Positions 1 to 64,000 of a stretch of 64,000 nucleotides of DNA are shown in pieces (positions within the stretch are counted from its first letter, which is position 1; every line of letters starts with the position of its first letter). The translations under genes were made by a program, and so were the position numbers. The stretch covers positions 62,001 to 126,000 of the forward strand of contig CANQFV010000001.1 in NCBI GenBank assembly GCA_947599875.1. The letters are read 5' to 3'. A model generated the notes under the pieces. The model worked only from the letters and a program-made list of their open reading frames with translations. It had not been told where the DNA came from and ran no database searches. The DNA is from an uncultured Oscillospiraceae bacterium. GTDB taxonomy: Bacteria; Bacillota; Clostridia; Oscillospirales; Oscillospiraceae.

Positions 1-92
1 AGGTGGCCAAGGCCCTGGAGGGAATGGAGATCGTCAAGACCATCGTGGTGAAAAACAAGCTGGTGAACCTTATTCTTCGCCCCGCAAAATAA
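1..92 (+). CDS. leuS: Leucyl-tRNA synthetase, C-terminal end (partial)
   Basis: Only the last 29 residues are present, read in the frame starting at base 3 and ending at TAA 90-92. The segment ends in IVVKNKLVNLIL, which matches the usual C-terminal beta strands of bacterial LeuRS. The enzyme charges tRNA-Leu in the cytoplasm. The call rests on a short tail, so the family is probable but not proven. rpsU follows after its own promoter, so the two genes need not share a transcript. Confidence 0.6.
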   Translation, partial: VAKALEGMEIVKTIVVKNKLVNLILRPAK

Positions 93-106
93 AAAGCAAT
101 TTCTTA

Positions 107-135
107 TTGACAATCGGGCGGGAAGTCATTATAAT
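107..135 (+). promoter_or_regulatory. Consensus sigma-A promoter of rpsU
   Basis: TTGACA (107-112) and TATAAT (130-135) are separated by exactly 17 bases. They lie just after the leuS stop and about 65 bases before the rpsU start. Confidence 0.85.
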
Positions 136-202
136 AGTCAATGCTGAATTGAAGCTTTCGGCAAAGATTAAAGATCGCATGTGTCGGAGGGAGGGGAAAT
201 AG

Positions 203-388
203 ATGTCAGAAGTCCATGTGAAGGAAAACGAGTCTCTGGACAGTGCGCTGAAGAGATTTAAGCGCAACTGCGCCAAGGCGGGCGTCCTCGCCGACCTCCG
301 GAAGAAGGAGTATTACCAGAGTCCTTCCGTCAAGCGCCGCAAGAAGTCTGAGGCGGCTCGCAAGAACAAGAACAAGCGCTACTATTAA
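203..388 (+). CDS. rpsU: 30S ribosomal protein S21
   Basis: This 61-residue basic protein of the small ribosomal subunit has the family's typical length. It starts [19 protein letters not shown] and ends in a Lys/Arg-rich tail ([15 protein letters not shown]). A strong GGAGGGAGG Shine-Dalgarno sequence precedes ATG 203. The gene has its own consensus promoter upstream and an intrinsic terminator directly after the stop, so it is probably a single-gene transcript. The identification is secure. Confidence 0.95.
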
Positions 389-396
389 AAAACTTT

Positions 397-429
397 CAAT
401 CCGGCCACCCCTGGCCGGATTGAGTTTTA
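397..429 (+). terminator. Intrinsic terminator of rpsU
   Basis: A 10-bp stem (397-406 with 413-422, CAATCCGGCC/GGCCGGATTG) with a six-base loop is followed by a short T run. Confidence 0.8.
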
Positions 430-465
430 ACCTTCTCCCTTTTACATTTTAACGAGGTGAAAATT

Positions 466-1314
466 ATGCCGGAACAGTACGAAATCGTCAGAAAAAGGGC
501 GCTTACGCCGGATATAACAAGCATTTCCGTTTACGCGCCCCTGATCGCGAGGAAGGCCAGAGCGGGGCAGTTCATCATCCTCCGCGCCGGCCATGACGGG
601 GAGCGGATCCCCCTTACCGTCTCCTCCACCCAGGGGGATCTTGTCACCGTGGTGTTCCAGAAGGTGGGGGACTCCACCATGACCCTGGACGAGATCCCGG
701 AGGGCGGGTGCCTCACGGACTTCGTGGGGCCGCTGGGCCTGCCCACGCCTGTGGACGGGGTAAAGCGCGCCGCCGTGGTGGGCGGCGGATTGGGCTGTGC
801 CATCGCCCTGCCTGTGGCCAAGGCGCTCCACGACGCCGGGGCACAGGTTGACCTTATCGGCGGCTTCAGGACGAAGGACATCGTGATCCTGGAGGAGGAT
901 ATGGCCCGGGCCTGCGATAACCTGTATATCTGCACGGACGACGGCTCCTACGGCTACAGCGGCTTCACCACGGGCAAGCTGGAGGAGCTTCTGAGATCCG
1001 GGGAGAAGTACGACCGGGTGTACGCCATCGGGCCTCTGGTAATGATGAAATTTGTCTGCCGCCTGACAAAGGGCTACGACATCCCCACCATCGTCAGCAT
1101 GAACCCCATTATGATCGACGGTACCGGGATGTGCGGCTGCTGCCGGGTGACGGTGGACGGCCAGGTGAAATTCGCCTGTGTGGACGGGCCGGACTTTGAC
1201 GGCCACAAGATCGACTTTGACGAGACCATCGCCCGCGCCGCCACTTATAAGGAATTTGAGCAGCGCAGGCGGGAGAACCACAAATGCAGATTGGAGGGGA
1301 TGAACAATGGCTGA
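466..1314 (+). CDS. nfnA: NfnA-type FAD/NAD(P)-binding subunit (sulfide/dihydroorotate dehydrogenase-like)
   Basis: This 282-residue protein has a ferredoxin-reductase fold. An N-terminal FAD-binding barrel contains RIPLTVSS. An NAD-binding half contains VGGGLGCAIALPVAKAL. A C-terminal cysteine cluster, DGTGMCGCCRV followed by FACVDGP, binds the [2Fe-2S] cluster. With the next gene it forms NADH-dependent ferredoxin:NADP+ oxidoreductase (Nfn), a cytoplasmic electron-bifurcating flavoenzyme linking NADH, NADPH and ferredoxin pools. GAGG at 454-457 is correctly spaced for ATG 466 and overlaps the alternative GTG at 457, so 466 is chosen. The gene overlaps nfnB by 8 bases. Stand-alone homologues near pyrD or gltA exist, but the pairing here supports Nfn. 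Confidence 0.88.
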   Translation: MPEQYEIVRKRALTPDITSISVYAPLIARKARAGQFIILRAGHDGERIPLTVSSTQGDLVTVVFQKVGDSTMTLDEIPEGGCLTDFVGPLGLPTPVDGVKRAAVVGGGLGCAIALPVAKALHDAGAQVDLIGGFRTKDIVILEEDMARACDNLYICTDDGSYGYSGFTTGKLEELLRSGEKYDRVYAIGPLVMMKFVCRLTKGYDIPTIVSMNPIMIDGTGMCGCCRVTVDGQVKFACVDGPDFDGHKIDFDETIARAATYKEFEQRRRENHKCRLEGMNNG

Positions 1315-2692
1315 CATGACGCCGGAGAAGACGAAAATGCCGGAGCAGGCGCCGGAGGTGAGGAACAAGAACTTCCTGGAGGTTGCCCAGGGCTACACGC
1401 CGGAGCTGGCCCAGAAGGAGTCCCAGAGGTGCCTGGGGTGCAAGAATCCCCGGTGCGTGGAGGGGTGCCCCGTTAACGTGCCCATCCCGGAGTTTATCGG
1501 CGCCGTCCAGCGCGGGGATATGGAGGGGGCCTACAGGGCCATCTCCCGGGCCAACGCCCTTCCCGCCGTGTGCGGCCGCGTCTGTCCCCAGGAGAGCCAG
1601 TGCGAGGGCCGCTGTGTCCGCGGCATCCGCGGCGAGAGCGTGGGGATCGGCCGCCTGGAGCGGTACGTCGCCGACTGGGCGCTGGAAAACGGCGTGTCAA
1701 GCGACGAGATGGATCCCCCAAACGGCCACAAGGTGGCCGTGGTGGGTTCAGGCCCCGCGGGCCTCACCTGCGCCGGGGAGCTGGCGAAAAAGGGCTACTC
1801 CGTCACCATCTTCGAGGCTTTCCATGTGGCTGGCGGCGTGTTGAGCTACGGGATCCCGGAGTTCCGCCTGCCCAAGTCTATCGTGGAAAAAGAGGTGGCC
1901 AACTTGGAGCGCATGGGCGTGGAGATCCGCCTCAACATGGTGATCGGCAAGATCATGAGCATCGACGATCTCTTTGAGAGCGGCTATGAGGCCGTCTTTA
2001 TCGGCTCCGGCGCGGGCCTGCCCCAGTTTATGAAGATCCCCGGCGAGAGCTTAGTCGGCGTCTTCTCCGCCAACGAGTACCTGACCCGGATCAACCTGAT
2101 GAAGGCCTACAGGCCGGACAACCCCACCCCCATCTTTGAGAGCAAAAAGGTGGCCGTCCTGGGCGGCGGCAACGTGGCGATGGACGCGGCCCGGTGTGCC
2201 AAGAGGATGGGCGCGGACGTCCACATCGTCTACCGCCGGGGCGAGGCGGAGCTTCCCGCCCGTGCGGAGGAGGTCCACCACGCCAAGGAGGAGGGCATCT
2301 GCTTCGACCTCCTGTGCAACCCCGTCCTGATCCAGGGGGACGAGCAGGGGCGCGTCAAGTCCATGAAGGTCATCCGCATGGAGCTGGGCGAGCCGGACGC
2401 CTCCGGCCGCCGCCGCCCGGTGCCCATTCCGGGCAGCGAGTTTGAGATGGAGGTTGACACCGTCATCGTGGCCATCGGCACAAGCCCCAACCCGCTGATC
2501 CGCTCCACCACCCCGGGGCTGGAGACAAATTCCCGCGGGTGCATCACAACAGGGGAGGACGGCTCCACCTCCCGCCAGGGCGTTTTCGCCGGAGGGGACG
2601 CCTCCACCGGCGCCGCCACGGTGATTTTGGCGATGGGCGCCGGAAAGACCGCCGCCCGCAGCATTGACGAGTATTTGAAGGGCAAAAATTGA
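1307..2692 (+). CDS. nfnB: NfnB / GltA-type NADPH oxidoreductase subunit
   Basis: This 461-residue protein is of the glutamate-synthase small-subunit family. An N-terminal four-cysteine region (CLGCKNPRCVEGCPVNVP near residue 42, then CGRVCPQESQCEGRC) holds [4Fe-4S] clusters. Two Rossmann domains follow, with VVGSGPAGLTCAGELAKKG for FAD and VAVLGGGNVAMDAARCAKR for NADPH. The end, GVFAGGDASTGAATVILAMG, is typical. The start overlaps the nfnA stop, showing translational coupling, and a glutamate synthase large subunit is absent. That context favours the bifurcating Nfn complex over glutamate synthase. Length and motifs are complete. Confidence 0.9.
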   Translation: MADMTPEKTKMPEQAPEVRNKNFLEVAQGYTPELAQKESQRCLGCKNPRCVEGCPVNVPIPEFIGAVQRGDMEGAYRAISRANALPAVCGRVCPQESQCEGRCVRGIRGESVGIGRLERYVADWALENGVSSDEMDPPNGHKVAVVGSGPAGLTCAGELAKKGYSVTIFEAFHVAGGVLSYGIPEFRLPKSIVEKEVANLERMGVEIRLNMVIGKIMSIDDLFESGYEAVFIGSGAGLPQFMKIPGESLVGVFSANEYLTRINLMKAYRPDNPTPIFESKKVAVLGGGNVAMDAARCAKRMGADVHIVYRRGEAELPARAEEVHHAKEEGICFDLLCNPVLIQGDEQGRVKSMKVIRMELGEPDASGRRRPVPIPGSEFEMEVDTVIVAIGTSPNPLIRSTTPGLETNSRGCITTGEDGSTSRQGVFAGGDASTGAATVILAMGAGKTAARSIDEYLKGKN

Positions 2693-2725
2693 ATTAAAGC
2701 TGAATTTGAGTCATCAATAGCCCAA

Positions 2726-2762
2726 CCGACCCCGGTGCATATCGCCGGGGTCGGATTTTTTA
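2726..2762 (+). terminator. Intrinsic terminator of nfnAB
   Basis: A perfect 10-bp stem (2726-2735 with 2745-2754, CCGACCCCGG) is followed by a T6 run. Confidence 0.9.
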
Positions 2763-2817
2763 TAAAAATAATCACGGATTGACCTGTATTTTGTGAGATA
2801 TTGTCACACTGTGCCAC

Positions 2818-2846
2818 TTGTCAGCTATTCCGTAAAAGCGTATAAT
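2818..2846 (+). promoter_or_regulatory. Promoter of the tandem LtaS-like operon
   Basis: TTGTCA (2818-2823) and TATAAT (2841-2846) are 17 bases apart. Because it lies downstream of the first in-frame ATG (2793), it supports a later start (GTG 2952) for the next gene. Confidence 0.75.
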
Positions 2847-2951
2847 ACGTTTAGTCTGCGGATTTTCCCCCTTTTTCGACCTGCGGGCCGTCAAGGGGCG
2901 GATTATTATAGCGGTTTCGATCCGCTTTTCTCACGGGGGAGCGTGTTTTAT

Positions 2952-5462
2952 GTGAAGAGTTTGTCAAAAACGGCGCTGTTTTGGACGGCGGTGGTGATCG
3001 AGTGGGAATTTGTCTTTCACATGGTGATCTGGCGGAGCCTCTCCGCCAAGCTCCTGTACGCCGTCCCGTTTATATTGTCCCTGGCTGTCTTTTTCGCGCT
3101 TGTCACCCGGGCCTGGCCCTGGAAAGGGGCGAACCGGGGATTCACCTACGGGATCATCTGCGTTTTCGCCTTTATTTTCAGCGTCCAGACGGTATACTAT
3201 AAGATCTTCTCCACGCTGCTCTCCTTCAGCCTGGTGGGGATGGGCGGGGACGCCATCACCCACTTCTTTGATATGGCCGTGGACGGGACGGTGAGGAGCC
3301 TCCCCTTTATCCTCCTCTACTTCCTCCCGGCGGCTGTCTTCCCGGTGCTGGAGAGGCACGAGCTTCTGGACAGCCACGGCGTGGGGATGGAGCGGTGCAT
3401 CCTCACCGCCTGCGTCTCCATCCTGCTCTTCGCCCTGGGCGTGCCGCCCCTGGGTTCGGACAGCCCCCGCGGGGAGCTGTATTATGAGCTGAACATCTCC
3501 ATCGACGGGCAGGCGGAGGCCTTTGGCCTTATCACGTCGGAGCGCTTGGAGCTGCAGCGCATGGGCTCCAACGAGACGGGCCTTGTGACGGACGTCCTGG
3601 ACATCACCTCCGACAAGGACAAGACGGACGGCCAGCCGGAGGAGCCGGAGGCCCCGGCCGCCAACGTGTTGGAGGAGATGGACTTTGCCAAGCTCCTGGC
3701 CGCCGCGGACACTCCGGAGCTTCAAAAGCTCACCCAGTATTTCTCCACCCGCGGCGGGACGAAGAAAAACGAGTACACCGGCCTTTTTGAGGGCTTCAAC
3801 GTCATCGAGATCTGCGCGGAGTCGTTTTTCGCCTACGCGGTGGATCCCGTCCGCACCCCCGTCCTCTACAGGCTGACCCACGAGGGCATCGTCTTTGACA
3901 ACTTCTACTGCTCCTTCCCCAACACCACCACAAACGGGGAGTTCTCCCTGTGCATGGGCCTGATGCCCGACAAAAACAGGCGCAGCTTCACCCTGTCCAT
4001 CAGCGACTATCTGCCCTTCACCCTGGCGAGACTGATGAAGGCCCAGGGCGTGACCCCCAGGGCCTATCACGACAACACGGCGTATTTTTACGGCAGGATC
4101 AACTCCCACACCAACATGGGCTACACCTTCAAGGCCCTGGATTACGGCCTGGAGCTTTCCCCCAACAGGCCCTACTCCGACCTGGAGATGATGGAAAAGA
4201 CGGTGGACGACTACATCGGGGAGGATCGATTCCTGGCCTACTACATGACTTACTCCGGCCACGCCCCCTATAATCCCGACGACAACACCATCGCCCGGAA
4301 GAACCAGAACGCCATTTCCGACCCCAACGCCTCAGTGGGCGTCCGGAGCTACCTGGCCGGACAGCTGGAGCTGGAGTACGCCCTGGAGTACCTGATGGAC
4401 AGGCTGGAGCAGGCTGGGATTTTGGACAAGACCCTTATCGTCCTGACGGGGGATCACTTCCCCTACGCCCTCTCCACGGAGGAGATGGCGTACCTGGCGG
4501 GGGAGGAGACCGTGGCCTCCGATCCCTTCTGGCAGTATAAGAATAACTTCGTCTGCTGGTCAGCCGCCCTTGAGGAGCCTGTCCATGTGGACAGCCTGTG
4601 CTGTACCCAGGACATCCTGCCCACCGTCCTGAATCTGCTGGGTCTTCCGTATGACTCCCGCCTGCTCACCGGCACGGACGCCCTGTCCGACAGCACTCAC
4701 ATCGCCGTGCTGTTTGACGGCAGCTTCCGCACAAGGGATCTGCTGTACAACGCCAAGACCGGCGCGGTCACTTACTTCACCGACAGATCGCTGCTGCCGG
4801 AGGGCTACGCCGGGGCCTTAAAGACGGCTGTGAACAACCAGTTCTCCGTCTCCGCCTCCATCCTCCGGAACGACTATTACGGCTTCGCCTACAGGACGCT
4901 GGGCCTGGCGGACACCTCTCTCAACGACTCCGGGAAATACACCCTCAAGGATCTGGAGGGCAAGTGGTACGCCGACGAGACGGAGAGCCTCATCCGCGAG
5001 GGCGTGGTCTCCGGCCACACCGCCGGCTTCTTCGGGGACGACATCGCCACCAGGGCGGAGCTGTGTTCCATGCTGGTGAAGGCCCTGGATATCCCCGTGC
5101 CCCAGGACCCGGAGGGGGTGCCCTTTGTGGATATCGTCCCGGGGGACTGGATCTACGAGGTCACTACGGCCCTTTGGGCGGCGGGGGTCCTGGAGGGCGA
5201 CACGGACAGGTTCCAGCCCTACCAGCAGGCCGATTGGGATTTTGCCCGCCGTCTGGCGGAGGGGATAGCTCTATACGAAAATTCCGCTCTGGATGTGGGC
5301 GCGGTGGTTGACGGCGTCAGGGAGGACGCCAATGCCCAGGAGGACGCGGGCGCCCAGAATGGCACGCTCACCCGCGGCGCGGCCGCCGTACTCACGGTGC
5401 GCCTCCGGGACGCCCTGCTGGAGTCGGAAAATCTACCTGATGAAGGATCTTGGTCAGAATGA
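2952..5462 (+). CDS. LtaS-like membrane sulfatase-family protein with SLH-type C-terminal region (copy 1)
   Basis: About 836 residues. Roughly five N-terminal membrane helices are followed by an extracellular alkaline-phosphatase/sulfatase domain of the lipoteichoic-acid synthase type. NTTTNGEFSLCMGL carries the presumed nucleophilic Thr, and VLTGDHFPYAL is a metal-binding stretch. The last about 200 residues resemble surface-layer homology repeats (GKWYADETESLIREGVVSG, then TRAELCSMLVKAL), which would tie the enzyme to the cell wall. The family transfers glycerol-phosphate or similar groups to surface polymers; the substrate here is inferred only. GTG 2952 follows GGGGGAG by 10 bases and aligns with the paralogue's start. 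The neighbour at 5459 is a diverged tandem copy overlapping it by 4 bases. Confidence 0.82.
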   Translation: MKSLSKTALFWTAVVIEWEFVFHMVIWRSLSAKLLYAVPFILSLAVFFALVTRAWPWKGANRGFTYGIICVFAFIFSVQTVYYKIFSTLLSFSLVGMGGDAITHFFDMAVDGTVRSLPFILLYFLPAAVFPVLERHELLDSHGVGMERCILTACVSILLFALGVPPLGSDSPRGELYYELNISIDGQAEAFGLITSERLELQRMGSNETGLVTDVLDITSDKDKTDGQPEEPEAPAANVLEEMDFAKLLAAADTPELQKLTQYFSTRGGTKKNEYTGLFEGFNVIEICAESFFAYAVDPVRTPVLYRLTHEGIVFDNFYCSFPNTTTNGEFSLCMGLMPDKNRRSFTLSISDYLPFTLARLMKAQGVTPRAYHDNTAYFYGRINSHTNMGYTFKALDYGLELSPNRPYSDLEMMEKTVDDYIGEDRFLAYYMTYSGHAPYNPDDNTIARKNQNAISDPNASVGVRSYLAGQLELEYALEYLMDRLEQAGILDKTLIVLTGDHFPYALSTEEMAYLAGEETVASDPFWQYKNNFVCWSAALEEPVHVDSLCCTQDILPTVLNLLGLPYDSRLLTGTDALSDSTHIAVLFDGSFRTRDLLYNAKTGAVTYFTDRSLLPEGYAGALKTAVNNQFSVSASILRNDYYGFAYRTLGLADTSLNDSGKYTLKDLEGKWYADETESLIREGVVSGHTAGFFGDDIATRAELCSMLVKALDIPVPQDPEGVPFVDIVPGDWIYEVTTALWAAGVLEGDTDRFQPYQQADWDFARRLAEGIALYENSALDVGAVVDGVREDANAQEDAGAQNGTLTRGAAAVLTVRLRDALLESENLPDEGSWSE

Positions 5463-7891
5463 AGCGAGCGCTGAAAACCTTGGGCTTCTGGACGGCGGCA
5501 CTGCTGGCGTGGGAGCTGACCCTGCGCTTTACGATGGGCACTCTCACGCCCATAGGTCTGTGGTCGGTGCCCTTTACCCTATCCCTGGCGCTGTTTTTCA
5601 CGGCGCTGAGCCACATCTGGCCCCGCCGCTGGGCCAACCGGCTGACGCGCTACGTCCTGGCCGGATGCTTTGCCCTTTTGTACGCCGTCCAGACGGTGTA
5701 CTTCGTGATCTTCGACTCCCTCCTGTCTCTGAGCTTTGTGGGGATGGGCGGGGAGGCCATCGCCGGCTTTATCGTCCCCACCCTGAAGGGGATCTGGGCC
5801 AGCGCCGTCCAGATCCTCCTGATCCTTCTGCCCATTCCGGCCCTGGCCGTGCTGGAGAAGAGGGGGGTGCTGGAGGGGGACAGCGCCGGGGTGAAGCCCT
5901 GCCTTCTGGCACTGGGCGCCAGCGTGATCCTCTTCCTCCTGGGCGTGCCCTGGGGGGACACCGGCCCCCGCTCCACGGCCTACTATGACGGCAACGCCCC
6001 CCTGGAGAACAAGGCCGCGTATTTTGGCCTCTTCACGGCGGAGCGTCTGGACGTGGCGCGGCTTGTCTCCGGCGGGGGACAGCTCTCCCAGGATGTGATC
6101 GACATCACGAACTCCGGCAACGGAACGGAGGAGCCGGAGCGGAACATCTTGGAGGAGCTGGACTTTCAAAAGCTCTCCCAGGCGGCGGACGACGACACAC
6201 TCCGGGACCTCACCCGGTATTTCTCCGGCCTTGCCGGGACGAACAAGAACGAATACACCGGCTTTTTCCGGGACTTCAACCTCATCCAGATCTGCGCGGA
6301 GTCCTATTGCCCCTATGTGGTGGACCCGGAGCGCACCCCGGCCCTGTACCGGCTGACCCACCAGGGCTTTGTCTTTGAGAATTTCTACTGCTCCTACAGC
6401 GGCCTTACCACAAACGGGGAGTACTCCCTGAATATGGGCCTTTTACCGGATATGTCCCGGATGAGCTTTGCCGCCTCCTCCTCCAACTATCTGCCCTTCT
6501 GCCTGGCCAAGTGCTTCGCCGACGCCGGCGTCCACCCCAGGGCCTACCACAACTTCACCGGCTACTACTACAGGCGCGTGGACACCCACGCCAACATGGG
6601 CTACGACTTCAAGGCCATCGGCAACGGCCTGGAGATCCCGGAGGCCTACCCCTATTCCGACCTTGATATGATGCGCGCCACGGTGGACGACTACTTGGGA
6701 GACGACAGGTTCCTGGCCTATTACATGACCTTCTCCGCCCATACGCCCTTCGACTTTTCCCACAACGACATGAGCGCCAAGAACCGGGACACGGTGGAGG
6801 GCCTTGACGCGCCGGAGGATCTGAAGGCCTACCTTGCCGCTACAATGGAGCTGGAATACGCCCTGGAGTACCTGCTTGACCGGCTGGAGCAGGCGGAGCT
6901 TCTGGATAAGACCGTCATCGTCCTCACCGGCGACCACTACCCCTACGCCCTGGAGCCGGAGAGCTTCGCCCTCCTGGCCGGGGACGCATCTCAGGAGGAT
7001 CCCTTCTGGAAATATAAAAACAGCTTTGTCTGCTGGTCCGGGGCTATGGAGGAGCCTGTCTATGTGGACAGCTTCTGCTGCACCCAGGACATCCTGCCCA
7101 CGCTTTTGAACCTCTTTGACATCCCCTACGACTCCCGGCTGCTCACCGGCACGGACATCCTGTCCGACAGCACCCACATCGCCGTTTTGCAGGACGGAAG
7201 CTTCCGGACAGAGGATCTGATCTACGACAGCCGCACCGGCACCGTGACGCCGGCGGGGGAGGGGGAGAGCGGGGAGTACGCGGAGAAGCTCATTGAGACG
7301 GTGAAAAACCAGTTCAATGTCAGCGCCTCCATCCTCCGCCGGGATTACTACGGCTTTGCCTTCCGGACCCTGGGCCTCACGGACTGGGTGCCCCAACGGG
7401 AGCAGGAGATGCCCTTTATCGACTGCGTGGGCAAGTGGTACGCGGACGCCCTGGCGCGCCTGGCCGCCCAGGGGGTGGTGAACGGCGGCAACGGCTTCAC
7501 CTTCCGGGGGGAGGAGCAGATCACCAGATCCGCCTTCGCCGTGATGGTGGTCAACGCCCTGGGGATGCCGGAGCCGGAGGATCTGTACGACTGCCCCTAT
7601 GAGGATCTGACGCCGGAGATGTGGCAGTTCCGGCCAATGCAGATCTTCCGCGCCGCGGGCTTTATCGAGAGCGGCGACCGGTGCCGGCCCGACGCGCCTC
7701 TGGGCGCGGAGGAGGCCCAAGATTTGGCGGAGAAGCTCTCCGTTTACCTGGGTTTCTCCGAGACGGACGGGACGGTCACGGAGCTTATGGCCCGGGCGAT
7801 GGAGCTGGCCGCGGAAAACGGCTACACCGGGGCCGGCCTCAGCCGGGGCGCGGCGGCGTATTTCGTGGACGGCCTGGAGGGCCTTGCGTAA
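5459..7891 (+). CDS. LtaS-like membrane sulfatase-family protein with SLH-type C-terminal region (copy 2)
   Basis: About 810 residues with the same architecture as the preceding gene: N-terminal membrane helices, a sulfatase fold with TTNGEYSLNMGL (putative catalytic Thr) and VLTGDHYPYAL, then an SLH-like tail (GKWYADALARLAAQGVVNG). ATG 5459 overlaps the upstream stop as ATGA, so the two are translationally coupled; a TTG at 5450 is less likely because it sits against the Shine-Dalgarno sequence. The similarity runs end to end, which indicates tandem duplication. Divergence of the linker and tail suggests specialisation, perhaps one initiating and one extending a polymer, but that is inference. 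Confidence 0.82.
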   Translation: MKRALKTLGFWTAALLAWELTLRFTMGTLTPIGLWSVPFTLSLALFFTALSHIWPRRWANRLTRYVLAGCFALLYAVQTVYFVIFDSLLSLSFVGMGGEAIAGFIVPTLKGIWASAVQILLILLPIPALAVLEKRGVLEGDSAGVKPCLLALGASVILFLLGVPWGDTGPRSTAYYDGNAPLENKAAYFGLFTAERLDVARLVSGGGQLSQDVIDITNSGNGTEEPERNILEELDFQKLSQAADDDTLRDLTRYFSGLAGTNKNEYTGFFRDFNLIQICAESYCPYVVDPERTPALYRLTHQGFVFENFYCSYSGLTTNGEYSLNMGLLPDMSRMSFAASSSNYLPFCLAKCFADAGVHPRAYHNFTGYYYRRVDTHANMGYDFKAIGNGLEIPEAYPYSDLDMMRATVDDYLGDDRFLAYYMTFSAHTPFDFSHNDMSAKNRDTVEGLDAPEDLKAYLAATMELEYALEYLLDRLEQAELLDKTVIVLTGDHYPYALEPESFALLAGDASQEDPFWKYKNSFVCWSGAMEEPVYVDSFCCTQDILPTLLNLFDIPYDSRLLTGTDILSDSTHIAVLQDGSFRTEDLIYDSRTGTVTPAGEGESGEYAEKLIETVKNQFNVSASILRRDYYGFAFRTLGLTDWVPQREQEMPFIDCVGKWYADALARLAAQGVVNGGNGFTFRGEEQITRSAFAVMVVNALGMPEPEDLYDCPYEDLTPEMWQFRPMQIFRAAGFIESGDRCRPDAPLGAEEAQDLAEKLSVYLGFSETDGTVTELMARAMELAAENGYTGAGLSRGAAAYFVDGLEGLA

Positions 7892-7900
7892 ATATAGTTT

Positions 7901-7950
7901 AAGCGGCAGGTGATTTCCGAAAGGGGAATATCGCCTGCCGCTTATTTGAT
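7901..7950 (+). terminator. Hairpin terminator after the LtaS-like pair
   Basis: A 14-bp stem (7901-7914 with 7930-7943, one G-U pair) is followed by a weak T-rich tract. Confidence 0.65.
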
Positions 7951-7973
7951 TCCCGGGTGCGTCGCCTTACCGG

Positions 7974-8002
7974 TTGACAATCCCCTTTTTCCACCGTATA
8001 AT
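7974..8002 (+). promoter_or_regulatory. Consensus promoter of guaA
   Basis: TTGACA (7974-7979), a 17-base spacer and TATAAT (7997-8002). The guaA start lies 32 bases after the -10 box, leaving no room for a purine riboswitch. Confidence 0.9.
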
Positions 8003-8034
8003 TGTGTCAGAAATGAGGAAATGAGGTCACACCA

Positions 8035-9582
8035 ATGAAGAATCAGCTTGTTATCGTCCTGGATTTTGGCGGGCAGTACAATCAGCTTATCGCCCGGCGT
8101 GTCCGGGAGTGTCACGTCTACTGTGAGGTTTTGCCCTATACAACGCCGGTGAGCGAGCTTCGTAGACGCTCGCCCATCGGCATGATCTTCACCGGCGGGC
8201 CGGGGAGTGTCTATGAACCCGACTCCCCCCAGGCGGATCCGGAGATCTTCTCCCTGGGTGTGCCCATTCTGGGTATCTGCTACGGCTGTCAGCTCATCGC
8301 CCACAATCTGGGCGGCCGGGTGACCCAGGCCCAGGACGACACGGCCCGGGAATACGGCAAGACGGAGACGTATTTTGACACCGGCTGTAAGCTCTTCCAG
8401 GGCCTTCCGGAGAGGGGCGTCACCTGGATGAGCCACGGGGACTATATGGAGCGCGTGCCGGAGGGCTTTACCCTGTCTGCCCACTCCGACGCCTGCCCCA
8501 ACGTGGCCATCTGCGACGAGGAGCGGGGCTTTTACGGCGTCCAGTTCCACCCGGAGGTCAACCACACGGAAAACGGCACGGCCATGCTGAGAAACTTCCT
8601 CTATGAGGTCTGCCGCGCCCGCGGGGATTGGACGATGGGCGACTATAAAGAGACGTCCATCCGGAACCTGCGGGAGAAGATCGGCTCCGGCCGCGTTCTG
8701 CTGGCCCTGTCGGGCGGGGTGGATTCCTCCGTGGCGGCGGCCATGCTGGCGGAGGCCGTGGGCCGGCAGCTCACATGCGTCTTTGTGGATCACGGCCTGA
8801 TGCGCAAGGACGAGGGGGACGAGGTGGAGGCCGCGTTCAGCAAGTGGGATATCAACTTCATCCGGGTGAACGCGGAGGAACACTTCCTGACCAAGCTGGC
8901 CGGCGTCTCGGAGCCGGAGCGGAAGCGCAAGATCATCGGCGAGGAGTTTATCCGCGTGTTTGAGGCGGAGGCCCGGAAGATCGGCTCTGTGGACTATTTG
9001 GCCCAGGGCACCATCTACCCGGATGTGATCGAGTCCGGCTCCGGCAAGGCCGGCGCGGCGGTGATCAAGAGCCACCACAACGTGGGCGGATTGCCGGATC
9101 ATGTGGATTTCAAGGAGATCGTGGAGCCGCTGCGGCTGCTCTTTAAGGACGAGGTGCGCGGCTTGGGCCGGGAGCTTGGCCTTCCGGAATACTTGGTGAC
9201 GCGCCAGCCCTTCCCCGGCCCGGGACTTGCCATCCGGGTCATCGGCGATATCACCCGGGAGAAGCTGGATACCCTGCGGGAGGCGGATTTCATCTTCCGT
9301 GACGAGATCGCCAAGGCCGGCCTTGCCGGATCGATGGATCAGTATTTCGCCGTACTTACCAATATGCGCTCCGTGGGCGTTATGGGCGACGGCAGGACGT
9401 ATGACTATACCCTGGCCCTGCGCAGCGTCACGACCTCCGATTTTATGACGGCGGATTGGACGCGCATCCCCTACGACGTGCTGGACCGCGTCAGTACCCG
9501 CATCGTCAACCAGATCCCCGGCATCAACCGCGTGGTCTACGACATAACCTCCAAACCCCCCGCGACAATTGAGTGGGAATGA
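8035..9582 (+). CDS. guaA: GMP synthase (glutamine-hydrolysing)
   Basis: A 515-residue cytoplasmic enzyme that converts XMP to GMP using ATP and glutamine. The N-terminal class I amidotransferase has the catalytic Cys near residue 82 in GICYGCQ and His/Glu in VQFHPE near 172-174. The ATP-pyrophosphatase P-loop SGGVDSS lies near 226-232, and the C-terminal dimerisation domain ends [11 protein letters not shown]. Length and motifs are complete. The last four codons, GAGTGGGAATGA at 9571-9582, are the site where an integrative island begins. The reading frame is left intact, as is usual for guaA-targeting islands. Confidence 0.97.
9571..9582 (+). repeat. attL-like core at the guaA 3' end
   Basis: GAGTGGGAATGA forms the guaA 3' terminus. 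Near-copies occur at 24078-24087 (10 of 10 over GAGTGGGAAT) and 26125-26136 (11 of 12). The guaA 3' end is an established integration hotspot for tyrosine-integrase islands in Firmicutes. Confidence 0.75.
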
Positions 9583-9641
9583 TAATCTGAACCCACGGAC
9601 CCGTTGCGGCGCAAGGACTCCGGGATCTCAAGGCCCTCTCG

Positions 9642-9659
9642 TGATAACGATTTGATAAC
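9642..9659 (+). repeat. Paired TGATAAC repeats, left end of island
   Basis: TGATAAC at 9642-9648 and 9653-9659 have 11-base periodicity. The same arrangement occurs at 26005-26022 near the right end. They are probable integrase or Xis arm-type binding sites. Confidence 0.55.
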
Positions 9660-9750
9660 GCTCCCCTCAAACCGCTTTATTCTGCATCCCCGGTGGATTG
9701 CGGGTAAAAAGTGTTCTTTTGCGGTTTTCAGGTGACAAAATCCATATTAG

Positions 9751-9790
9751 AAAGCCCTTACCGATGGCAACGTCAGTAAGGGCTTTTTGT
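9751..9790. terminator. Terminator between guaA and the island repressor
   Basis: An 11-bp stem (AAAGCCCTTAC 9751-9761 with 9776-9786) is followed by T5 on the plus strand. It lies just past the stop of the minus-strand repressor and probably works in both directions. Confidence 0.7.
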
Positions 9791-9793
9791 CAT

Positions 9794-10327
9794 CTATTCG
9801 TCTGTGTCCAGCTTGTCCCGGAGGGCATCCACTAGGGCGTCGCTCAGCTCCTGCGAGGGGACCTTGGCCCACCGCTGGGTGGTGTCGTACTTAGGGTAGT
9901 TGTAGCGCCAGCGGTCATAGTCCTCGCGGGTGTCATCCCCGGCCTCCAGCCGCCGTTTCTGCTCCGCCCAGGCGGTAAACATTTCAAACATGGCGTGGTA
10001 AGCCGTTCCCTTGGACTTGTCCAGCCGGAGGCAAATCTCACCGTCGATCTCCCCGATGGTCAGGCCCCGGATGTCCTCTAGGGCAAAGAGAGTGTGCATC
10101 AGGCCAATGTCGGTGTCTATGTCCGGGACGGTCAGGGCGCTGGGAGAGATGTCAAAGAAGCCGGCAAGCAAGTTGGTCAGCTCCGCCTTGGGTGTGCGGC
10201 TCCCCGTTTCATACTGCGCCATCCGCACGTCGGCGGAGCGTTCCGGGAACCCCATCACTTGACCGAGATACTTCTGTGTGACGCCATTCTTGTTGCGGAA
10301 GAATCGGATACGTTCACCAATCGACAT
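9794..10327 (-). CDS. XRE-family repressor of the mobile element
   Basis: A 177-residue protein. The N-terminal helix-turn-helix (about residues 3-60; GVTQKYLGQVMGFPERS, then YETGSRTPK) is of the Cro/CI type, followed by an alpha-helical C-terminal region with no recognised domain. The start at 10327 has GGAG upstream; the in-frame ATG further out lies inside the promoter. It is transcribed divergently from xis-int, and both promoters carry GTTTAG repeats that could be its operators. Its role is probably to hold the island quiescent. Confidence 0.75.
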   Translation of the reverse strand: MSIGERIRFFRNKNGVTQKYLGQVMGFPERSADVRMAQYETGSRTPKAELTNLLAGFFDISPSALTVPDIDTDIGLMHTLFALEDIRGLTIGEIDGEICLRLDKSKGTAYHAMFEMFTAWAEQKRRLEAGDDTREDYDRWRYNYPKYDTTQRWAKVPSQELSDALVDALRDKLDTDE

Positions 10328-10364
10328 AGCTGTCAACTCCGTTCTGTGTAGTAGGAATACCTGA

Positions 10365-10393
10365 AGTATAGCAGATATGTTTAGAAACGTCAA
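10365..10393 (-). promoter_or_regulatory. Promoter of the XRE repressor
   Basis: On the minus strand, TTGACG (10393-10388), 17 bases, TATACT (10370-10365). GTTTAGA lies in its spacer. Confidence 0.75.
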
Positions 10394-10461
10394 GAGAAAA
10401 ATAAATAAATTTGTTTAGATTATTTTCTCTGAAGCTCTTGACATAACGGAATAGGTTTAGT
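10379..10461 (+). repeat. Three GTTTAG(A/T) direct repeats, candidate operators
   Basis: Copies lie at 10379-10385, 10413-10419 and 10455-10461. They overlap the two divergent promoters, one in each spacer, as expected for repressor sites that control both transcripts. Confidence 0.5.
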
Positions 10462-10466
10462 ATAAT
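10438..10466 (+). promoter_or_regulatory. Consensus promoter of xis-int operon
   Basis: TTGACA (10438-10443), 17 bases, TATAAT (10461-10466). It leads into the xis, int, mobC and rep genes. Confidence 0.88.
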
Positions 10467-10512
10467 AGGGCTACGTTAAGCAAATAGCGTTAATATACAA
10501 GGAGGGACTACA

Positions 10513-10701
10513 ATGGAAAACAGATTCATCAATGCAGAGGAAGTCGCCGCTGAGCTGGGCGTATCGAAGCCCTACGCTTACAAGCTCATCCGGCAGCTCA
10601 ACGAGGAACTGAAGGGCAAGGGCTTCATCACCGTATCGGGGCGGGTCAACCGCCAGTATTTCAATGAACGGTTCTACTGGACCAGGAAGGAGGAGAACTG
10701 A
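10513..10701 (+). CDS. Xis-like small winged-helix/HTH protein
   Basis: 62 residues: an N-terminal helix-turn-helix (NAEEVAAELGVSKPYAYKLI) and a short basic tail. It is of a size and position typical of excisionases or recombination directionality factors that lie directly upstream of the integrase. GGAGGG precedes ATG 10513, and the stop shares a base with the integrase ATG. It could instead be a transcriptional activator of the operon; the sequence alone cannot separate the two. Confidence 0.65.
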   Translation: MENRFINAEEVAAELGVSKPYAYKLIRQLNEELKGKGFITVSGRVNRQYFNERFYWTRKEEN

Positions 10702-11777
10702 TGCCGGTATTCAAGGACGACAAACGGGGCACCTGGTACGTTATGGTATGGTATCAGGACTGGACAGGGGAGCGGAAACAGAAGTGCAAGCGAGGTTTTT
10801 CCACCAAGCGGGAGGCCCAGGAATGGGAGCGCAGATTCCAGTTGCAGACCTCCGCCGACCTGGATATGACCTTTGAAACCTTCGTGGAGCTCTACACCAA
10901 GGATGTGAAGCCCCGGCTCAAGGAGAACACCTGGCAGACAAAGGAGAACATTATCCAGAAGAAGATCTTGCCCTACTTCGGCAAACGGAAGATCAGCGAG
11001 ATCACCACCAAAGACGTGATTGCATGGCAGAACGAGCAGTTGGCCTACCGGGATGAGAACCACAAGCCCTATTCATCCTCCTATCTCAAGACTCTGCACA
11101 ACCAGCTCAGTGCCATCCTCAACCACGCTGTCCGATTCTACGATCTGCGCTCCAATCCTGCCGCCAAGGCCGGGAATATGGGGACGGAGGAGCGGAAGGA
11201 GATGCTGTTCTGGACGAAAGAGGAGTATTTGAAATTCGCGGATGCCATGATGGACAAGCCTGTTTCCTATTACGCTTTCGAGATGCTCTACTGGTGCGGT
11301 ATCCGGGAGGGGGAGCTGCTGGCCCTTACCCCGGCGGACTTTGACTTCGATGCCGGGACGGTCAGGATCAATAAGTCCTATCAGCGGCTCCATAAGGAGG
11401 ATGTCATTACCTCTCCCAAAACGAAGAAAAGCAACCGGACCATCAAGATGCCGGATTTCCTCCGGGATGAGATGAAGGACTACCTGGGGATGCTCTACGG
11501 GGTCAAGAAAAAGGACCGTATCTTCACCTGCACAAAGAGTTACCTCCATCACGAGATGGACAGGGGAGCGAAAGCGGCTGGGGTCAAGCGCATTAGGATA
11601 CACGATTTGAGACATTCACACATTTCGCTTCTGATCGACATGGGCTTCTCGGCGGTGGCGATTGCTGACAGGGTAGGGCACGAGAGCATTGAGATCACCT
11701 ACCGTTATGCGCACTTGTTTCCGTCCAAGCAGACGGAGATGGCAAACAAACTGGACTTTGAAAGGATGGGGAAATAA
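10701..11777 (+). CDS. int: Tyrosine site-specific integrase
   Basis: 358 residues. An N-terminal arm-binding domain (about 1-50), a SAM-like core-binding domain (about 55-150) and a catalytic domain with Arg202 (CGIREGEL), His301-x-x-Arg304 (HDLRHSH), His327 (VGHESIE) and nucleophile Tyr336 (YRYAHLF). All catalytic residues are present. It should insert and excise the island at the 3' end of guaA. It is coupled to the Xis-like gene (1-base overlap) and to the MobC-like gene downstream. Confidence 0.93.
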   Translation: MPVFKDDKRGTWYVMVWYQDWTGERKQKCKRGFSTKREAQEWERRFQLQTSADLDMTFETFVELYTKDVKPRLKENTWQTKENIIQKKILPYFGKRKISEITTKDVIAWQNEQLAYRDENHKPYSSSYLKTLHNQLSAILNHAVRFYDLRSNPAAKAGNMGTEERKEMLFWTKEEYLKFADAMMDKPVSYYAFEMLYWCGIREGELLALTPADFDFDAGTVRINKSYQRLHKEDVITSPKTKKSNRTIKMPDFLRDEMKDYLGMLYGVKKKDRIFTCTKSYLHHEMDRGAKAAGVKRIRIHDLRHSHISLLIDMGFSAVAIADRVGHESIEITYRYAHLFPSKQTEMANKLDFERMGK

Positions 11778-12097
11778 TGTCAGCCAAGAACATGGACAAC
11801 AAGAACCGCTGGAGAAACAAGACGGTGGCCTTCCGGGTATCCCCGGAGGAGGACGAGCAGATCGAGGCCGCTGTACAGCTCTCCGGCCTCACCAAGCAGG
11901 ACTATATCACCCGGCGGCTCCTGTGCCGTGACGTGGTGGTGCAGGGCAATCCAAGGGTCTACAAAGCCCTGCGGAACGAACTGACCGCTGTCTTGGCCGA
12001 GCTCCGGCGGATCAAAGCCGGAGCCGGCGTGGACAGCGAGCTGCTGGACACCATTCGGATGATCGCCGCCATCCTGGGCGGCATGAAGGAGGAGTGA
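11777..12097 (+). CDS. MobC-like relaxosome accessory protein
   Basis: 106 residues with a ribbon-helix-helix start (KTVAFRVSPEEDEQIEAAV, then SGLTKQDYITRRLL) and a helical C-terminus, as in MobC-family plasmid mobilisation proteins. These bind oriT and help the relaxase open the strands. The start overlaps the integrase stop by one base. The relaxase is encoded further down the same strand at 13644. Confidence 0.72.
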   Translation: MSAKNMDNKNRWRNKTVAFRVSPEEDEQIEAAVQLSGLTKQDYITRRLLCRDVVVQGNPRVYKALRNELTAVLAELRRIKAGAGVDSELLDTIRMIAAILGGMKEE

Positions 12098-12101
12098 TAG
12101 A

Positions 12102-13259
12102 TTGAAGGATTCCCAGGAAACGAAAAGGACTATCCCGGTTCCGTCTGTTGGCGCAGACGGGGAACAGCCCATTTCTCAAAAACGCACCTCAAGTATAGCA
12201 GAGAAAGCCGATGAAAGCAACCCCCAAGAAAAAAGATTGGAGGAACTCATGAGGCAGGTACAGCGGATGAACGACCCGGCGTATCTCCCCACGGTTTCCA
12301 TGAATGAGCTTTTTCAGAACGTGTATAAATGCAGGCCGCCTGTCATCGACGGACTGCTTTATCCGGGGACATATCTCTTTGCCGGAGCACCCAAGGTAGG
12401 GAAGTCTTTCTTGATGGCCCAGCTTGCCTACCATGTCAGCACCGGCCTCGCTTTATGGGGCTATCCCGTACACAAGGGGACGGTCCTCTACCTGGCGCTG
12501 GAGGATGACCACAGGCGCTTGCAGGAACGTCTATACCGAATGTTTGGTTTGGAGGCCACCAACGATCTTCTACTCGCTATATGCGCCAAACAGGTTGGCG
12601 GTGGACTGGAAGAACAGCTTCGTCGATTCGTGGAGGAACATCCCGACACGAGGCTCATTATCATTGACACGCTCCAGAAAGTCCGAGAGACCGGCGGCGA
12701 CAAGTACAGCTACGCCAACGATTATGAGCTGGTAGGAAAACTAAAGCGTTTCGCTGACGGCTGCGGTGTCTGCCTCCTGCTGGTTCATCATACCCGTAAA
12801 CAGCAGGCCGATGATAGGTTCGACATGATCTCTGGCACCAACGGCCTTGCAGGGGCGGCGGACGGAGCGTTTCTTCTTCAGAAGGAGAAGCGGACGGACA
12901 TCACCGCCACCCTGGATATAGTGGGGCGGGACCAGCAGGACCAGCGGCTCTATCTCACCCGCGACATGGAGCATTTGACCTGGATGATGGACCGGGCGGA
13001 AACGGAGCTGTGGATCGAGCCGCCTGACCCGGTACTGGAGGCAGTGGCTACCTTCATTACGACGGAGAGGCCATCCTGGACCGGCACCGCCACGGAGCTG
13101 GCGGAGGCCCTCAAGCTGGATATGAAGCCCAACGCCCTGGCTATGCGGCTCAATGTCCGGGCGGGGAGGCTGTCGGCGGAGTACCATATCCGCTATGAGA
13201 ACGCCCGCACTCACGCCGGGAGGAGCATCAGCCTGACGCTGGTGCCTCCCGAAGCGTGA
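12102..13259 (+). CDS. RepA-like RecA-fold ATPase (AAA_25-type helicase)
   Basis: 385 residues. Walker A is GAPKVGKSFLMAQ near residue 92, Walker B is RLIIIDTL near 185, and LLLVHHTRKQ follows, as in RecA/DnaB-fold hexameric ATPases of the RSF1010 RepA group. The C-terminus holds a small winged-helix-like region. TTG 12102 lies 7 bases after AAGGAGGAG. In plasmids such proteins unwind the origin at iterons; iteron-like repeats begin at this gene's stop codon. No primase or separate initiator is visible. Confidence 0.72.
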   Translation: MKDSQETKRTIPVPSVGADGEQPISQKRTSSIAEKADESNPQEKRLEELMRQVQRMNDPAYLPTVSMNELFQNVYKCRPPVIDGLLYPGTYLFAGAPKVGKSFLMAQLAYHVSTGLALWGYPVHKGTVLYLALEDDHRRLQERLYRMFGLEATNDLLLAICAKQVGGGLEEQLRRFVEEHPDTRLIIIDTLQKVRETGGDKYSYANDYELVGKLKRFADGCGVCLLLVHHTRKQQADDRFDMISGTNGLAGAADGAFLLQKEKRTDITATLDIVGRDQQDQRLYLTRDMEHLTWMMDRAETELWIEPPDPVLEAVATFITTERPSWTGTATELAEALKLDMKPNALAMRLNVRAGRLSAEYHIRYENARTHAGRSISLTLVPPEA

Positions 13260-13337
13260 CGACCGTGACGGCCGTGACGACTATTTTGAGAGCGGGGCGA
13301 TGTCAAAAACATCGTCACGGTCGTCACGGCTGTCACG
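13255..13337. repeat. Iteron-like 9-bp repeats, three direct and three inverted
   Basis: CGTGACG recurs at 13255, 13264 and 13273 with 9-bp spacing. After about 33 bases, CGTCACG or TGTCACG recurs at 13313, 13322 and 13331 in the opposite orientation. The set forms a large inverted repeat right after the RepA-like gene, so it is a candidate replication origin or relaxosome binding region. Confidence 0.65.
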
Positions 13338-13643
13338 GGGGCCCCACACGAGCCCAGCGCAGCGGGTCGTGTGGGGAGAGGAGGAGCAAGGGAGTGAACG
13401 TAGTTTTCGCCGCAGGCGGAAACGGAGTTGAACGGACTTTGCGACGACGATGTGCAGGGTGCCCTTTTCAAAGGGCGGCCCTGCTGGGGGAGCCGTCCGC
13501 AGACGGCGGGGGCAAAGCCCACAAGACCACCCCGTAGGGCGCAACAGCATCTTTTGATGGCCGCAGGCTGTCAAAAGTGCTTTTGCGTTACTTTCGCAGA
13601 AAGTAACAAAGGCCGCCGCTGGCGCGGCGAAAGGAGAATTGAT
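13260..13643. other. Non-coding origin/transfer region
   Basis: No credible gene is seen here. It holds the iteron-like repeats, a 10-bp stem-loop (13342-13351 with 13367-13376) and, close to the relaxase start, a 9-bp inverted repeat with a GCA loop. Confidence 0.6.
13587..13607. promoter_or_regulatory. Candidate oriT inverted repeat upstream of the MobV relaxase
   Basis: GTTACTTTC, GCA, GAAAGTAAC: a perfect 9-bp palindrome with a 3-base loop, 36 bases before the relaxase start. MobV-type origins of transfer contain such inverted repeats beside the nick. The nick site itself cannot be placed from sequence alone. Confidence 0.5.
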
Positions 13644-14831
13644 TTGAAAAGAACGATAAGCGTCATGGTGGGCCGCGGCTCGGTGAACCACAACAGCCGG
13701 AAGTTCCACGCCAAGAACACCGACCCGGAGCGTTCCCACCTCAATATAGACTACTGCAACGAGGACATCAAGGCCGTCTATCACGAGCTGTTTGACGATG
13801 CCCTCCAACGGTACAACGACAAGCAGACCAGGGCAGACCGCGTGATCACAGACTACTATGAGAAGATTCGCTCCGGCAAGCAGGAAAAGCCCTTCCATGA
13901 GATCATCTTACAAGTGGGCAACTTGGAAGATATGAATGCCCAGAGCGATGACGGGCAGTTGGCCAAACAGGTCCTGGACGAATACTACCAGGGGTTCCAT
14001 GAGCGCAATCCGAACCTCCGGGTGTTCTCGGCACACCTCCACATGGACGAGGCCACGCCCCATCTGCACATCGACTTCGTTCCCTTCACCACCGGGAGCA
14101 AGCGGGGGCTGGACACCAGGGTGTCCCTCAAACAGGCCCTTGCCGCCCAGGGCTTCAAGGGCGGCACCAGGGGCGACACGGAGTGGAGCCAGTGGGTACG
14201 GGCTGAAAAGGAACAGCTCGCCGCCGTGATGGAGCGCCACGGGATAGAGTGGGAGGACAAGGGTACCCACGACCAGCATCTGTCGGTCCTGGACTACAAG
14301 AAGGAGCAACGGGCGAGGGAAGTAGCCGCGCTTGAGGTGGAGCAGGCACAGAAGCAAGAACAGGTGGACCGTCAGGAGCAGCGCCTGAAGGAGCTGGCCC
14401 CGGCATTGAAGAACATGGAGCAGTTGGCGGCGCAGTTCTCCGAAGACCCCGAACAGGTACTCCCGGAGGCAGGACCGTTGGAGTCAGCCAGGGCCTATCG
14501 TGAGAAGAAGGTCAAGCCACTTTGGGAGAAGATCGTCAAGGTGCTGCGCTCCGTCTATCGGGCCTACTTCGACCTCAAGAGCAAATTCGAGCGGTTGCAG
14601 GGGCAGTATAACCGGATGTCAGAGCGATGCTATTCTTACTCAGCCCGGTTGGACGCGGTTTCATCGGAGAATAAGTCCTTGAGGGAGGAGGTGAGGGACT
14701 GTGAGAGATTAAAGCGAGCCATCGGCCCGGAGCAGACGGACAGAATATTGGAGGACCTGCGCCAGCGGGAACAGGCAGAAAAGGAGCGGAAACGAGCCGC
14801 AAGACGAAAAGCAGATTTAGACGCACGATAA
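13644..14831 (+). CDS. MobV-family relaxase (Mob/Pre type)
   Basis: 395 residues. The N-terminal relaxase domain holds HLHMDEATPHLHIDFVPF, the HxDE...PHxH metal-binding signature of the MobV family. The C-terminal half is coiled coil (about residues 220-390; many E, Q, R, K). TTG 13644 lies 7 bases after AAGGAG; longer in-frame versions would run back through the oriT region. It nicks oriT and is carried into the recipient by a conjugative helper. It is followed by TnpV. Confidence 0.88.
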   Translation: MKRTISVMVGRGSVNHNSRKFHAKNTDPERSHLNIDYCNEDIKAVYHELFDDALQRYNDKQTRADRVITDYYEKIRSGKQEKPFHEIILQVGNLEDMNAQSDDGQLAKQVLDEYYQGFHERNPNLRVFSAHLHMDEATPHLHIDFVPFTTGSKRGLDTRVSLKQALAAQGFKGGTRGDTEWSQWVRAEKEQLAAVMERHGIEWEDKGTHDQHLSVLDYKKEQRAREVAALEVEQAQKQEQVDRQEQRLKELAPALKNMEQLAAQFSEDPEQVLPEAGPLESARAYREKKVKPLWEKIVKVLRSVYRAYFDLKSKFERLQGQYNRMSERCYSYSARLDAVSSENKSLREEVRDCERLKRAIGPEQTDRILEDLRQREQAEKERKRAARRKADLDAR

Positions 14832-14850
14832 ATGAAACGGAGGTAATCTT

Positions 14851-15225
14851 ATGGAAAAATTCATCTACGACGAAAGCAATGGCCTGTGGTATGAGCGCCA
14901 GGGGGACTATTACATCCCCTGCCTGTCTCTGCCGGAGGACCACCAGCCCATCGGTCCATGGGGACAGCGGCACCTACGGTACATCCAGGAGTACCGCGAG
15001 GGCTTCTATACCGGCCTCCTACTGTGCGGCAAGCTGAACATCTATCTGGCGGACATTGACTGTCAGGCCCAAGAGCAGATGGACGCCATCATCCGCCAGA
15101 TGGCGAAGGCCGAAGGAGTTACCGAGGCACTGAAGGCTGAAAATCAGATGGAGTGGGTGGGGAAGATGAATAATATCCGGGCAGCGGCGGTTGAGATCGT
15201 GAACGTAGGAATCATCTTTGCATGA
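14851..15225 (+). CDS. TnpV-family transposon-encoded protein
   Basis: 124 residues, with YDESNGLWYERQGDYYIP at the N-terminus and IGPWGQRHLRYIQEY in the middle, the recurring pattern of TnpV proteins of clostridial mobilizable transposons. The function is not known. A Shine-Dalgarno GGAGG precedes ATG 14851. It ends the GC-rich mobilisation module and is followed by a terminator. Confidence 0.75.
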   Translation: MEKFIYDESNGLWYERQGDYYIPCLSLPEDHQPIGPWGQRHLRYIQEYREGFYTGLLLCGKLNIYLADIDCQAQEQMDAIIRQMAKAEGVTEALKAENQMEWVGKMNNIRAAAVEIVNVGIIFA

Positions 15226-15235
15226 GACGCACACT

Positions 15236-15267
15236 AGTTGGGCGGTCGCTGAACCGCCCAACTGATT
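15236..15267 (+). terminator. Terminator after tnpV
   Basis: A perfect 11-bp stem (AGTTGGGCGGT 15236-15246 with 15253-15263) and a weak T tract. It marks the boundary between the mobilisation and defence modules. Confidence 0.75.
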
Positions 15268-15495
15268 TATACTTGCCTGAGAATAAAACGGTAGTTGAAT
15301 TTGAAACAAAATATGATTGTTGCGTGATTACCAGTTTGTATCACTCAAAAAGATGTACACAACACATCAATAGAAAAACTGGTAATAGTCCATAAAGAGA
15401 ATTATTAGATAACTGACCACGTCATTTTCCACGGGAGAAATCCTGAGGAAGTATTCTCTCTAAGCAAAACTTTTTTGGATTTGAGGGAAAACACA
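15268..15495. other. AT-rich non-coding stretch before the defence operon
   Basis: No credible gene. A 10-bp inverted repeat (TTACCAGTTT 15328-15337 with 15376-15385) separated by 38 bases is the only clear structure. Base composition drops sharply here relative to the upstream mobilisation genes. Confidence 0.5.
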
Positions 15496-15523
15496 TTGAC
15501 AATTTCGCTTAAACGAATATAAT
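15496..15523 (+). promoter_or_regulatory. Promoter of the defence operon
   Basis: TTGACA (15496-15501), 16 bases, TATAAT (15518-15523). The spacer contains CTTAAACGA, near the GTTTAG motif of the island repressor region. Confidence 0.8.
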
Positions 15524-15562
15524 AAAAAAGGAATTGTAAGCACACAGTCCGAGGTGTTGACG

Positions 15563-15769
15563 ATGAATGGTTATATTACCGTACAGGAAGTAGCTGAAAA
15601 ATGGGGCGTCACGCCACGACAAGTTCAAATTCTATGCAAGGAGAATCGAATAACTGGAGCAATCCGCATGAGCCGCATATGGGTTATTCCAGAGAATGCA
15701 GAAAAACCGACCGGAAATAGACGGAGTACGGACGGAGGGAAGAATGATGCTTCAATGCACCATGTTTGA
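15563..15769 (+). CDS. Small HTH DNA-binding protein (possible controller of the restriction-modification genes)
   Basis: 68 residues. An N-terminal MerR/excisionase-like helix-turn-helix (ITVQEVAEKWGVTPRQVQIL, then RIWVIPENAEKP). GAGG at 15551-15554 is correctly spaced for ATG 15563, while the in-frame GTG 15554 lies inside that Shine-Dalgarno sequence. Its 3' end overlaps the methyltransferase gene by 26 bases. Position first in the operon suggests a controller that delays restriction until methylation is complete, but C-protein identity is not shown. Confidence 0.65.
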   Translation: MNGYITVQEVAEKWGVTPRQVQILCKENRITGAIRMSRIWVIPENAEKPTGNRRSTDGGKNDASMHHV

Positions 15770-16850
15770 AAAGCAGAAAATAGATTTATCCCCTGCTCCT
15801 TGGACGATGCATGAGTTTTTTGCGGGAAGTGGACTAGTTGCATATGGATTAAAGGGTATGTTTACACCTATTTGGGCTAATGACATCAGCGAACAAAAGG
15901 CAGCCGTTTATGAAGCTAATTTTGGAGCCGATCATTTTGTTCTCGGCGATATAAAAGATGTGCGTGGGGGTGATTTGCCATTTGCAAATCTTTCGTGGGC
16001 AAGTTTTCCCTGCCAGGATTTGTCTTTGGCTGGCTTTTTGGGCGGAATCCACGCGTCACGAAGCGGCATGGTGTGGGAATGGCTACGAGTACTGGATGAA
16101 ATGCCGCGGAAGCCGCTAATCCTACTTTTAGAGAATGTACTGGGCTTGTTATCCACAAATGGCGGCGATGACTATCGTGTATTACATAATGCTCTTGTAG
16201 AACGCAAATACAAATGCGGAGCGATTGTTTTGAATGCTTCTCATTTTGTCCCTCAATCCAGACCAAGGGTGTTTATAATAGCTGTCAACAACAACTGTGA
16301 AATTCCTGCTGAATTAGTTGGAAGCGGCCCGAATTGGCTGCATAACAAAGCAGCCGCCGATTTAGGGAATACATTGGACGAATGGGTCTGGTGGAAAACC
16401 GAGAGGCCGGCCCGACGCCGCATCACCCTAAAAGATATTGTCGATGAAACAGCTCCATTTGACAAAGATTCTGTTTTGCGCCTCGTTCCGGAAAGACATC
16501 AGATGGAGCTTGATGAACACGACAATGTTTATGCCACCGGATATCGCAGAACTCGCCATGGCGAGCAACAACTTGAATTACGATTTGACGGCATTGCCGG
16601 CTGCTTACGGACACCCGAAGGAGGTAGCAGTAAGCAGTATTTGGTAGTGAAGAAAAACGGGGAAACTCATGCGCGGTTGCTCACAGTTCGGGAAGCCGCA
16701 AGATTAATGGGAGCGCCTGACAGTTTTATTTTGCCTGGCACCTATAACGACGGCTACAAAGCTATGGGGGATGCTGTAGCAATGCCTGTTGCACAATTTA
16801 TCGGCGAACGATTCTTATTAAAAATTGCGGAGGCTGTCTACAATGGTTAA
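15744..16850 (+). CDS. DNA (cytosine-5) methyltransferase, first copy
   Basis: About 368 residues. Motif I FFAGSG near 25-30, motif IV with catalytic Cys90 in SFPCQDLSLAG, motif VI ENV near 130, motif VIII QSRPRVFIIA and motif X-like GDAVAMPVAQFIGERF. The region between VIII and IX should read the target sequence. ATG 15744 and ATG 15747 are both possible after GGAGG 15734-15738. The gene overlaps its neighbours on both sides. It is unlike the second methyltransferase at 18212 beyond the shared motifs, so the pair may modify the two strands of an asymmetric site or two different sites. Confidence 0.9.
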   Translation: MMLQCTMFEKQKIDLSPAPWTMHEFFAGSGLVAYGLKGMFTPIWANDISEQKAAVYEANFGADHFVLGDIKDVRGGDLPFANLSWASFPCQDLSLAGFLGGIHASRSGMVWEWLRVLDEMPRKPLILLLENVLGLLSTNGGDDYRVLHNALVERKYKCGAIVLNASHFVPQSRPRVFIIAVNNNCEIPAELVGSGPNWLHNKAAADLGNTLDEWVWWKTERPARRRITLKDIVDETAPFDKDSVLRLVPERHQMELDEHDNVYATGYRRTRHGEQQLELRFDGIAGCLRTPEGGSSKQYLVVKKNGETHARLLTVREAARLMGAPDSFILPGTYNDGYKAMGDAVAMPVAQFIGERFLLKIAEAVYNG

Positions 16851-17778
16851 TGCAGAAGAAAAACTTAGATTGTTTCAAGCAGAAAATAATATCGTTACCA
16901 AGGGGCCGCTTTCTGTTGTTGTTCAGTTTACTCGCATGGTCAGAGAGAAAGAATTTCCACTTGATCCGAGCGAATTCAAAACAGAAAAAGAAGGTCAAGT
17001 TGCTGGGTTAGGTGGCGGCAATTTGAAGAGAATTTTGAGAGACTATGGAATTACGCAACAGTTATCTTCCGAGGGCGGCAGAACAAGTCGCGGAAGTATG
17101 GGCTTAATGATAAAGTATGTTGATTTTTTGAACAGATGGAATGCTGAAGAAACTGTAGACTTCGATGAGATTGAAGCATTTTGGGCGGAGCAGGTACGTG
17201 AGTATTTTCGGAATCAACCATTTGTTTTAACTGCTGATACTTCAAAAACTGTTGGCGCTAATTTGGACGAGTTGTTTGAACAAGCAAGAAAGAGACAGAA
17301 GCAGAATCCGGGAACACAGTATCTCGGTACTGTTCTTCAACATTTGGTTGCGGCCAAGCTTTGCTTAATTCTACCTGAAGGCTCGTTTGAGATTCATGGC
17401 GCTTCCGTTGCCGATGCCCCTACAGCCCGTAGCGGTGATTTTGTAATAAATAAAACGATTATTCACTGCACAACTTCTGTTGGAGACCTTTTGCTCAACA
17501 AATGTAAAGTCAATATTGAGAATGGTTTTAGACCGGTCATTATCACAATCTATGAAAGGGTGCAGACTGCACTGAATCAGATAGAGGACGCGGGGCTTTC
17601 CGGTCGTATTGAGGTATGGGATATTCAACAATTCCTTTCTTCCAATGTCCATGAACATAGTCTCTTTGACGAAGGTAAGCAAAATGCTACATTGGGAACG
17701 ATTATTGAAAATTACAACCATATTGTTAGTGAAAAGGAAAATGATCCGAGCCTCCGCATAGAGTTTGAGGCAAGATAA
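16843..17778 (+). CDS. Probable type II restriction endonuclease (DUF4928-like)
   Basis: 311 residues, placed between a C5 methyltransferase and Vsr, the normal position for the cognate endonuclease. It starts MVNAEEKLRLFQAENNI and ends PSLRIEFEAR. I recall this type as DUF4928, a family found beside C5 methyltransferases, but that is from memory. A possible catalytic region is SGDFVINKTIIHCTTSVGD, with Asp followed by further residues on a beta-strand pattern, which I cannot confirm as PD-(D/E)xK. ATG 16843 overlaps the upstream stop by 8 bases and has GGAGG ahead of it. Confidence 0.6.
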   Translation: MVNAEEKLRLFQAENNIVTKGPLSVVVQFTRMVREKEFPLDPSEFKTEKEGQVAGLGGGNLKRILRDYGITQQLSSEGGRTSRGSMGLMIKYVDFLNRWNAEETVDFDEIEAFWAEQVREYFRNQPFVLTADTSKTVGANLDELFEQARKRQKQNPGTQYLGTVLQHLVAAKLCLILPEGSFEIHGASVADAPTARSGDFVINKTIIHCTTSVGDLLLNKCKVNIENGFRPVIITIYERVQTALNQIEDAGLSGRIEVWDIQQFLSSNVHEHSLFDEGKQNATLGTIIENYNHIVSEKENDPSLRIEFEAR

Positions 17779-17784
17779 TCTGTC

Positions 17785-18210
17785 ATGTCGGATGTTTTTG
17801 ATAAAGAAAAGCGTTCAAACATAATGCGGCAGGTTAAGTCGAAAAAGAATAAGTCTACTGAGTTGAGACTTATTGAAATATTCAAGCGAAATGGGATTAC
17901 GGGATGGAGACGGAATTATCCCGTTAAAGGGCACCCGGATTTTGTGTTCCTAAAGCAAAAAATTGCAGTATTTGTAGACGGATGTTTCTGGCATGGACAT
18001 GATTGCCGCAATACCCGTCCTGCCAATCATCAAGAATATTGGCAGAAAAAGCGAGAAAGAAACATCAAGCACGACCAAGAGGTAACTGCTATGTTTGAGG
18101 CACGTGGTTGGACAGTGCTGAGGATATGGGAGTGCGAGCTGAAAAAGATAAATGAGGTGCAAACTTCCCAAAAATTATTACTTGCGGTTCAGAGAATGGA
18201 AAGTGAATGA
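17785..18210 (+). CDS. vsr: Very short patch repair endonuclease
   Basis: 141 residues with the Vsr fold: RSNIMRQVKSKKNKSTELRL at the N-terminus, GHPDFVFLKQKIAVFVDGCFWHGHD split by the catalytic Asp and metal ligands, and WTVLRIWECEL at the end. It nicks 5' to the mismatched T in T:G pairs that arise by deamination of 5-methylcytosine, so it protects sites methylated by the neighbouring C5 methyltransferases. It lies 6 bases after the endonuclease gene and one base ahead of the second methyltransferase. Confidence 0.93.
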   Translation: MSDVFDKEKRSNIMRQVKSKKNKSTELRLIEIFKRNGITGWRRNYPVKGHPDFVFLKQKIAVFVDGCFWHGHDCRNTRPANHQEYWQKKRERNIKHDQEVTAMFEARGWTVLRIWECELKKINEVQTSQKLLLAVQRMESE

Positions 18211-18211
18211 C

Positions 18212-19264
18212 ATGATAGGTATTGACTTATTCTCAGGGGCGGGCGGGTTGTCTTTGGGTGCTGAGATGGCGGGAATTAATGTTGCTATTGCCATTGAAAA
18301 TGACCGATATGCCGCTCAGACGTATAAAGCAAATCACATACACACAACAATGATTAACGAGGATATTTGCCAAGTGCGAAATTTGCGCATTGATCGGGGC
18401 GACCAATCTTTGGTGCTCTTTGGCGGTCCTCCATGTCAGGGATTTTCTACATCTAACCAAAAAACCCGCAACAAAAACAATCCTCAAAATTGGTTATATC
18501 GTGAGTTTATCAGAATTGCTAGAGAAACCATACCTGATTGGATTGTTTTTGAGAATGTTAAAGGGATTAAGGAAACTGAGAAAGGCTTTTTTGTCGCAGA
18601 TATTTCGCGAACTCTGACTGAGTTGGGATATACATGTACTACTATGGTGTTATGTGCCTCTGATTATGGTATTCCTCAGACACGCTCTCGATTTTTCTTA
18701 ATAGGTTCTTTATATGGAAAAAAGCCTAAAAAGCCAGAGCGTTCGGAATCTTTAGTCACTGTTAATGATGCAATAGAAGACTTGCCGAGTCTAAAAAATG
18801 GTGCAAGTCAGGATATATTATGTTATAAAATGGACGCAAGATCTGATTATGCCAAAATGCTCCGAAAGAACATGGATAGATGTAGCGGGAATCTAGTTTC
18901 AAAAAATAATGATACAATAATAAAACGATATACGTTTATTCCACAAGGCGGTAATTGGAAAGACATTCCTGATAACCTCATGGGAAATTATGCAGATAAA
19001 TCTAGATGCCATACAGGAATATACCGGCGACTTGCTGCAAATCAACCTTCCATTACTGTCGGGAATTATAGGAAAAGCATGTTAATTCATCCATGGGAGG
19101 ATCGAGGGCTATCCGTAAGGGAAGCCGCTAGATTGCAATCCTTTCCTGACTCATACGTTTTCTGTGGAAGTATAGGTTTCCAGCAACAGCAGGTTGGTAA
19201 TGCAGTACCCCCTATTTTAGCAAAGTATGTTTTCGAAATAATTATAAAGTGTGAGGAGCAATAA
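18212..19264 (+). CDS. DNA (cytosine-5) methyltransferase, second copy
   Basis: 350 residues. DLFSGAGGLSLG (motif I, residues 5-16), GGPPCQGFS with catalytic Cys75 (motif IV), FENVKGI (motif VI, 114-116), QTRSRFFLIGS (motif VIII), RLAANQPSITVGNYRKS in the target-recognition / motif IX zone, and QQQVGNAVPPILAKYVF (motif X). Complete and probably active. ATG 18212 is preferred to GTG 18203, which overlaps the vsr end. The Shine-Dalgarno sequence is weak (GGAAAG), so it may depend on coupling to vsr. Confidence 0.93.
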   Translation: MIGIDLFSGAGGLSLGAEMAGINVAIAIENDRYAAQTYKANHIHTTMINEDICQVRNLRIDRGDQSLVLFGGPPCQGFSTSNQKTRNKNNPQNWLYREFIRIARETIPDWIVFENVKGIKETEKGFFVADISRTLTELGYTCTTMVLCASDYGIPQTRSRFFLIGSLYGKKPKKPERSESLVTVNDAIEDLPSLKNGASQDILCYKMDARSDYAKMLRKNMDRCSGNLVSKNNDTIIKRYTFIPQGGNWKDIPDNLMGNYADKSRCHTGIYRRLAANQPSITVGNYRKSMLIHPWEDRGLSVREAARLQSFPDSYVFCGSIGFQQQQVGNAVPPILAKYVFEIIIKCEEQ

Positions 19265-19265
19265 C

Positions 19266-20360
19266 ATGAATTATTATAGTCCTATGGATGGCCTAAACTA
19301 TATTTTGCAATGCAGATGGGAAGCGGCCCTTTCTACTGCCAATGCCTCAGGAATTGAACGAGAATTCCCAAACGGGAAAGGTAGTATTTTAGATTTATAT
19401 CATAAATTTGAAGAAGAAATGAACCTTAATTGGCATCCAAACGTAAATTTGGGTGCAGCTGTTTCTGACCATCAATTATTGACTGATCATGGAGTTGAGC
19501 ATGTAAAATCAGTTATCTCCCATGCAAAAGATATTTTGTCTGATATGAAACGACTCAATGGTTATGAGATATATCTCTTATTAGTTTCTATTCATTTCCA
19601 CGATGTAGGTAATATATATGGACGAGAGCAGCACGAACAACAAATTGCGAAAATAATTGATGAAATGGGAAATGCCTTGCCTTTAGATACTTCCGAAAAA
19701 GAGATAGTTACTTCAATTGCAACTGCTCACGGTGGGTTTGTAGATGAACATACGCGAAACAAAGACACTATTAGACAAGCTAGCTCAGATACATATTATG
19801 ATGGCATTAGTATACACCCGAAAGTTCTTGCATCAATTCTCCGATTCGCTGACGAGATATCTGATGATCTTAACCGCTCAAATTTCAATGGCATTGCGAT
19901 CCCACACCAGAATGAAGTATATCACCAATACTCAAAAGCATTAACGCCTGTTAGTATCCTCGGAGATACAATTAGATTCAAATTCCGTATCCCATATGAT
20001 TTGACACAGAAAAAAATTGGAAAAGGAAATGAAGAAGTATTTTTATATGATGAAATACTTGAACGCATGTCAAAATGTATGCGCGAACTTGAGTATTGCA
20101 GAAAATATGCAAATGGGCTGATAAGGCCGACGACTTTAGACGTTTCAATTGATGTGCTAAATCCGAAGTCTTCTTTTCAGATTATTAGAGGTATGGGGGA
20201 CGCATTTAGGTTGACACTTCATGGATATCCGAATAAAAACACCTCTGGCCTAACTGACTATTTAGATATGGATGACGACTCAACTGGTAGCATTAAGAGC
20301 CTTAAATATGAAAATGGCGAATCGTTATGTTCTGCAATTAAAGAGAAGGAGGGGAAGTGA
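19266..20360 (+). CDS. HD-domain protein (HD-CE-like), putative phosphohydrolase
   Basis: 364 residues. His75 and His79 in DHGVEHVKSV, His112-Asp113 in IHFHDVGN, and a later Asp in LRFADEISDDLNRS make the H...HD...D metal-binding set. Substrates of such domains include dNTPs, cyclic nucleotides and nucleotide second messengers; none can be assigned here. The long C-terminal region (about 210-364) is not recognised. ATG 19266 is 8 bases after GAGGAG and the gene overlaps the next Shine-Dalgarno sequence. It is co-transcribed with the methyltransferases and with the ATPase behind it. Confidence 0.75.
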   Translation: MNYYSPMDGLNYILQCRWEAALSTANASGIEREFPNGKGSILDLYHKFEEEMNLNWHPNVNLGAAVSDHQLLTDHGVEHVKSVISHAKDILSDMKRLNGYEIYLLLVSIHFHDVGNIYGREQHEQQIAKIIDEMGNALPLDTSEKEIVTSIATAHGGFVDEHTRNKDTIRQASSDTYYDGISIHPKVLASILRFADEISDDLNRSNFNGIAIPHQNEVYHQYSKALTPVSILGDTIRFKFRIPYDLTQKKIGKGNEEVFLYDEILERMSKCMRELEYCRKYANGLIRPTTLDVSIDVLNPKSSFQIIRGMGDAFRLTLHGYPNKNTSGLTDYLDMDDDSTGSIKSLKYENGESLCSAIKEKEGK

Positions 20361-20362
20361 GC

Positions 20363-22264
20363 ATGGCTGATAATCCTTTTGCGGTTGTTTCACCTGAAGA
20401 ACTTACAGCTGAACAAGCAGACCAGCTCTTTGTAGAAATGCACTCTGATTACCCAGAAATAACACGACAAGGGAATACGCTTGTTACTGGCGCTCGTGGC
20501 TGCGGAAAAAGCATGTTAATACGTTGCTCCCTTCCCGATTTTTTGATGATTCGAAATCAGGTGAGTTTTTCAGAATTACCATATCTTTCGGTGAATGTTT
20601 CAATTAAAAAAACTACTTTGAATTTGGTTGAACTTCAGAAACTGGATAACCTTCACATGCCATACCTGATCAACGAACATTTTCTCACGTTACATGTTCT
20701 CATGTACTCGTTTTTATGTTTGTCCAAAGTTCAGTTTGAAGTAGAAAAATATGATGAAAAAGCCTATAGGAATTTCTTTGATGAAACATATAATCGTTTT
20801 TTACGTCTTGCTGGTTGTAATGACACATTTAATGTTGACTACTCTTCTCCATCATGTTTTTTTAATTCTCTATATCAACACTTAGTTAATATATCATATG
20901 TTTTTACTCCGTACTTGACAAATCTTTTTAATGTAGAGTCGCCAAATCTTTCGTATACTTTACCGTTATTTTCTTTTTCGCGTTTTATTGTCCCTGTTTT
21001 TACTAAAATGATGACTTTGCCGTGTTTTCCTAATGGAAAGCCAATTCTAATTTTTATTGATGATGCAGATAATCTAAGTAAAATTCAGACAGAAATATTA
21101 AACTCCTGGATAGCGAGCAGAACGCAACCTACTATTAGTCTTAAAGTATTTGCACAACTGGGCCTATATAAAACTTTTCTTACAAGTTCAGGAATTCTAG
21201 TGGAATCTCCACATGATTATCAGGAGCTAAATATTTCTTCAAAGTATACAACAAGGTTTAGCAATCCTGAGTATTATAATAAAGCAATACACGTGCTGGC
21301 TAAGAGATTACAATTAGCTGGGTATATGTGTAATATTAATGAAGAAAGTCAATCTGAAATAGAAGAAGCTTTAAAAAAGTTCTTTCCAACATATAAAAAG
21401 CAAGATGAAGAAATAGCTGCGGAAATTAAGCGTATCATTGACAATTATAAAGATAATGGGCGGGGATACAGGAAAAGCGACGATGTCAGGAGGTATGCTA
21501 TTCCAAATTACATTCGACGACTCGCTGGACCAAGTAAATCAAAGCCATCTTTTCGCTATGCGGGCATTGAAAATATTATTCATCTATCTTCAGGAATTAT
21601 TCGTTATTTGCTTGATGCTGTTGCTAAAATGTATGATGTCACAGCTAAATTAAATAGAAATGGTGTTGATAGCGATGGGCGAGTTGCTTTTATTCCGACG
21701 GAAATACAAAATCAGGTTTTGCGAGAGAAAGCAGATTTTTATTTGTTCAATGAACTACCAAAAAGCAATGAGTTAAGTGAGTATAATCAGAGCTCAAAAA
21801 TAGCAATTACGGATAATCCACGGAGTACTACCGAAAAACTTGCAAATTTAATTAATTCGATGGGGAAAACATTCCAAGAGATACTTCTCTCTGGTACAGA
21901 TGATGATCCTTTCTCTGGCCGTTCAGAAAGAAAAGTATTCTCAATAGCCCTATCAAATCCCGAAAAAACAAGTGATGAACTAAAAGAAGTTTTTAGATTA
22001 GGAGTGCGCTTAGGCTTTTTGCATGAATCTTTTATAGGGAATAAAGACGGGGATGGCAGAACATATTTGTATATATTGAACAGGTGTTTTGCCCCAATTT
22101 TTACACTTGATCCATCAGGATTTCAAGGGTATCTATTCATGACAAATGAAGATTTGACAAAAGCGATTCATACCGGGAAAAGACTGCGTGTAATTGTCGA
22201 GGATACTTCAGAGCATGATGAGAATCTCCGACAATTATCACTTTTTGATTATTGGGAGGACTGA
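20363..22264 (+). CDS. P-loop ATPase (ORC/CDC6- or STAND-like), defence-associated
   Basis: 633 residues. Walker A GARGCGKS at 43-50; Walker B ILIFIDDADN near 230; an arginine-rich region after SSKYTTRF near 300 may be the sensor part. The C-terminal third contains helix-rich segments and a likely winged helix (LKEVFRLGVRLGFLHESF). Such ATPases often sense invading DNA or proteins and license a partner effector. The start follows AGGAGGGG. Very AT-rich, unlike the host genes. It is flanked by the HD protein and by an unrecognised protein, both close enough for co-translation. Confidence 0.7.
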   Translation: MADNPFAVVSPEELTAEQADQLFVEMHSDYPEITRQGNTLVTGARGCGKSMLIRCSLPDFLMIRNQVSFSELPYLSVNVSIKKTTLNLVELQKLDNLHMPYLINEHFLTLHVLMYSFLCLSKVQFEVEKYDEKAYRNFFDETYNRFLRLAGCNDTFNVDYSSPSCFFNSLYQHLVNISYVFTPYLTNLFNVESPNLSYTLPLFSFSRFIVPVFTKMMTLPCFPNGKPILIFIDDADNLSKIQTEILNSWIASRTQPTISLKVFAQLGLYKTFLTSSGILVESPHDYQELNISSKYTTRFSNPEYYNKAIHVLAKRLQLAGYMCNINEESQSEIEEALKKFFPTYKKQDEEIAAEIKRIIDNYKDNGRGYRKSDDVRRYAIPNYIRRLAGPSKSKPSFRYAGIENIIHLSSGIIRYLLDAVAKMYDVTAKLNRNGVDSDGRVAFIPTEIQNQVLREKADFYLFNELPKSNELSEYNQSSKIAITDNPRSTTEKLANLINSMGKTFQEILLSGTDDDPFSGRSERKVFSIALSNPEKTSDELKEVFRLGVRLGFLHESFIGNKDGDGRTYLYILNRCFAPIFTLDPSGFQGYLFMTNEDLTKAIHTGKRLRVIVEDTSEHDENLRQLSLFDYWED

Positions 22265-22265
22265 A

Positions 22266-23234
22266 ATGGATTATATTCGTAAAATGGTTGTATCACAAAT
22301 AAATGACGTGCTCCCGGGTGATTGTGCGTTTCTTTGTTTTGCGAGTTTTGAGCAACGTTGTTATACGCTTGCGCAGAACATAAAAGGTGATAAGATTAAA
22401 AAAGCATATGCATTTAGAAATGTTGATCCACCTATGGATATAAATAACTCTGGTAATATTAATATAATATGCAGCTGCTTGAAGAATCTTTCCGCTGTCG
22501 AAGTGAATCTATGTTTACCTACAGTTCTGGCTGATAAAATGTTTTTTGTTATACTGGAAATTATAAAAGCACAGATTAAAAATATTATAATTGACATTTC
22601 AACATTTACGCATGAGGCTTTACTTATTTTGTTAAAAATTGTTTATGACCAACAGTTATCTTTTGAATCAATTCTCTTAGTCTATAATGGCGCTTCTGAG
22701 TATGCAACTTGGTTAAGTATGGGGTGTAAAAATATTAGAAATGTTGTAGGGTTTCCAGGCCTTTTTAATCCGTCATACAAGAATCATTTGATAATATTGA
22801 CAGGCTTTGAAAAGGAACGCGCAACTAAACTTGTAGAACTTTTTGAACCAGATGTACTCTCAATTGGTTATGGGAGCGAGCCAACTGATAATAATCATCT
22901 TAAAACCATGCAGAAAATGAAAGAGGATTTTAATGATTGGTTTGAAAATGTAGGACTGCCTTGGGCGCAATTTGATTTTTCTTGCAGCAAAATTGATAGT
23001 ACAATGGATAAAGTGAAAGAAATTATCGATAATGGACAAAATGAAAATATAATTCTTGTGCCACTTAATACGAAGTTGTCTACAATTTCTGTTGCACTTA
23101 TCGCTTTAAAAAACAAAAGGGTTCAGGTTGTATATCCAATTCCAGAAGCCTATAATCTACTATATTCAAAGCCAAGCGATAATTTCACTGTGATTGACTT
23201 GAAAAAAGTGCCTGAGTTCCATGATAGAAGTTAA
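22266..23234 (+). CDS. Unrecognised protein of the HD/ATPase cassette
   Basis: 322 residues that I do not recognise. It has alternating alpha/beta stretches: CAFLCFASFEQRC near 20-32, IIIDISTFTHEALL near 105, SILLVYNGASEYATW near 137, HLIILTGFEKERA near 177, then a C-terminal block with IILVPLNTKLSTISVALIAL and VQVVYPIPEAYN. Two Rossmann-like halves are plausible. Such folds could be a nucleotide-sensing module or an effector, but no catalytic signature is clear. It begins 1 base after the ATPase stop with GGGAGGA upstream, so it is probably a functional partner of the ATPase. Confidence 0.6.
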   Translation: MDYIRKMVVSQINDVLPGDCAFLCFASFEQRCYTLAQNIKGDKIKKAYAFRNVDPPMDINNSGNINIICSCLKNLSAVEVNLCLPTVLADKMFFVILEIIKAQIKNIIIDISTFTHEALLILLKIVYDQQLSFESILLVYNGASEYATWLSMGCKNIRNVVGFPGLFNPSYKNHLIILTGFEKERATKLVELFEPDVLSIGYGSEPTDNNHLKTMQKMKEDFNDWFENVGLPWAQFDFSCSKIDSTMDKVKEIIDNGQNENIILVPLNTKLSTISVALIALKNKRVQVVYPIPEAYNLLYSKPSDNFTVIDLKKVPEFHDRS

Positions 23235-23274
23235 TGTGATGCCGCAAAATGTGACAAAAGGGAGGTAAAATTAT

Positions 23275-23904
23275 ATGAAAACGATTTCACCGTCATTTGA
23301 ATTTATTGGGAACATTAATCCAAATGAAATCTTGAAAAATATCGAATTGTATGGTCGGGTCTGCTATAAAAGTGAAGGACTAATTACAGGTGATTCTGCA
23401 GAGCCCTTTATCCGGCGTATTATAAAAAGAGGGCATGAGTCTGTAATTGAGCACGAAAAAATTACAGTGAAAATTATCTGTGATCGCGGTGTGACACATG
23501 AGATTGTTCGTCACAGAATTGCGAGTTATAGTCAGGAAAGCACAAGGTATTGTAATTACTCTCAAGAAAAATTTGGAAATGAACTGACCTTTATTAAACC
23601 TTGTTTTTGGTCAGAAGACTCCCAAGAATATAAAGTATGGGAAAAGCAGATGCAATTGATTGAGGATAGTTATCTGAAACTTATTCAGATAGGAGCTACT
23701 CCTGAACAGGCTCGTAGCATTTTACCAAATAGTTTAAAAACGGAAATAGTTGTTACCATGAATCTCCGCGAATGGCGACATTTTTTTAAACTCCGCACAT
23801 CTAAACGTGCACACCCGCAAATGAGAGAGGTTAGCATTCCGCTTTTCCAGAAACTATGTGAAATGTTACCACCAATTTTTGACGACATTCAAATTGATAG
23901 CTAA
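23275..23904 (+). CDS. thyX: Flavin-dependent thymidylate synthase
   Basis: 209 residues. The ThyX signature RHRIASYSQESTRY lies at 79-92, and Arg/Glu-rich RRIIKRGHESVIEHEKIT and NLREWRHFFKLRTSKRAHPQ match the FAD- and dUMP-binding stretches. It methylates dUMP to dTMP using methylene-tetrahydrofolate and NAD(P)H. It sits 40 bases after the unrecognised gene, on the same strand and AT-rich, inside the island. That makes it cargo rather than housekeeping. GGGAGG precedes ATG 23275. Whether it replenishes dTMP during defence or serves as a resistance or modification gene is open. Confidence 0.93.
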   Translation: MKTISPSFEFIGNINPNEILKNIELYGRVCYKSEGLITGDSAEPFIRRIIKRGHESVIEHEKITVKIICDRGVTHEIVRHRIASYSQESTRYCNYSQEKFGNELTFIKPCFWSEDSQEYKVWEKQMQLIEDSYLKLIQIGATPEQARSILPNSLKTEIVVTMNLREWRHFFKLRTSKRAHPQMREVSIPLFQKLCEMLPPIFDDIQIDS

Positions 23905-24132
23905 CTTTGCCGTGATTATTTGACGTTTGTTAGCCGCTTTCAATTTGATTTGAGTAGAGTGAAACACCATGGCAACAAAAAATCAGATAGCCCAAACTAT
24001 CTGGATAATGAAAACAATCAAAATAATCTGAGCTAAATCTCATAAACAAATCTATTTAGAAAACTTCTGACAGGAGGGAGTGGGAATAAGGAATATGTCA
24101 TATGATATGACAAAAATCGATTAACTAAATTA
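23905..24132. other. AT-rich stretch with an att-like site, up to the IS element
   Basis: No gene is seen. It holds a second guaA-type core at 24078-24087 with the CATAA...TTTAGA flank beginning 37 bases before it. Confidence 0.5.
24041..24087 (+). repeat. Internal att-like site (CATAA...TTTAG + 37-base spacing + GAGTGGGAAT)
   Basis: CATAAACAAATCTATTTAGA is followed, 37 bases after its first base, by GAGTGGGAAT. The same layout with the same 37-base distance recurs at 26088-26134. It is therefore a probable right end of an earlier or inner element. Confidence 0.6.
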
Positions 24133-24163
24133 GGCCTTGTTTTAAAAACGAGGAAAGCTTGTG

Positions 24164-24571
24164 CTATTTCAACAAGATAGCAATAGCGCCAACATAAACG
24201 AAAGCCAGAAACGAAGAATCAAGCTTATCATAGCGAGTAAAAATCCTACGAAACCACTTGAGCTTCTGGAAGAAACACTCCACCAGATGACGCTCCTTGT
24301 AAATGTGCCAATCGACGGGCCATGGGTCAGCGGCAGAAGCCTTTGGCGGGATCGTATAAGCAGCGTTTTGGGAAGTAATATACTCCCGAATGGCCTTGGA
24401 ACCATAGGCTTTATCACCCAAAATATTGCAGCCTTCAATATTGACCTGACTGAGCAATTCAACCGCGTGGACAGAATCGTGATCCTGGCCCGGAGAGAGC
24501 AGGAAAGCGAGTGGATTGCCCAAGCCATCCACTAAAGCATGAATTTTTGTGTTCCTGCCGCCTTTGGACAT
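24164..24571 (-). CDS. IS5-family transposase, C-terminal frame
   Basis: 135 residues: the DDE-domain second half. KIHALVDGLGNPLAFLLSPG holds the strand before the second acidic residue, LGDKAYGSKAIREYI the Asp, and HLVECFFQKLKWFRRI the Tyr/Arg/Glu signature with the last catalytic Glu. It must be joined to the upstream frame for an active enzyme. ATG 24571 is probably internal to the fused product rather than a true start. Confidence 0.82.
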   Translation of the reverse strand: MSKGGRNTKIHALVDGLGNPLAFLLSPGQDHDSVHAVELLSQVNIEGCNILGDKAYGSKAIREYITSQNAAYTIPPKASAADPWPVDWHIYKERHLVECFFQKLKWFRRIFTRYDKLDSSFLAFVYVGAIAILLK

Positions 24572-24581
24572 GCCGACAGCC

Positions 24582-24938
24582 TTATTCTCGGATTTTTTTC
24601 CCGCCGTTGGAGCTTTGGTGCACCTTGCAGGATGTAGAGTCTATAGAGATGTTCTCAAAGTCCGCGTCTATGGAAAGAGCTTGAAATACTCTTTCAAAAA
24701 CGCCCATCTCTTTCCATTTGCGGAAACGGCTGTAGACTGTCTGCCACGGGCCATATCTCTCCGGAAGTTCTCTCCACGGCGCCCCTCCTCTGGCAATCCA
24801 CAGTATCCCGTTCATCACACTGCGGTTATCACATTTTGCCGGGCGTCCGCGTTTCCCTTCCTTCGGGTGTTCTGGCGGCAGCAATTCCTCTATTCGCTTC
24901 CAATCACTTTCTGTGAGTTCATATCTTTTCGTTCCCAT
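24582..24938 (-). CDS. IS5-family transposase, N-terminal frame
   Basis: 118 residues beginning MGTKRYELTESDWKRIEELL, with RSVMNGILWIARGGAPWREL and the first catalytic Asp in SIDSTSCKVHQ near residue 99. The frame ends just after a run of seven A (minus strand, 24593-24599). Joining it to the second frame needs a +1 (or -2) slip at that run. This may be programmed, as in other IS5 elements, or a disabling mutation. Confidence 0.82.
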   Translation of the reverse strand: MGTKRYELTESDWKRIEELLPPEHPKEGKRGRPAKCDNRSVMNGILWIARGGAPWRELPERYGPWQTVYSRFRKWKEMGVFERVFQALSIDADFENISIDSTSCKVHQSSNGGKKIRE

Positions 24939-25049
24939 ATGTATAGTTTACATCTTTTTTCCGTTTGTGCAACTTTTATTTTTCAAACAAGCCCTAGAAA
25001 TCTACAGTTGTGTTTGATTTTCGTGAAAAGTATAGAGAGGAGATATAAC

Positions 25050-25946
25050 ATGAAAATATTTGTTAGCTGGTCAGGAGAATTGAGTAAGAAGATTGCTGAA
25101 ATACTTAAAAAATGGATACCATGTGTTTTACAGTCAGTAGAAGTATTCTATTCTCCTGAAGATATCGAAAAAGGGGAAAACTGGGATGCTAAGATTTCTA
25201 AAGAGTTATCTGAAAGTAGTTATGGAATAATATGTATAACCTCGGAAAATACAGGTGCTCCATGGATTAACTTTGAAGCAGGAGCAATTGCAAAGACACT
25301 GGATGCAAGAGTAGCAGTCTTGATGATTGATGTTAGAACATCCGATATTCAGGGCCCGTTAAAGAGATATCAAGCGACTAAGCTCGAAAAAAATGATATT
25401 TATCATCTGATTTCAGATATTAATAATTCTACGGAATCTCCTTTACCGTATAGTACATTTGATCCTGTATTTTACGCTGTGTGGGAAACAATGAACTCAG
25501 AAATAGAGAGTATCATGACAGAAAACCATTCTTCAATCGATGAAGACGATGTCAGCAAAAAGACTGATAGTAGTGAAGCAATAGAAGAAATTTTGCAATT
25601 ATTAAGGAAACAAAATAGTTTGTTGAGTTCCCCAAGTCAATTATTGCCATTGGATTATCTTGAATACATACAAGGTGAAATGCAAGGCAGAAGTTTAAGT
25701 GACATGCAATTTGCTTCTCAGATTCTTGCCGATAGGGTTGAGGCGACGTTGGATCGCATTATAATGATGAAACGATCAAACGAAAATTATCTTATACCGA
25801 TAAGGGATGGAAATGTATTTGAGCTTCTTGAGGTAATAATTTTTGAAGTATTAAGTCATCCCAAAAACGGGATATCTCGCAAAAGACTAATCTATTTAAA
25901 AAATAAGTTTAGAAATTGTATGTTGCCGCCAGTAACAGAAAGCTGA
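25050..25946 (+). CDS. TIR-domain protein
   Basis: 298 residues. The N-terminal TIR-like domain (about 1-125) begins MKIFVSWSGELSKKIAEIL, contains YSPEDIEKGENWDAKISKEL and a putative catalytic Glu76 in WINFEAGAIAKT. The C-terminal region (about 150-298) is helical and not recognised. Bacterial TIR domains of this kind often cleave NAD+ or make cyclic ADP-ribose isomers in antiphage abortive infection; activity here is inferred. AGAGAGGAG precedes ATG 25050. The IS lies upstream and may have separated it from the thyX operon. No dedicated partner is visible beside it. Confidence 0.82.
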   Translation: MKIFVSWSGELSKKIAEILKKWIPCVLQSVEVFYSPEDIEKGENWDAKISKELSESSYGIICITSENTGAPWINFEAGAIAKTLDARVAVLMIDVRTSDIQGPLKRYQATKLEKNDIYHLISDINNSTESPLPYSTFDPVFYAVWETMNSEIESIMTENHSSIDEDDVSKKTDSSEAIEEILQLLRKQNSLLSSPSQLLPLDYLEYIQGEMQGRSLSDMQFASQILADRVEATLDRIIMMKRSNENYLIPIRDGNVFELLEVIIFEVLSHPKNGISRKRLIYLKNKFRNCMLPPVTES

Positions 25947-25993
25947 AGCATTGATGTGGGGAATTAAGGTGCAGGCTAGGAGGATGGTATTTC

Positions 25994-26022
25994 GTTATCA
26001 CCCGTGATAACAAAATGATAAC
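25994..26022. repeat. TGATAAC repeats, right end of island
   Basis: GTTATCA (25994-26000), TGATAAC (26005-26011) and TGATAAC (26016-26022). The last two match the 11-base spacing of the left-end pair at 9642-9659. Confidence 0.6.
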
Positions 26023-26087
26023 AGCCCCATCGTGTAGGCTGGATAATATGGATAGGTCAAATCGCAGAGATACTGGGTATCATAAAT

Positions 26088-26136
26088 CATAAGCAAAATT
26101 GTTTAGATTAGGATGCCCAGCAACGAGTGGGAGTGA
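26088..26136 (+). repeat. attR-like site of the island
   Basis: CATAAGCAAAATTGTTTAGA is followed 37 bases after its first base by GAGTGGGAGTGA, which matches the guaA end in 11 of 12 positions. Confidence 0.65.
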
Positions 26137-26222
26137 TCAGAGAAGCAAAAGTTCTTGAAAATCGAGGACTTTTGACCGCTTGACCGGCCGTGTGGCAACG
26201 ATTTGATTTACAGGTAGGTACG

Positions 26223-26253
26223 ATCTGCGGGGATTATCCCCGCAGATTTTTTT
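26223..26253 (+). terminator. Strong intrinsic terminator
   Basis: An 11-bp stem (ATCTGCGGGGA 26223-26233 with 26237-26247) and T7. It may be a displaced guaA terminator or may shield the ars promoter that follows. Confidence 0.85.
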
Positions 26254-26264
26254 GCCAAAACCCA

Positions 26265-26293
26265 TTGACAAACTTCTATGTGACGCATATACT
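26265..26293 (+). promoter_or_regulatory. Promoter of the arsenic-resistance operon
   Basis: TTGACA (26265-26270), 17 bases, TATACT (26288-26293), about 30 bases before arsR. Confidence 0.8.
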
Positions 26294-26322
26294 GTGAACA
26301 GATAGAAAATCGTCTATGGGAA

Positions 26323-26646
26323 GTGAAGAGCTTGCAGACAAAAGAGAAGCAGATGGCGGGGGTATTCAAGGCGCTTTGCGACGAGAACCGCATTAAAATC
26401 CTGCAACTGCTCCAAGGCGGTGAAAAATGTGCCTGTGTCCTGCTGGACGATCTGCATATCACCCAGCCCACTCTTTCCCACCACATGAAAATACTCTGTG
26501 ATTCAGAAATAGTTGTGGGACGCAAAGAGGGTAAATGGACACACTATTCCATCTCATCGGAGGGGGCCGCCGCAGCGATAAAATGCTTGCAGCAGCTTAC
26601 AACAGTAATCGGCACAGATGAAGATCAGCCGTGCTGTGAAAGGTGA
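26323..26646 (+). CDS. arsR: ArsR-family metalloregulator
   Basis: 107 residues. Winged helix with GEKCACVLLDDLHITQPTLS: the Cys-x-Cys in the third helix is the arsenite-binding site of classical ArsR, followed by the recognition helix HHMKILCDSEIVVGRKEG. It ends in Cys-Cys. It should repress its own promoter until As(III) or Sb(III) binds. The start is uncertain: GTG 26323, TTG 26332 and ATG 26353 are all possible. It heads the module of permease, ACR3 and redox protein. Confidence 0.88.
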   Translation: MKSLQTKEKQMAGVFKALCDENRIKILQLLQGGEKCACVLLDDLHITQPTLSHHMKILCDSEIVVGRKEGKWTHYSISSEGAAAAIKCLQQLTTVIGTDEDQPCCER

Positions 26647-26733
26647 AATACCAAATCACTTTTCCGGCCGGCTATCTTAAAACCCAACAAATAGACATAT
26701 TTCAATCTAACAATCCAACAGGGAGGATACTTT

Positions 26734-27747
26734 ATGGATTTTTTGAAAAACGCATGGGACTTCTTTCAGAATGAAGTCCTCGGCATGGGCTGGCTGAACA
26801 GGCTCATATCTTGGGGATTGAACACCTGCGGTCTGGATACGACAGGAAAAATCGGCGGCAGCGTACTGTTCTTTATTTACGACACAATCAAAATTATGGT
26901 GCTGCTCGGCGTTCTGATTTTGATTATTTCTTACATTCAAAGCTATTTCCCGCCGGAGCGGACAAAGAAGATCCTCGGACGGTTTCACGGGGTCGGCGCA
27001 AACTGTGTTGCTGCTTTGCTGGGAACGGTAACGCCGTTCTGCTCCTGCTCGTCCATTCCGCTGTTTATTGGATTTACCAGCGCGGGACTGCCCCTCGGCG
27101 TGACGTTTTCATTCCTGATTTCCTCTCCAATGGTAGACCTGGGCAGCCTTGTACTCTTAATGAGCATTTTCGGCTGGAAAGTGGCAGTCGTTTATGTTTT
27201 TCTCGGACTGGTGATAGCGGTTGCGGGAGGAACGCTGATTGAAAAGCTGCACCTTGAAAAATATGTGGAGGAATATATCAGAAACGGCAGAGCGATCGAC
27301 GTCCCACAGGAGGAATTGCACTTCAAAGACCGCCTGAAATATGCGTGGGATCAGGTCGTTTCCACCGCAAAGAAAGTAGCCCCCTATGTGTTGATTGGGG
27401 TGGGTATCGGGGCGGTTATCCACAACTGGATTCCCGAAGATTTCATTGTGGCGGCTCTTGGCAACAACAATCCCTTTGGAGTGATTATCGCCACGATTGC
27501 CGGTGTCCCGATGTATGCGGACATTTTCGGCACTATTCCGATTGCGGAGGCGCTGTTGGCAAAAGGGGCGCTGCTGGGAGTCGTCCTGTCCTTTATGATG
27601 GGCGTCACTACCTTGTCCCTGCCGTCCATGATTATGCTCCGCAAAGCAGTCAAGCCGAAGCTGCTGGGGATTTTTATTGGGATATGCACGGGCGGTATTA
27701 TTATCGTAGGCTACTTCTTTAACGCATTTCAGTCTCTGCTGATATAG
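26734..27747 (+). CDS. ArsP/YraQ-family membrane permease
   Basis: 337 residues, about eight membrane helices. TPFCSCSSIPLFIGF near 100 is the conserved Cys-rich motif of the DUF318 / ArsP permeases, with a repeat-like GVPMYADIFGTIPI in the second half. Members export trivalent organoarsenicals or related metals. It lies downstream of arsR, so regulation by arsenic is likely. GGGAGG precedes ATG 26734. Confidence 0.85.
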   Translation: MDFLKNAWDFFQNEVLGMGWLNRLISWGLNTCGLDTTGKIGGSVLFFIYDTIKIMVLLGVLILIISYIQSYFPPERTKKILGRFHGVGANCVAALLGTVTPFCSCSSIPLFIGFTSAGLPLGVTFSFLISSPMVDLGSLVLLMSIFGWKVAVVYVFLGLVIAVAGGTLIEKLHLEKYVEEYIRNGRAIDVPQEELHFKDRLKYAWDQVVSTAKKVAPYVLIGVGIGAVIHNWIPEDFIVAALGNNNPFGVIIATIAGVPMYADIFGTIPIAEALLAKGALLGVVLSFMMGVTTLSLPSMIMLRKAVKPKLLGIFIGICTGGIIIVGYFFNAFQSLLI

Positions 27748-27753
27748 TGGGGT

Positions 27754-27927
27754 GTGCTTTATGGAAACTCCCAATTCCCTTTTGTGTTCCCGGAGTATCA
27801 GAGCCACGGCGGGGGTGAATATTTATCCAACGGCGTGTATAAAAAATTCCCCATCAGCATAATTGCCGACGAGGAAATAGTAACTCATAATACAAAACAT
27901 TGGAATTTGCTAAGTGTTAGTGGTTAA
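27754..27927 (+). pseudogene. Short protein-like fragment after the permease
   Basis: An open frame of 57 codons from a GTG, with FPFVFPEYQSHGGGEYLS and YKKFPISIIADEEIV, looks like the tail of a longer protein. It has no proper start signal and no recognised family. Probably a remnant left when the ars module was rearranged. Confidence 0.3.
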
Positions 27928-27951
27928 TTAGCCTTTGAATTATTCCGGCGT

Positions 27952-28230
27952 TTATTGATTGTTCTGTTTCCGTTTTATAATATGTGCAACAATGTAAGCA
28001 ATAATTGTCAAAAGGACAACAATTGCAAGATGGAAAAGTATACTAATTCCAAAATGCGCCCGATACTCGCCTTCACTTAGAATGTCCGGCACAGCTATTA
28101 TGCTAATAATCACGGAAATTACTGTTGATATTAACGGCGCTGTCCAAAGAAGTTTTCGCTTAACAAAAAAGATTAGAACAACAGTAAAAACGGGTATTAT
28201 ACCAAACACCGATATGTTCCACCAGTCCAT
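27952..28230 (-). CDS. Small three-helix membrane protein (DUF2651-like)
   Basis: 92 residues, almost wholly hydrophobic: helices near 6-24, 28-48 and 62-86, with positively charged HIIKRKQNN at the end. It resembles the DUF2651/YbeF type, whose function is unknown. GGAGG lies before ATG 28230 on the minus strand. It runs opposite to the ars genes on either side, so it is an intruder in that operon and not obviously part of arsenic export. Confidence 0.55.
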   Translation of the reverse strand: MDWWNISVFGIIPVFTVVLIFFVKRKLLWTAPLISTVISVIISIIAVPDILSEGEYRAHFGISILFHLAIVVLLTIIAYIVAHIIKRKQNNQ

Positions 28231-28632
28231 TTAGTTACCTCCTCTATCAACATACACCTTTTCAAATTCAAATTTATTGAACAGTTGCCCACTCGACATT
28301 TAATACTATACCACCAAAATGCGAAGAAATCTACTGTCCGTTAAGGCGGTTAATAAAATGTTTACAAAATTTCCGCCTATGTAGAATAGAAAACAATCCG
28401 GCGATTGTGTCCTCGTCCAGAGCGTTCCTATTCGTTGGCATGGTTAACCATGTCAGCAGTGAATTATTGTTTGCTATACCACATCGGGAAATTGTCCTTT
28501 GGTGCTTATTCCGATTGGCCTGTCCTTGATTCTATCATACATATAATATGTCGGAATTGATGGTGAGTTTTATCCATGCTGATTGATAATTATTCATGCT
28601 TCTGACCGGGAACACAAAGTCGAATTGGGACT
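28231..28632. other. Intergenic stretch before acr3
   Basis: It contains a perfect 14-bp palindrome CATGGTTAACCATG (28439-28452), a -10-like TATAAT (28542-28547) without a clear -35 box, and a protein-like remnant on the minus strand (28331-28441). Confidence 0.4.
28331..28441 (-). pseudogene. Possible C-terminal gene remnant
   Basis: 36 codons from ATG 28441, reading NALDEDTIAGLFSILHRRKF and ending at TAG. The frame continues open upstream without another start. The composition looks protein-coding, but no family was recognised. Confidence 0.28.
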
Positions 28633-29688
28633 ATGGAAAAAGAAAAGGCGGGTATCAGTGTATTCCAAAAATATCTGAGCGCTTGGGTTATTCTGTGCAT
28701 GGCGGCAGGTGTCCTGCTGGGGAAATTTCTGCCGCAGATACCTGACTTTCTAAATCGGTTTGAATATGCCAAGGTGTCGATCCCGATGGCAATTCTCATT
28801 TGGCTGATGATTTACCCGATGATGATGAAGGTGGATTTCAGAAGTATCAAGAATGTGGGGAGAAACCCAAAGGGATTATTTGTGACATGGATAACGAACT
28901 GGCTGATAAAGCCGTTTACCATGTACGGCATTGCAAGCCTGTTCTTCTTTGTGCTGTTTAAGGGCTTTATCACCCCGGAACTGGCAACGGAATATCTTGC
29001 CGGAGCCGTACTGCTGGGCGCGGCGCCTTGTACCGCTATGGTGTTCGTGTGGAGTACGCTGACAAACGGCGACCCGGCCTATACCGTGGTGCAGGTGGCG
29101 ACAAATGACCTTATTATCCTTGCGGCATTTGTCCCGATTGTAAAATTCCTGCTGGGCGTTTCCAATGTGTCCGTGCCGTGGGATACGCTGATTCTCTCCG
29201 TGGTGCTGTTCGTCGTGATACCGCTGCTGGGAGGGTTGGCTACCCGAACTATCGTCATAGGGAAAAAGGGCAAGGAATATTTTGAAAACGTGTTTATCCA
29301 TAAATTCGACGGTGTGACGACCATTGGTTTGCTGCTGACTTTGATTTTGATTTTTGCTTTTCAAGGAAACGTCATTCTGGAAAATCCGCTGCATATTGTT
29401 TTGATTGCAATTCCGCTGATATTGCAGACTTTCTTGATTTTTGCAATCGCCTATACTGCCTGCCGGATATTGAAGCTGCCGCATAACATAGCCGCGCCTG
29501 CGGGAATGATCGGAGCGTCCAACTTCTTTGAATTGGCAGTTGCCGTGGCTATCGCATTGTTTGGCACATCGTCCCCCGCGGCCCTCGCAACGACGGTTGG
29601 TGTTTTAACGGAAGTCCCGGTCATGCTGTTTTTGGTGAAGATAGCAAACGGGACAAAGGGCTGGTTCCCGTCAAATACAAAATCTTAA
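28633..29688 (+). CDS. acr3: ACR3-family arsenite efflux permease
   Basis: 351 residues, ten predicted helices. GAAPCTAMVFVWS near 138-150 holds the conserved Cys essential in ACR3 proteins, and GASNFFELAVAVAIALFG is the second conserved region. It exports As(III) using the proton gradient. The Shine-Dalgarno sequence (TTGGGA) is weak. It is often annotated arsB but belongs to the ACR3, not the ArsB, class. Followed 43 bases later by a thioredoxin-like protein. Confidence 0.93.
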   Translation: MEKEKAGISVFQKYLSAWVILCMAAGVLLGKFLPQIPDFLNRFEYAKVSIPMAILIWLMIYPMMMKVDFRSIKNVGRNPKGLFVTWITNWLIKPFTMYGIASLFFFVLFKGFITPELATEYLAGAVLLGAAPCTAMVFVWSTLTNGDPAYTVVQVATNDLIILAAFVPIVKFLLGVSNVSVPWDTLILSVVLFVVIPLLGGLATRTIVIGKKGKEYFENVFIHKFDGVTTIGLLLTLILIFAFQGNVILENPLHIVLIAIPLILQTFLIFAIAYTACRILKLPHNIAAPAGMIGASNFFELAVAVAIALFGTSSPAALATTVGVLTEVPVMLFLVKIANGTKGWFPSNTKS

Positions 29689-29731
29689 AAAACGCTTTGA
29701 AAGCGTCAAATAAAAAATGGAGGTACTTATC

Positions 29732-30103
29732 ATGTCACTGTTTGGAAAGAAGAAAGAAGAAACAAAGGCTCCCGCTTGCTACTGTGGCGGCGCTGCGCCT
29801 GCCAGTGAAGCAACGGAGGTCAAGGGGGCGAGCGGGTGCTGCGGGAAAACCGTGGACGGTATCTGCTGTGTTAAAGTGCTGGGGGCTGGCTGCAAGTCCT
29901 GCCATGAGCAGTATGAAAACGCAAAGCAGGCCGCGGGGAACATGGGGCTTGATTTGGAAGTCGAGTATATCACCGACATGGAAAAGGTCATGGCCTATGG
30001 CGTTATGAGTATGCCCGCCATTGTAGTCAACGAGCGGGTGGTATCTATGGGTAAGGTGCTGAAAGCCGCTGATGTGGAGAAGCTGTTAAAGAAGATCATA
30101 TAG
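29732..30103 (+). CDS. Thioredoxin-like small redox protein with Cys-rich N-terminus
   Basis: 123 residues. The N-terminal about 45 residues are Cys-rich (CYCGG, GCCGKT, ICC) and may bind metal. The C-terminal thioredoxin-like domain has the GAGCKSCHEQY active site and a cis-Pro in YGVMSMPAIVV. Similar proteins accompany ars permeases and probably handle arsenic-thiol chemistry. GGAGG at 29719-29723 fits ATG 29732, not ATG 29717, which it overlaps. Confidence 0.82.
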   Translation: MSLFGKKKEETKAPACYCGGAAPASEATEVKGASGCCGKTVDGICCVKVLGAGCKSCHEQYENAKQAAGNMGLDLEVEYITDMEKVMAYGVMSMPAIVVNERVVSMGKVLKAADVEKLLKKII

Positions 30104-30352
30104 GCGGCTTGGTTTTATAAGCAAAATCGTTTATTATTAAATTGCTGTTTAAGGTTGCTTGAACCAGCAAAACTTTTCCCATTATTACCTGCGAAAAATC
30201 TCCGGCACTGATAGCAACCCCCGATAGCATTTTGACAGCAGAAAGTCGGATACCCCATAGGATATGGATAATACAGTTCAAATCGAACCAAATGGAGCAA
30301 AATCCACTGCGCAAAAAAGTTTAGAAGCAACTTTCGCTTGATGAATGGGTAC
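30104..30352. other. Non-coding right edge of the ars module
   Basis: No gene. ATAAGCAAAATCGTTTA at 30117-30133 matches 16 of 17 bases of the island right-end block at 26089-26105, without the guaA-type core behind it. The base composition changes to GC-rich after about 30.4 kb. Confidence 0.4.
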
Positions 30353-30391
30353 AAGCCCTTACCGTTCACCGGTAAGGGCTTATTCACTTTT
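30353..30391 (+). terminator. Hairpin terminator
   Basis: A 12-bp stem (AAGCCCTTACCG 30353-30364 with 30370-30381), T-rich after it. It could end the ars transcript or be an old guaA terminator. Confidence 0.65.
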
Positions 30392-30411
30392 CCCCTTAGC
30401 CCACAAAGTTA

Positions 30412-30441
30412 TTTACAAAACGGATGTGAATAGTGTATAGT
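30412..30441 (+). promoter_or_regulatory. Promoter of the XRE/membrane regulator
   Basis: TTTACA (30412-30417), 18 bases, TATAGT (30436-30441). It lies upstream of the true start at 30583, giving a leader of about 135 bases. Confidence 0.6.
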
Positions 30442-30582
30442 AAAACCACCAGACAGCAGACGCAACCGGCGGTTGACAGATTTCCAGTCGCCCTTTGGTG
30501 GACTGCAACCGCAAAAGACGCTATGATTTCCTCAGCGGCGGGCAAACAAGGCCGCCGACAAATCGATGCGGAGGATGAAAAA

Positions 30583-31581
30583 ATGATCTTAGCGGACAAA
30601 ATTACGAACTTGAGGAAAAAGAACGGCTGGTCCCAGGAGGAGCTTGCGGAGAAGATGCAGGTCTCCCGGCAGGCGGTCTCCAAGTGGGAGGGCGCTCAGA
30701 CCGTGCCGGATCTGGAGAAGATCCTGGCGCTGAGCCGGCTGTTCGGCGTCACCACGGACTACCTCCTGAAGGACGAGCTGGAGACCGAGGAGCTGACAGA
30801 TGAACCGGATCGCGTGCCTGTAAAGCGGGTCTCCCTCGCCCTGGCCAACGAATTCCTAGCCTGGAGGGAGCGGGCGGCAAAGCGCATCGCCGCCGGCACC
30901 TTCCTGTGCGTCTTCGCCGTGGTTCCGCTGCTCCTCCTGGCGGCGGCCGTGGAGACGCCGGGCTGTCCCATCCCCGAAAATCTGGCCGCCGGCGCGGGGC
31001 TTGTCCTCCTGCTTGTCCTTGTGGCCGCCGCTGTGGCCATCTTCGTCTCCTGCGGATTCCGCAGCGCGCCGTATGAGTTCATCGGCAAGGAACCCTTTGA
31101 GACGGAATACGGCGTGGACGGCATGATCAGGGAAAAGCAAAAGGCGTACCGGCCCACATATGTGAGATGCAATATCATCGCCGTCTGCCTGTGCGTTCTC
31201 TCCCCGATCCCGCTGCTTATCGGGGGACTGCTGGGCAGCGAGACCACCACGGTCAGGCTGCTGTCCGTCACGCTGCTGCCCGTCACGCTGCTGCTGGCGG
31301 GCCTGGGGGCGGCCCTCTTTATCCTCGCCGGCGTGCGCTGGGCCGGTATGCAAAAGCTCCTGAGGGAGGGCGAGTACGCCCTGCGCGATCGGAGAAAGAT
31401 CCGCATCAAGGGCGCCGTCTCCACGGCCTACTGGCTGACTGCCACCGCCGTGTACCTGATCTGGAGCTTTTTGACGAACGACTGGGAAGTCACCTGGGTG
31501 GTCTGGCCCGTGGCGGGGGTACTGTTTGCCGCTGTCATGTGCCTTTGCAATCTCATCATCGACAGGGACGGGGAGAAATAA
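30583..31581 (+). CDS. XRE-family regulator with membrane-spanning C-terminal domain
   Basis: 332 residues. Helix-turn-helix at about 1-60 (LRKKNGWSQEELAEKMQVSR, then AVSKWEGAQTVPDLEKIL). Five or so membrane helices follow (about 105-130, 140-165, 205-230, 240-265, 290-325). The layout is common in clostridia, where a DNA-binding head is tethered to the membrane. Its signal is unknown. GGAGG at 30570-30574 decides ATG 30583. It is followed after 40 bases by the amylase gene. Confidence 0.8.
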   Translation: MILADKITNLRKKNGWSQEELAEKMQVSRQAVSKWEGAQTVPDLEKILALSRLFGVTTDYLLKDELETEELTDEPDRVPVKRVSLALANEFLAWRERAAKRIAAGTFLCVFAVVPLLLLAAAVETPGCPIPENLAAGAGLVLLLVLVAAAVAIFVSCGFRSAPYEFIGKEPFETEYGVDGMIREKQKAYRPTYVRCNIIAVCLCVLSPIPLLIGGLLGSETTTVRLLSVTLLPVTLLLAGLGAALFILAGVRWAGMQKLLREGEYALRDRRKIRIKGAVSTAYWLTATAVYLIWSFLTNDWEVTWVVWPVAGVLFAAVMCLCNLIIDRDGEK

Positions 31582-31621
31582 CGCCCGTTCCGATTTCACG
31601 GGAAAAAGAGGGGGATACCAT

Positions 31622-33331
31622 ATGGAGCTTTCGGCTGTGTGTCATTTCGCGGACAAGCGGTATTGCTTTGCCCTGGAGCCGGGGAAATTCCTGATCCGCA
31701 TCCGGGTGAAGAAGGGGGATATGCAAAGGGTGGTGCTGCACACCCAGGACAAGTACCTGCCCCTGCGCATCCGCGACACCAGGCGCGCCGTTCCCATGAC
31801 GCTGGCCGCCCGGGACCGGGTCAGCGACTACTACGAGGCGGTCATTGAGATGCACCTTGTGTGCCTGCGCTACTGGTTTGAGCTGGAGGGCGCGGACGGG
31901 GAGCGGGTCTATTACGGAAATTACGAGTTTCGCGCAGCCCCCTTTGACGACATCGAGCGGATGTTCGACTGTCCCCAGACCCTCCGGGAGGAGGAGCGGC
32001 TCACCGTACCGGCCTGGGCCAGGAACAAGGTGGTCTACCAGATCTTCCCCACGAGCTTCGCCCCAACGGGGGAGCCGGGGAGGGGCTGGTACAGGCCCGT
32101 GGATCACCGCCGTGACCTGGGCGGGACGCTCCGGGGGATCACACAGCATCTGGAACATATCCGGGATCTTGGGGCGGATGTCCTCTACATGACGCCTATC
32201 TTCGAGGCCAGGAGCGTTCACAAGTACGACACGGTGGACTACTACCGGGTGGACCCCAGGCTTGGCACGCTGGAGGATCTGAAGGAGCTTGTGGACACGG
32301 CCCACGGCATGGGACTGCGGGTCATCCTGGACGGCGTATTCAACCACTCCTCCCAGAAATTCTTCCCCTTCGCGGACATCGCGGAGAGGGGGGAGGCCTC
32401 CGCGTATTGGGACTGGTACTATATCGAGGGCTGGCCCCTCCACGCCAGGTGGGGGGAGAAGCCCAACTTCAAGACCTTCAGCTACTTCGGGGGAATGCCG
32501 AAGCTGAACCTGCGAAATCCCGCGGTGGAGCAATATTTCATCGACGTGGGCCTCTACTGGCTGCGGGAGTGCGGCATCGACGGCTGGCGTCTGGACGTGG
32601 CCGACGAGGTGGGCCACCGGTTCTGGCGTCACTTCCGGGAGGCGGTGAAGGCGGAATTCCCCGACGCCCTCATCGTGGGGGAGGAGTGGCACTACGGCGG
32701 GGACTTCCTCATGGGCGACGAGTGGGACAGCGTGATGAACTACTCCTTTTACAACGCGGTGACGGATCTTGTGGCCCGGGAGTGCATTTCCGTCACGGAG
32801 TTTTTCCAGAACCTGGGCTTTCTCCGGGGCAATCTCCACCCGGACACCTATAGCGTCCTGTGGAACCTGATCGGCTCCCACGACACACCCCGGTTCGTCA
32901 CCGCCTGCAAGGGGGACCGGGGGAAGCTGCGGATGGCGGCGGCTCTTCAGCTCCTGCTGCCCGGGATGCCCATGATCTACTACGGCGACGAGTTCGCCCT
33001 GGAGGGCGGCGACAACGGCGACTGCCGCCGGGGGATGGTCTGGGACGAAAAGCTCCAGGATCAGGAGACCCTGGACTGGTATCGCCGCCTCACCGCCCTG
33101 CGCCGAAGCCTCCCGTGCCTGACGGAGGGCGACGTCCTGGACTTTCGCGCCGACGACGGCCGGGGCTTTGCCGCCCTGACCCGGAGACTGGGCCGGCAGG
33201 AGGCCGCCGTCCTCCTGCACTGCAAGGGGGGAGAGACTCAGATCCCGGAGTACGCCGGGCGTCAAAATCTCCTGACGGGCCGCCCCTTCTCCGGTACCCT
33301 CGGCCCCTGGGAGGCCGCAGTCCTCGCCTGA
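31622..33331 (+). CDS. GH13 alpha-glucan hydrolase (neopullulanase / cyclomaltodextrinase-like)
   Basis: 569 residues, no signal peptide, so cytoplasmic. An N-terminal beta domain (about 1-120) is followed by the (beta/alpha)8 barrel. Region I is VILDGVFNH. The nucleophile Asp is in GIDGWRLDVADEVGH, the acid/base Glu in LIVGEEWH, and the third Asp in IGSHDTPR. This is the layout of GH13_20 enzymes that hydrolyse maltodextrins, cyclodextrins or pullulan. ATG 31622 is preferred. It lies in a chromosomal stretch with the XRE regulator upstream. Confidence 0.9.
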   Translation: MELSAVCHFADKRYCFALEPGKFLIRIRVKKGDMQRVVLHTQDKYLPLRIRDTRRAVPMTLAARDRVSDYYEAVIEMHLVCLRYWFELEGADGERVYYGNYEFRAAPFDDIERMFDCPQTLREEERLTVPAWARNKVVYQIFPTSFAPTGEPGRGWYRPVDHRRDLGGTLRGITQHLEHIRDLGADVLYMTPIFEARSVHKYDTVDYYRVDPRLGTLEDLKELVDTAHGMGLRVILDGVFNHSSQKFFPFADIAERGEASAYWDWYYIEGWPLHARWGEKPNFKTFSYFGGMPKLNLRNPAVEQYFIDVGLYWLRECGIDGWRLDVADEVGHRFWRHFREAVKAEFPDALIVGEEWHYGGDFLMGDEWDSVMNYSFYNAVTDLVARECISVTEFFQNLGFLRGNLHPDTYSVLWNLIGSHDTPRFVTACKGDRGKLRMAAALQLLLPGMPMIYYGDEFALEGGDNGDCRRGMVWDEKLQDQETLDWYRRLTALRRSLPCLTEGDVLDFRADDGRGFAALTRRLGRQEAAVLLHCKGGETQIPEYAGRQNLLTGRPFSGTLGPWEAAVLA

Positions 33332-33412
33332 GGATCAACCGGCGCCCCGGATGATCAGGCGCCCCTGCAGAGCGTCATTTCATGCAATACAAGTTATATG
33401 GAGGGTTGTCGT

Positions 33413-34063
33413 TTGAAAAAAGCGTACAGCACGCTGCCGGAATCCATGAGCGGCATGGAGATGTACGGATTCCACTGGATGGAGTTCGTGGTGCAGATCC
33501 CGTCGCCGCTCTACATCATCACGTCCTACAAGAGCAACGGTCTTACCAACGCCTGTATGCAGTCCTGGACCACCTTCACAGGCGGGAAAAACGGCTTTTA
33601 CGCCATCCTTTCCGCCGTCAGCAAATACGGGCATCTCTACCGGACGCTCCACGAGACGGGGGAGGCCGTCATCAACTTCATGTCCGCCGATCTTTACGAC
33701 AAGTGTATGGCGACCATACGCCATAACCGCTTTGAGGACGACGAGATAGCCCTGGCCGGCCTCACCGCCGTGAAGGCCGATACGGTCAACGCGCCGATGA
33801 TCCAGGAGTGCTTTATCAACCTGGAGTGTAGGTTTGAGTGGGAGAGGGAGATCGCCCAGGGGGACGATTCCGTCCTCATGTGCCTTCAGGTAGTGAAGGC
33901 GCACATCGACCGGCGTCACCTTGACGAAAACGATCTGGGCCGCACCGGAAAGACAGGGATCCTCTATAACATCCATCACCCCATCGACCCGGATCACTTC
34001 GGCGGCACGGCCCACGACTACTTGGGCGTCATCGAGAAGATCCGGGATTACGCCGAGTATTGA
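33413..34063 (+). CDS. Flavin reductase-like (flavoredoxin) protein
   Basis: 216 residues. It starts LKKAYSTLPESMSGMEMYGF and has PSPLYIITSYKSNGLTNACM, the FMN-binding beta-barrel strand of the flavin reductase-like family. TTG 33413 lies 7 bases after GGAGGG, which itself overlaps ATG 33398. Substrate unknown; it may reduce free flavin or serve as an electron carrier. Confidence 0.72.
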   Translation: MKKAYSTLPESMSGMEMYGFHWMEFVVQIPSPLYIITSYKSNGLTNACMQSWTTFTGGKNGFYAILSAVSKYGHLYRTLHETGEAVINFMSADLYDKCMATIRHNRFEDDEIALAGLTAVKADTVNAPMIQECFINLECRFEWEREIAQGDDSVLMCLQVVKAHIDRRHLDENDLGRTGKTGILYNIHHPIDPDHFGGTAHDYLGVIEKIRDYAEY

Positions 34064-34185
34064 AGATCACAGTGTAAATTCATGCCCGCTTGCCGGGGAG
34101 CCAACCGGGGAATCCAACCAAAGCTTGTCCATATCGTTCAAGAAGCAACAAAAGCCAGGTGCTATGATAGGTCACGGGGTGCAGG

Positions 34186-34428
34186 ATGGAGGATGTAAAC
34201 GCGGTCACACCTGTGACCAGGCCCAAAAGGAAGCTCCTCTATCTGCCGTCGCACGCGGCGACGGGCTTTTTTGATTACTGCGAGGAGATGGGGCGCCAGT
34301 GGGAGGGACTTCTGAACAGCCTTGAGCGCTGGGGATGGACACCCGCCAACCGGATCGCCCCCACATTCAACCTGGGCGCGGAGCCAAAAACCGGGGCGAG
34401 AATCGCGATCCCGGTGGTCAGGAAGTAA
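34186..34428 (+). CDS. Short GyrI-like effector-binding domain protein
   Basis: 80 residues: KRKLLYLPSHAATGFFDYCE and QWEGLLNSLERWGW resemble a part of GyrI/AraC-type small-molecule binding domains that is usually about 150 residues long. It may be a fragment of such a protein rather than a complete gene. It has GGAGG close to ATG 34186 but not ideally spaced. A terminator follows. Confidence 0.45.
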   Translation: MEDVNAVTPVTRPKRKLLYLPSHAATGFFDYCEEMGRQWEGLLNSLERWGWTPANRIAPTFNLGAEPKTGARIAIPVVRK

Positions 34429-34456
34429 CCGGGATCCAAAGACAGCCAAACGCGGA

Positions 34457-34498
34457 GCCGATGATTTTGTGACGTTCTCGCAAAATCATCGGCTTTAT
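34457..34498 (+). terminator. Intrinsic terminator
   Basis: A perfect 13-bp stem (34457-34469 with 34481-34493) and TTTAT. Confidence 0.8.
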
Positions 34499-34502
34499 CC
34501 TC

Positions 34503-34530
34503 TTGACATTTGATAGATACCGTGTATAAT
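34503..34530 (+). promoter_or_regulatory. Promoter of the TetR-ABC operon
   Basis: TTGACA (34503-34508), 16 bases, TATAAT (34525-34530), about 50 bases before the TetR start. Confidence 0.85.
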
Positions 34531-34583
34531 AAGTAACATAGGTTGCGTAACGAATGATACTTTAACTCAGGAGGAATGGGATC

Positions 34584-35150
34584 GTGCCGCCAAAATGTAA
34601 ATTCACACGGGATGAGGTCACAAGCGCCGCGCTGAACCTGACGCGCAGGGCAGGCCCGGAGGGACTCACCGCCCGGGCGCTGGCGGAGGAGCTGGGCGCG
34701 TCGGTCAAGCCGATCTTCGGGCTTTTTAAGAACATGGAGGAGGTGCAGGGCGCGGTGGTGTCCGCCGCGCAGGAGCTGTACTTAAGCTTTCTCGCCCAGG
34801 ATATGGCCGCGGGGAAGTATCCCCCTTACAAGGCCAGCGGCATGGGCTACATCCGGTTTGCCCGGGAGGAGAAGGAGCTATTCAAGCTGCTCTTCATGTG
34901 CGACCGCAGGGGAGAGCCGCCGGAGCCGGGGAGGGAAATGGATGTGATCATCCCCCTTATTATGAAAAACACGGGCCTGACCCGGGAGAGGGCGGAGCTG
35001 TTCCACCTGGAGCTGTGGATCTTCGTGCATGGTATCGCGTCCATGATCGCCACCTCGTATCTTGACTGGGAGATGGAGACGGTCAGCAATATGCTGACTG
35101 ACGCCTACATGGGGTTGAAAACGCGGTTCTGTGAGGGAGCGGGGGAATAG
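34584..35150 (+). CDS. TetR-family regulator of the ABC exporter
   Basis: 188 residues. N-terminal helix-turn-helix (TRDEVTSAALNLTRRAGPEG, then LTARALAEELGASVKPIF); a helical ligand-binding domain of the TetR C-terminal WHG type follows. GTG 34584 is 8 bases after CAGGAGGA. It is the first gene of an operon with the ABC transporter, which it presumably represses until an inducing drug or metabolite binds. Confidence 0.85.
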   Translation: MPPKCKFTRDEVTSAALNLTRRAGPEGLTARALAEELGASVKPIFGLFKNMEEVQGAVVSAAQELYLSFLAQDMAAGKYPPYKASGMGYIRFAREEKELFKLLFMCDRRGEPPEPGREMDVIIPLIMKNTGLTRERAELFHLELWIFVHGIASMIATSYLDWEMETVSNMLTDAYMGLKTRFCEGAGE

Positions 35151-35151
35151 C

Positions 35152-35880
35152 ATGGACGCCATCAAAACAGTTGATCTCACGAAAAAATACAAAGACCTGA
35201 CCGCCGTGGACGGTCTGAACCTCACCGTCCGGCAGGGGGAGCTATTGAGCCTGCTGGGGGTCAACGGCGCGGGAAAGACCACCACCATCAAGATGCTGAC
35301 GGGACTGACGAGGCCCACCTCCGGCGACGCCTTTTTGAACGGAAAAAGCATCCTGACGGACACCGCGGCGGTAAAGGCCATGATCGCCGTGTCGCCCCAG
35401 GAGACGGCAGTTGCCCCCAACCTGACGGTGAGGGAGAACTTAGAGCTGATGGCGGGGGTCCACGGTTTCCAAAAGCCCGAGGCCAGGGACAAGGCCACGG
35501 ACTTGACCGGCCGCTTCGGCCTGGGGACTGTGGCAAACAAGAGGGCCGGGAAGCTGTCCGGCGGGTGGCAGCGGCGGCTGAGCATCGCTATGGCGCTGAT
35601 CGGCGGCCCACAGATCCTCTTTCTGGACGAACCCACGCTGGGGCTGGACGTGCTGGCGAGAAGCGAGCTGTGGGAAATGATCCGCGCCCTCAGGGGGAGC
35701 ATGACCGTGATCCTGACGACCCACTACATGGAGGAGGCCGAGGCCCTTTCCGGCCGTGTGGCCATTATGAGGAGCGGGCGGCTCTTGACGGCGGGCACGC
35801 CCCAGGAGATCAAGCGGCAGGCGGGCACGGACAAATTCGACGAGGCGTTTGTCCGCATCGTAAAGGAGGCGGCCCAATGA
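35152..35880 (+). CDS. ABC transporter ATP-binding protein
   Basis: 242 residues. Walker A GVNGAGKTTTIK near 40, Q-loop SPQET, signature LSGGWQRR (Trp in place of the usual Gln), Walker B ILFLDEPTLGLD and switch His in TTHYMEEAE. It is of the drug-export (DrrA-like) group. It starts 1 base after the TetR stop and overlaps the permease gene by 4 bases. Confidence 0.93.
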   Translation: MDAIKTVDLTKKYKDLTAVDGLNLTVRQGELLSLLGVNGAGKTTTIKMLTGLTRPTSGDAFLNGKSILTDTAAVKAMIAVSPQETAVAPNLTVRENLELMAGVHGFQKPEARDKATDLTGRFGLGTVANKRAGKLSGGWQRRLSIAMALIGGPQILFLDEPTLGLDVLARSELWEMIRALRGSMTVILTTHYMEEAEALSGRVAIMRSGRLLTAGTPQEIKRQAGTDKFDEAFVRIVKEAAQ

Positions 35881-36608
35881 AAGTATTGGCTTTTTCCAAG
35901 CGGAACGATCTGGAGGTCTTGCGCGACCCGCTGAACCTCATCTTCGGGGTGGGCTTTCCCATCGTTCTGCTGCTGCTTCTCACGGCGATCCAGAGAAATA
36001 TTCCGGTGCCGATGTTTGCAATTGACCATCTGGCGCCGGGCATCGCCGTGTTCGGGCTGTCGTTTATGACGCTTTTTTCCGCCACGCTGATTGCGAAGGA
36101 CCGGGGCAGCGCCTTCCTGCAAAGGCTGTATACCACGCCCCTGACGGCGGCGGACTTCATCCTGGGTTATCTCCTGCCGGTCCTGCCCATTGCCGTCGCC
36201 CAGTCGGCCATCTGCTGCGGGGCGGCGGTGCTTCTGGGGCTTAAGGTTACGGTTCATCTTGTATCGGCCGTTTTGTTCACGATCCCCACCGCGCTGCTGT
36301 TCGTGTCGCTGGGGCTTCTGTGCGGCAGTATTTTCACGGACAAGCAGGTGGGCGGCATCTGCGGGGCGCTGCTCACGAACCTGACGGCGTGGCTCTCCGG
36401 CATCTGGTTTGACCTGGGGATGGTGGGCGGCGCGTTTCAGAAAATCGCAAACCTCCTGCCCTTCGTCCACGCCGTGGAGCTGGAGCGGGCCGTCCTGCGG
36501 GGAGATTACGCAGGGGTTTTCCCGCACATCTGGTGGGTAACAGGCTATGCCGCCGCCGTGACTGCCATAGCGGTATTCGCATTTTTGCGGCAGATGAAAA
36601 GACAGTGA
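35877..36608 (+). CDS. ABC-2 type permease
   Basis: 243 residues, six membrane helices, with IAKDRGSAFLQRLYTTPLTA, the typical cytoplasmic loop of ABC-2 exporters that contacts the ATPase. ATGA overlap with the preceding ATP-binding gene supports the start at 35877. The transported compound is unknown; small amphipathic drugs are the usual substrates of this type. Confidence 0.9.
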   Translation: MKVLAFSKRNDLEVLRDPLNLIFGVGFPIVLLLLLTAIQRNIPVPMFAIDHLAPGIAVFGLSFMTLFSATLIAKDRGSAFLQRLYTTPLTAADFILGYLLPVLPIAVAQSAICCGAAVLLGLKVTVHLVSAVLFTIPTALLFVSLGLLCGSIFTDKQVGGICGALLTNLTAWLSGIWFDLGMVGGAFQKIANLLPFVHAVELERAVLRGDYAGVFPHIWWVTGYAAAVTAIAVFAFLRQMKRQ

Positions 36609-36657
36609 GTTAACAATATATGGATCGAAGCGAAAAATCGGGATTTGGAGGGATATT

Positions 36658-37002
36658 ATGCGTAGCGACTATCCAAAAATAATAGGCTGTAAAGTCTATG
36701 GAATAATTGATAGACCTATTGGCAGTTGCCACCCTCACGATAAGGAAATGATTTATCCGATAAACTACGGATATGTCAAAAATGTTTTTGCGGAGGACGG
36801 TGAAGAACAGGATATTTATCTTTTGGGCGTTGATGTTCCTGTAAATATGTTTGAGGGATGTGTTATAGCCGTATACCGCAGGTCTGATGACATTGAAGAT
36901 AAATGGATCGTATCGGCAGACGGAAAGGATTATCCAGATGAAGTCATACTCGAAAAGATAGCCTTTCAGGAACAGTTTTTTCATGGTAAGCTGCTTAGAT
37001 AA
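36658..37002 (+). CDS. Short inorganic-pyrophosphatase-like protein
   Basis: 114 residues, with PINYGYVKNVFAEDGEEQDI and VSADGKDYPDEVILEKI. These recall the family I pyrophosphatase core (NYGYIP, DGDPxD), but the protein is about two thirds of the usual length and the DxxPxD Asp set is altered. It may bind a phosphorylated ligand rather than hydrolyse PPi. The AT-rich codon use differs from both neighbours, which suggests acquisition. Confidence 0.6.
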   Translation: MRSDYPKIIGCKVYGIIDRPIGSCHPHDKEMIYPINYGYVKNVFAEDGEEQDIYLLGVDVPVNMFEGCVIAVYRRSDDIEDKWIVSADGKDYPDEVILEKIAFQEQFFHGKLLR

Positions 37003-37038
37003 ATTCCCGTTTGTCGGGAAGTGGAACAGAGGTGTGAC

Positions 37039-38037
37039 ATGGAAGAAAAAGTCCGGCTTTCGGATATCGCCTCGGAACTGGGACTCAGCACGGCGGCGGT
37101 GTCGTATGTACTCCACGGCAAGACCGGCATGGTGTCGGAGCGGACGGCTGTCCGGGTGCGCCGCGCCTTGGAGGAGCGGGGGTATCTGCCCCGGGCGGCG
37201 GAGATGCTGCTGGCGGAGAATCCGGCGAAGATCGTGGGGGTGGTCATCAATGCCCACGAGAAGTATGAGGCCCACGTCTTAGAGGACGCTTTTATCGCCT
37301 CGGCGCTCAACGCCCTCAGTGCGGAGACTGCCCGGCGCGGGTTGCAGATGATGGTGAGGACCGTGAACGACCTTGATGAGATCGTCTCCTTCGCCACCAT
37401 GTGGAACCTGGAGGGGCTGGTACTCATCGGCTTTTGCAGCGCGGATTACGGGCGCCTCAGAGAGAGCGTCCGAATCCCCTTTGCGGTCTATGACGCCTGC
37501 GGTGTCACGGCGGAGCGCGTCTGCGCCGTGAACATCGACGACCGGCACGGCGGATTTCAGGTGGGCGAGTATTTCCGCCTCTGCGGGCATGAGCGGGCGC
37601 TGTGCCTGTCGGACAACGATATCGACATGGATCTGGAGCGCTGGAGGGGCTTTCGGGAGGGCTTCGGCCCCGGCGCGGCGTTTATGAAGATCCCGATGAC
37701 CAAAACAGAGCGGATGTCCTTCTACCGGGAGAAGCTTCCGGAAATCAGGGGCTTCACGGCTGTTTTTGCCGTATCGGATTACTACGCGGTTGACCTCATT
37801 CGCTTTTTGCAGGGCAGCGGCGTGGATATACCGGGCGAGATCTCCGTCGCTGGGTTCGACGACACGCCCCTTTGCGGGTTGGTCTATCCGTCTCTCACCT
37901 CCGTTCGCCAGGACACGGCGGAACGCGCCAGGACGGCACTGGATGCCATCGCAAAAATGCGGGCCGGTGAGCCGGTGGAACCGGTCATCACCCTCTCCAC
38001 GTCCCTGGTGATCCGGGACAGCACCAGGAACCTCTGA
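37039..38037 (+). CDS. LacI-family transcriptional regulator
   Basis: 332 residues. N-terminal LacI helix-turn-helix (VRLSDIASELGLSTAAVSYV) and hinge, then a periplasmic-binding-protein-like sensor with VDIPGEISVAGFDDTPL, the usual LacI motif near the end. ATG 37039 follows AGAGGTG; a longer form from GTG 37021 is possible. No sugar operon is adjacent, so its target is unclear. It is followed by a MATE exporter. Confidence 0.88.
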   Translation: MEEKVRLSDIASELGLSTAAVSYVLHGKTGMVSERTAVRVRRALEERGYLPRAAEMLLAENPAKIVGVVINAHEKYEAHVLEDAFIASALNALSAETARRGLQMMVRTVNDLDEIVSFATMWNLEGLVLIGFCSADYGRLRESVRIPFAVYDACGVTAERVCAVNIDDRHGGFQVGEYFRLCGHERALCLSDNDIDMDLERWRGFREGFGPGAAFMKIPMTKTERMSFYREKLPEIRGFTAVFAVSDYYAVDLIRFLQGSGVDIPGEISVAGFDDTPLCGLVYPSLTSVRQDTAERARTALDAIAKMRAGEPVEPVITLSTSLVIRDSTRNL

Positions 38038-38155
38038 AAATCTTGCTTTGGCATTTTATACAAAATCGGCGCTGTGTTTTTGTGACAGCTTACGGATTTA
38101 AGATTTGAAAACCATCTCCCGACAGGTTATGATCAGTCTGTCAGGAGGTGCTTCC

Positions 38156-39481
38156 ATGAAAAAACAGTCCTTTTTCCGTTCCGTCTGCGCCCTGGCCGTC
38201 CCCGTGGCGCTGCAATCCATGCTTCAGGCGTCCTTCGGCGTGGTGGATCAGGTGATGATCGGCCAGCTGGGGGGCGTGGAGGTGGCCGCCGTGGGTCTTG
38301 CCGGGAAATTCACGGGGATATTCAACGTAGTCGTATCCGCCGTGGGCGCGGTGGCGGGGATCATGATCTCGCAATACATGGGTCAGAAGAATACCGCCGA
38401 GACCCGGCGGAGCCTGGTTTTCAATCTGCGGGTGTGCCTCATCCTCGCCGCGCTCTTCACCCTGGCCGGTATCACTGTCCCAAAGCAGATCATGGGCCTT
38501 TATATCGATGACATCGTAACGGCGCAAACGGCGGGGCGGTATCTTTTTATCGTCTCCGGCACCTTCCTCCCCGCGGCGGGGATCACCATCCTGTCCACCC
38601 ACCTGCGGTGCATGGAGAGGGCGTCCCTTCCGCTGTACGCCGGGATCGCCTCGGCGGCGGTCAACACCGGCCTTAACTGGGTGCTGATCTTCGGCAAGCT
38701 GGGCGCACCGGCTCTGGGCGTCACGGGGGCGGCGCTTGCCACGCTGATCTCACAGCTTGTCTATTTTGTGTTCATTCTCGGGATGTACGTCAAATACCGG
38801 GAGAGGGCGCAGAACACCGCAGCCGGCCCCTTTGCCTGGAAACAGTACCTCTCCATGCTGCTGCCGCTTTTGGTCAGTGAAATCCTGTGGGCTTTGGGCG
38901 AGAACGTGTATGCGGGTATCTACGGCCACCTGGGCACGGATGCCAGCGCCGCCATGACGCTGACAAATCCCGTGCAGGCCCTGGCCATCGGGGCCCTGTG
39001 CGGCCTGAGCCAGGCGGCGGCGATCCTCATTGGCAAGCGCCTGGGCGACGGAGACCGGGAGATGGCTTACCGGGAGGCCAAAAAGCTCCTTCTCTACGGT
39101 TTGACCGGCTCCCTGCTGCTGTCTGTGGTGATCTTCTTCGTAAGTCCCTGGTATGTGCGCATTTTCAAGGTGGAAACCGGCATCCGGGAGCTGACGGTAC
39201 AGATCCTGGCCGCTTACGCCGCCGTCATGCCCTTTAAGGTGCTGAACATGATCATGGGAAGTGGAATATTGCGCAGCGGCGGAAAGACCACCTATGTCAT
39301 GGTCATCGACCTTGTGGGCACCTGGCTTTTCGGCGTCCCCCTGGGGCTTCTCTCGGCCTTCGTGTTTTACTGGCCCGTCCCAATGGTCTACCTCGCCCTG
39401 TCCTTGGAGGAGTGCATCCGCTTCGCCGTCTCCCTGGTCGTTTTCCAGCGCCGGGGATGGATGAACCAACTGAGAGCGTGA
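38156..39481 (+). CDS. MATE-family efflux transporter
   Basis: 441 residues, twelve predicted membrane helices. ALAVPVALQSMLQASFGVVD at the N-terminus and QAAAILIGKRLGDGD in the second half are typical of MATE (NorM/DinF type) Na+- or H+-coupled exporters. CAGGAGGTG precedes ATG 38156. The gene stands alone behind LacI, which may regulate it. Confidence 0.9.
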   Translation: MKKQSFFRSVCALAVPVALQSMLQASFGVVDQVMIGQLGGVEVAAVGLAGKFTGIFNVVVSAVGAVAGIMISQYMGQKNTAETRRSLVFNLRVCLILAALFTLAGITVPKQIMGLYIDDIVTAQTAGRYLFIVSGTFLPAAGITILSTHLRCMERASLPLYAGIASAAVNTGLNWVLIFGKLGAPALGVTGAALATLISQLVYFVFILGMYVKYRERAQNTAAGPFAWKQYLSMLLPLLVSEILWALGENVYAGIYGHLGTDASAAMTLTNPVQALAIGALCGLSQAAAILIGKRLGDGDREMAYREAKKLLLYGLTGSLLLSVVIFFVSPWYVRIFKVETGIRELTVQILAAYAAVMPFKVLNMIMGSGILRSGGKTTYVMVIDLVGTWLFGVPLGLLSAFVFYWPVPMVYLALSLEECIRFAVSLVVFQRRGWMNQLRA

Positions 39482-39603
39482 GAGCAAAAAATATTTGCGA
39501 AATGGATGTTGATCGTGTAGTATAGTGTATAAAAGGCGCGGGAAAAAGTAAGACAAGTAAGGAAAATCATTTAGTAAATTGAAATTTAGCGAGGCAAGAT
39601 GTT

Positions 39604-40038
39604 ATGATAAGAGAAATTACCGAAAATGATTTTGATGGTCTTTTGCGGCTTTATATGCAGCTGCACGATAATCCTTTTCCTGAAAAGAATGATAAAGTAA
39701 TTGGGATCTGGAAAAGCATACTAAGCGATAAAAATCATCATATCATCGTTGCGGAAGAAAACGGTATGTTAATATCCTCTTGTGTATGCGTCATTATTCC
39801 GAATCTGACACATGGACAGCGCCCATATGCCCTGATTGAAAATGTGATCACCGACGAAAATTACAGGAAAAAGGGTTACGCAACAGCCTGTTTAAATTAT
39901 GCAAAGGAAATTGCCAGGCGTGAGAATTGCTACAAGATGATGCTGTTAACCGGTTCAAAAAGTAAAGATACGCTCGATTTTTATGAGCAAGCGGGATATA
40001 ACAAGAAGGATAAGACGGCTTTTATACAATGGCTGTAA
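39604..40038 (+). CDS. GNAT-family N-acetyltransferase
   Basis: 144 residues. IENVITDENYRKKGYATACL is the acetyl-CoA-binding motif A (R/Q-x-x-G-x-A), and YEQAGYNKKDKTAFIQ closes the fold. Substrate unknown. The codon use is more AT-rich than its neighbours. Confidence 0.88.
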   Translation: MIREITENDFDGLLRLYMQLHDNPFPEKNDKVIGIWKSILSDKNHHIIVAEENGMLISSCVCVIIPNLTHGQRPYALIENVITDENYRKKGYATACLNYAKEIARRENCYKMMLLTGSKSKDTLDFYEQAGYNKKDKTAFIQWL

Positions 40039-40097
40039 ATTTCCGCCTTTCGGGAAGCGAATCAGAGGGAAAAATCGCTGATTTGAAGGAGGTAAAA

Positions 40098-40616
40098 ATG
40101 ATGGGAACAGATATGTGCGTCCCCTGTGAGAGCGGACTCATCAACCTGCGGGTCGGCGCTATCATCATGAAGGACGGCCAGATCCTCATGGTCGGCAGCA
40201 AGCGCATCCCGGAGTACTTGTATTCCGTGGGCGGGCGCATCCAGTTCGGCGAGACCGCCGAGGAGGCCGTCAGGCGGGAGGTTCGGGAGGAAACCGGTGT
40301 GGACATGGAGGCAGACCGGCTGGGCTTTGTGCATGAAAACTACTTTTACGGCGACGCCTCCGCCAACATGGGGAAGCTGATTTATGAGATCTCCTTCTAT
40401 TTTTACATGAAGGTCCCCTCGGATTTTGCCCCCGTCTGCGGCTCCTTTACCGAGGACGGGCAGAAAGAATTCCTGCATTGGGTACCTGTTGACACGCCGG
40501 TGCCGTACTATCCGGGCTTTTTCCGAACAGAGCTACTTTCCCCGAGCCGGGAGGTCAAATATTTTTTGACCGACGAGCGGCAGCGTCCCAATTTTTCGGG
40601 ATATGGAACAGCGTAA
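40098..40616 (+). CDS. Nudix hydrolase
   Basis: 172 residues. A complete Nudix box near 50-72 (GRIQFGETAEEAVRREVREE followed by TGV) binds Mg2+ for hydrolysis of a nucleoside diphosphate-linked compound. GGAGGT lies before ATG 40098 and ATG 40101; either could start. The substrate cannot be predicted from the box alone. Confidence 0.88.
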   Translation: MMGTDMCVPCESGLINLRVGAIIMKDGQILMVGSKRIPEYLYSVGGRIQFGETAEEAVRREVREETGVDMEADRLGFVHENYFYGDASANMGKLIYEISFYFYMKVPSDFAPVCGSFTEDGQKEFLHWVPVDTPVPYYPGFFRTELLSPSREVKYFLTDERQRPNFSGYGTA

Positions 40617-40643
40617 GAAATTGGGACTTGCGGAGGATTAACC

Positions 40644-41111
40644 TTGGAAATAAGAAAGTTACAAGAAAAGGACGCAGGAGAAGTTTCCGCATTGATCGCA
40701 ACAACACTTCGGACAACAAATATCAAGGACTATTCATCGGAATACATCGAAAACGAAGTCAAAGTTTTACAGCCTCAAAGTATTTTGGAGAGAGCGAGCT
40801 GGACGCATTTCTACGTTTTTTGCGAGGACGAAATAATAGTTGGATGCGGTGCGATTGGCCCTTTCTGGGGGAAAACGGATGAGAGCAGTCTGTTTACACT
40901 TTTTGTCCTGCCTGAATATCAGGGACAGGGAATCGGCAGGAAAATCATTCAAACACTCGAAAAAGATGAATACTTTTTAAGAGCAAAGCGGATAGAAATT
41001 CCCGCCTCGATCACCGCTGTGCCATTCTATCGCAAAATGGGCTATGATTATAAAAACGGGATCACTACGCCGGATGCCGAAGGGCTGCTGCGGCTGGAGA
41101 AGTTTCGGTAA
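40644..41111 (+). CDS. GNAT-family N-acetyltransferase
   Basis: 155 residues. LFVLPEYQGQGIGRKIIQTL is motif A and AVPFYRKMGYDY is motif B. TTG 40644 is 7 bases after GGAGGA. It has little similarity to the GNAT at 39604 outside the fold. Confidence 0.88.
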   Translation: MEIRKLQEKDAGEVSALIATTLRTTNIKDYSSEYIENEVKVLQPQSILERASWTHFYVFCEDEIIVGCGAIGPFWGKTDESSLFTLFVLPEYQGQGIGRKIIQTLEKDEYFLRAKRIEIPASITAVPFYRKMGYDYKNGITTPDAEGLLRLEKFR

Positions 41112-41154
41112 ATTCCCGCTTTTTTAGCAAGCGTCTATCAGAAAGGAAACCGTA

Positions 41155-42006
41155 ATGAATGATTCGATAAACATCGCCCTGCTTCAAATCCTGCCTACGG
41201 GGAGCATGGAACAGAACATGGAGAAAGGCGTCCGGTGCTGCAAAGAGGCCAGAGCGCGGGGCGCGGACATCGCCCTGTTCCCGGAGATGTGGAGCAGTGG
41301 ATATACCATTCCCCATGATCCGGAGAAGCTGGACGCGCTGGCCGTTCCCGCGGACGGAGCGTTTGTCATGGGGTTTGCGGCACTGGCCAAAGAGCTGGAA
41401 GTGGCTATCGGCATCACCTTTTTGGAGAAGGGCAGCACCGGGCCAAAAAACAGCATTTGCCTGTTTGGCCGCCACGGGCGGTTGGTCTACAAGTACTCCA
41501 AGGTCCACATCTGCGACTTTGGCGAGCCGGGTGACGAGAGCGTGCTGTGTGCGGGCGATGAATTTCCCGTCGCCGCGCTGAACACCGCCAAGGGAGACAT
41601 CATGGTTGGCTCCATGATCTGCTATGACCGTGAGTTCCCGGAGAGCGCCCGCATCCTCATGCTCCGCGGCGCGGAGCTTTTGCTGGTGCCCAACGCCTGC
41701 CCGATGGAGTTAAACCGCCTGTCCCAGCTGCGGGGCCGTGTGTATGAAAATAGGCTCGCCATCGCCACCTGCAACTATCCCGCGCCCCACCCGGACTGCA
41801 ACGGCCATTCCACGCTGTTTGACGGCGTGGCGTACCTGCCGGAGCTTTGCGGCTCACGGGACACCTGCGTGCTGGAGGCCGATGACACCGAAGGCATCTT
41901 CCTCGCCCGGCTGGACATCAGCCTGCTGCGGGAATACCGCAGGCGAGAGGCGCAAAATCTGCGCAACCGGCGGCCCGAATTATACGGCATCCTTGCGAAT
42001 CGTTAG
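41155..42006 (+). CDS. Carbon-nitrogen hydrolase (nitrilase superfamily)
   Basis: 283 residues. The catalytic triad is visible: Glu in ADIALFPEMW, Lys in YKYSKVHICDF and Cys in MICYDREFPE. It hydrolyses an amide or carbamoyl bond; the family includes N-carbamoyl-amine and omega-amidase enzymes. No neighbouring pathway narrows the substrate. GAAAGGA precedes ATG 41155. Confidence 0.9.
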   Translation: MNDSINIALLQILPTGSMEQNMEKGVRCCKEARARGADIALFPEMWSSGYTIPHDPEKLDALAVPADGAFVMGFAALAKELEVAIGITFLEKGSTGPKNSICLFGRHGRLVYKYSKVHICDFGEPGDESVLCAGDEFPVAALNTAKGDIMVGSMICYDREFPESARILMLRGAELLLVPNACPMELNRLSQLRGRVYENRLAIATCNYPAPHPDCNGHSTLFDGVAYLPELCGSRDTCVLEADDTEGIFLARLDISLLREYRRREAQNLRNRRPELYGILANR

Positions 42007-42224
42007 TCCGCGCCACGGCGGAGCTTTTGCGCGGAAGGCCCCTTTTGCCCACGCTTTTGCTTTACCGCAACTATCCGCGCTTTCCCCGAAACTCAATTCT
42101 CCAAACATCCGCGGCATAAAATTACGCAGATGGGCAAACGCGGTTGTATTTTTCCGTTTTGTGTGGTATACTGGGCGAAACCGGTTAGATTCTGACGCTT
42201 GGCGGGGAGCCAGCCGTCTATTTC
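42007..42224. other. Intergenic region with a weak promoter
   Basis: No gene seen. TTGTAT near 42145 and TATACT near 42167 may form the promoter for the GIY-YIG gene. Confidence 0.4.
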
Positions 42225-42236
42225 ATGGAGGCGCCT

Positions 42237-43070
42237 ATGGGCTACGGAAAGACCATCGAGCTGTTCTGGGTGGACGGGACAGCGGACGGGATCATCACTG
42301 CCGAGCTGTCCAACTGGAACGGGAAGGGCATAAAGTTGCCCCGCACATCGGTGGCGCAGTGCCGGAGGAGCGACATTTGTCAGCCCGGGGTCTATTTTTT
42401 ACTGTGCCAGGAGGACGACGGGACGGACTGGGTCTATGTGGGCGAGGCGGAGAACATCAAGGATCGGCTTAACCGGCACATCGGCGACTACCAGAGCGGG
42501 AAGGAGTCCTATTACTGGAACACGGCGATCATATTCGTGGGCCGCGACCTGAACAAGGCGCTGATCCGCTACCTGGAAAACCGCCTTTTTGACATTGCCA
42601 AGGAGTGCGGCCGCTGCAAGCTGCTCACCAAGAATACATATAAGAACACGGTGCTGAAGGAATCCCAGATCGCCGGCATGGAGGAGTTTATCGACAACAT
42701 CAAGGTGCTGGTCAAGGCTATGGGGTATAGAATACTGGAGTCCGTCCCGGTGGAGACGGATTCCACGGAGTTTTTCTACTGTAAAAGCGCTGACGCGGAC
42801 GGAAAGGGCTTCATCAGCGCCGGCGGATTCACTGTGGTCAAGGGTTCCAAGGTCTCGGACCACCTGACGGACTCCTTCGAGGTCAGGGCGAAGCAGTACT
42901 TCGACCTGCGAAAGAAGCTGGAGGCCGACGGCGTGATCGCCGGGGGCGTATTTGTCCGGAACCATGAATTCAGCGCTCCCTCCGCCGCCTCCGCCGTCCT
43001 CCTGGGCCGCTCCTCCAACGGGAGGGTGGACTGGAAGACGCAGTCCGGTAAAAAGCTGGGCGAGATGTAG
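42237..43070 (+). CDS. GIY-YIG nuclease-like protein with DUF4357
   Basis: 277 residues. The N-terminal GIY-YIG-type domain (about 45-130) shows QPGVYFLLCQEDDG, VYVGEAENIKDRLNRHIGD and the Glu in YLENRLFDIA; the classic 'GIY' reads GVY and 'YIG' reads YVG, with Arg and Glu kept. The C-terminal DUF4357 region (about 185-277) ends WKTQSGKKLGEM. It may be a DNA-repair or anti-mobile nuclease. GGAGG 42227-42231 fits ATG 42237; ATG 42225 overlaps it. Confidence 0.8.
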   Translation: MGYGKTIELFWVDGTADGIITAELSNWNGKGIKLPRTSVAQCRRSDICQPGVYFLLCQEDDGTDWVYVGEAENIKDRLNRHIGDYQSGKESYYWNTAIIFVGRDLNKALIRYLENRLFDIAKECGRCKLLTKNTYKNTVLKESQIAGMEEFIDNIKVLVKAMGYRILESVPVETDSTEFFYCKSADADGKGFISAGGFTVVKGSKVSDHLTDSFEVRAKQYFDLRKKLEADGVIAGGVFVRNHEFSAPSAASAVLLGRSSNGRVDWKTQSGKKLGEM

Positions 43071-43098
43071 CCCTTCCCACAAGAAAAAGAAAAATGAT

Positions 43099-43132
43099 GC
43101 CCTTACCGGAAGCTTCCGGTAAGGGCGTTTTT
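43099..43132. terminator. Perfect palindromic convergent terminator
   Basis: A 28-bp perfect palindrome (43099-43126, GCCCTTACCGGAAG and its complement) followed by GTTTTT. It separates the GIY-YIG gene from the convergent ferredoxin gene. Confidence 0.9.
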
Positions 43133-43168
43133 CGGTTTAATTTCCCGGCAAAACACAATGCCACGGGT

Positions 43169-43861
43169 TCATTCCACGATCCGGCCGTCTGTGGAGACCG
43201 TCACAACGCTGCAGGGGATAGACTTCCCGCTCTCCCGGATCGCCTGTTTTACCGCGTTTTCGATGCCGCCGCAGCAGGGGACCTCCATGCGGACCACGGT
43301 GACGCTGTGGATGTCGTTCCCGGCGATGATCTGCGTCAGCTTTTCGGTGTAGTCCACCATATCCAGCTTGGGACAGCCGATCAGGGTGATCCTGCCCCGG
43401 ATGAAATCATTGTGGAAGCTGCCGTAGGCGTAGGCGGTGCAGTCGGCGGCCACCAGCAGGTCAGCGCCGTTAAAATACGGCGCGTTCACCCCGGCCAGCT
43501 TGATTTGCACCGGCCACTGGGAGAGGCGGCTGGGGACTTTGGCATTTTCCTCCCCGGTCTCCTCCCGGCAGATCGCCCTGGCGGCGGTTCCGGGACAGCC
43601 ACAGGGCAGAACATCGGCGCTTTTCCGCTGCTTTGCCGCCTTTACCGCCGCCTCGTTGTAGGCACAGGCCTCCCGCTCCTCAAAGGTGATGGCCCCCGTG
43701 GGGCAGGCGGGGAGACAGTCCCCAAGTCCGTCGCAGTAGTCCTCCCGGAGCAGATTCGCCTTGCCGTCCACGATGCCGATGGCCCCCTCGTGGCAGGCGT
43801 TGGCGCAAAGCCCGCAGCCGCTGCACTTCTCCTCGTCGATTTTTATGATCCTCCTCAGCAT
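43169..43861 (-). CDS. 4Fe-4S ferredoxin-type protein with C-terminal extension
   Basis: 230 residues. Two 4Fe-4S clusters in the first 60 residues (CSGCGLCANACHEGAI and CDGLGDCLPACPTGAI). Later cysteines (CGCPG, VPCCGGIE) may bind another cofactor. ATG 43861 has AAAGGAGGG upstream. The gene is divergent from the Crp/Fnr regulator, and a palindrome centred 41.5 bases from its predicted start point implies activation by that regulator. Related proteins are oxygen-sensitive electron carriers of unknown partner. Confidence 0.85.
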   Translation of the reverse strand: MLRRIIKIDEEKCSGCGLCANACHEGAIGIVDGKANLLREDYCDGLGDCLPACPTGAITFEEREACAYNEAAVKAAKQRKSADVLPCGCPGTAARAICREETGEENAKVPSRLSQWPVQIKLAGVNAPYFNGADLLVAADCTAYAYGSFHNDFIRGRITLIGCPKLDMVDYTEKLTQIIAGNDIHSVTVVRMEVPCCGGIENAVKQAIRESGKSIPCSVVTVSTDGRIVE

Positions 43862-43893
43862 AGATGTGCCCTCCTTTTTTGATCCGGCGTCTC

Positions 43894-43922
43894 TTGACCT
43901 TCCGAGAGGATTATAGTACAAT
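43894..43922 (+). promoter_or_regulatory. Promoter of the Crp/Fnr gene
   Basis: TTGACC (43894-43899), 17 bases, TACAAT (43917-43922). The palindrome at 43937-43952 lies just downstream of its start point, as for autorepression. Confidence 0.65.
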
Positions 43923-43952
43923 GGGCAAAACAAGTCTGTTGGATTTCCAACA
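43910..43952 (-). promoter_or_regulatory. Class II Crp/Fnr-activated promoter of the ferredoxin gene
   Basis: TATAAT on the minus strand (43915-43910) has no good -35 box. The palindrome TGTTGGA-TT-TCCAACA at 43937-43952 is centred at 43944.5, exactly 41.5 bases from the predicted start at 43903. Confidence 0.7.
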
Positions 43953-43966
43953 AAAATGAGGCTTTT

Positions 43967-44632
43967 ATGAAAAAATACGTCCCACTTTTAAAGAAAACGA
44001 AGCTCTTCTCCGGCGTGGGGGACGACGATATCCTCTCCATGCTCAGCTGCCTGAACGCCTCTGTCCGGGAGTACGGCAAGGGCCAGGTCGCCTTCCGCCA
44101 GGGCGAAACCCTCCGGGAGCTGATGATCCTTGCGGAGGGCAGGCTCCACATCCAGAGGGAGGACTACTGGGGGAATCTCAACCTCCTGAACGAGATCCGC
44201 CCCGGGGAGATGTTCGGGGAGGCATACATCGTGCCAAACAGCGGCCCCCTGCTGAACGACGTTGTCGCCGCGGAGGACAGCGCGGCCCTCTTTTTCGACA
44301 TGGATCGGATCCTCACCGTGTGCCCCTCCGCCTGCCCGTTTCACACGCGGATCGTGAAAAACGTGTTTTACACCATCTCGGACAAGAACAGGAGGCTCGT
44401 CCAGAAGCTCAGCTACATGGCCCAGCGCTCCACAAGGGAGAAGCTGTTGTCCTACCTGTCCGACGAGGCCAAGCGCCAGAGCAGCAGCTTCTTCACCATT
44501 CCCTTCAACCGCCAGCAACTGGCGGATTTCCTGTCCGTGGACCGGAGCGCCATGTCCAACGAGCTTGGCAAGCTGCGGGATGAGGGACTGCTGGACTTTC
44601 ACAAGAACCAATTCACCCTGTATGAGCTGTAA
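43967..44632 (+). CDS. Crp/Fnr-family transcriptional regulator
   Basis: 221 residues. Cyclic-nucleotide-binding-like barrel (about 10-125) then a winged helix with FNRQQLADFLSVDRSAMSNEL near 185. Cysteines CPSACPF near 115 could be a redox or metal site. ATG 43967 lies close to the palindrome that it is likely to bind. The spacing suggests that it represses itself and activates the ferredoxin. It is 21 bases upstream of the radical SAM gene and may share its transcript. Confidence 0.88.
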   Translation: MKKYVPLLKKTKLFSGVGDDDILSMLSCLNASVREYGKGQVAFRQGETLRELMILAEGRLHIQREDYWGNLNLLNEIRPGEMFGEAYIVPNSGPLLNDVVAAEDSAALFFDMDRILTVCPSACPFHTRIVKNVFYTISDKNRRLVQKLSYMAQRSTREKLLSYLSDEAKRQSSSFFTIPFNRQQLADFLSVDRSAMSNELGKLRDEGLLDFHKNQFTLYEL

Positions 44633-44653
44633 GAAAGAGGGAGGGGCGGTATT

Positions 44654-45583
44654 ATGGCACAGATTACAGAAAACAACATCCTGATCGCGGATGCGGAGAC
44701 AAAAAACATCATGACGAAATCGAGTCTGCCGGTCGGTGGATACTCCGTCAACCCCTATGTGGGCTGTACCCACGCCTGCAAGTATTGCTACGCCTCGTTT
44801 ATGAAGCGCTTTACCGGCCACACGGAGGAGTGGGGGACCTTTTTGGACGTGAAGCACTGGCCGGCGATCAAAAACCCCCAAAAATACGCCGGTCAGCGCA
44901 TCGTCATCGGCTCGGTGACGGACGGCTACAACCCCCAGGAGGAGATTTTCGGCGCCACGCGAAAGCTGCTGGAGCAGCTGCGCGGCAGCGGCGCGGACAT
45001 CCTCATCTGCACCAAATCCGACCTCGTCCTGCGCGACCTCGACCTCATCCGGGAGCTGGGGCAGGTGACGGTGTCCTGGTCTGTGAACACGCTGGACGAG
45101 GACTTCCGGCGCGACATGGACAGCGCCGTGAGCATTGAGCGCCGCCTTGCCGCCATGAAGCGCTTTTACGACGCCGGCATCCGCACCGTCTGCTTTGTCT
45201 CTCCGGTTTTCCCGGGGATCACGGACTTTGAGGCTATCTTTGAGCGCGTCCGGAACCAGTGCGACCTCTTCTGGCTGGAAAATCTCAACCTCCGGGGCGG
45301 GTTCAAGAAGACCATCGTGGACTACATCGCGGAAAAATACCCCCACCTCCTGCCGCTGTACCGGGAGATCTACGACCGGCACGACCGCGGCTTTTTTGAG
45401 GAGCTGGAGAAGAGGGCGGGGGAGATGGCCAAAAAATACGACTGCCCCTTCGTGGACAACGAGATGCCCTACGGCCGCGTCCCCCAGGGCCACCCGGTGA
45501 TCGTGGACTACTTCTACCACGAGGAGATCCGCGGCTCCGGCAACACCGGCCTGCGGAAATCAAGATCGGCGGTGAGCAGATGA
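44654..45583 (+). CDS. Radical SAM protein (mobile pair B-like)
   Basis: 309 residues. GCTHACKYCYASFMKRFTG carries the CxxxCxxC cluster motif, and IVIGSVTDGYNPQEE follows. It resembles radical SAM mobile-pair protein B, normally found beside another radical SAM protein; none is next to it here. Overlap ATGA with the macrodomain gene shows coupling. Substrate unknown. It could modify a protein or a carrier in the ADP-ribosylation pathway, as an inference from context. Confidence 0.85.
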   Translation: MAQITENNILIADAETKNIMTKSSLPVGGYSVNPYVGCTHACKYCYASFMKRFTGHTEEWGTFLDVKHWPAIKNPQKYAGQRIVIGSVTDGYNPQEEIFGATRKLLEQLRGSGADILICTKSDLVLRDLDLIRELGQVTVSWSVNTLDEDFRRDMDSAVSIERRLAAMKRFYDAGIRTVCFVSPVFPGITDFEAIFERVRNQCDLFWLENLNLRGGFKKTIVDYIAEKYPHLLPLYREIYDRHDRGFFEELEKRAGEMAKKYDCPFVDNEMPYGRVPQGHPVIVDYFYHEEIRGSGNTGLRKSRSAVSR

Positions 45584-46341
45584 CCCAGGAAGAGCGGCGG
45601 ATTTTTTTGATTCAAACCCTGCTGGACGAATCGCCCCAGTACCGGGATCTGCCGATCCCGCAGGATCCCCCCGGGCAGAAAAGGCTCCTGCGCGCCCTGA
45701 TGAACGTCCGTCCGCCGCGCCCCATCGGGGAGGACTTTTTGGCGGTGCAGGACGCCTACCTGCGGGAGGTGACCGCCCGGAAGGGCGTCACGGACAGCGC
45801 CGGTCTGACCCCCGTTGAGCCGGGCATCTGCCTCTGGCAGGGGGACATCACCACCCTCAGGTGCGGCGCCATCGTCAACGCCGCTAATTCCGGCATGACC
45901 GGCTGTTATGCCCCCTGCCACGGCTGTATCGACAACGCCATCCACACCTACGCCGGGGTGCAGCTGCGCCTGGCCTGCGCCAGACTCATGGAAAGGCAGG
46001 GGAGGGAGGAGCCGCCCGGCGGGGCCAAGCTCACCCCCGCCTACAACCTGCCCTGCGGCTATGTCCTTCACACCGTCGGCCCCGTTGTCACGGGCCGCGT
46101 GACGCGGGCTGACCGGGAAAAACTGGCCTCCTGCTACCGCGCCTGCCTGGAGCTTGCACAGCAAAACCACATCCCGAGAGTGGCCTTTTGCTGTATCTCC
46201 ACCGGCGAATTTCACTTCCCCAACCGGGAGGCGGCCCGGATCGCCGTGGACACGGTGCGGCAATATAGACTCGACACGGAGGTGATCTTCAATGTGTTCA
46301 AAGACCTGGACTACCGGATCTACCGGGAGCTTCTCGGATAA
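45580..46341 (+). CDS. Macrodomain ADP-ribosylhydrolase
   Basis: 253 residues. The N-terminal about 80 residues are helical. The macrodomain then shows LWQGDITTLRCGAIVNAANS, the CHGCIDNAIHTYAGVQL zinc-type variant loop, YNLPCGYVLHTVGP and CISTGEFHFPN. This is the class that is paired with SirTM and removes mono-ADP-ribose from its target. The gene overlaps the sirtuin gene by 50 bases, in a different frame. Confidence 0.9.
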   Translation: MTQEERRIFLIQTLLDESPQYRDLPIPQDPPGQKRLLRALMNVRPPRPIGEDFLAVQDAYLREVTARKGVTDSAGLTPVEPGICLWQGDITTLRCGAIVNAANSGMTGCYAPCHGCIDNAIHTYAGVQLRLACARLMERQGREEPPGGAKLTPAYNLPCGYVLHTVGPVVTGRVTRADREKLASCYRACLELAQQNHIPRVAFCCISTGEFHFPNREAARIAVDTVRQYRLDTEVIFNVFKDLDYRIYRELLG

Positions 46342-47161
46342 CATCCGGCGCCTCCGGGAGGCGCTGGACGGCGCGGACGCCGTGGTCATCGGCGCGGGTG
46401 CCGGCCTCTCCACCGCCGCCGGCTTCACCTACACCGGGGAGCGCTTCCGCCGGACTTTCTCCGACTTTGCCGAAAAGTACGGCTTCTCCGACATGTACTC
46501 CGGCGGCTTCTACCCGTACCCCACGCCGGAGGAATTCTGGGCCTATTGGAGCCGCTATATCTTCGTCAACCGCTACATGGACGCGCCAAAGCCCGTCTAC
46601 GCCGGCCTCCTCTCGCTGGTGCGGGGGAAGGACTACTTCGTCATCACCACCAACGTGGACCACTGCTTCCAAAAGGCCGGCTTTGACAAATCCCGCCTCT
46701 TCTACACCCAGGGGGACTACGGTCTCTTCCAATGCTCCCGGCCCTGCTGCCAGGAGACCTTCGATAACGAGTTCGCCATCCGCCGGATGGTGGAGCGGCA
46801 GGCGGACATGCGCATCCCCTCCGACCTTCTGCCCGTCTGTCCCCACTGCGGAAGGCCCCTGACCGTGAATCTCCGCTCCGACGACAAGTTCGTGGAGGAC
46901 GCCGGCTGGCACGCGGCACTGGCCCGGTACGAGAGCTTCCTGCACAGCAGGGGAGGGGGCCGCGTCCTCTTTCTGGAGCTGGGCGTGGGCTACAACACCC
47001 CGGGCATCATCAAGCTCCCCTTCTGGCGCATGACCGCCCGCAATCCCTCGGCCATTTACGCCTGCGTCAACACCGGGGAGGCCGAATGTCCCAAAGCCAT
47101 TGAGGGCCGGTCGATCTGCCTTGACGCCGACATCGCCGCGGTGCTTGACGCCCTCTCCTGA
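46292..47161 (+). CDS. SirTM-type sirtuin (Sir2-family ADP-ribosyltransferase)
   Basis: 289 residues. VVIGAGAGLSTAAGFTYTG is the NAD-binding loop and TTNVDHCFQKAGF replaces the TQNID...H of deacetylase sirtuins, as in class M. CSRPCC and CPHCGRP form the zinc site. Class M sirtuins ADP-ribosylate a lipoylated GcvH-like carrier. No gcvH-L or lplA gene lies beside it here. ATG 46292 has a near-ideal GGAGGTGATC Shine-Dalgarno inside the macrodomain gene. Confidence 0.9.
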   Translation: MCSKTWTTGSTGSFSDNIRRLREALDGADAVVIGAGAGLSTAAGFTYTGERFRRTFSDFAEKYGFSDMYSGGFYPYPTPEEFWAYWSRYIFVNRYMDAPKPVYAGLLSLVRGKDYFVITTNVDHCFQKAGFDKSRLFYTQGDYGLFQCSRPCCQETFDNEFAIRRMVERQADMRIPSDLLPVCPHCGRPLTVNLRSDDKFVEDAGWHAALARYESFLHSRGGGRVLFLELGVGYNTPGIIKLPFWRMTARNPSAIYACVNTGEAECPKAIEGRSICLDADIAAVLDALS

Positions 47162-47281
47162 CGCCCCGCCCGCAAACTGTACAATTTTTTCGCAAAAACC
47201 CCCGCAACACAGGCTAACTTGAAGATTGTTTTCTCTCCCCTCCGGGTGTAAAATATGTCCCTTGGAAGGGAGAGATGTTTT

Positions 47282-48589
47282 ATGTTGATTTTGATCGAAT
47301 TAGCCGTTGCCATGTTCGGCGGCCTTCTCATGTCGCGTCTCGCCAAAAAGCTCCGCCTCCCGGCGGTCACGGCGTATCTGGTGGCCGGGGTCCTGTTGGG
47401 GCCGTTCTGCCTGGGTATGCTGAAGGTCCCGGGCCTGGGCTTCGCCTCCCTGGAGGACGTGCAGGCGCTTGACCTGGTGTCCCAGGTGGCCCTGGGTTTC
47501 ATCGCCTTCACCATCGGCAACGAGTTCCGCCTGGAGCAGCTCAAGCACATGGGCCGCCAGGCCATAACCGTCGGCATCCTCCAGGCCGTGATCACCACCG
47601 CCTTTGTGGATCTGGGCCTGGTGGCGCTCCATTTCATATCCCCCAAGCTGATCTCCGTCTCCTCCGCCATAACCCTGGGCGCTATCGCGGCGGCCACGGC
47701 CCCGGCGGCCACCCTGATGGTGGTGCGCCAGTACAAGGCCAAAGGCCCGCTGACCAAGCTCCTCCTGCTTGTCGTGGCCATTGATGACGCGGTGGGCCTC
47801 ATGCTGTTCTCCGCCTCCTTCGGCGTGGCGATGGCCCTGGAGAAGGGGATCATCAGCCTGAAAACCATCCTCCTGGAGCCTGTCATCGAGATCGTCCTCT
47901 CCCTGCTCCTGGGCGCGCTGGCCGGATGGATCCTCCACCGGCTGGAGAAATACTTCTTCTCCCGTTCCAAGCGCCTGACCCTGTCCATCGCCTGCGTCTT
48001 CCTCACCGCCGGCCTCTCAATGGCGGAGTTTGACGTCGGCGGCATCCACATCGGCTTCAGCCTCCTTCTGGTGTGCATGATGGCCGGGACGGTCTTCTGC
48101 AACATCTGCGACTTCTCCCAGGAGATCATGGGCCGTGTGGACGACTGGACGGCGCCGGTCTTCGTACTGTTCTTCGTCCTGTCCGGCGCGGAGCTGGATC
48201 TGCGCATCCTCTCCAACCCCCTTGTCCTGCTGGTGGGCGTGGTGTACATCATCTTCCGCTCTCTGGGCAAGTATTTCGGTGCCTACTCCAGCTGCGCCAT
48301 GACCCACTGCGACAAAAACATCACCAGATACATCGGCATCACCCTGCTGCCCCAGGCCGGCGTGGCCCTGGGTATGGCCCTGACGGCCCAGCAGCTGGCC
48401 GACGGCTCGGTGGTGCGCAACGTGGTGCTGTTCTCGGTGCTGGTGTATGAGCTGGTCGGCCCGGCCCTCACCAAGCGCGCCCTCACCGCCGCCGGTGAGA
48501 TCCAATCCGAGGGCCGCACCAACGCCCGCCGCCGGAATAACCCCGTGGAGCTGTTCCACCTGGGCCACCACAACAAGCCCGCCCAGTGA
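47282..48589 (+). CDS. CPA2-family cation:proton antiporter
   Basis: 435 residues, about twelve helices. VTAYLVAGVLLGPFCLG near 30 and AATAPAATLMVVRQYKAKGP and VVAIDDAVGLMLFSASFG (the Asp-Asp core) are typical of CPA2/KefB-type exchangers. It lacks the usual cytoplasmic Rossmann (TrkA-N) domain. GGAAGGGAGA precedes ATG 47282. Ion specificity cannot be told from sequence. Confidence 0.9.
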   Translation: MLILIELAVAMFGGLLMSRLAKKLRLPAVTAYLVAGVLLGPFCLGMLKVPGLGFASLEDVQALDLVSQVALGFIAFTIGNEFRLEQLKHMGRQAITVGILQAVITTAFVDLGLVALHFISPKLISVSSAITLGAIAAATAPAATLMVVRQYKAKGPLTKLLLLVVAIDDAVGLMLFSASFGVAMALEKGIISLKTILLEPVIEIVLSLLLGALAGWILHRLEKYFFSRSKRLTLSIACVFLTAGLSMAEFDVGGIHIGFSLLLVCMMAGTVFCNICDFSQEIMGRVDDWTAPVFVLFFVLSGAELDLRILSNPLVLLVGVVYIIFRSLGKYFGAYSSCAMTHCDKNITRYIGITLLPQAGVALGMALTAQQLADGSVVRNVVLFSVLVYELVGPALTKRALTAAGEIQSEGRTNARRRNNPVELFHLGHHNKPAQ

Positions 48590-48600
48590 ATTTTCCCACA

Positions 48601-48636
48601 AAGAAATCCCCCCTCAGCCGAGGGGGGATTTCTTTG
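48601..48636. terminator. Convergent terminator
   Basis: A perfect 15-bp stem (48601-48615 with 48620-48634, AAGAAATCCCCCCTC) with loop AGCC. It separates the antiporter from the leftward surface locus. Confidence 0.85.
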
Positions 48637-48712
48637 TGAAAATATGTCAAGAAAGGAGGATCGTCAAAAAAAGCTCGTGATAAGGAGATCACAGCAACGA
48701 AAGGAAAGCTCA

Positions 48713-49063
48713 TCAGGAGAAAAAATACTGCCTGTAGGTGATCAGCATATACGCCGCCTTCACCGTCAGCCCCACATACACCCCGCAGCACAGCCACAGC
48801 CCGAACCGGGCCACGGGCCGCTCCCGGAACCGGTACATCACCCACATCGCCCCGGGGATCACCACCACCTTGTACACCACCGCCATCCAGGGCCGGTCCA
48901 GCAGCAGGGAGAAGAAGGGGTTTCCCTCCTCCATCCCCGGCACCCGCCCCATGCCGAACATCGTGTACGCGTAATCCGCCAGGCTCAGCACGGCGGTGAG
49001 GATCGCCAGGGTCAGATACAGCCGGTGATGGATGGGCCGCGTCTTTTTTTCAGCCGAGATCAT
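48713..49063 (-). CDS. Small membrane protein, DUF5658-like (copy 2)
   Basis: 116 residues with three or four membrane helices. The pattern LADYAYTMFGMGRVPGMEEG and NPFFSLLL, with NP after a loop, recalls the DUF5658 family. AAAGGAAG precedes ATG 49063 on the minus strand. It is related to the next gene across its whole length, including MYRFRERPVARFGLWLCC. Function unknown; position in the pilin locus suggests a role at the envelope. Confidence 0.65.
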   Translation of the reverse strand: MISAEKKTRPIHHRLYLTLAILTAVLSLADYAYTMFGMGRVPGMEEGNPFFSLLLDRPWMAVVYKVVVIPGAMWVMYRFRERPVARFGLWLCCGVYVGLTVKAAYMLITYRQYFFS

Positions 49064-49080
49064 ATATGTACCGCTTCCTT

Positions 49081-49443
49081 TCAGCCCAGGCTCACACGCC
49101 AGTACGTCAGCACCACATACAGCGCCCACCCGTCTATGATGAGATACGCCAAAAAGCACAGCCACAGCCCGAACCGGGCCATCGGCCGCTCCCGGAACCG
49201 GTACAGGAACCACAGCGCCAGGGGCGTGACCACATACTTCATCCCCAGCGTGGCCCAGGGCTTTAAGAGGATCCCGCCGAAGAACGGGTTGGCCTCGAAG
49301 CTGTCCGGGATAAACCGCAGGCCCAGGGAAGTGTAGGTGAGATCCACCAGGCTCAGCATCTGCGTGGCAATGGCCAGCCCCAGATACAGCCGGCTGTGGA
49401 TCCGCTTCTCCCCGCCGGGGCTCTTTCCCTTGCCTGCTTCCAT
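49081..49443 (-). CDS. Small membrane protein, DUF5658-like (copy 1)
   Basis: 120 residues. SLVDLTYTSLGLRFIPDSFE and ANPFFGGILL with FLYRFRERPMARFGLWLCF match the neighbouring copy, so the two are tandem duplicates. AAAGGAGA precedes ATG 49443 on the minus strand. The gap to copy 2 is 17 bases. Possibly accessory membrane components of the surface structure; not proven. Confidence 0.65.
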   Translation of the reverse strand: MEAGKGKSPGGEKRIHSRLYLGLAIATQMLSLVDLTYTSLGLRFIPDSFEANPFFGGILLKPWATLGMKYVVTPLALWFLYRFRERPMARFGLWLCFLAYLIIDGWALYVVLTYWRVSLG

Positions 49444-49517
49444 GAATCCGTCTCCTTTGGTGAAATGATTTCTTCAAACGGTTTGCCGAAAAAGACAAAT
49501 CCCGCCCCTTTCGGCCG

Positions 49518-49545
49518 CCGAGGGCCAGGTTGCCCTGGCCCTCGG
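49518..49545. terminator. Strong hairpin downstream of the secreted-protein gene
   Basis: A perfect 12-bp stem (CCGAGGGCCAGG 49518-49529 with 49534-49545), loop TTGC. T-run weak on both sides; it may stabilise an mRNA end rather than terminate. Confidence 0.55.
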
Positions 49546-49578
49546 AATTTATGGGTTAAGTGCGGTTAGGGGTGGGGG

Positions 49579-50946
49579 TCATGCGGTGTAGGTGTAGAAA
49601 GTGACTGTCTGTGTATCGCCGGAAGTTAAATACTCGTGAATATCGAAGGTATTGTTATTGCTGTACTGAGTTCCAACGATGTTATCTGTGAAAGTAGTCG
49701 AAGTTGTTCCCAGCATACCGTCCCGCTGGAGGAATCCGCCCGCTTCAACTGTCACTGTTCCGCTGTTTGTCAATGTTGCGTTTTCGGTCGTAGACCAACC
49801 GGCAAAGTTAAAGGTGGGAAGATAGTTTGCACCCATGTAGAACAGAAGCGAACCTCTGTGGCTGATGGTCAGGTTGCCGCCGTTATTCACATTGATATCG
49901 CAGCCGGGCATGACCTTGAGCCGCGTGTCAACTGTGACCTTGCCGCCTTCGCGAATGTCAACATCCACCTTGTAGCCGAACGGGCAAACCATCAGGCTGC
50001 TGTCAAGCGGATAGTGCTGACCGGAGACAGCCTCATCAAATTTCAAATCGCCGGTCATCACATTGGCACTGACAATGACGTTGGTGTTGGCAATTTTGCC
50101 ATCTTCGCCGACCGTCGGGTCAAGGGTCACAGACCCGGTATTCTCCACCGGTCGGATAAGGCCGTCACTGGCGAAGTAATGAATGTAAATATCAATGGGG
50201 GAATCGGACGCGTAGATAAACGCAATCCCATAGAGCGTGGCACCAATGTCATACGTCGCCTCGACCGCAATGCTCGCCAGCTCATACAAGCTGAACGGGA
50301 AGATCAAACGCGCTGCGGCTTTGGTCGAGGCTGAGCCACCGCGCCAGTCGCTGATTTCAAAGCGCTCGTAGACGTGGCTTGTGCTGTCAACGGAAATGCT
50401 GCCTGAGCCGGTGATATTGCCACGGGCGTATAAATAGGCATAATTTTCAAGCTTCATTGTCCCGTTAAGTTCAATGGCGCCGTAATCACCGTAGAGGAAA
50501 CCCGTCTTCGGCTGATTGCTTTGCTGATTTCCGGCAACAAGCAGCGTGCCGCCGCTGACAGTAATACTCTTTCCCTCGGGAACGGTCAATGTTACGGCGG
50601 CCTTGCCGTTAAGATTTACGCTTTTATCACCGGTATTATTGCCCAAAATGGTATCTTCTGTGCCGTTTTCAGCTGTGGGAATAGTAAGCTGAACGAAATC
50701 TCCGATGACGATAGAGTCCTGCAACTCATAGCTATGTAAGAGGACGACATTTTCATCTTCTCCCGCGTTTGCCAGGGCGTCCTCCAGGGTGTCGTAGAAA
50801 ACTCCTTTTGTAACATTCTCGGCAATCGCGTCTTCTTCAGGAACAACTGCGTCACCGGAAGCAATAGACGCAGGCGCCAAGCAAACAGCCAAGCTCAAAA
50901 CTAAAGTAAGCGCAATGAGTTTGATAGAAATCTTTTGCCGTTTCAT
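49579..50946 (-). CDS. Secreted beta-rich surface protein of the pilin locus
   Basis: 455 residues. A signal peptide (basic MKRQKISIK, hydrophobic core, AxA-like APASIASG) precedes a repetitive, Gly/Thr/Asn-rich chain with GGTLLVAGNQQSNQP, GNITGSGSISVDSTS and GGNLTISHRGSLLFY. This is typical of parallel beta-helix or adhesin-like proteins. No LPxTG or SLH anchor is seen. GGAGG precedes ATG 50946. It lies 94 bases after the prepilin-like gene, so it is probably a co-expressed surface component. Function not known. Confidence 0.65.
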   Translation of the reverse strand: MKRQKISIKLIALTLVLSLAVCLAPASIASGDAVVPEEDAIAENVTKGVFYDTLEDALANAGEDENVVLLHSYELQDSIVIGDFVQLTIPTAENGTEDTILGNNTGDKSVNLNGKAAVTLTVPEGKSITVSGGTLLVAGNQQSNQPKTGFLYGDYGAIELNGTMKLENYAYLYARGNITGSGSISVDSTSHVYERFEISDWRGGSASTKAAARLIFPFSLYELASIAVEATYDIGATLYGIAFIYASDSPIDIYIHYFASDGLIRPVENTGSVTLDPTVGEDGKIANTNVIVSANVMTGDLKFDEAVSGQHYPLDSSLMVCPFGYKVDVDIREGGKVTVDTRLKVMPGCDINVNNGGNLTISHRGSLLFYMGANYLPTFNFAGWSTTENATLTNSGTVTVEAGGFLQRDGMLGTTSTTFTDNIVGTQYSNNNTFDIHEYLTSGDTQTVTFYTYTA

Positions 50947-51040
50947 AGTATTACCTCCAGAATAAAATATTTTTTGGGAGAATTAACAGTATGGGTGCAT
51001 ATATTCACTTTTTTTCCCAGTTCCTATCAAATCCCCCGAT

Positions 51041-52612
51041 TTAATGAACCTCAACTGTTACTGTTGTCACTTCGCCTTGACCGAGAGTTATCGACAAAGT
51101 TGCACTACCGGGACCATTCACCGTAACAGTCCAGTTTGCACCGTTCCCTTTTACAGTTATGCAATCATCTGTATCTTCTTTCTCAGAAACTTCTGCTCTC
51201 TGTACTCTTTGCGAAAGGTTTGTATCATTTGTAAAGAAACGAATTGAACATGTTGTAGGCCCGCCTTTTGAGCATAGAGAGATATTACTATTATCAAAAG
51301 TGACTGTGACAGTCCCAGACGGCTTTTTAATTTCACCAGAAATTTCTGTCGTATGTGCCAGATTGCAGACCTCAGTACCTCCGGCAGCGCCTGCGTCGCT
51401 TGTTACGTCAAACTCGTCCAATTCTTTTCCGTGCCAATCGATGTTGAGCCTGCCGTCTTTTGACGTAACAGTCGCGTACAATGCGCTTTGGCTGTCTGCC
51501 ATTGATGCCTGGATTGCTTCCCAGTTGTCACGGGATTCCATGATGGTTTCGGTAATGCCCACATATCCGGTCAGTGCGTCATAATAATCGAAGTCTGTAA
51601 TGGGCTTACCACTCGAGGTCAAATCATCCTCCACGGCTTTTCCGGCCTCCAGCATACCGAGAAAAGCGGTCGCATCGGCCTCCGCCTGTCCGTTCTTTTG
51701 ATAATCATCAATGATTTTAGTCCATTCACTCGAGACAGAGGATGCCGCTTCAAAATAACTTTCATAATGTGCATATGTTCCGCCTTTTTTAGTTGGAACG
51801 GGATTCCACGCCTCAAGCTCTGCTCTGGCAGTGTCGGAAAGATCCAGCTTTTCCGCGTATGCCTTGAAAGCGCAGCTGCGGGCCACTGCCATAGACAACA
51901 AGATACCGTCTGTTTCTACGTTGGTTTTGAATGTGTTATCGCTGCACATTCTATCAAACTTAAGATAAGCTGAATCGTTTACCGATGACTTCCAAGCATT
52001 GAGCATCACGTCTCTGTATGTCTCACCCTCGAATTGATGGGTCGTATCCGTTAATCCGTTTACGACCTTGCTGAGGTTTGTGGTGCTGTTGGTCATATTA
52101 TTGTAGAGAGCGACCATGGAATAGACGTCGTCCCACAGCTCTTCAATATTCCCGGCAAACGAGGCTGAATAATTGTTGTCCCAATACTTATCGACCATGC
52201 TGCCATCAAGGCCAAGACTGCTTGCGATGGAGTTTAGCTGGCCGGCTGGGAGTGCGCTTTCCCACTTGAGGTAAGAAAGCTTCGTGCCGCTCAGATCCCC
52301 GAAGGCATCCTCCAGGGCCTTTGCAACGCCCGGATCAGCGCAGATAATACCATTATCTGCCAGATAAACAGTCGTAGCTCCGTCAAACAGGCTGGGATCG
52401 GAGTAGTTTGCCAGTTCCAGCGCGTGATTGATCTCGCCCACGGTCTGTTTGTCCAGACCCTTTTTGGTGTACTCGATGTACCCCGTGTAGCCCACCGCGC
52501 CGATGCCCGCCAGGATGGCGAGAATGGCGATGACGATGAGCAGCTCCACCAAGGTGAAGCCCGCGCGTCCAAGCGCGTGTGTGCGTGTGTTGGTTGAAGA
52601 ATTTCGTTTCAT
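51041..52612 (-). CDS. Large prepilin-like protein
   Basis: 523 residues. A type IV prepilin N-terminus: short basic leader, then GFTLVELLIVIAILAILAG with Gly at -1 and Glu at +5, the signal for prepilin peptidase. It is much larger than a normal pilin (about 150 residues). The body has helical and Asn/Ser/Thr-rich regions, and the last about 100 residues (PSGTVTVTFDNSNIS, ATLSITLGQGEVTTVTVEV) look like an Ig-type beta domain. No peptidase, ATPase or platform gene lies in the window. AGGAGG precedes ATG 52612. It sits just downstream of the invertible promoter segment. Confidence 0.85.
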   Translation of the reverse strand: MKRNSSTNTRTHALGRAGFTLVELLIVIAILAILAGIGAVGYTGYIEYTKKGLDKQTVGEINHALELANYSDPSLFDGATTVYLADNGIICADPGVAKALEDAFGDLSGTKLSYLKWESALPAGQLNSIASSLGLDGSMVDKYWDNNYSASFAGNIEELWDDVYSMVALYNNMTNSTTNLSKVVNGLTDTTHQFEGETYRDVMLNAWKSSVNDSAYLKFDRMCSDNTFKTNVETDGILLSMAVARSCAFKAYAEKLDLSDTARAELEAWNPVPTKKGGTYAHYESYFEAASSVSSEWTKIIDDYQKNGQAEADATAFLGMLEAGKAVEDDLTSSGKPITDFDYYDALTGYVGITETIMESRDNWEAIQASMADSQSALYATVTSKDGRLNIDWHGKELDEFDVTSDAGAAGGTEVCNLAHTTEISGEIKKPSGTVTVTFDNSNISLCSKGGPTTCSIRFFTNDTNLSQRVQRAEVSEKEDTDDCITVKGNGANWTVTVNGPGSATLSITLGQGEVTTVTVEVH

Positions 52613-52988
52613 GGGTAGAGTTAAACCTCCTAAAAATATATTGCAGAAAGCGAGACGCGTGTTAGGGGCGCGTATCGCAGACTACCAAAAGCATTTACCG
52701 CCGGGCACAGCCTGCCAGCGTAAACCGGCGGCGTAAACCGGCGTCCCAGGGGGACGGCCCGCGATCCACCTAAGTTGCAAGCGGAGGTGTCGCGGCCGCC
52801 GTCCCCAGGGGGACGCCCGCAGGTAGCAAAATAAAATAGGAAGGCAATGTCCCGGCGCGGCTCCTCCCGGCCAGCCGGAGAATTTGCAGAAAAACCGGGT
52901 TGCCGCCCATGCGGCGCCCCGTTTTTTTCGTCAGAATCAACAAAAATGCTGACGAAGAACCTGTCCCACCCCCATTTCCCCCTTTGGA
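52613..52988 (-). other. Structured leader of the pilin transcript
   Basis: No gene. It contains a 78-nt inverted repeat (52740-52817, GGCGTCCC arms with inner pairing), two copies of GCGTAAACCGGCG, a terminator-like hairpin and a smaller stem. The leader from the invertible promoter would be about 440 bases long. Confidence 0.6.
52890..52928. terminator. Bidirectional terminator-like hairpin inside the pilin leader
   Basis: GCCGC/GCGGC (52902-52906 with 52911-52915) and flanking CGGG/CCCG. T7 follows on the plus strand and T5 on the minus strand. On the minus strand it lies between the switch promoter and the pilin gene. Confidence 0.65.
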
Positions 52989-53016
52989 AGTGGACATTAT
53001 AGATATAATGTCCACT
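52989..53016. repeat. Inverted repeat, left (IRL), of the promoter switch
   Basis: A 28-bp, nearly palindromic site: 13-bp arms around a GA centre. Its complement matches the right copy in 27 of 28 positions, including the centre. Confidence 0.85.
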
Positions 53017-53296
53017 AAACAGCGGCGGAAAAAAGCGGGCGGCAACAAAATTCTTCCTCCCTATTATATACAATCTGCCGAAATTGTCAATAGGTGAGGA
53101 AGGATCGCGCCAATTTTTTTACATACCGCGCTAAATAAGTACGCCGAAACGCACCCCTGTCCGTCTGCCCAAAATTTGGCAGGGAGAAGGGTGTGGATAA
53201 GTGCGCCCAAAATTCAAAAACCGTCAATTTCACCAGGAATCAAATCCCAAATCTTCCGTCCATATGGAAATATTGGGAAATGCCGGTGAAACAGGA
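53017..53296. other. Putative invertible segment carrying a promoter
   Basis: About 280 bp without a credible gene. It has a consensus promoter facing the pilin gene (ON in this assembly). Inversion would point it toward the recombinase gene's 3' end, antisense to it. Confidence 0.75.
53063..53090 (-). promoter_or_regulatory. Consensus promoter in the invertible segment
   Basis: On the minus strand, TTGACA (53090-53085), 16 bases, TATAAT (53068-53063), reading toward the pilin gene at 52612. Confidence 0.85.
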
Positions 53297-53324
53297 AGTG
53301 GACATTATATCTATAATGTCCATT
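53297..53324. repeat. Inverted repeat, right (IRR), of the promoter switch
   Basis: A 28-bp site with a TC centre, the inverse of the left copy's GA, with one mismatch in 28. It ends 28 bases before the recombinase stop. Confidence 0.85.
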
Positions 53325-53352
53325 GGCACGGCGGGGAGAGGCGGGCGGCGGA

Positions 53353-54309
53353 TTATTTTCTGGCGCGCCGGCCCTTACCGCCCTTTCGGTGGCGGTGGGG
53401 CCGTTTTGCGTCCTTCCTCTCCGCCGTCCCCTCCGGTTTTTCCTCCGGTTTTTTGTCCGGCTGCCTGTCCGGGTCGGGGAGCTTCAGGGCCAGGGCGTCC
53501 AGAAGCCGCCTGTGTTCCGTGCCGCTGGTGCGGGTGTAGATGCGCGTTGTCTCGATGCTGCTGTGGCCCAGCACGTCGGCCAGCTTCACCACGTCCTTCC
53601 CCGCGTCGTAGAAGGTTCTGGCGAACAGCTTGCGCAGGTTGTGGGGGAAGACCTTGGAAAGCTCCACACCGGCCTTTTCTCCCACCTCCTTCATAATGGC
53701 CCAGATGCGCCGCCGCCCTAAGGGTTTGCCCTCGCGCCCCGGGAAGATCACCCCGGAGGTGATGCCCTGCCGCTGGGCGAAGTCCTCTAACTTTCGGCCC
53801 ACGGTCTCCGGCACCATGACCCGCCGGAGCTTGCTCTTGCAGGAGACGCAGATCTCCCGCCGGCGCACGTTCTCCAGGGTGAAGTGCTGCAGCTCCGAGA
53901 CCCGGATCCCCGTGGAGCAGATGGTCTCCAGGAGCAGCCGGTCCCGCTCGCCGGCCGCCTTCAGCAGCGCCGCGTATTCCTCCTGGGTCAGCTCCTTCTT
54001 CTCCGGGCAGTAGGCGTCCCGCTGGATCACGATGCGCCGCGTCTCGCATCCCCGCCAGCCCATATACTGGAAAAACGACCGCAGGGACGCCAGAATGGTG
54101 TTGACGCTCCCCGGGGCGTATTTCCGCTCCATGAGCTGACGCTTGTAGCCCAGGGTGCCCTGGCCGCTGGCCTCCTGGCCCTCCAGGAACGACGCGTAGG
54201 AGCGCACGTCGTGGAGATACCGGCTGACGGTGTGGATGCTCCGTTCCCGGATGGCCAGGTTTGCCGCAAATCCGGCTACGGATTCCGGCGTGATGATTTT
54301 GAGTTCCAT
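53353..54309 (-). CDS. Tyrosine recombinase of the promoter switch
   Basis: 318 residues. SAM-like N-terminal core-binding domain (about 5-85), catalytic domain with Arg136 (STGIRVSEL), His223-x-x-Arg226 (PHNLRKLF), His249 (LGHSSIE) and nucleophile Tyr258 (TRIYTR). A Lys/Arg-rich tail (about 275-318) is unusual and may bind DNA. GGAGG precedes ATG 54309. It lacks the arm-binding domain of phage integrases and stands next to a pair of inverted repeats, as inversion recombinases do. It is probably the enzyme that flips the 53017-53296 segment. Confidence 0.85.
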   Translation of the reverse strand: MELKIITPESVAGFAANLAIRERSIHTVSRYLHDVRSYASFLEGQEASGQGTLGYKRQLMERKYAPGSVNTILASLRSFFQYMGWRGCETRRIVIQRDAYCPEKKELTQEEYAALLKAAGERDRLLLETICSTGIRVSELQHFTLENVRRREICVSCKSKLRRVMVPETVGRKLEDFAQRQGITSGVIFPGREGKPLGRRRIWAIMKEVGEKAGVELSKVFPHNLRKLFARTFYDAGKDVVKLADVLGHSSIETTRIYTRTSGTEHRRLLDALALKLPDPDRQPDKKPEEKPEGTAERKDAKRPHRHRKGGKGRRARK

Positions 54310-54447
54310 ATGATTCCTCCTTATAAAGTGGTATTCCTATATTTTGTCCGCTTTCAACCACAAAATCAACTGCAAAGCCCGTATTTTTTGGAATTTCTCC
54401 CGAAACGGGGCCTTTTTGACGTTTTCTGTACTTTCCCGGTAGGATGC

Positions 54448-54476
54448 TTGCCAAAGACGGCGTTCGGGGGTATAAT
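54448..54476 (+). promoter_or_regulatory. Promoter of the GDPD gene
   Basis: TTGCCA (54448-54453), 17 bases, TATAAT (54471-54476). Confidence 0.7.
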
Positions 54477-54515
54477 AGAGGACGATCAATCGAATTTTGC
54501 GGAGGGGATCCACCC

Positions 54516-55517
54516 ATGAGCAAGAGAGCGAAACGAGTTTTGAAGGCCCTGGCCGCCGTCCTGCTGACGCTGTGCGCCCTGGCGCTGGCGGCGTACTTCA
54601 TCGTCACCCACGACTGGTCGGGCGCGCCCCCGGTGGACGTGTCCGGCCTTGATAACCCCTACATATCCCAGACGGGCCTGCCGATGGTCTCCGCCCACCG
54701 CAGCGGCGGCGGCATCGCCCCGGAGAACACCCTGATGGCCTTCCGGAACGTGGTGGAGGCACAGGATTTTCAGGTGGAGATCTTTGAATTTGACCTGGCC
54801 CTGACGAAGGACGAGCAGCTTATCCTCCTCCACGACGAGACGCTGGACCGCACCTCCGACGCGGTGGAGCTTTTCGGCCATCAGGAGGTCTATCCCGGGG
54901 ACTACACCTATGACGAGCTTCGGCAGCTGAACATGGGAGAGGGGTTCGTAAACGAGGCGGGGGAGACCCCGTATAAGGGCCTTCGCGGTGACGAAATCCC
55001 GGAGGATCTGCGGGTGCTGAAGCTGGAGGATCTCTTTGATTATCTGGATGATTATGGCAAATATCGCTTCATCATGGAGATCAAGGACTCGGGGGAGCGC
55101 GGATGCCGCGCCGCTGACAGAATATATCAAATCCTCTCTGAGCGCGACATGCTCTCCAGGGCCATTATCGGCACCTTCCACGGGGAGGTTACGGAGTATA
55201 TGGACAAGACATACCCCGATCTTCTCCGCTCCGCCGGCGTCATGGAGGTGGCGGCGCTGTACTTCTACGCCCTCCTGGACATCGATCAACCGGCGGGTTT
55301 TTACCATTTTGTGGCTCTCCAGGTGCCGGATGAGGACTATATTGTGAAGCTCGGCACCACACGTTTTGTGAATTATGCCCATAAGCACAACATCGCCGTC
55401 CAGTTCTGGACGATCAACGATCCGGCCCATGTCCGCGACCTGGCCGGGAAGGGCGCGGACGCCATTATGAGCGACTACCCGGACATGGTGTACGACACCC
55501 TGAGAGGGGAGTCTTAA
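54516..55517 (+). CDS. Membrane-anchored glycerophosphodiester phosphodiesterase
   Basis: 333 residues. An N-terminal membrane helix (about 8-30), then the GDPD barrel with SAHRSGGGIAPENTLMAF (His/Arg), FEFDLALTKDEQLILLHDET (metal-binding Glu/Asp) and FIMEIKDSG. The end, VQFWTINDPAHVRDL, is typical. It releases glycerol-3-phosphate from glycerophosphodiesters, possibly from teichoic or lipid material outside the cell. GGAGGGG precedes ATG 54516. Confidence 0.9.
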   Translation: MSKRAKRVLKALAAVLLTLCALALAAYFIVTHDWSGAPPVDVSGLDNPYISQTGLPMVSAHRSGGGIAPENTLMAFRNVVEAQDFQVEIFEFDLALTKDEQLILLHDETLDRTSDAVELFGHQEVYPGDYTYDELRQLNMGEGFVNEAGETPYKGLRGDEIPEDLRVLKLEDLFDYLDDYGKYRFIMEIKDSGERGCRAADRIYQILSERDMLSRAIIGTFHGEVTEYMDKTYPDLLRSAGVMEVAALYFYALLDIDQPAGFYHFVALQVPDEDYIVKLGTTRFVNYAHKHNIAVQFWTINDPAHVRDLAGKGADAIMSDYPDMVYDTLRGES

Positions 55518-55614
55518 ACTCCCTGCGCGGCCACGGTTTTCTAATAAATTCCTGTCCTCGTCAAAATCCCCGAAATTTCTCCCCGCCGGCGCGTAAAAAA
55601 GCCCAAATACCCTA

Positions 55615-55643
55615 TTGAAAGTTGGCGGAAAGAATGTTATTCT
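55615..55643 (+). promoter_or_regulatory. Promoter of the hydCBA operon
   Basis: TTGAAA (55615-55620), 17 bases, TATTCT (55638-55643), about 90 bases before hydC. Confidence 0.65.
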
Positions 55644-55731
55644 ATTAACAATACTGACGTGCTTGGCACGAGGTACGGAAAAGGAAGTCCCGGCGACCGG
55701 GGCGGAAATCAGAAAACGGAGGTTTTTTTCT

Positions 55732-56208
55732 ATGGCTCGCTTAAGCGAAAGTGCCGTGGCGAAGATCAACGAGATTTGTGACAGATACGTTGACGAGCCT
55801 ACCCCGCTGATGTTGATCCTCAGCGACATCCAGAACGAGTACGGCTACATCCCCCTGGAGGTTCAGGAGCTTGTCTCCCAGAGGACCGGGATTTCGGTGG
55901 CGGAGATTTACGGCGTGGTGACGTTCTACTCCTATTTCTCCCTGAAGCCCAAGGGAAAGTATGTGGTGGGCTGCTGCCTGGGCACCGCCTGCTACGTCAA
56001 GGGCGGCGGACAGGTCTTTGACAAGTTCTCCGAGGTGCTTGGCATCAAGGGCGGGGAGACCACGCCCGACGGGCTGTTCACGCTGGACGCCCTGCGCTGC
56101 CTTGGCGCCTGCGGCATCGCCCCCGCCGTCTCCATCAACGGCAAGGTCTATCCCAAGGTCAAGGTCTCCGATGTCCCCGACATCGTGGCCTCCTACAGAA
56201 ACGCTTGA
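55732..56208 (+). CDS. hydC: Bifurcating hydrogenase subunit HydC (NuoE-like)
   Basis: 158 residues. Thioredoxin-like [2Fe-2S] protein with Cys in VGCCLGTACYVKG and RCLGACGIAP. It passes electrons between NADH and the hydrogenase. GGAGG precedes ATG 55732; the operon continues into hydB and hydA with short gaps. Confidence 0.92.
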   Translation: MARLSESAVAKINEICDRYVDEPTPLMLILSDIQNEYGYIPLEVQELVSQRTGISVAEIYGVVTFYSYFSLKPKGKYVVGCCLGTACYVKGGGQVFDKFSEVLGIKGGETTPDGLFTLDALRCLGACGIAPAVSINGKVYPKVKVSDVPDIVASYRNA

Positions 56209-56223
56209 GGGAGGAACGCATCT

Positions 56224-58107
56224 ATGATAAAGACACCTGAACAGCTTAATGAACGGGTCGCCGCCTGTTCCGCCTGCCTGGACGGCAAATTCAAGGGCGA
56301 GAACGGCAAGCGCGCCGTGGTCCTGTGCGGCGGCACCGGCTGCCTCTCCTCCAACTCCGCGGAGATCCGGGAGAAGTTCCAGCAGGTCATTGACGAGAAG
56401 GGCCTGCACGACAAAGTCACCGTCAACCAGGTGGGCTGCTTCGGCTTCTGCTCCCAGGGGCCGTTCTGCAAGATCTTCCCCGAGGACACCCTTTACCGCA
56501 TGGTGAAGTTAGAGGACGTGGAGGAGATCGTGGAGCGCGATCTCCTGGGCGGCGAGATCGTGGAGCGCCTGCTCTACGTCGATCCCGCCACCGGCGAGAA
56601 GGTACAGCGCCAGGACGACATCAACTTCTATAAAAAGCAGCACCGCATCGCCCTTCACGGCTGCGGCGCCATAAACCCGGAGGATCTGAATGAGGCCCTG
56701 GGCTACGGCGGCTATCAGGGGTTGGCAAAGGCCCTGACCATGACCCGTCAGCAGGTCATCGACGAGGTTCTCAAGGCCGGACTTCGCGGCCGCGGCGGCG
56801 GCGGCTTCCCCACGGGGAGAAAGTGGCAGTTTGCCTATAACGAGGCGGGGGACGAGAAGTACGTCGTCTGCAACGGCGACGAGGGCGACCCCGGCGCGTT
56901 CATGGACCGCTCCATCCTGGAGGGCAACCCCCTGGCCGTCATCGAGGGCATGGTCATCGCCGGCTACGCCATCGGCGCCAAGAACGGCTATTTTTACGTC
57001 CGCGCCGAGTATCCCGTGGCTGTGCGCCGTCTGCGCATCGCCATCCGGCAGGCGGAGGAGGAGGGACTTCTGGGCGATCACATCCTGGGTTCCGACTTCA
57101 GCTTCCGCGTACATATCCGTCTGGGCGCCGGCGCCTTTGTGTGCGGCGAGGAGACGGCTCTCTTAAACTCCATCGAGGGCAAGCGCGGTATGCCCAGACC
57201 CCGGCCTCCCTTCCCGGCGGTGAAGGGCCTGTGGCAGTGCCCCACCATCGTGAACAACGTGGAGACCCTGGCCTGCGTGCCGTACATCCTGCGTGAGGGC
57301 GCGGACGCCTTCGCCAAATACGGCACCGAGAAGTCCAAGGGCACCAAGGTCTTCGCCCTGGGCGGCAAGATCAACAACGTCGGCCTTGTGGAGGTGCCTA
57401 TGGGCACCACCCTTCGGGAGCTGATCTACGACATCGGCGGCGGCATCCCGGGGGGCAAGAAGTTCAAGGCCATCCAGACCGGCGGCCCCTCCGGCGGCTG
57501 CCTGACGGAGGAGTATTTGGACGAGCCCATCGACTTTGACAACCTGGTGGCCAAGGGATCCATGATGGGTTCCGGCGGCGCCATCGTCATGGACGAGGAC
57601 AACTGCATGGTGGACGTGGCCAAGTTCTACATGGAGTTCATCTGCGACGAGTCCTGCGGCAAGTGTACGCCCTGCCGCATCGGCACCAAGCGGATGCTGG
57701 AGATTCTGACCAAGATCACGGAGGGCAAGGGCGAGCCTGAGGACATCACCGCCCTGGAGGAGCTTGTCCATGTGACCCAGAACGGCTCCCTGTGCGCCCT
57801 GGGCCAGACCGCGGCCAACCCCGTGAAGTCCACGATGACCCACTTTATGGACGAGTATCTTGCCCACATCAACGACAAGAAGTGCCCGGCCCATGTGTGC
57901 AAGAACCTGATGCAGTACAAGATCGTAAAGGACTCCTGCTTCGGCTGCGGCATGTGCGCCAAGCAGTGCCCCGCCTCCGCCATCTCCCGCACCGACTATG
58001 TGGCCCCCGGCAAGAAGCTGGCCGCTATGGAGATCGATCCCCAGAAGTGCGTGAAGTGCGGCGCCTGCATGTCCACCTGCAAGTTCAAGGCCATCATCAA
58101 GGAATAA
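56224..58107 (+). CDS. hydB: Bifurcating hydrogenase subunit HydB (NuoF-like)
   Basis: 627 residues. An N-terminal thioredoxin-like [2Fe-2S] region, then the NuoF core with LRGRGGGGFPTGRKWQFA (FMN), CNGDEGDPGAFMDR (NADH), an SLBB-like part and the ESCGKCTPCRIGTKR [4Fe-4S] site. It ends in a double ferredoxin domain (CFGCGMCAKQCPA and CVKCGACMSTCKF). This is the NADH- and ferredoxin-linked subunit of HydABC. Confidence 0.94.
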   Translation: MIKTPEQLNERVAACSACLDGKFKGENGKRAVVLCGGTGCLSSNSAEIREKFQQVIDEKGLHDKVTVNQVGCFGFCSQGPFCKIFPEDTLYRMVKLEDVEEIVERDLLGGEIVERLLYVDPATGEKVQRQDDINFYKKQHRIALHGCGAINPEDLNEALGYGGYQGLAKALTMTRQQVIDEVLKAGLRGRGGGGFPTGRKWQFAYNEAGDEKYVVCNGDEGDPGAFMDRSILEGNPLAVIEGMVIAGYAIGAKNGYFYVRAEYPVAVRRLRIAIRQAEEEGLLGDHILGSDFSFRVHIRLGAGAFVCGEETALLNSIEGKRGMPRPRPPFPAVKGLWQCPTIVNNVETLACVPYILREGADAFAKYGTEKSKGTKVFALGGKINNVGLVEVPMGTTLRELIYDIGGGIPGGKKFKAIQTGGPSGGCLTEEYLDEPIDFDNLVAKGSMMGSGGAIVMDEDNCMVDVAKFYMEFICDESCGKCTPCRIGTKRMLEILTKITEGKGEPEDITALEELVHVTQNGSLCALGQTAANPVKSTMTHFMDEYLAHINDKKCPAHVCKNLMQYKIVKDSCFGCGMCAKQCPASAISRTDYVAPGKKLAAMEIDPQKCVKCGACMSTCKFKAIIKE

Positions 58108-58125
58108 TAGGGGAGGAACCGAGAA

Positions 58126-59892
58126 ATGTCATTAGTGAATATCAAGATCGAGGGACATCCCTACCAGGTCGAGGCCGGCCTCACCATCCTGGAGGCCGCA
58201 AAGCGCTGCGGCTATGACATCCCGTCCCTCTGCGCTTTTAACCACGGCGAGTGCAACCAGGGCTCCTGCCGCGTCTGCCTGGTGGAAGCCACCGGCGCCC
58301 GGGGCCTTGTGGCCTCCTGCGTGTATCCGGTGAGCGAGGGCATGGAGATCACCATCTCCTCCCCCAAGGCCGTCCAGGCCCGCCGCACCAGCGTGGAGCT
58401 GCTGCTCTCCAACCACTCCGCCTGGTGCCAGGAGTGCGGCAAAAACGGCTCCTGCGAGCTTCTGCGCGTCGCCCAGATGACCGGCGCCCGCGTCATCGAT
58501 AAGGAGGGCGCCCGCACCCCCGTCACCGTGGACGAACTGAGTCCCAGCATCATCCGCGACACCTCCAAGTGCATCCTGTGCGGCCGCTGCATCGCCAGAT
58601 GCGGCAACGCCCACGGCCTCTCCGTCCTGGGCTTTGAGAACCGGGGCTTCAACACCATCGTCGGCCCCGCCCAGAACCGGAGCTTTATGGATTCCCCCTG
58701 CATCCTGTGCGGCCAGTGCGTCAGCGTCTGCCCCACCGGCGCCCTTTTGGAGAAGAGCGAGATCTGGAAGATCGACGAGGCCAAAAAGGCCGGCAAGTAC
58801 ATTGTCGTCCAGACCGCTCCCGCCGTCCGCGCCGCCCTGGGCGAGGAGTTCGGCATGAAGATCGGCACCCCCGTCACCGGCAAGATGGTGGCGGCCCTGA
58901 AGCGTCTGGGCTTTGACAAGGTCTACGACACCAACTTCGGCGCCGACCTCACCATCATGGAGGAGGCCAACGAGCTGGTGAACCGCATCAAGAACGGCGG
59001 CGTCCTGCCCATGATCACCTCCTGCTCTCCCGGCTGGGTCAACTACGCTGAGTATTATTACGGAGATCAGCTGGATCACCTCAGCTCCTGCAAGTCCCCC
59101 CACGAGATGTTCGGCGCCATCGTGAAGAGCTACTTCGCGGAGAAGAACGGCCTGGATCCCAAGGACATCTTCGTCGTCTCCATCATGCCCTGCACCGCCA
59201 AGAAGTTCGAGAAGGAGCGGGATCAGCTGAAGAACGCCGACGGTCTTCCCGATGTGGACTGCGTTCTCACCACCCGTGAGCTGGGCGACCTTATCCGCCG
59301 CTCCGGCATCAACTTCGCAAAACTCCCCGACGAGGAGTTCGACCAGGATCTCCTGGGCGAGTACACCGGCGCCGGCGTCATCTTCGGCGTCACCGGCGGC
59401 GTCATGGAGGCTGCCCTGCGCACCGCTTACCACATCCTCACCGGCAAGGAGCATGAGCTTGTGAAGTTCGAGCAGGTTCGCGGCCTTGACGGCATCAAGG
59501 AGGCCGCCATCGACATCGACGGCACCACCGTGAACGTGGCCGTGGCCCACGGCATGAAGAACGCCAAGGTGCTGATGGACGAGGTTCGTGCCGGCACCAG
59601 CAAGTACACCTTCATCGAGATCATGGGCTGCCCCGGCGGCTGCGTGGCCGGCGGCGGTCAGCCGTATGTGAAGCCCTGCTTCCTCCCCAACGAGGACATC
59701 GACATCCTGGATACCTACAAGGCCAAGCGCTCCGCCGCCCTCTACAGCGAGGACGAGCGCCAGACCGTCCGCCAGAGCCACAACAACACCCAGATCCAGA
59801 AGCTCTACGCCGACTACCTGGGCGAGCCCTGCGGTCACCGCGCCCATGAGCTGCTGCACACCAGCTACGCGGCCAGGGAGAGATTCAACTAA
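58126..59892 (+). CDS. hydA: [FeFe]-hydrogenase catalytic subunit HydA
   Basis: 588 residues. N-terminal [2Fe-2S] domain (CNQGSCRVCLVEA), a His-Cys3 cluster (HSAWCQECGKNGSC), two [4Fe-4S] clusters (CILCGRCIARCG and CILCGQCVSVCPTGAL). The H-cluster motifs L1 ITSCSPGWVNY, L2 SIMPCTAKKFE and L3 EIMGCPGGCVAGGGQP are complete. It reduces protons or oxidises hydrogen in the cytoplasm, coupled to NADH and ferredoxin by confurcation or bifurcation with HydB and HydC. No maturase gene lies in the window. Confidence 0.95.
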   Translation: MSLVNIKIEGHPYQVEAGLTILEAAKRCGYDIPSLCAFNHGECNQGSCRVCLVEATGARGLVASCVYPVSEGMEITISSPKAVQARRTSVELLLSNHSAWCQECGKNGSCELLRVAQMTGARVIDKEGARTPVTVDELSPSIIRDTSKCILCGRCIARCGNAHGLSVLGFENRGFNTIVGPAQNRSFMDSPCILCGQCVSVCPTGALLEKSEIWKIDEAKKAGKYIVVQTAPAVRAALGEEFGMKIGTPVTGKMVAALKRLGFDKVYDTNFGADLTIMEEANELVNRIKNGGVLPMITSCSPGWVNYAEYYYGDQLDHLSSCKSPHEMFGAIVKSYFAEKNGLDPKDIFVVSIMPCTAKKFEKERDQLKNADGLPDVDCVLTTRELGDLIRRSGINFAKLPDEEFDQDLLGEYTGAGVIFGVTGGVMEAALRTAYHILTGKEHELVKFEQVRGLDGIKEAAIDIDGTTVNVAVAHGMKNAKVLMDEVRAGTSKYTFIEIMGCPGGCVAGGGQPYVKPCFLPNEDIDILDTYKAKRSAALYSEDERQTVRQSHNNTQIQKLYADYLGEPCGHRAHELLHTSYAARERFN

Positions 59893-59898
59893 AACGAA

Positions 59899-59933
59899 CC
59901 TGAGTCAAAAGGCCCGCGGCCTTTTGGCTCAGG
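59899..59933 (+). terminator. Hairpin terminator after hydA
   Basis: A 16-bp stem (59899-59914 with 59918-59933) with few mismatches, followed by a second GC-rich hairpin at 59983-60009. Confidence 0.7.
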
Positions 59934-60119
59934 CAGCCTGTCGGGAAAATATTAAAATTAAATTTGAGTTTTTTGACAGATCGAGGGGCGGGTCATTGAC
60001 CCGCCCCTCAGCTTATCGAAAAATTCGCCAAGCTCGATTTTTGTCCTCTCATTGACCTCCGATTTTGACCTCCGATTTGTCCAACAGCCTCCCGCGCTAT
60101 ATTTAGCCGCGTCCCAGGC

Positions 60120-60977
60120 TCAAAAGCTCACCCGCAGAAGATCCAGAAGGATCCCCGCCAGGACGGAGAAGACGAAAACGAAGCACAGGATCTTCACGTT
60201 GTCCCGCATAGCTCGGCGGTTGACGCGGAAGAGAACCAGCAGCCCCACGCCGGAGGCGGTGAGGAGGCCGGAGAACAGGCTCCCCGCCGTCATGGCCCCG
60301 CCCAGATACAGTTGGGTGATGAGGATGCTGGCGGCGCAGTTGGGGATGAGGCCCACGACCCCGGCGATGACCGGGCCGAGGACGGGCCTGTTGAAAATCA
60401 GACTGTTCAGCCGCTCCTGCCCGATAAAGTGGATGACGATCCCCAGGATCAGATTCACGATCAGCACGAAGGCGGCGATCTGGAGGGTGTGGAGGACGGC
60501 GGACAGCAGGATCCCGTGCTTCTCACAGCCGCAGTTTTCCGCCTCGCACAGCTCGTGGAGATTCACCGTCTCCCCCTTGTGGCGGCACAGGTGGAAGATC
60601 CAATCCGCCGCAAGTCCCGCCGCCGCGGCCGCCAGAACCTTCAGCCCCAGGAGCTTCAGGATACGCGCAGGGGAGACGGCGGAGGAGATGAGGATGGGCA
60701 GCATCTCGTCGGAGGTGGAGAGGAACACCGCGCACAGCGTCCCGGCGGAGATGAGCCGCTGGGCGAAGAGGTTGGCGGCGGAGGCAGAAAACCCGCACTG
60801 GGGGATGAGTCCCACGGCGGCCCCAGCCAGAGGCCCCCACGCGCCGGACTGCCTGGTGAGGCGTATAGAGCCGGCCTCGGCCCTCTCCTCGATAAATTCC
60901 AGCAGGAGATACGTTAAAAACAGAAACGGAAGCAGCTTCAGCGTGTCAAGAGCCGCGTCCAGAATGACTTCCAGCAT
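60120..60977 (-). CDS. Putative heavy-metal exporter (ArsP_2-type, 10 TM)
   Basis: 285 residues, about eight to ten helices. AVGLIPQCGFSASAANLFAQ and VVGLIPNCAASILITQLYLG are two halves of an inverted repeat, each with a Pro-x-Cys, as in the ArsP_2 10-TM exporters. A loop HELCEAENCGCEKHG may bind metal. Arsenic or another soft metal is the likely substrate. GGAGG precedes the start. Chromosomal, independent of the ars module at 26-30 kb. Confidence 0.82.
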   Translation of the reverse strand: MLEVILDAALDTLKLLPFLFLTYLLLEFIEERAEAGSIRLTRQSGAWGPLAGAAVGLIPQCGFSASAANLFAQRLISAGTLCAVFLSTSDEMLPILISSAVSPARILKLLGLKVLAAAAAGLAADWIFHLCRHKGETVNLHELCEAENCGCEKHGILLSAVLHTLQIAAFVLIVNLILGIVIHFIGQERLNSLIFNRPVLGPVIAGVVGLIPNCAASILITQLYLGGAMTAGSLFSGLLTASGVGLLVLFRVNRRAMRDNVKILCFVFVFSVLAGILLDLLRVSF

Positions 60978-61197
60978 GGTATCCTCCGTAAAATGGTTGG
61001 CTGAAGGCGCGGGGGATGTCCCATCGCCTTAATTTTCTATTTTATCATGCCCGCCGCCTTTTCGCAATAAAAATCTTTTTCGCGCTGTAAGCTCCTGGAA
61101 ACCGGTCAAATTGAGAGGGCGTCCGCCGGGGTGGGCGGAATTTTTCTTCCCATTTCCCGGCGTTTATGGTAAAATGGCATCACAAGGGGGGATGAGC

Positions 61198-63255
61198 GTG
61201 GAAGGACTTGACACAAAGGTACAGTATATCAAGGGCGTTGGAGAGCAGAGGGCCAAGGCCTTTGAAAAGCTGGGCGTGACCACCCTGCGGGATCTGGTCA
61301 TGAACTACCCCCGCGCCTATGAGGACCGGCGGGAGTGCCGGAGCATATCAGAGCTTCAATTCGGCCAGATGTGCTGTGTCAGCGCCACCGTGGCCGCGCC
61401 GGCCAGACTCTCCAGGATCCGCAAGGGCCTGGACATCACAAAGGCAGTGGTGGTGGACGACGCGGGGCGGATGACCGTCACCTTCTTTAACCAGAGCTAC
61501 GTCGGCAGGAACCTGATCCCCGGGGAGAGCTATATCTTCTACGGCCGCGTGGCGGGGAAGCTGGGCGCACCGGAGATGGTGAACCCTGTCTTTGAGCGGG
61601 AGTCCAGCCCCCCGGGTGTCACCAGGCGCATTGTGCCCATCTACCGGATGACGGCCGGCCTCTCCCAGGGGCGCATCGCCGCCGCCGTCCGGGCGGGGCT
61701 TGACGCCTGCGGGGATCTGCTCCCGGAGCAGCTGCCCCGGGCCGTCCGGGAGAAATATAAGCTGGCGCAGACCCGCTTCGCCTATGAGAACATCCACTTC
61801 CCCCGGAATCTGGAGAGTTTGGAGCTTGCCCGCCGCAGGCTGATTTTCCAGGAGCTTTTCGTCCTCAGCTGTACGCTGAGCTTCATGCGCTCCCGCCAGA
61901 TGGAGAAGGACGGCCGGGTGATCACCCCGCCGGATATGGGCCGGTTTTACGCCGCGCTGCCCTTCACCCTCACCGGTGCGCAGAGCCGCGCCATAGACGA
62001 GATCTTGTCGGACATGTCCTCCGGAAGGCCCATGTCCCGCCTTGTCCAGGGGGACGTAGGCTCCGGCAAGACGATGGTTGCGGCGGCCGCCGCCTACGCC
62101 GTGGCGATGAATGGCCGCCAGGCGGCGTTTATGGCCCCCACGGAGATTTTGGCTGAGCAGCACTACAAATCCCTGGGCGAGCTTTTGGCGCCCCTGGGCA
62201 TCCGCGTGGGCCTTCTCACGGCGGGCATGGGCGCCAAGGCCCGGCGGGAGACTCAGGAGCAGCTGCGCTCCGGGGAGGTCGGCCTTGTCATCGGCACCCA
62301 CGCCCTCATCTCCCAGAGCGTGGAGTTTTCAGACCTCGCCCTCATCATCGCCGACGAGCAGCACCGCTTCGGCGTACAGCAGCGGGCGGCCCTGACGGAC
62401 AAGGGGGACACCCCCCACGTCCTCGTCATGTCCGCCACTCCCATCCCCAGGACCCTGGCGCTCATCGTCTACGGGGATCTGGACGTGTCCGTCATCAACG
62501 AGCTTCCCCCGGGGCGGCAGAAGGTGGACACCTTCCTGGTGGGCGAGAGTATGCGCCAGCGCATCTACAACTTTATCCGCCGCCTTGTGGGGGAGGGCCG
62601 CCAGGTGTTCATCGTCTGCCCGGCGGTGGAGGAGACGGAGGAACAGCCGGACGGCCTGAAATCCGTGAAGGAGTACGCCCGGGAGCTTCAGGAGAAGATT
62701 TTCCCCGACCTGCGCGTGGCCCTTGTCCACGGGAAGCTGAGGGCCAAGGAGAAGAATGAGGTCATGGGATCCTTCGCCGCCGGGGACATCGACATCCTCG
62801 TGGCCACCACGGTAATCGAGGTGGGCGTAGACGTGCCCAACGCGGCCCTGATGGTGGTGGAGAACGCCGACCGGTTCGGCCTCTCCCAGCTCCACCAGCT
62901 GCGGGGCAGGGTGGGCCGCGGACAGCACAAATCCTACTGCGTCCTCTTTGAGGGGGCCGGCGGGGACACGGCCACCCAGCGCCTGCGCGCCCTGTGCCGG
63001 ACGAACGACGGCTTTAAGCTGGCGGAGGCGGATCTGGCCATTCGCGGCCCGGGGGATTTCTTCGGATCCCGGCAGAGCGGCCTTCCCGATATGCAGATCG
63101 CAAGCTTCATCTCTGACATGGAGATGCTGAAAACGGCCCAGACCGCCGCCACGGAGCTTCTGGCCGCCGATCCGGAGCTTTCCCTGCCGGAGAACGCCGT
63201 CCTCCGGGAGAGCGTGGACAGGCTCCTGGAGAAGAACAAGGGGACGATGAATTAA
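61198..63255 (+). CDS. recG: ATP-dependent DNA helicase RecG
   Basis: 685 residues. N-terminal wedge (OB-fold), then helicase motifs: QGDVGSGKTMVA (motif I), ADEQHRFG (II, DEQH), MSATPIPRTL (III), VATTVIEVGVDVP (V) and QLRGRVGRG (VI). It remodels stalled forks and Holliday junctions. GTG 61198 is 6 bases after AAGGGGGG; ATG 61192 lies too close. The length is normal for the family. Confidence 0.95.
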   Translation: MEGLDTKVQYIKGVGEQRAKAFEKLGVTTLRDLVMNYPRAYEDRRECRSISELQFGQMCCVSATVAAPARLSRIRKGLDITKAVVVDDAGRMTVTFFNQSYVGRNLIPGESYIFYGRVAGKLGAPEMVNPVFERESSPPGVTRRIVPIYRMTAGLSQGRIAAAVRAGLDACGDLLPEQLPRAVREKYKLAQTRFAYENIHFPRNLESLELARRRLIFQELFVLSCTLSFMRSRQMEKDGRVITPPDMGRFYAALPFTLTGAQSRAIDEILSDMSSGRPMSRLVQGDVGSGKTMVAAAAAYAVAMNGRQAAFMAPTEILAEQHYKSLGELLAPLGIRVGLLTAGMGAKARRETQEQLRSGEVGLVIGTHALISQSVEFSDLALIIADEQHRFGVQQRAALTDKGDTPHVLVMSATPIPRTLALIVYGDLDVSVINELPPGRQKVDTFLVGESMRQRIYNFIRRLVGEGRQVFIVCPAVEETEEQPDGLKSVKEYARELQEKIFPDLRVALVHGKLRAKEKNEVMGSFAAGDIDILVATTVIEVGVDVPNAALMVVENADRFGLSQLHQLRGRVGRGQHKSYCVLFEGAGGDTATQRLRALCRTNDGFKLAEADLAIRGPGDFFGSRQSGLPDMQIASFISDMEMLKTAQTAATELLAADPELSLPENAVLRESVDRLLEKNKGTMN

Positions 63256-63256
63256 A

Positions 63257-64000
63257 ATGGAACGGCTTCCTGAGACAATAGAGAAGATCCTGCGCGGCGC
63301 TCCCTACGAGACGGACAGCATCGGCATGTCCGGTGCGGAAATACGCCTCTACCCGGAGGCGGTTCTGAAGATCTCCCGGGACGACGAGGCCGCCCGCCGG
63401 GAGGCGGACATCTTAACCTGGCTTCACGGCAAGCTCCCGGCGCCGGAGGTCCTGGCCTGCCAGCGGGAGGGCGGGCGGCAATACCTGCTGATGACGCGCC
63501 TGAGGGGGAAGATGCTGTGCGACAGTCGGGTGATCACGGACGCTGAGAGCGCGGCCCGGCTCCTGGCCCAGGCCCTGGAGATGGTAAGCGCCGTAGATAT
63601 TTCCCACTGCCCGTGTAGGGCCGACCTGGACACCGAGCTTGCCATCGCCCGGGCGCATGTGGAGCGGGGAGAGGTGGACGTGGAGAACACCGACCCCGCC
63701 ACCTTCGGCCCCGGGGGCTTCCGGAACCCCCAGCACCTGCTTATGTGGCTGGAGGAGAACCGCCCGCCGGAGGATGCGCGCTTTACCCACGGCGACATGT
63801 GCCTTCCCAATATCCTGACGGAGAACGGCAGGATCACCGGCTTTTTAGATCTGGGCGGCGCGGGGATCGGCGACCCCTACCGGGACTACGCTATCGCCCG
63901 CCGGAGCCTCCACCACAACACCGACGGCCACCACGGCCACACAAGCCCCGGGTTCGACGCCGACACGCTTTTCAGATATCTCGGGCTTTCTCCGGATAGG
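63257..64000 (+). CDS. APH-like aminoglycoside/choline kinase-fold phosphotransferase (partial)
   Basis: 248 codons up to the window edge, open. FTHGDMCLPNILTENG is the catalytic HGDxxxxN loop and GFLDLGGAGIGDPY holds the DxG metal-binding Asp, with Gly where APH(3') has Arg. It resembles aminoglycoside 3'-phosphotransferases but such chromosomal homologues often have other substrates. It begins 1 base after the recG stop. Confidence 0.8.
   Translation, partial: MERLPETIEKILRGAPYETDSIGMSGAEIRLYPEAVLKISRDDEAARREADILTWLHGKLPAPEVLACQREGGRQYLLMTRLRGKMLCDSRVITDAESAARLLAQALEMVSAVDISHCPCRADLDTELAIARAHVERGEVDVENTDPATFGPGGFRNPQHLLMWLEENRPPEDARFTHGDMCLPNILTENGRITGFLDLGGAGIGDPYRDYAIARRSLHHNTDGHHGHTSPGFDADTLFRYLGLSPDR

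Follow-up and report, generated by a model that had tools for sequence, protein, structure and literature searches.

The DNA analysed here, called the window, is a 64-kb stretch of an assembly of 2.73 Mb in 89 contigs, and within it two 28-bp sequences face each other across a short segment that holds no gene. The distal one (52989-53016, no strand assigned) reads AGTGGACATTA-TAGATA-TAATGTCCACT, that is, a half-site, a 6-bp spacer and a second half-site; the one closer to a recombinase gene (53297-53324, likewise unstranded) is its inverted copy, with the spacer TATCTA. Each of these putative recombination sites is nearly a palindrome, and when one is inverted the two are identical in 27 of 28 positions, with GA at the centre of one and TC at that of the other. 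Their arms share an exact stretch of 26 bp, and the 64-kb window has no other exact inverted pair of 16 bp or longer whose arms are separated by 100-1000 bp. Between them lies the predicted invertible segment (53017-53296, unstranded, 280 bp), whose homologous interiors are known in both orientations; the open reading frames that overlap it are mechanical and none was judged credible as a gene. On the minus strand the segment carries a predicted promoter, TTGACA-N16-TATAAT (53063-53090), which matches the consensus in 12 of 12 positions and reads left to a prepilin gene. In a scan of 52600-54500, 3 stretches resembled promoters, where shuffled sequence had a mean of 0.8. Inverted repeats around a short segment with an outward-reading promoter are the anatomy of an inverton. 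A preliminary description of this DNA had reported the paired sites with their GA/TC centre, which were confirmed base for base, and about 280 geneless bp with a consensus leftward promoter, which also stand.

The gene to the right encodes a XerA-like tyrosine recombinase, the presumed invertase (53353-54309, minus strand, 318 aa), and its stop lies 28 bases right of the right-hand site, exactly where it had previously been placed. Its two domains, PF02899 (SAM-like) and PF00589 (Phage_integrase), are those of an Xer-type tyrosine recombinase, and R136, K158/K160, H223, R226, H249 and Y258, which we take to be the active-site residues (R, K, H, R, H, Y), are invariant across six paralogues. 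The top curated family is XerA (NF040815), with 145 bits; this is below the equivalog cut-off of 220 and the protein is therefore not filed as XerA. The closest solved chains are 4a8e (XerC-like) and next 1a0p (XerD), and the FimB and FimE families match weakly, at 36-37 bits. The near-palindromic sites had been thought to make this locus unlike most invertons, a view that needs correcting, since such symmetry is the expected form where one Xer-type enzyme binds both sides, and it is found in related clostridial loci as well.

To the left, three genes of a predicted operon lie on the minus strand: the predicted switched gene, which encodes a large prepilin-like protein (51041-52612, 523 aa), then a secreted-looking protein (49579-50946, 455 aa) and a DUF5658 protein (49081-49443, 120 aa). 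The earlier assignment of the first gene is borne out by its N-terminal prepilin motif (PF07963), and no Pfam match was found for the 455-aa protein. The fold model of the prepilin is moderate (pLDDT 73). A search of the PDB with it returned 673 matches at E 10 and none at 0.001 or better, the top ones being weak matches to the C-terminal beta domain.

The predicted leader of the ON transcript (52613-53062, minus strand) crosses the distal site and is strongly folded (z -7.4), the distance from the -10 box to the prepilin start codon being about 450 nt. A terminator-like hairpin on the plus strand (52901-52916) falls within the same region. Given so long and strongly folded a leader together with this hairpin, the ON state may be a weak one; the earlier statement that the pilin locus is ON in this assembly thus agrees with the direction of the promoter and is uncertain as regards expression. 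The leader also contains a GC-rich inverted repeat (52745-52811), and different hairpin elements with GGGACGG/CCGTCCC arms occur in the leaders of three other cassettes (C45, C36, C13). Rfam, at its gathering threshold, gave no match in 48500-56000.

Just past the -10 box the leader begins with GAAGAATTTYGTT (53044-53056). This motif is shared by 25 of 29 prepilin cassettes, and its complement lies in the first codons (52596-52608) of the window's prepilin and in those of many others. A translational lock formed by pairing of leader and start codon was considered and, on the 29 cassettes examined, dropped as a mechanism. The pairing beat its shuffles (fraction <=0.05) in 15 of them; seven cassettes have the motif and lack its partner at the start (L060, L105-L108, L113, L114), and four lack the motif itself (L161, L163, L164, L174). 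Every one of the 29 has further stretches in its transcript that pair equally well or better. Conservation of the leader motif is not explained by start-codon pairing.

Copies of the cassette in the same genome

A search of the window's own genome with its recombinase gave 21 matches, made up of 15 close paralogues, counting that of the window itself (43-100% identity over nearly the full length), and six weaker or partial ones. The downstream DNA is assembled for 12 of the 15, the other three (C42b, C8, C17) running into the end of a contig, and in all 12 the recombinase stop, a site, a promoter segment and the inverted site follow in this order, with the paired near-palindromes starting at or close to the stop. 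A large prepilin gene lies downstream in 11 of these cassettes; the contig of the twelfth, C61, stops at its distal site. The promoter points away from the recombinase in two of them, the window and C2, and toward it in the remaining ten.

The exact core ACATTATN4ATAATGT occurs at 25 places genome-wide, of which 24 form the 12 pairs beside recombinase genes and the last is a contig-edge site beside the recombinase copy C17; no exact core without a recombinase was found in the genome, and the reversed-pattern control has no occurrence at all. Allowing one mismatch adds a single place without a recombinase, on C11. So many cores, paired and inverted, do not fit a dif site, of which a chromosome has one. 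A scan of the same genome for canonical dif with a loose pattern found 12 places, against 5 for its control.

From cassette to cassette the cores of the sites hardly differ, and five loci have one and the same site of the C6 type. Five cassettes share a block of about 1.46-1.62 kb that starts ahead of the recombinase and reaches the prepilin N-terminus (93-95% identical to the C6 copy in four comparisons) and is embedded in unrelated flanks: duplication or conversion has spread the module. Several cassettes are interrupted by breaks in the assembly, and 6 of the 17 large prepilins have no assembled recombinase. A CRISPR-like array, with 19 repeat copies spaced 66-69 bp, lies at the end of the contig of the C67 cassette (L009, G000:C67, 6208-7508).

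In the family to which the window belongs, 32 of 120 sampled genomes match the recombinase at E 1e-60, and the matching ones have one to four copies, except for the window's genome with its 15. Such an expansion is not unique in the genus, where the genome G024 has at least 16 matches listed above 200 bits, many of them with sites of the ACAAAA class.

Site grammar and matched spacers

GTDB genomes were scanned with six recombinases and the best 80 of 352 confirmed loci were kept. Among the 66 of these loci that have at least 600 bp downstream, an inverted pair scoring at least 18 lies within 600 bp of the stop in 56, against 1 of 357 control stretches drawn from the same loci; at a score of at least 20 the figures are 44 of the 66 and 0 of 357. 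The window's genome, its genus and the GTDB set (the best 80 of 352) were then pooled; 102 loci remained after exclusion of 11 duplicates and of loci with less than 350 bp past the stop, including C61, whose pair was read separately. With a pair defined as two ACATWA-N6-TWATGT sites having at most 4 deviations in their 24 half-site positions, 87 of the 102 pooled loci possess one. The 15 that fall below this threshold consist of 10 with a pair at 5-6 deviations and 5 without any. These sites are dif-like in that two symmetric half-sites surround a 6-bp centre; the dyad symmetry of the half-sites is 0.96-1.00, and the central four spacer positions are mostly non-palindromic. In one locus, L167, a 65-bp perfect inverted repeat holds doubled sites, two in tandem in each arm.

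The spacer follows a rule of its own. In 86 of the 87 pairs it is that of the partner, read in the inverted register, and 36 different spacers occur; between loci, spacers are identical in only 354 of 7482 comparisons. Our original choice of pairs used the identity of whole sites, spacer included, and was therefore repeated on the half-sites alone: with the choice blind to the spacer, all 79 unique pairs match exactly, 7 loci being ambiguous and 11 lacking two sites. Position by position, each of the six spacer positions is identical in 81 of 81 pairs, a profile that omits repeated left flanks and L214, the sole pair with unmatched spacers. Identity between partner sites drops within a few bases beyond the site. 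Such a profile would be expected if strands are exchanged within an overlap of 6 bp.

On a recombinase tree that is a quick one (SH-aLRT as the sole support measure, weak values on 28 of 93 inner branches, near copies kept in), the half-site classes ACATTA, ACATAA and ACAAAA require 3 changes over 91 rows, and when the 5 mixed rows are added as a fourth class the number is 6, against a shuffled mean of 43.8. The class of the half-site follows the tree of the enzyme: enzyme and site have been inherited together. The spacer rule and this co-inheritance further strengthen the earlier reading of the locus as a phase-variable promoter.

Opposite orientations and the presumed switched genes

Of 34 genomes of the genus that were searched (the window's own counted), 33 have some match to the recombinase, many of them distant. 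Two loci from sister species, L110 and L112, both carry cassettes of the C61 type, and their flanks are collinear, 184 of 198 aligned bases on the left and 372 of 434 on the right being identical in the same direction. Their interiors are identical in 281 of 287 positions if one of them is inverted; aligned directly, only 106 bases can be matched up, 78 of them identical. The interior of the window genome's own C61 is likewise identical to that of L112 in 282 of 288 positions when inverted, its right flank being too short for comparison. The sister-genome comparison, which the preliminary description had proposed as a check, thus reveals homologous switches in opposite orientations between collinear flanks, and it lends support to the inverton interpretation. 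The two orientations are seen for homologous cassettes between species rather than for the segment in the window. In the genus and the GTDB genomes (best 80 of 352 loci) no near relative of the window cassette was found, the best having 64-65% protein identity, and the flipped homologues accordingly belong to other cassette types. Sixteen selected interiors make 120 pairs, of which 118 align better in the orientation expected from their promoters and 2 are ties; no pair contradicts the expectation, although this is not an independent test, because the promoter direction itself defined the states. The window's interior beats its shuffles in only 13 of 15 comparisons and has diverged from the other copies.

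The order of prepilin, secreted protein and DUF5658 protein is recurrent. Comparison with 55 other loci showed relatives of the 455-aa protein, following prepilins in other cassettes, in 8 and those of the DUF5658 protein in 11, the two occurring together in L071, L110, L111, L112 and L120. Of the 24 N_methyl matches in the window's genome, 17 lie in large prepilins (408-544 aa), and all 17 have the N-terminal methylation motif PF07963 of pilins and pseudopilins. When these prepilins are compared in all pairs, mean identity is 74% over the first 60 residues and 30% over the remainder (range 15-68%). The pair at the upper limit, C66b (L068, 6131-7642) and C29 (L071, 34-1479), has bodies that are 68% identical and N-termini that are just 72% alike, which may reflect a reshuffling of bodies and N-terminal modules between cassettes. 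The machinery for type IV pili is present in two assembly clusters with T2SSE, T2SSE and T2SSF, one of which sits a few kilobases from the second ON cassette, C2. Taking the window's genome and the others together, the promoter faces the prepilin in 5 of 29 prepilin-type rows and away from it in 24; over all 96 rows there are 13 ON, 51 OFF and 32 without a clear promoter direction.

In other genomes the module also precedes genes of other kinds. Ten downstream proteins were scanned, of which two have SLH domains and two are ResIII/DEAD helicases with helicase-associated domains, and signals of the SipW-dependent type were present in three of seven that were rescanned. Relatives in the genus whose sites are of the ACAAAA class and whose recombinases belong to the same family (L117, L122-L124, L127, L128, L130, L134, L136, L140, L142, L143) have their switches in front of large proteins with signal-peptide-like N-termini, with SLH domains in two of the three scanned. 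In other Clostridia (L176, L193, L194) the module lies upstream of proteins with signal peptides of the SipW-dependent type, a kind known from TasA-like biofilm fibres. Elsewhere (L162, L165, L166, L181, L210) it lies upstream of ResIII/DEAD helicases with repeated helicase-associated domains, identified by scanning in L162 and L166 and judged from similar N-termini in L165, L181 and L210; such a helicase gene behind the module is possibly a phase-variable defence gene.

Probable mode of action, alternatives and known systems

Taken together, these observations argue that the window very probably contains an invertible promoter run by its own adjacent Xer-type recombinase and belonging to a dispersed, separately switched repertoire of prepilin-like proteins. 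Four subunits of that recombinase would bind the two symmetric dif-like sites (ACATTA/TAATGT half-sites around a 6-bp spacer), which are inverted with respect to each other and one of which lies just past the recombinase stop, and would bring them together; the enzyme would then exchange strands within the spacer, and the segment would flip. Since the spacers match solely in the inverted alignment, the product should be an inversion and not a deletion. In the orientation found in the window, an active promoter would read into the set of prepilin, secreted protein and DUF5658 genes (ON); after a flip in this strain, it would run into the recombinase gene from its 3' end, in antisense direction (OFF). 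The presence of 15 recombinase loci in one genome suggests that the prepilin-like proteins, which may be assembled as pilins and may serve in adhesion, form a dispersed repertoire whose members are switched separately. The module as a whole is probably a self-contained, phase-variable, XerA-like inverton that has multiplied into this repertoire.

The switches could be real and yet depend on a single master recombinase, or on a few, acting in trans, with no specificity of the adjacent enzyme for its neighbour. RecV of C. difficile does serve several distant switches (PMC5903667), and cores so alike, with one type of site shared by five loci, make cross-action plausible; we nevertheless think this unlikely, because at all 12 assembled switches a separate recombinase gene ends at the site and because the half-site class tracks the recombinase tree. 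It is improbable that the family is switchable and the window's copy frozen, its segment no longer flipping or its ON promoter yielding no protein. The divergence of the interior and the great stability of the leader would fit a frozen copy, but the sites differ at a single position, the spacers are perfectly matched, the recombinase is intact and the promoter is perfect.

The palindromic form of each site, and the fact that the terminator scan scored the right-hand site itself as terminator-like, are what one would expect of regulator operators or terminators, or of mobile-element remnants, that take no part in recombination. Such an origin is very improbable, as it explains neither the partner-matched, locus-specific spacers nor the inverted interiors between collinear flanks; furthermore, with the recombinase outside the pair and no gene inside, this is not an excisable element, which counts against a remnant. 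We attach almost no credence to a one-enzyme system of chromosome dimer resolution, of the XerS or XerH type, with its dif site. It would account for a gene beside a site of dif-like symmetry, as in XerS/difSL and XerH/difH (PMC5357621), and is contradicted by the 25 exact sites, their inverted pairing and the 15 enzymes of this single genome.

Returning to an inverton served by its own recombinase, a bolder proposal may be made, tentatively and as a rather doubtful one. At least 15 independent inverton bits, exchange between loci through identical sites (at least five cassettes) and antisense RNA from the OFF promoter that damps the recombinase and so stabilises the OFF state (10 OFF against 2 ON) might together constitute a heritable, combinatorial surface code, operated by an Xer lineage dedicated to phase variation.

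Invertible promoters as such are not new, and a catalogue of 2025 includes clostridial ones next to tyrosine recombinase genes. As far as our literature search showed, three features look new, namely the explicit site grammar, the inheritance of each site type with its enzyme, and the expansion of the prepilin cassettes to many copies; the search, which covered few subscription papers, yielded no paper that we recognised as describing Xer-type invertons controlling prepilins in Clostridia. The grammar, ACATWA-N6-TWATGT with a locus-specific spacer matched by the partner, would allow invertons of this family to be predicted from a single assembly, without reads, and the spacer rule makes recombinase specificity directly testable in E. 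coli. A second apparently new point is that a lineage of recombinases can be tied directly to its own site. The expansion itself brings together 15 recombinase loci and 17 large prepilins, with 30% average identity past residue 60, in one gut genome. If the switches work, this uncultured gut lineage has very many surface states, and the family would be a simple system in which to study how gut bacteria hedge adhesion or evade phages and antibodies.

Among known switches, fimS of E. coli is a short invertible promoter upstream of a pilus gene, with the FimB and FimE tyrosine recombinases encoded next to it. The window's switch resembles it in the short invertible promoter, the pilus-type gene downstream and the adjacent tyrosine recombinase; it differs in that fimS has two enzymes of another branch and controls chaperone-usher fimbriae, whereas the window has one enzyme and prepilins. 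The system is listed, with FimB/FimE, in PMC11868660. As regards the sites, dif consists of two half-sites, related by a partial dyad, around a centre that is normally 6-8 bp long, and XerS/difSL, XerH/difH and archaeal XerA resemble the window family in using a single tyrosine recombinase, encoded beside a symmetric site in the case of XerS and XerH; those enzymes, however, resolve dimers at one site, whereas the window family has many inverted pairs of sites around promoters (PMC5357621). An Xer-type enzyme, Xer1, has been proven to drive phase variation of the Vpma surface proteins in Mycoplasma, where the mpl genes furthermore have many separately invertible promoters in one genome (PMC2268961). 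Vpma inversions join genes to one promoter within one locus, unlike the dispersed loci of the window family, each with its own promoter and enzyme and with prepilins as targets (PMC2268961).

Closer relatives are to be sought in the Clostridia. RecV of C. difficile is also a clostridial tyrosine recombinase that flips short regulatory segments, and one of the C. difficile switches, Cdi7, adjoins a recombinase; RecV serves several distant switches with mostly unrelated repeats, whereas in the window family each switch has its own enzyme and the grammar is shared (PMC5903667). Jin et al. (2025; PMC11892184) linked a clostridial inverton group, 139 (33 invertons, 32 of them from Clostridia), to tyrosine invertase group 35, and changes of orientation over time were seen in reads of Intestinimonas butyriciproducens and Clostridium sp. 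D5 (PMC11892184). The window family shares with these groups its clostridial hosts and the position of the invertons beside tyrosine recombinase genes, and it is probably, to judge by their description, group 139/35 or close to it; its prepilin targets, its dif-like grammar and its 15-copy expansion go beyond what the passages of that paper on group 139 mention (PMC11892184).
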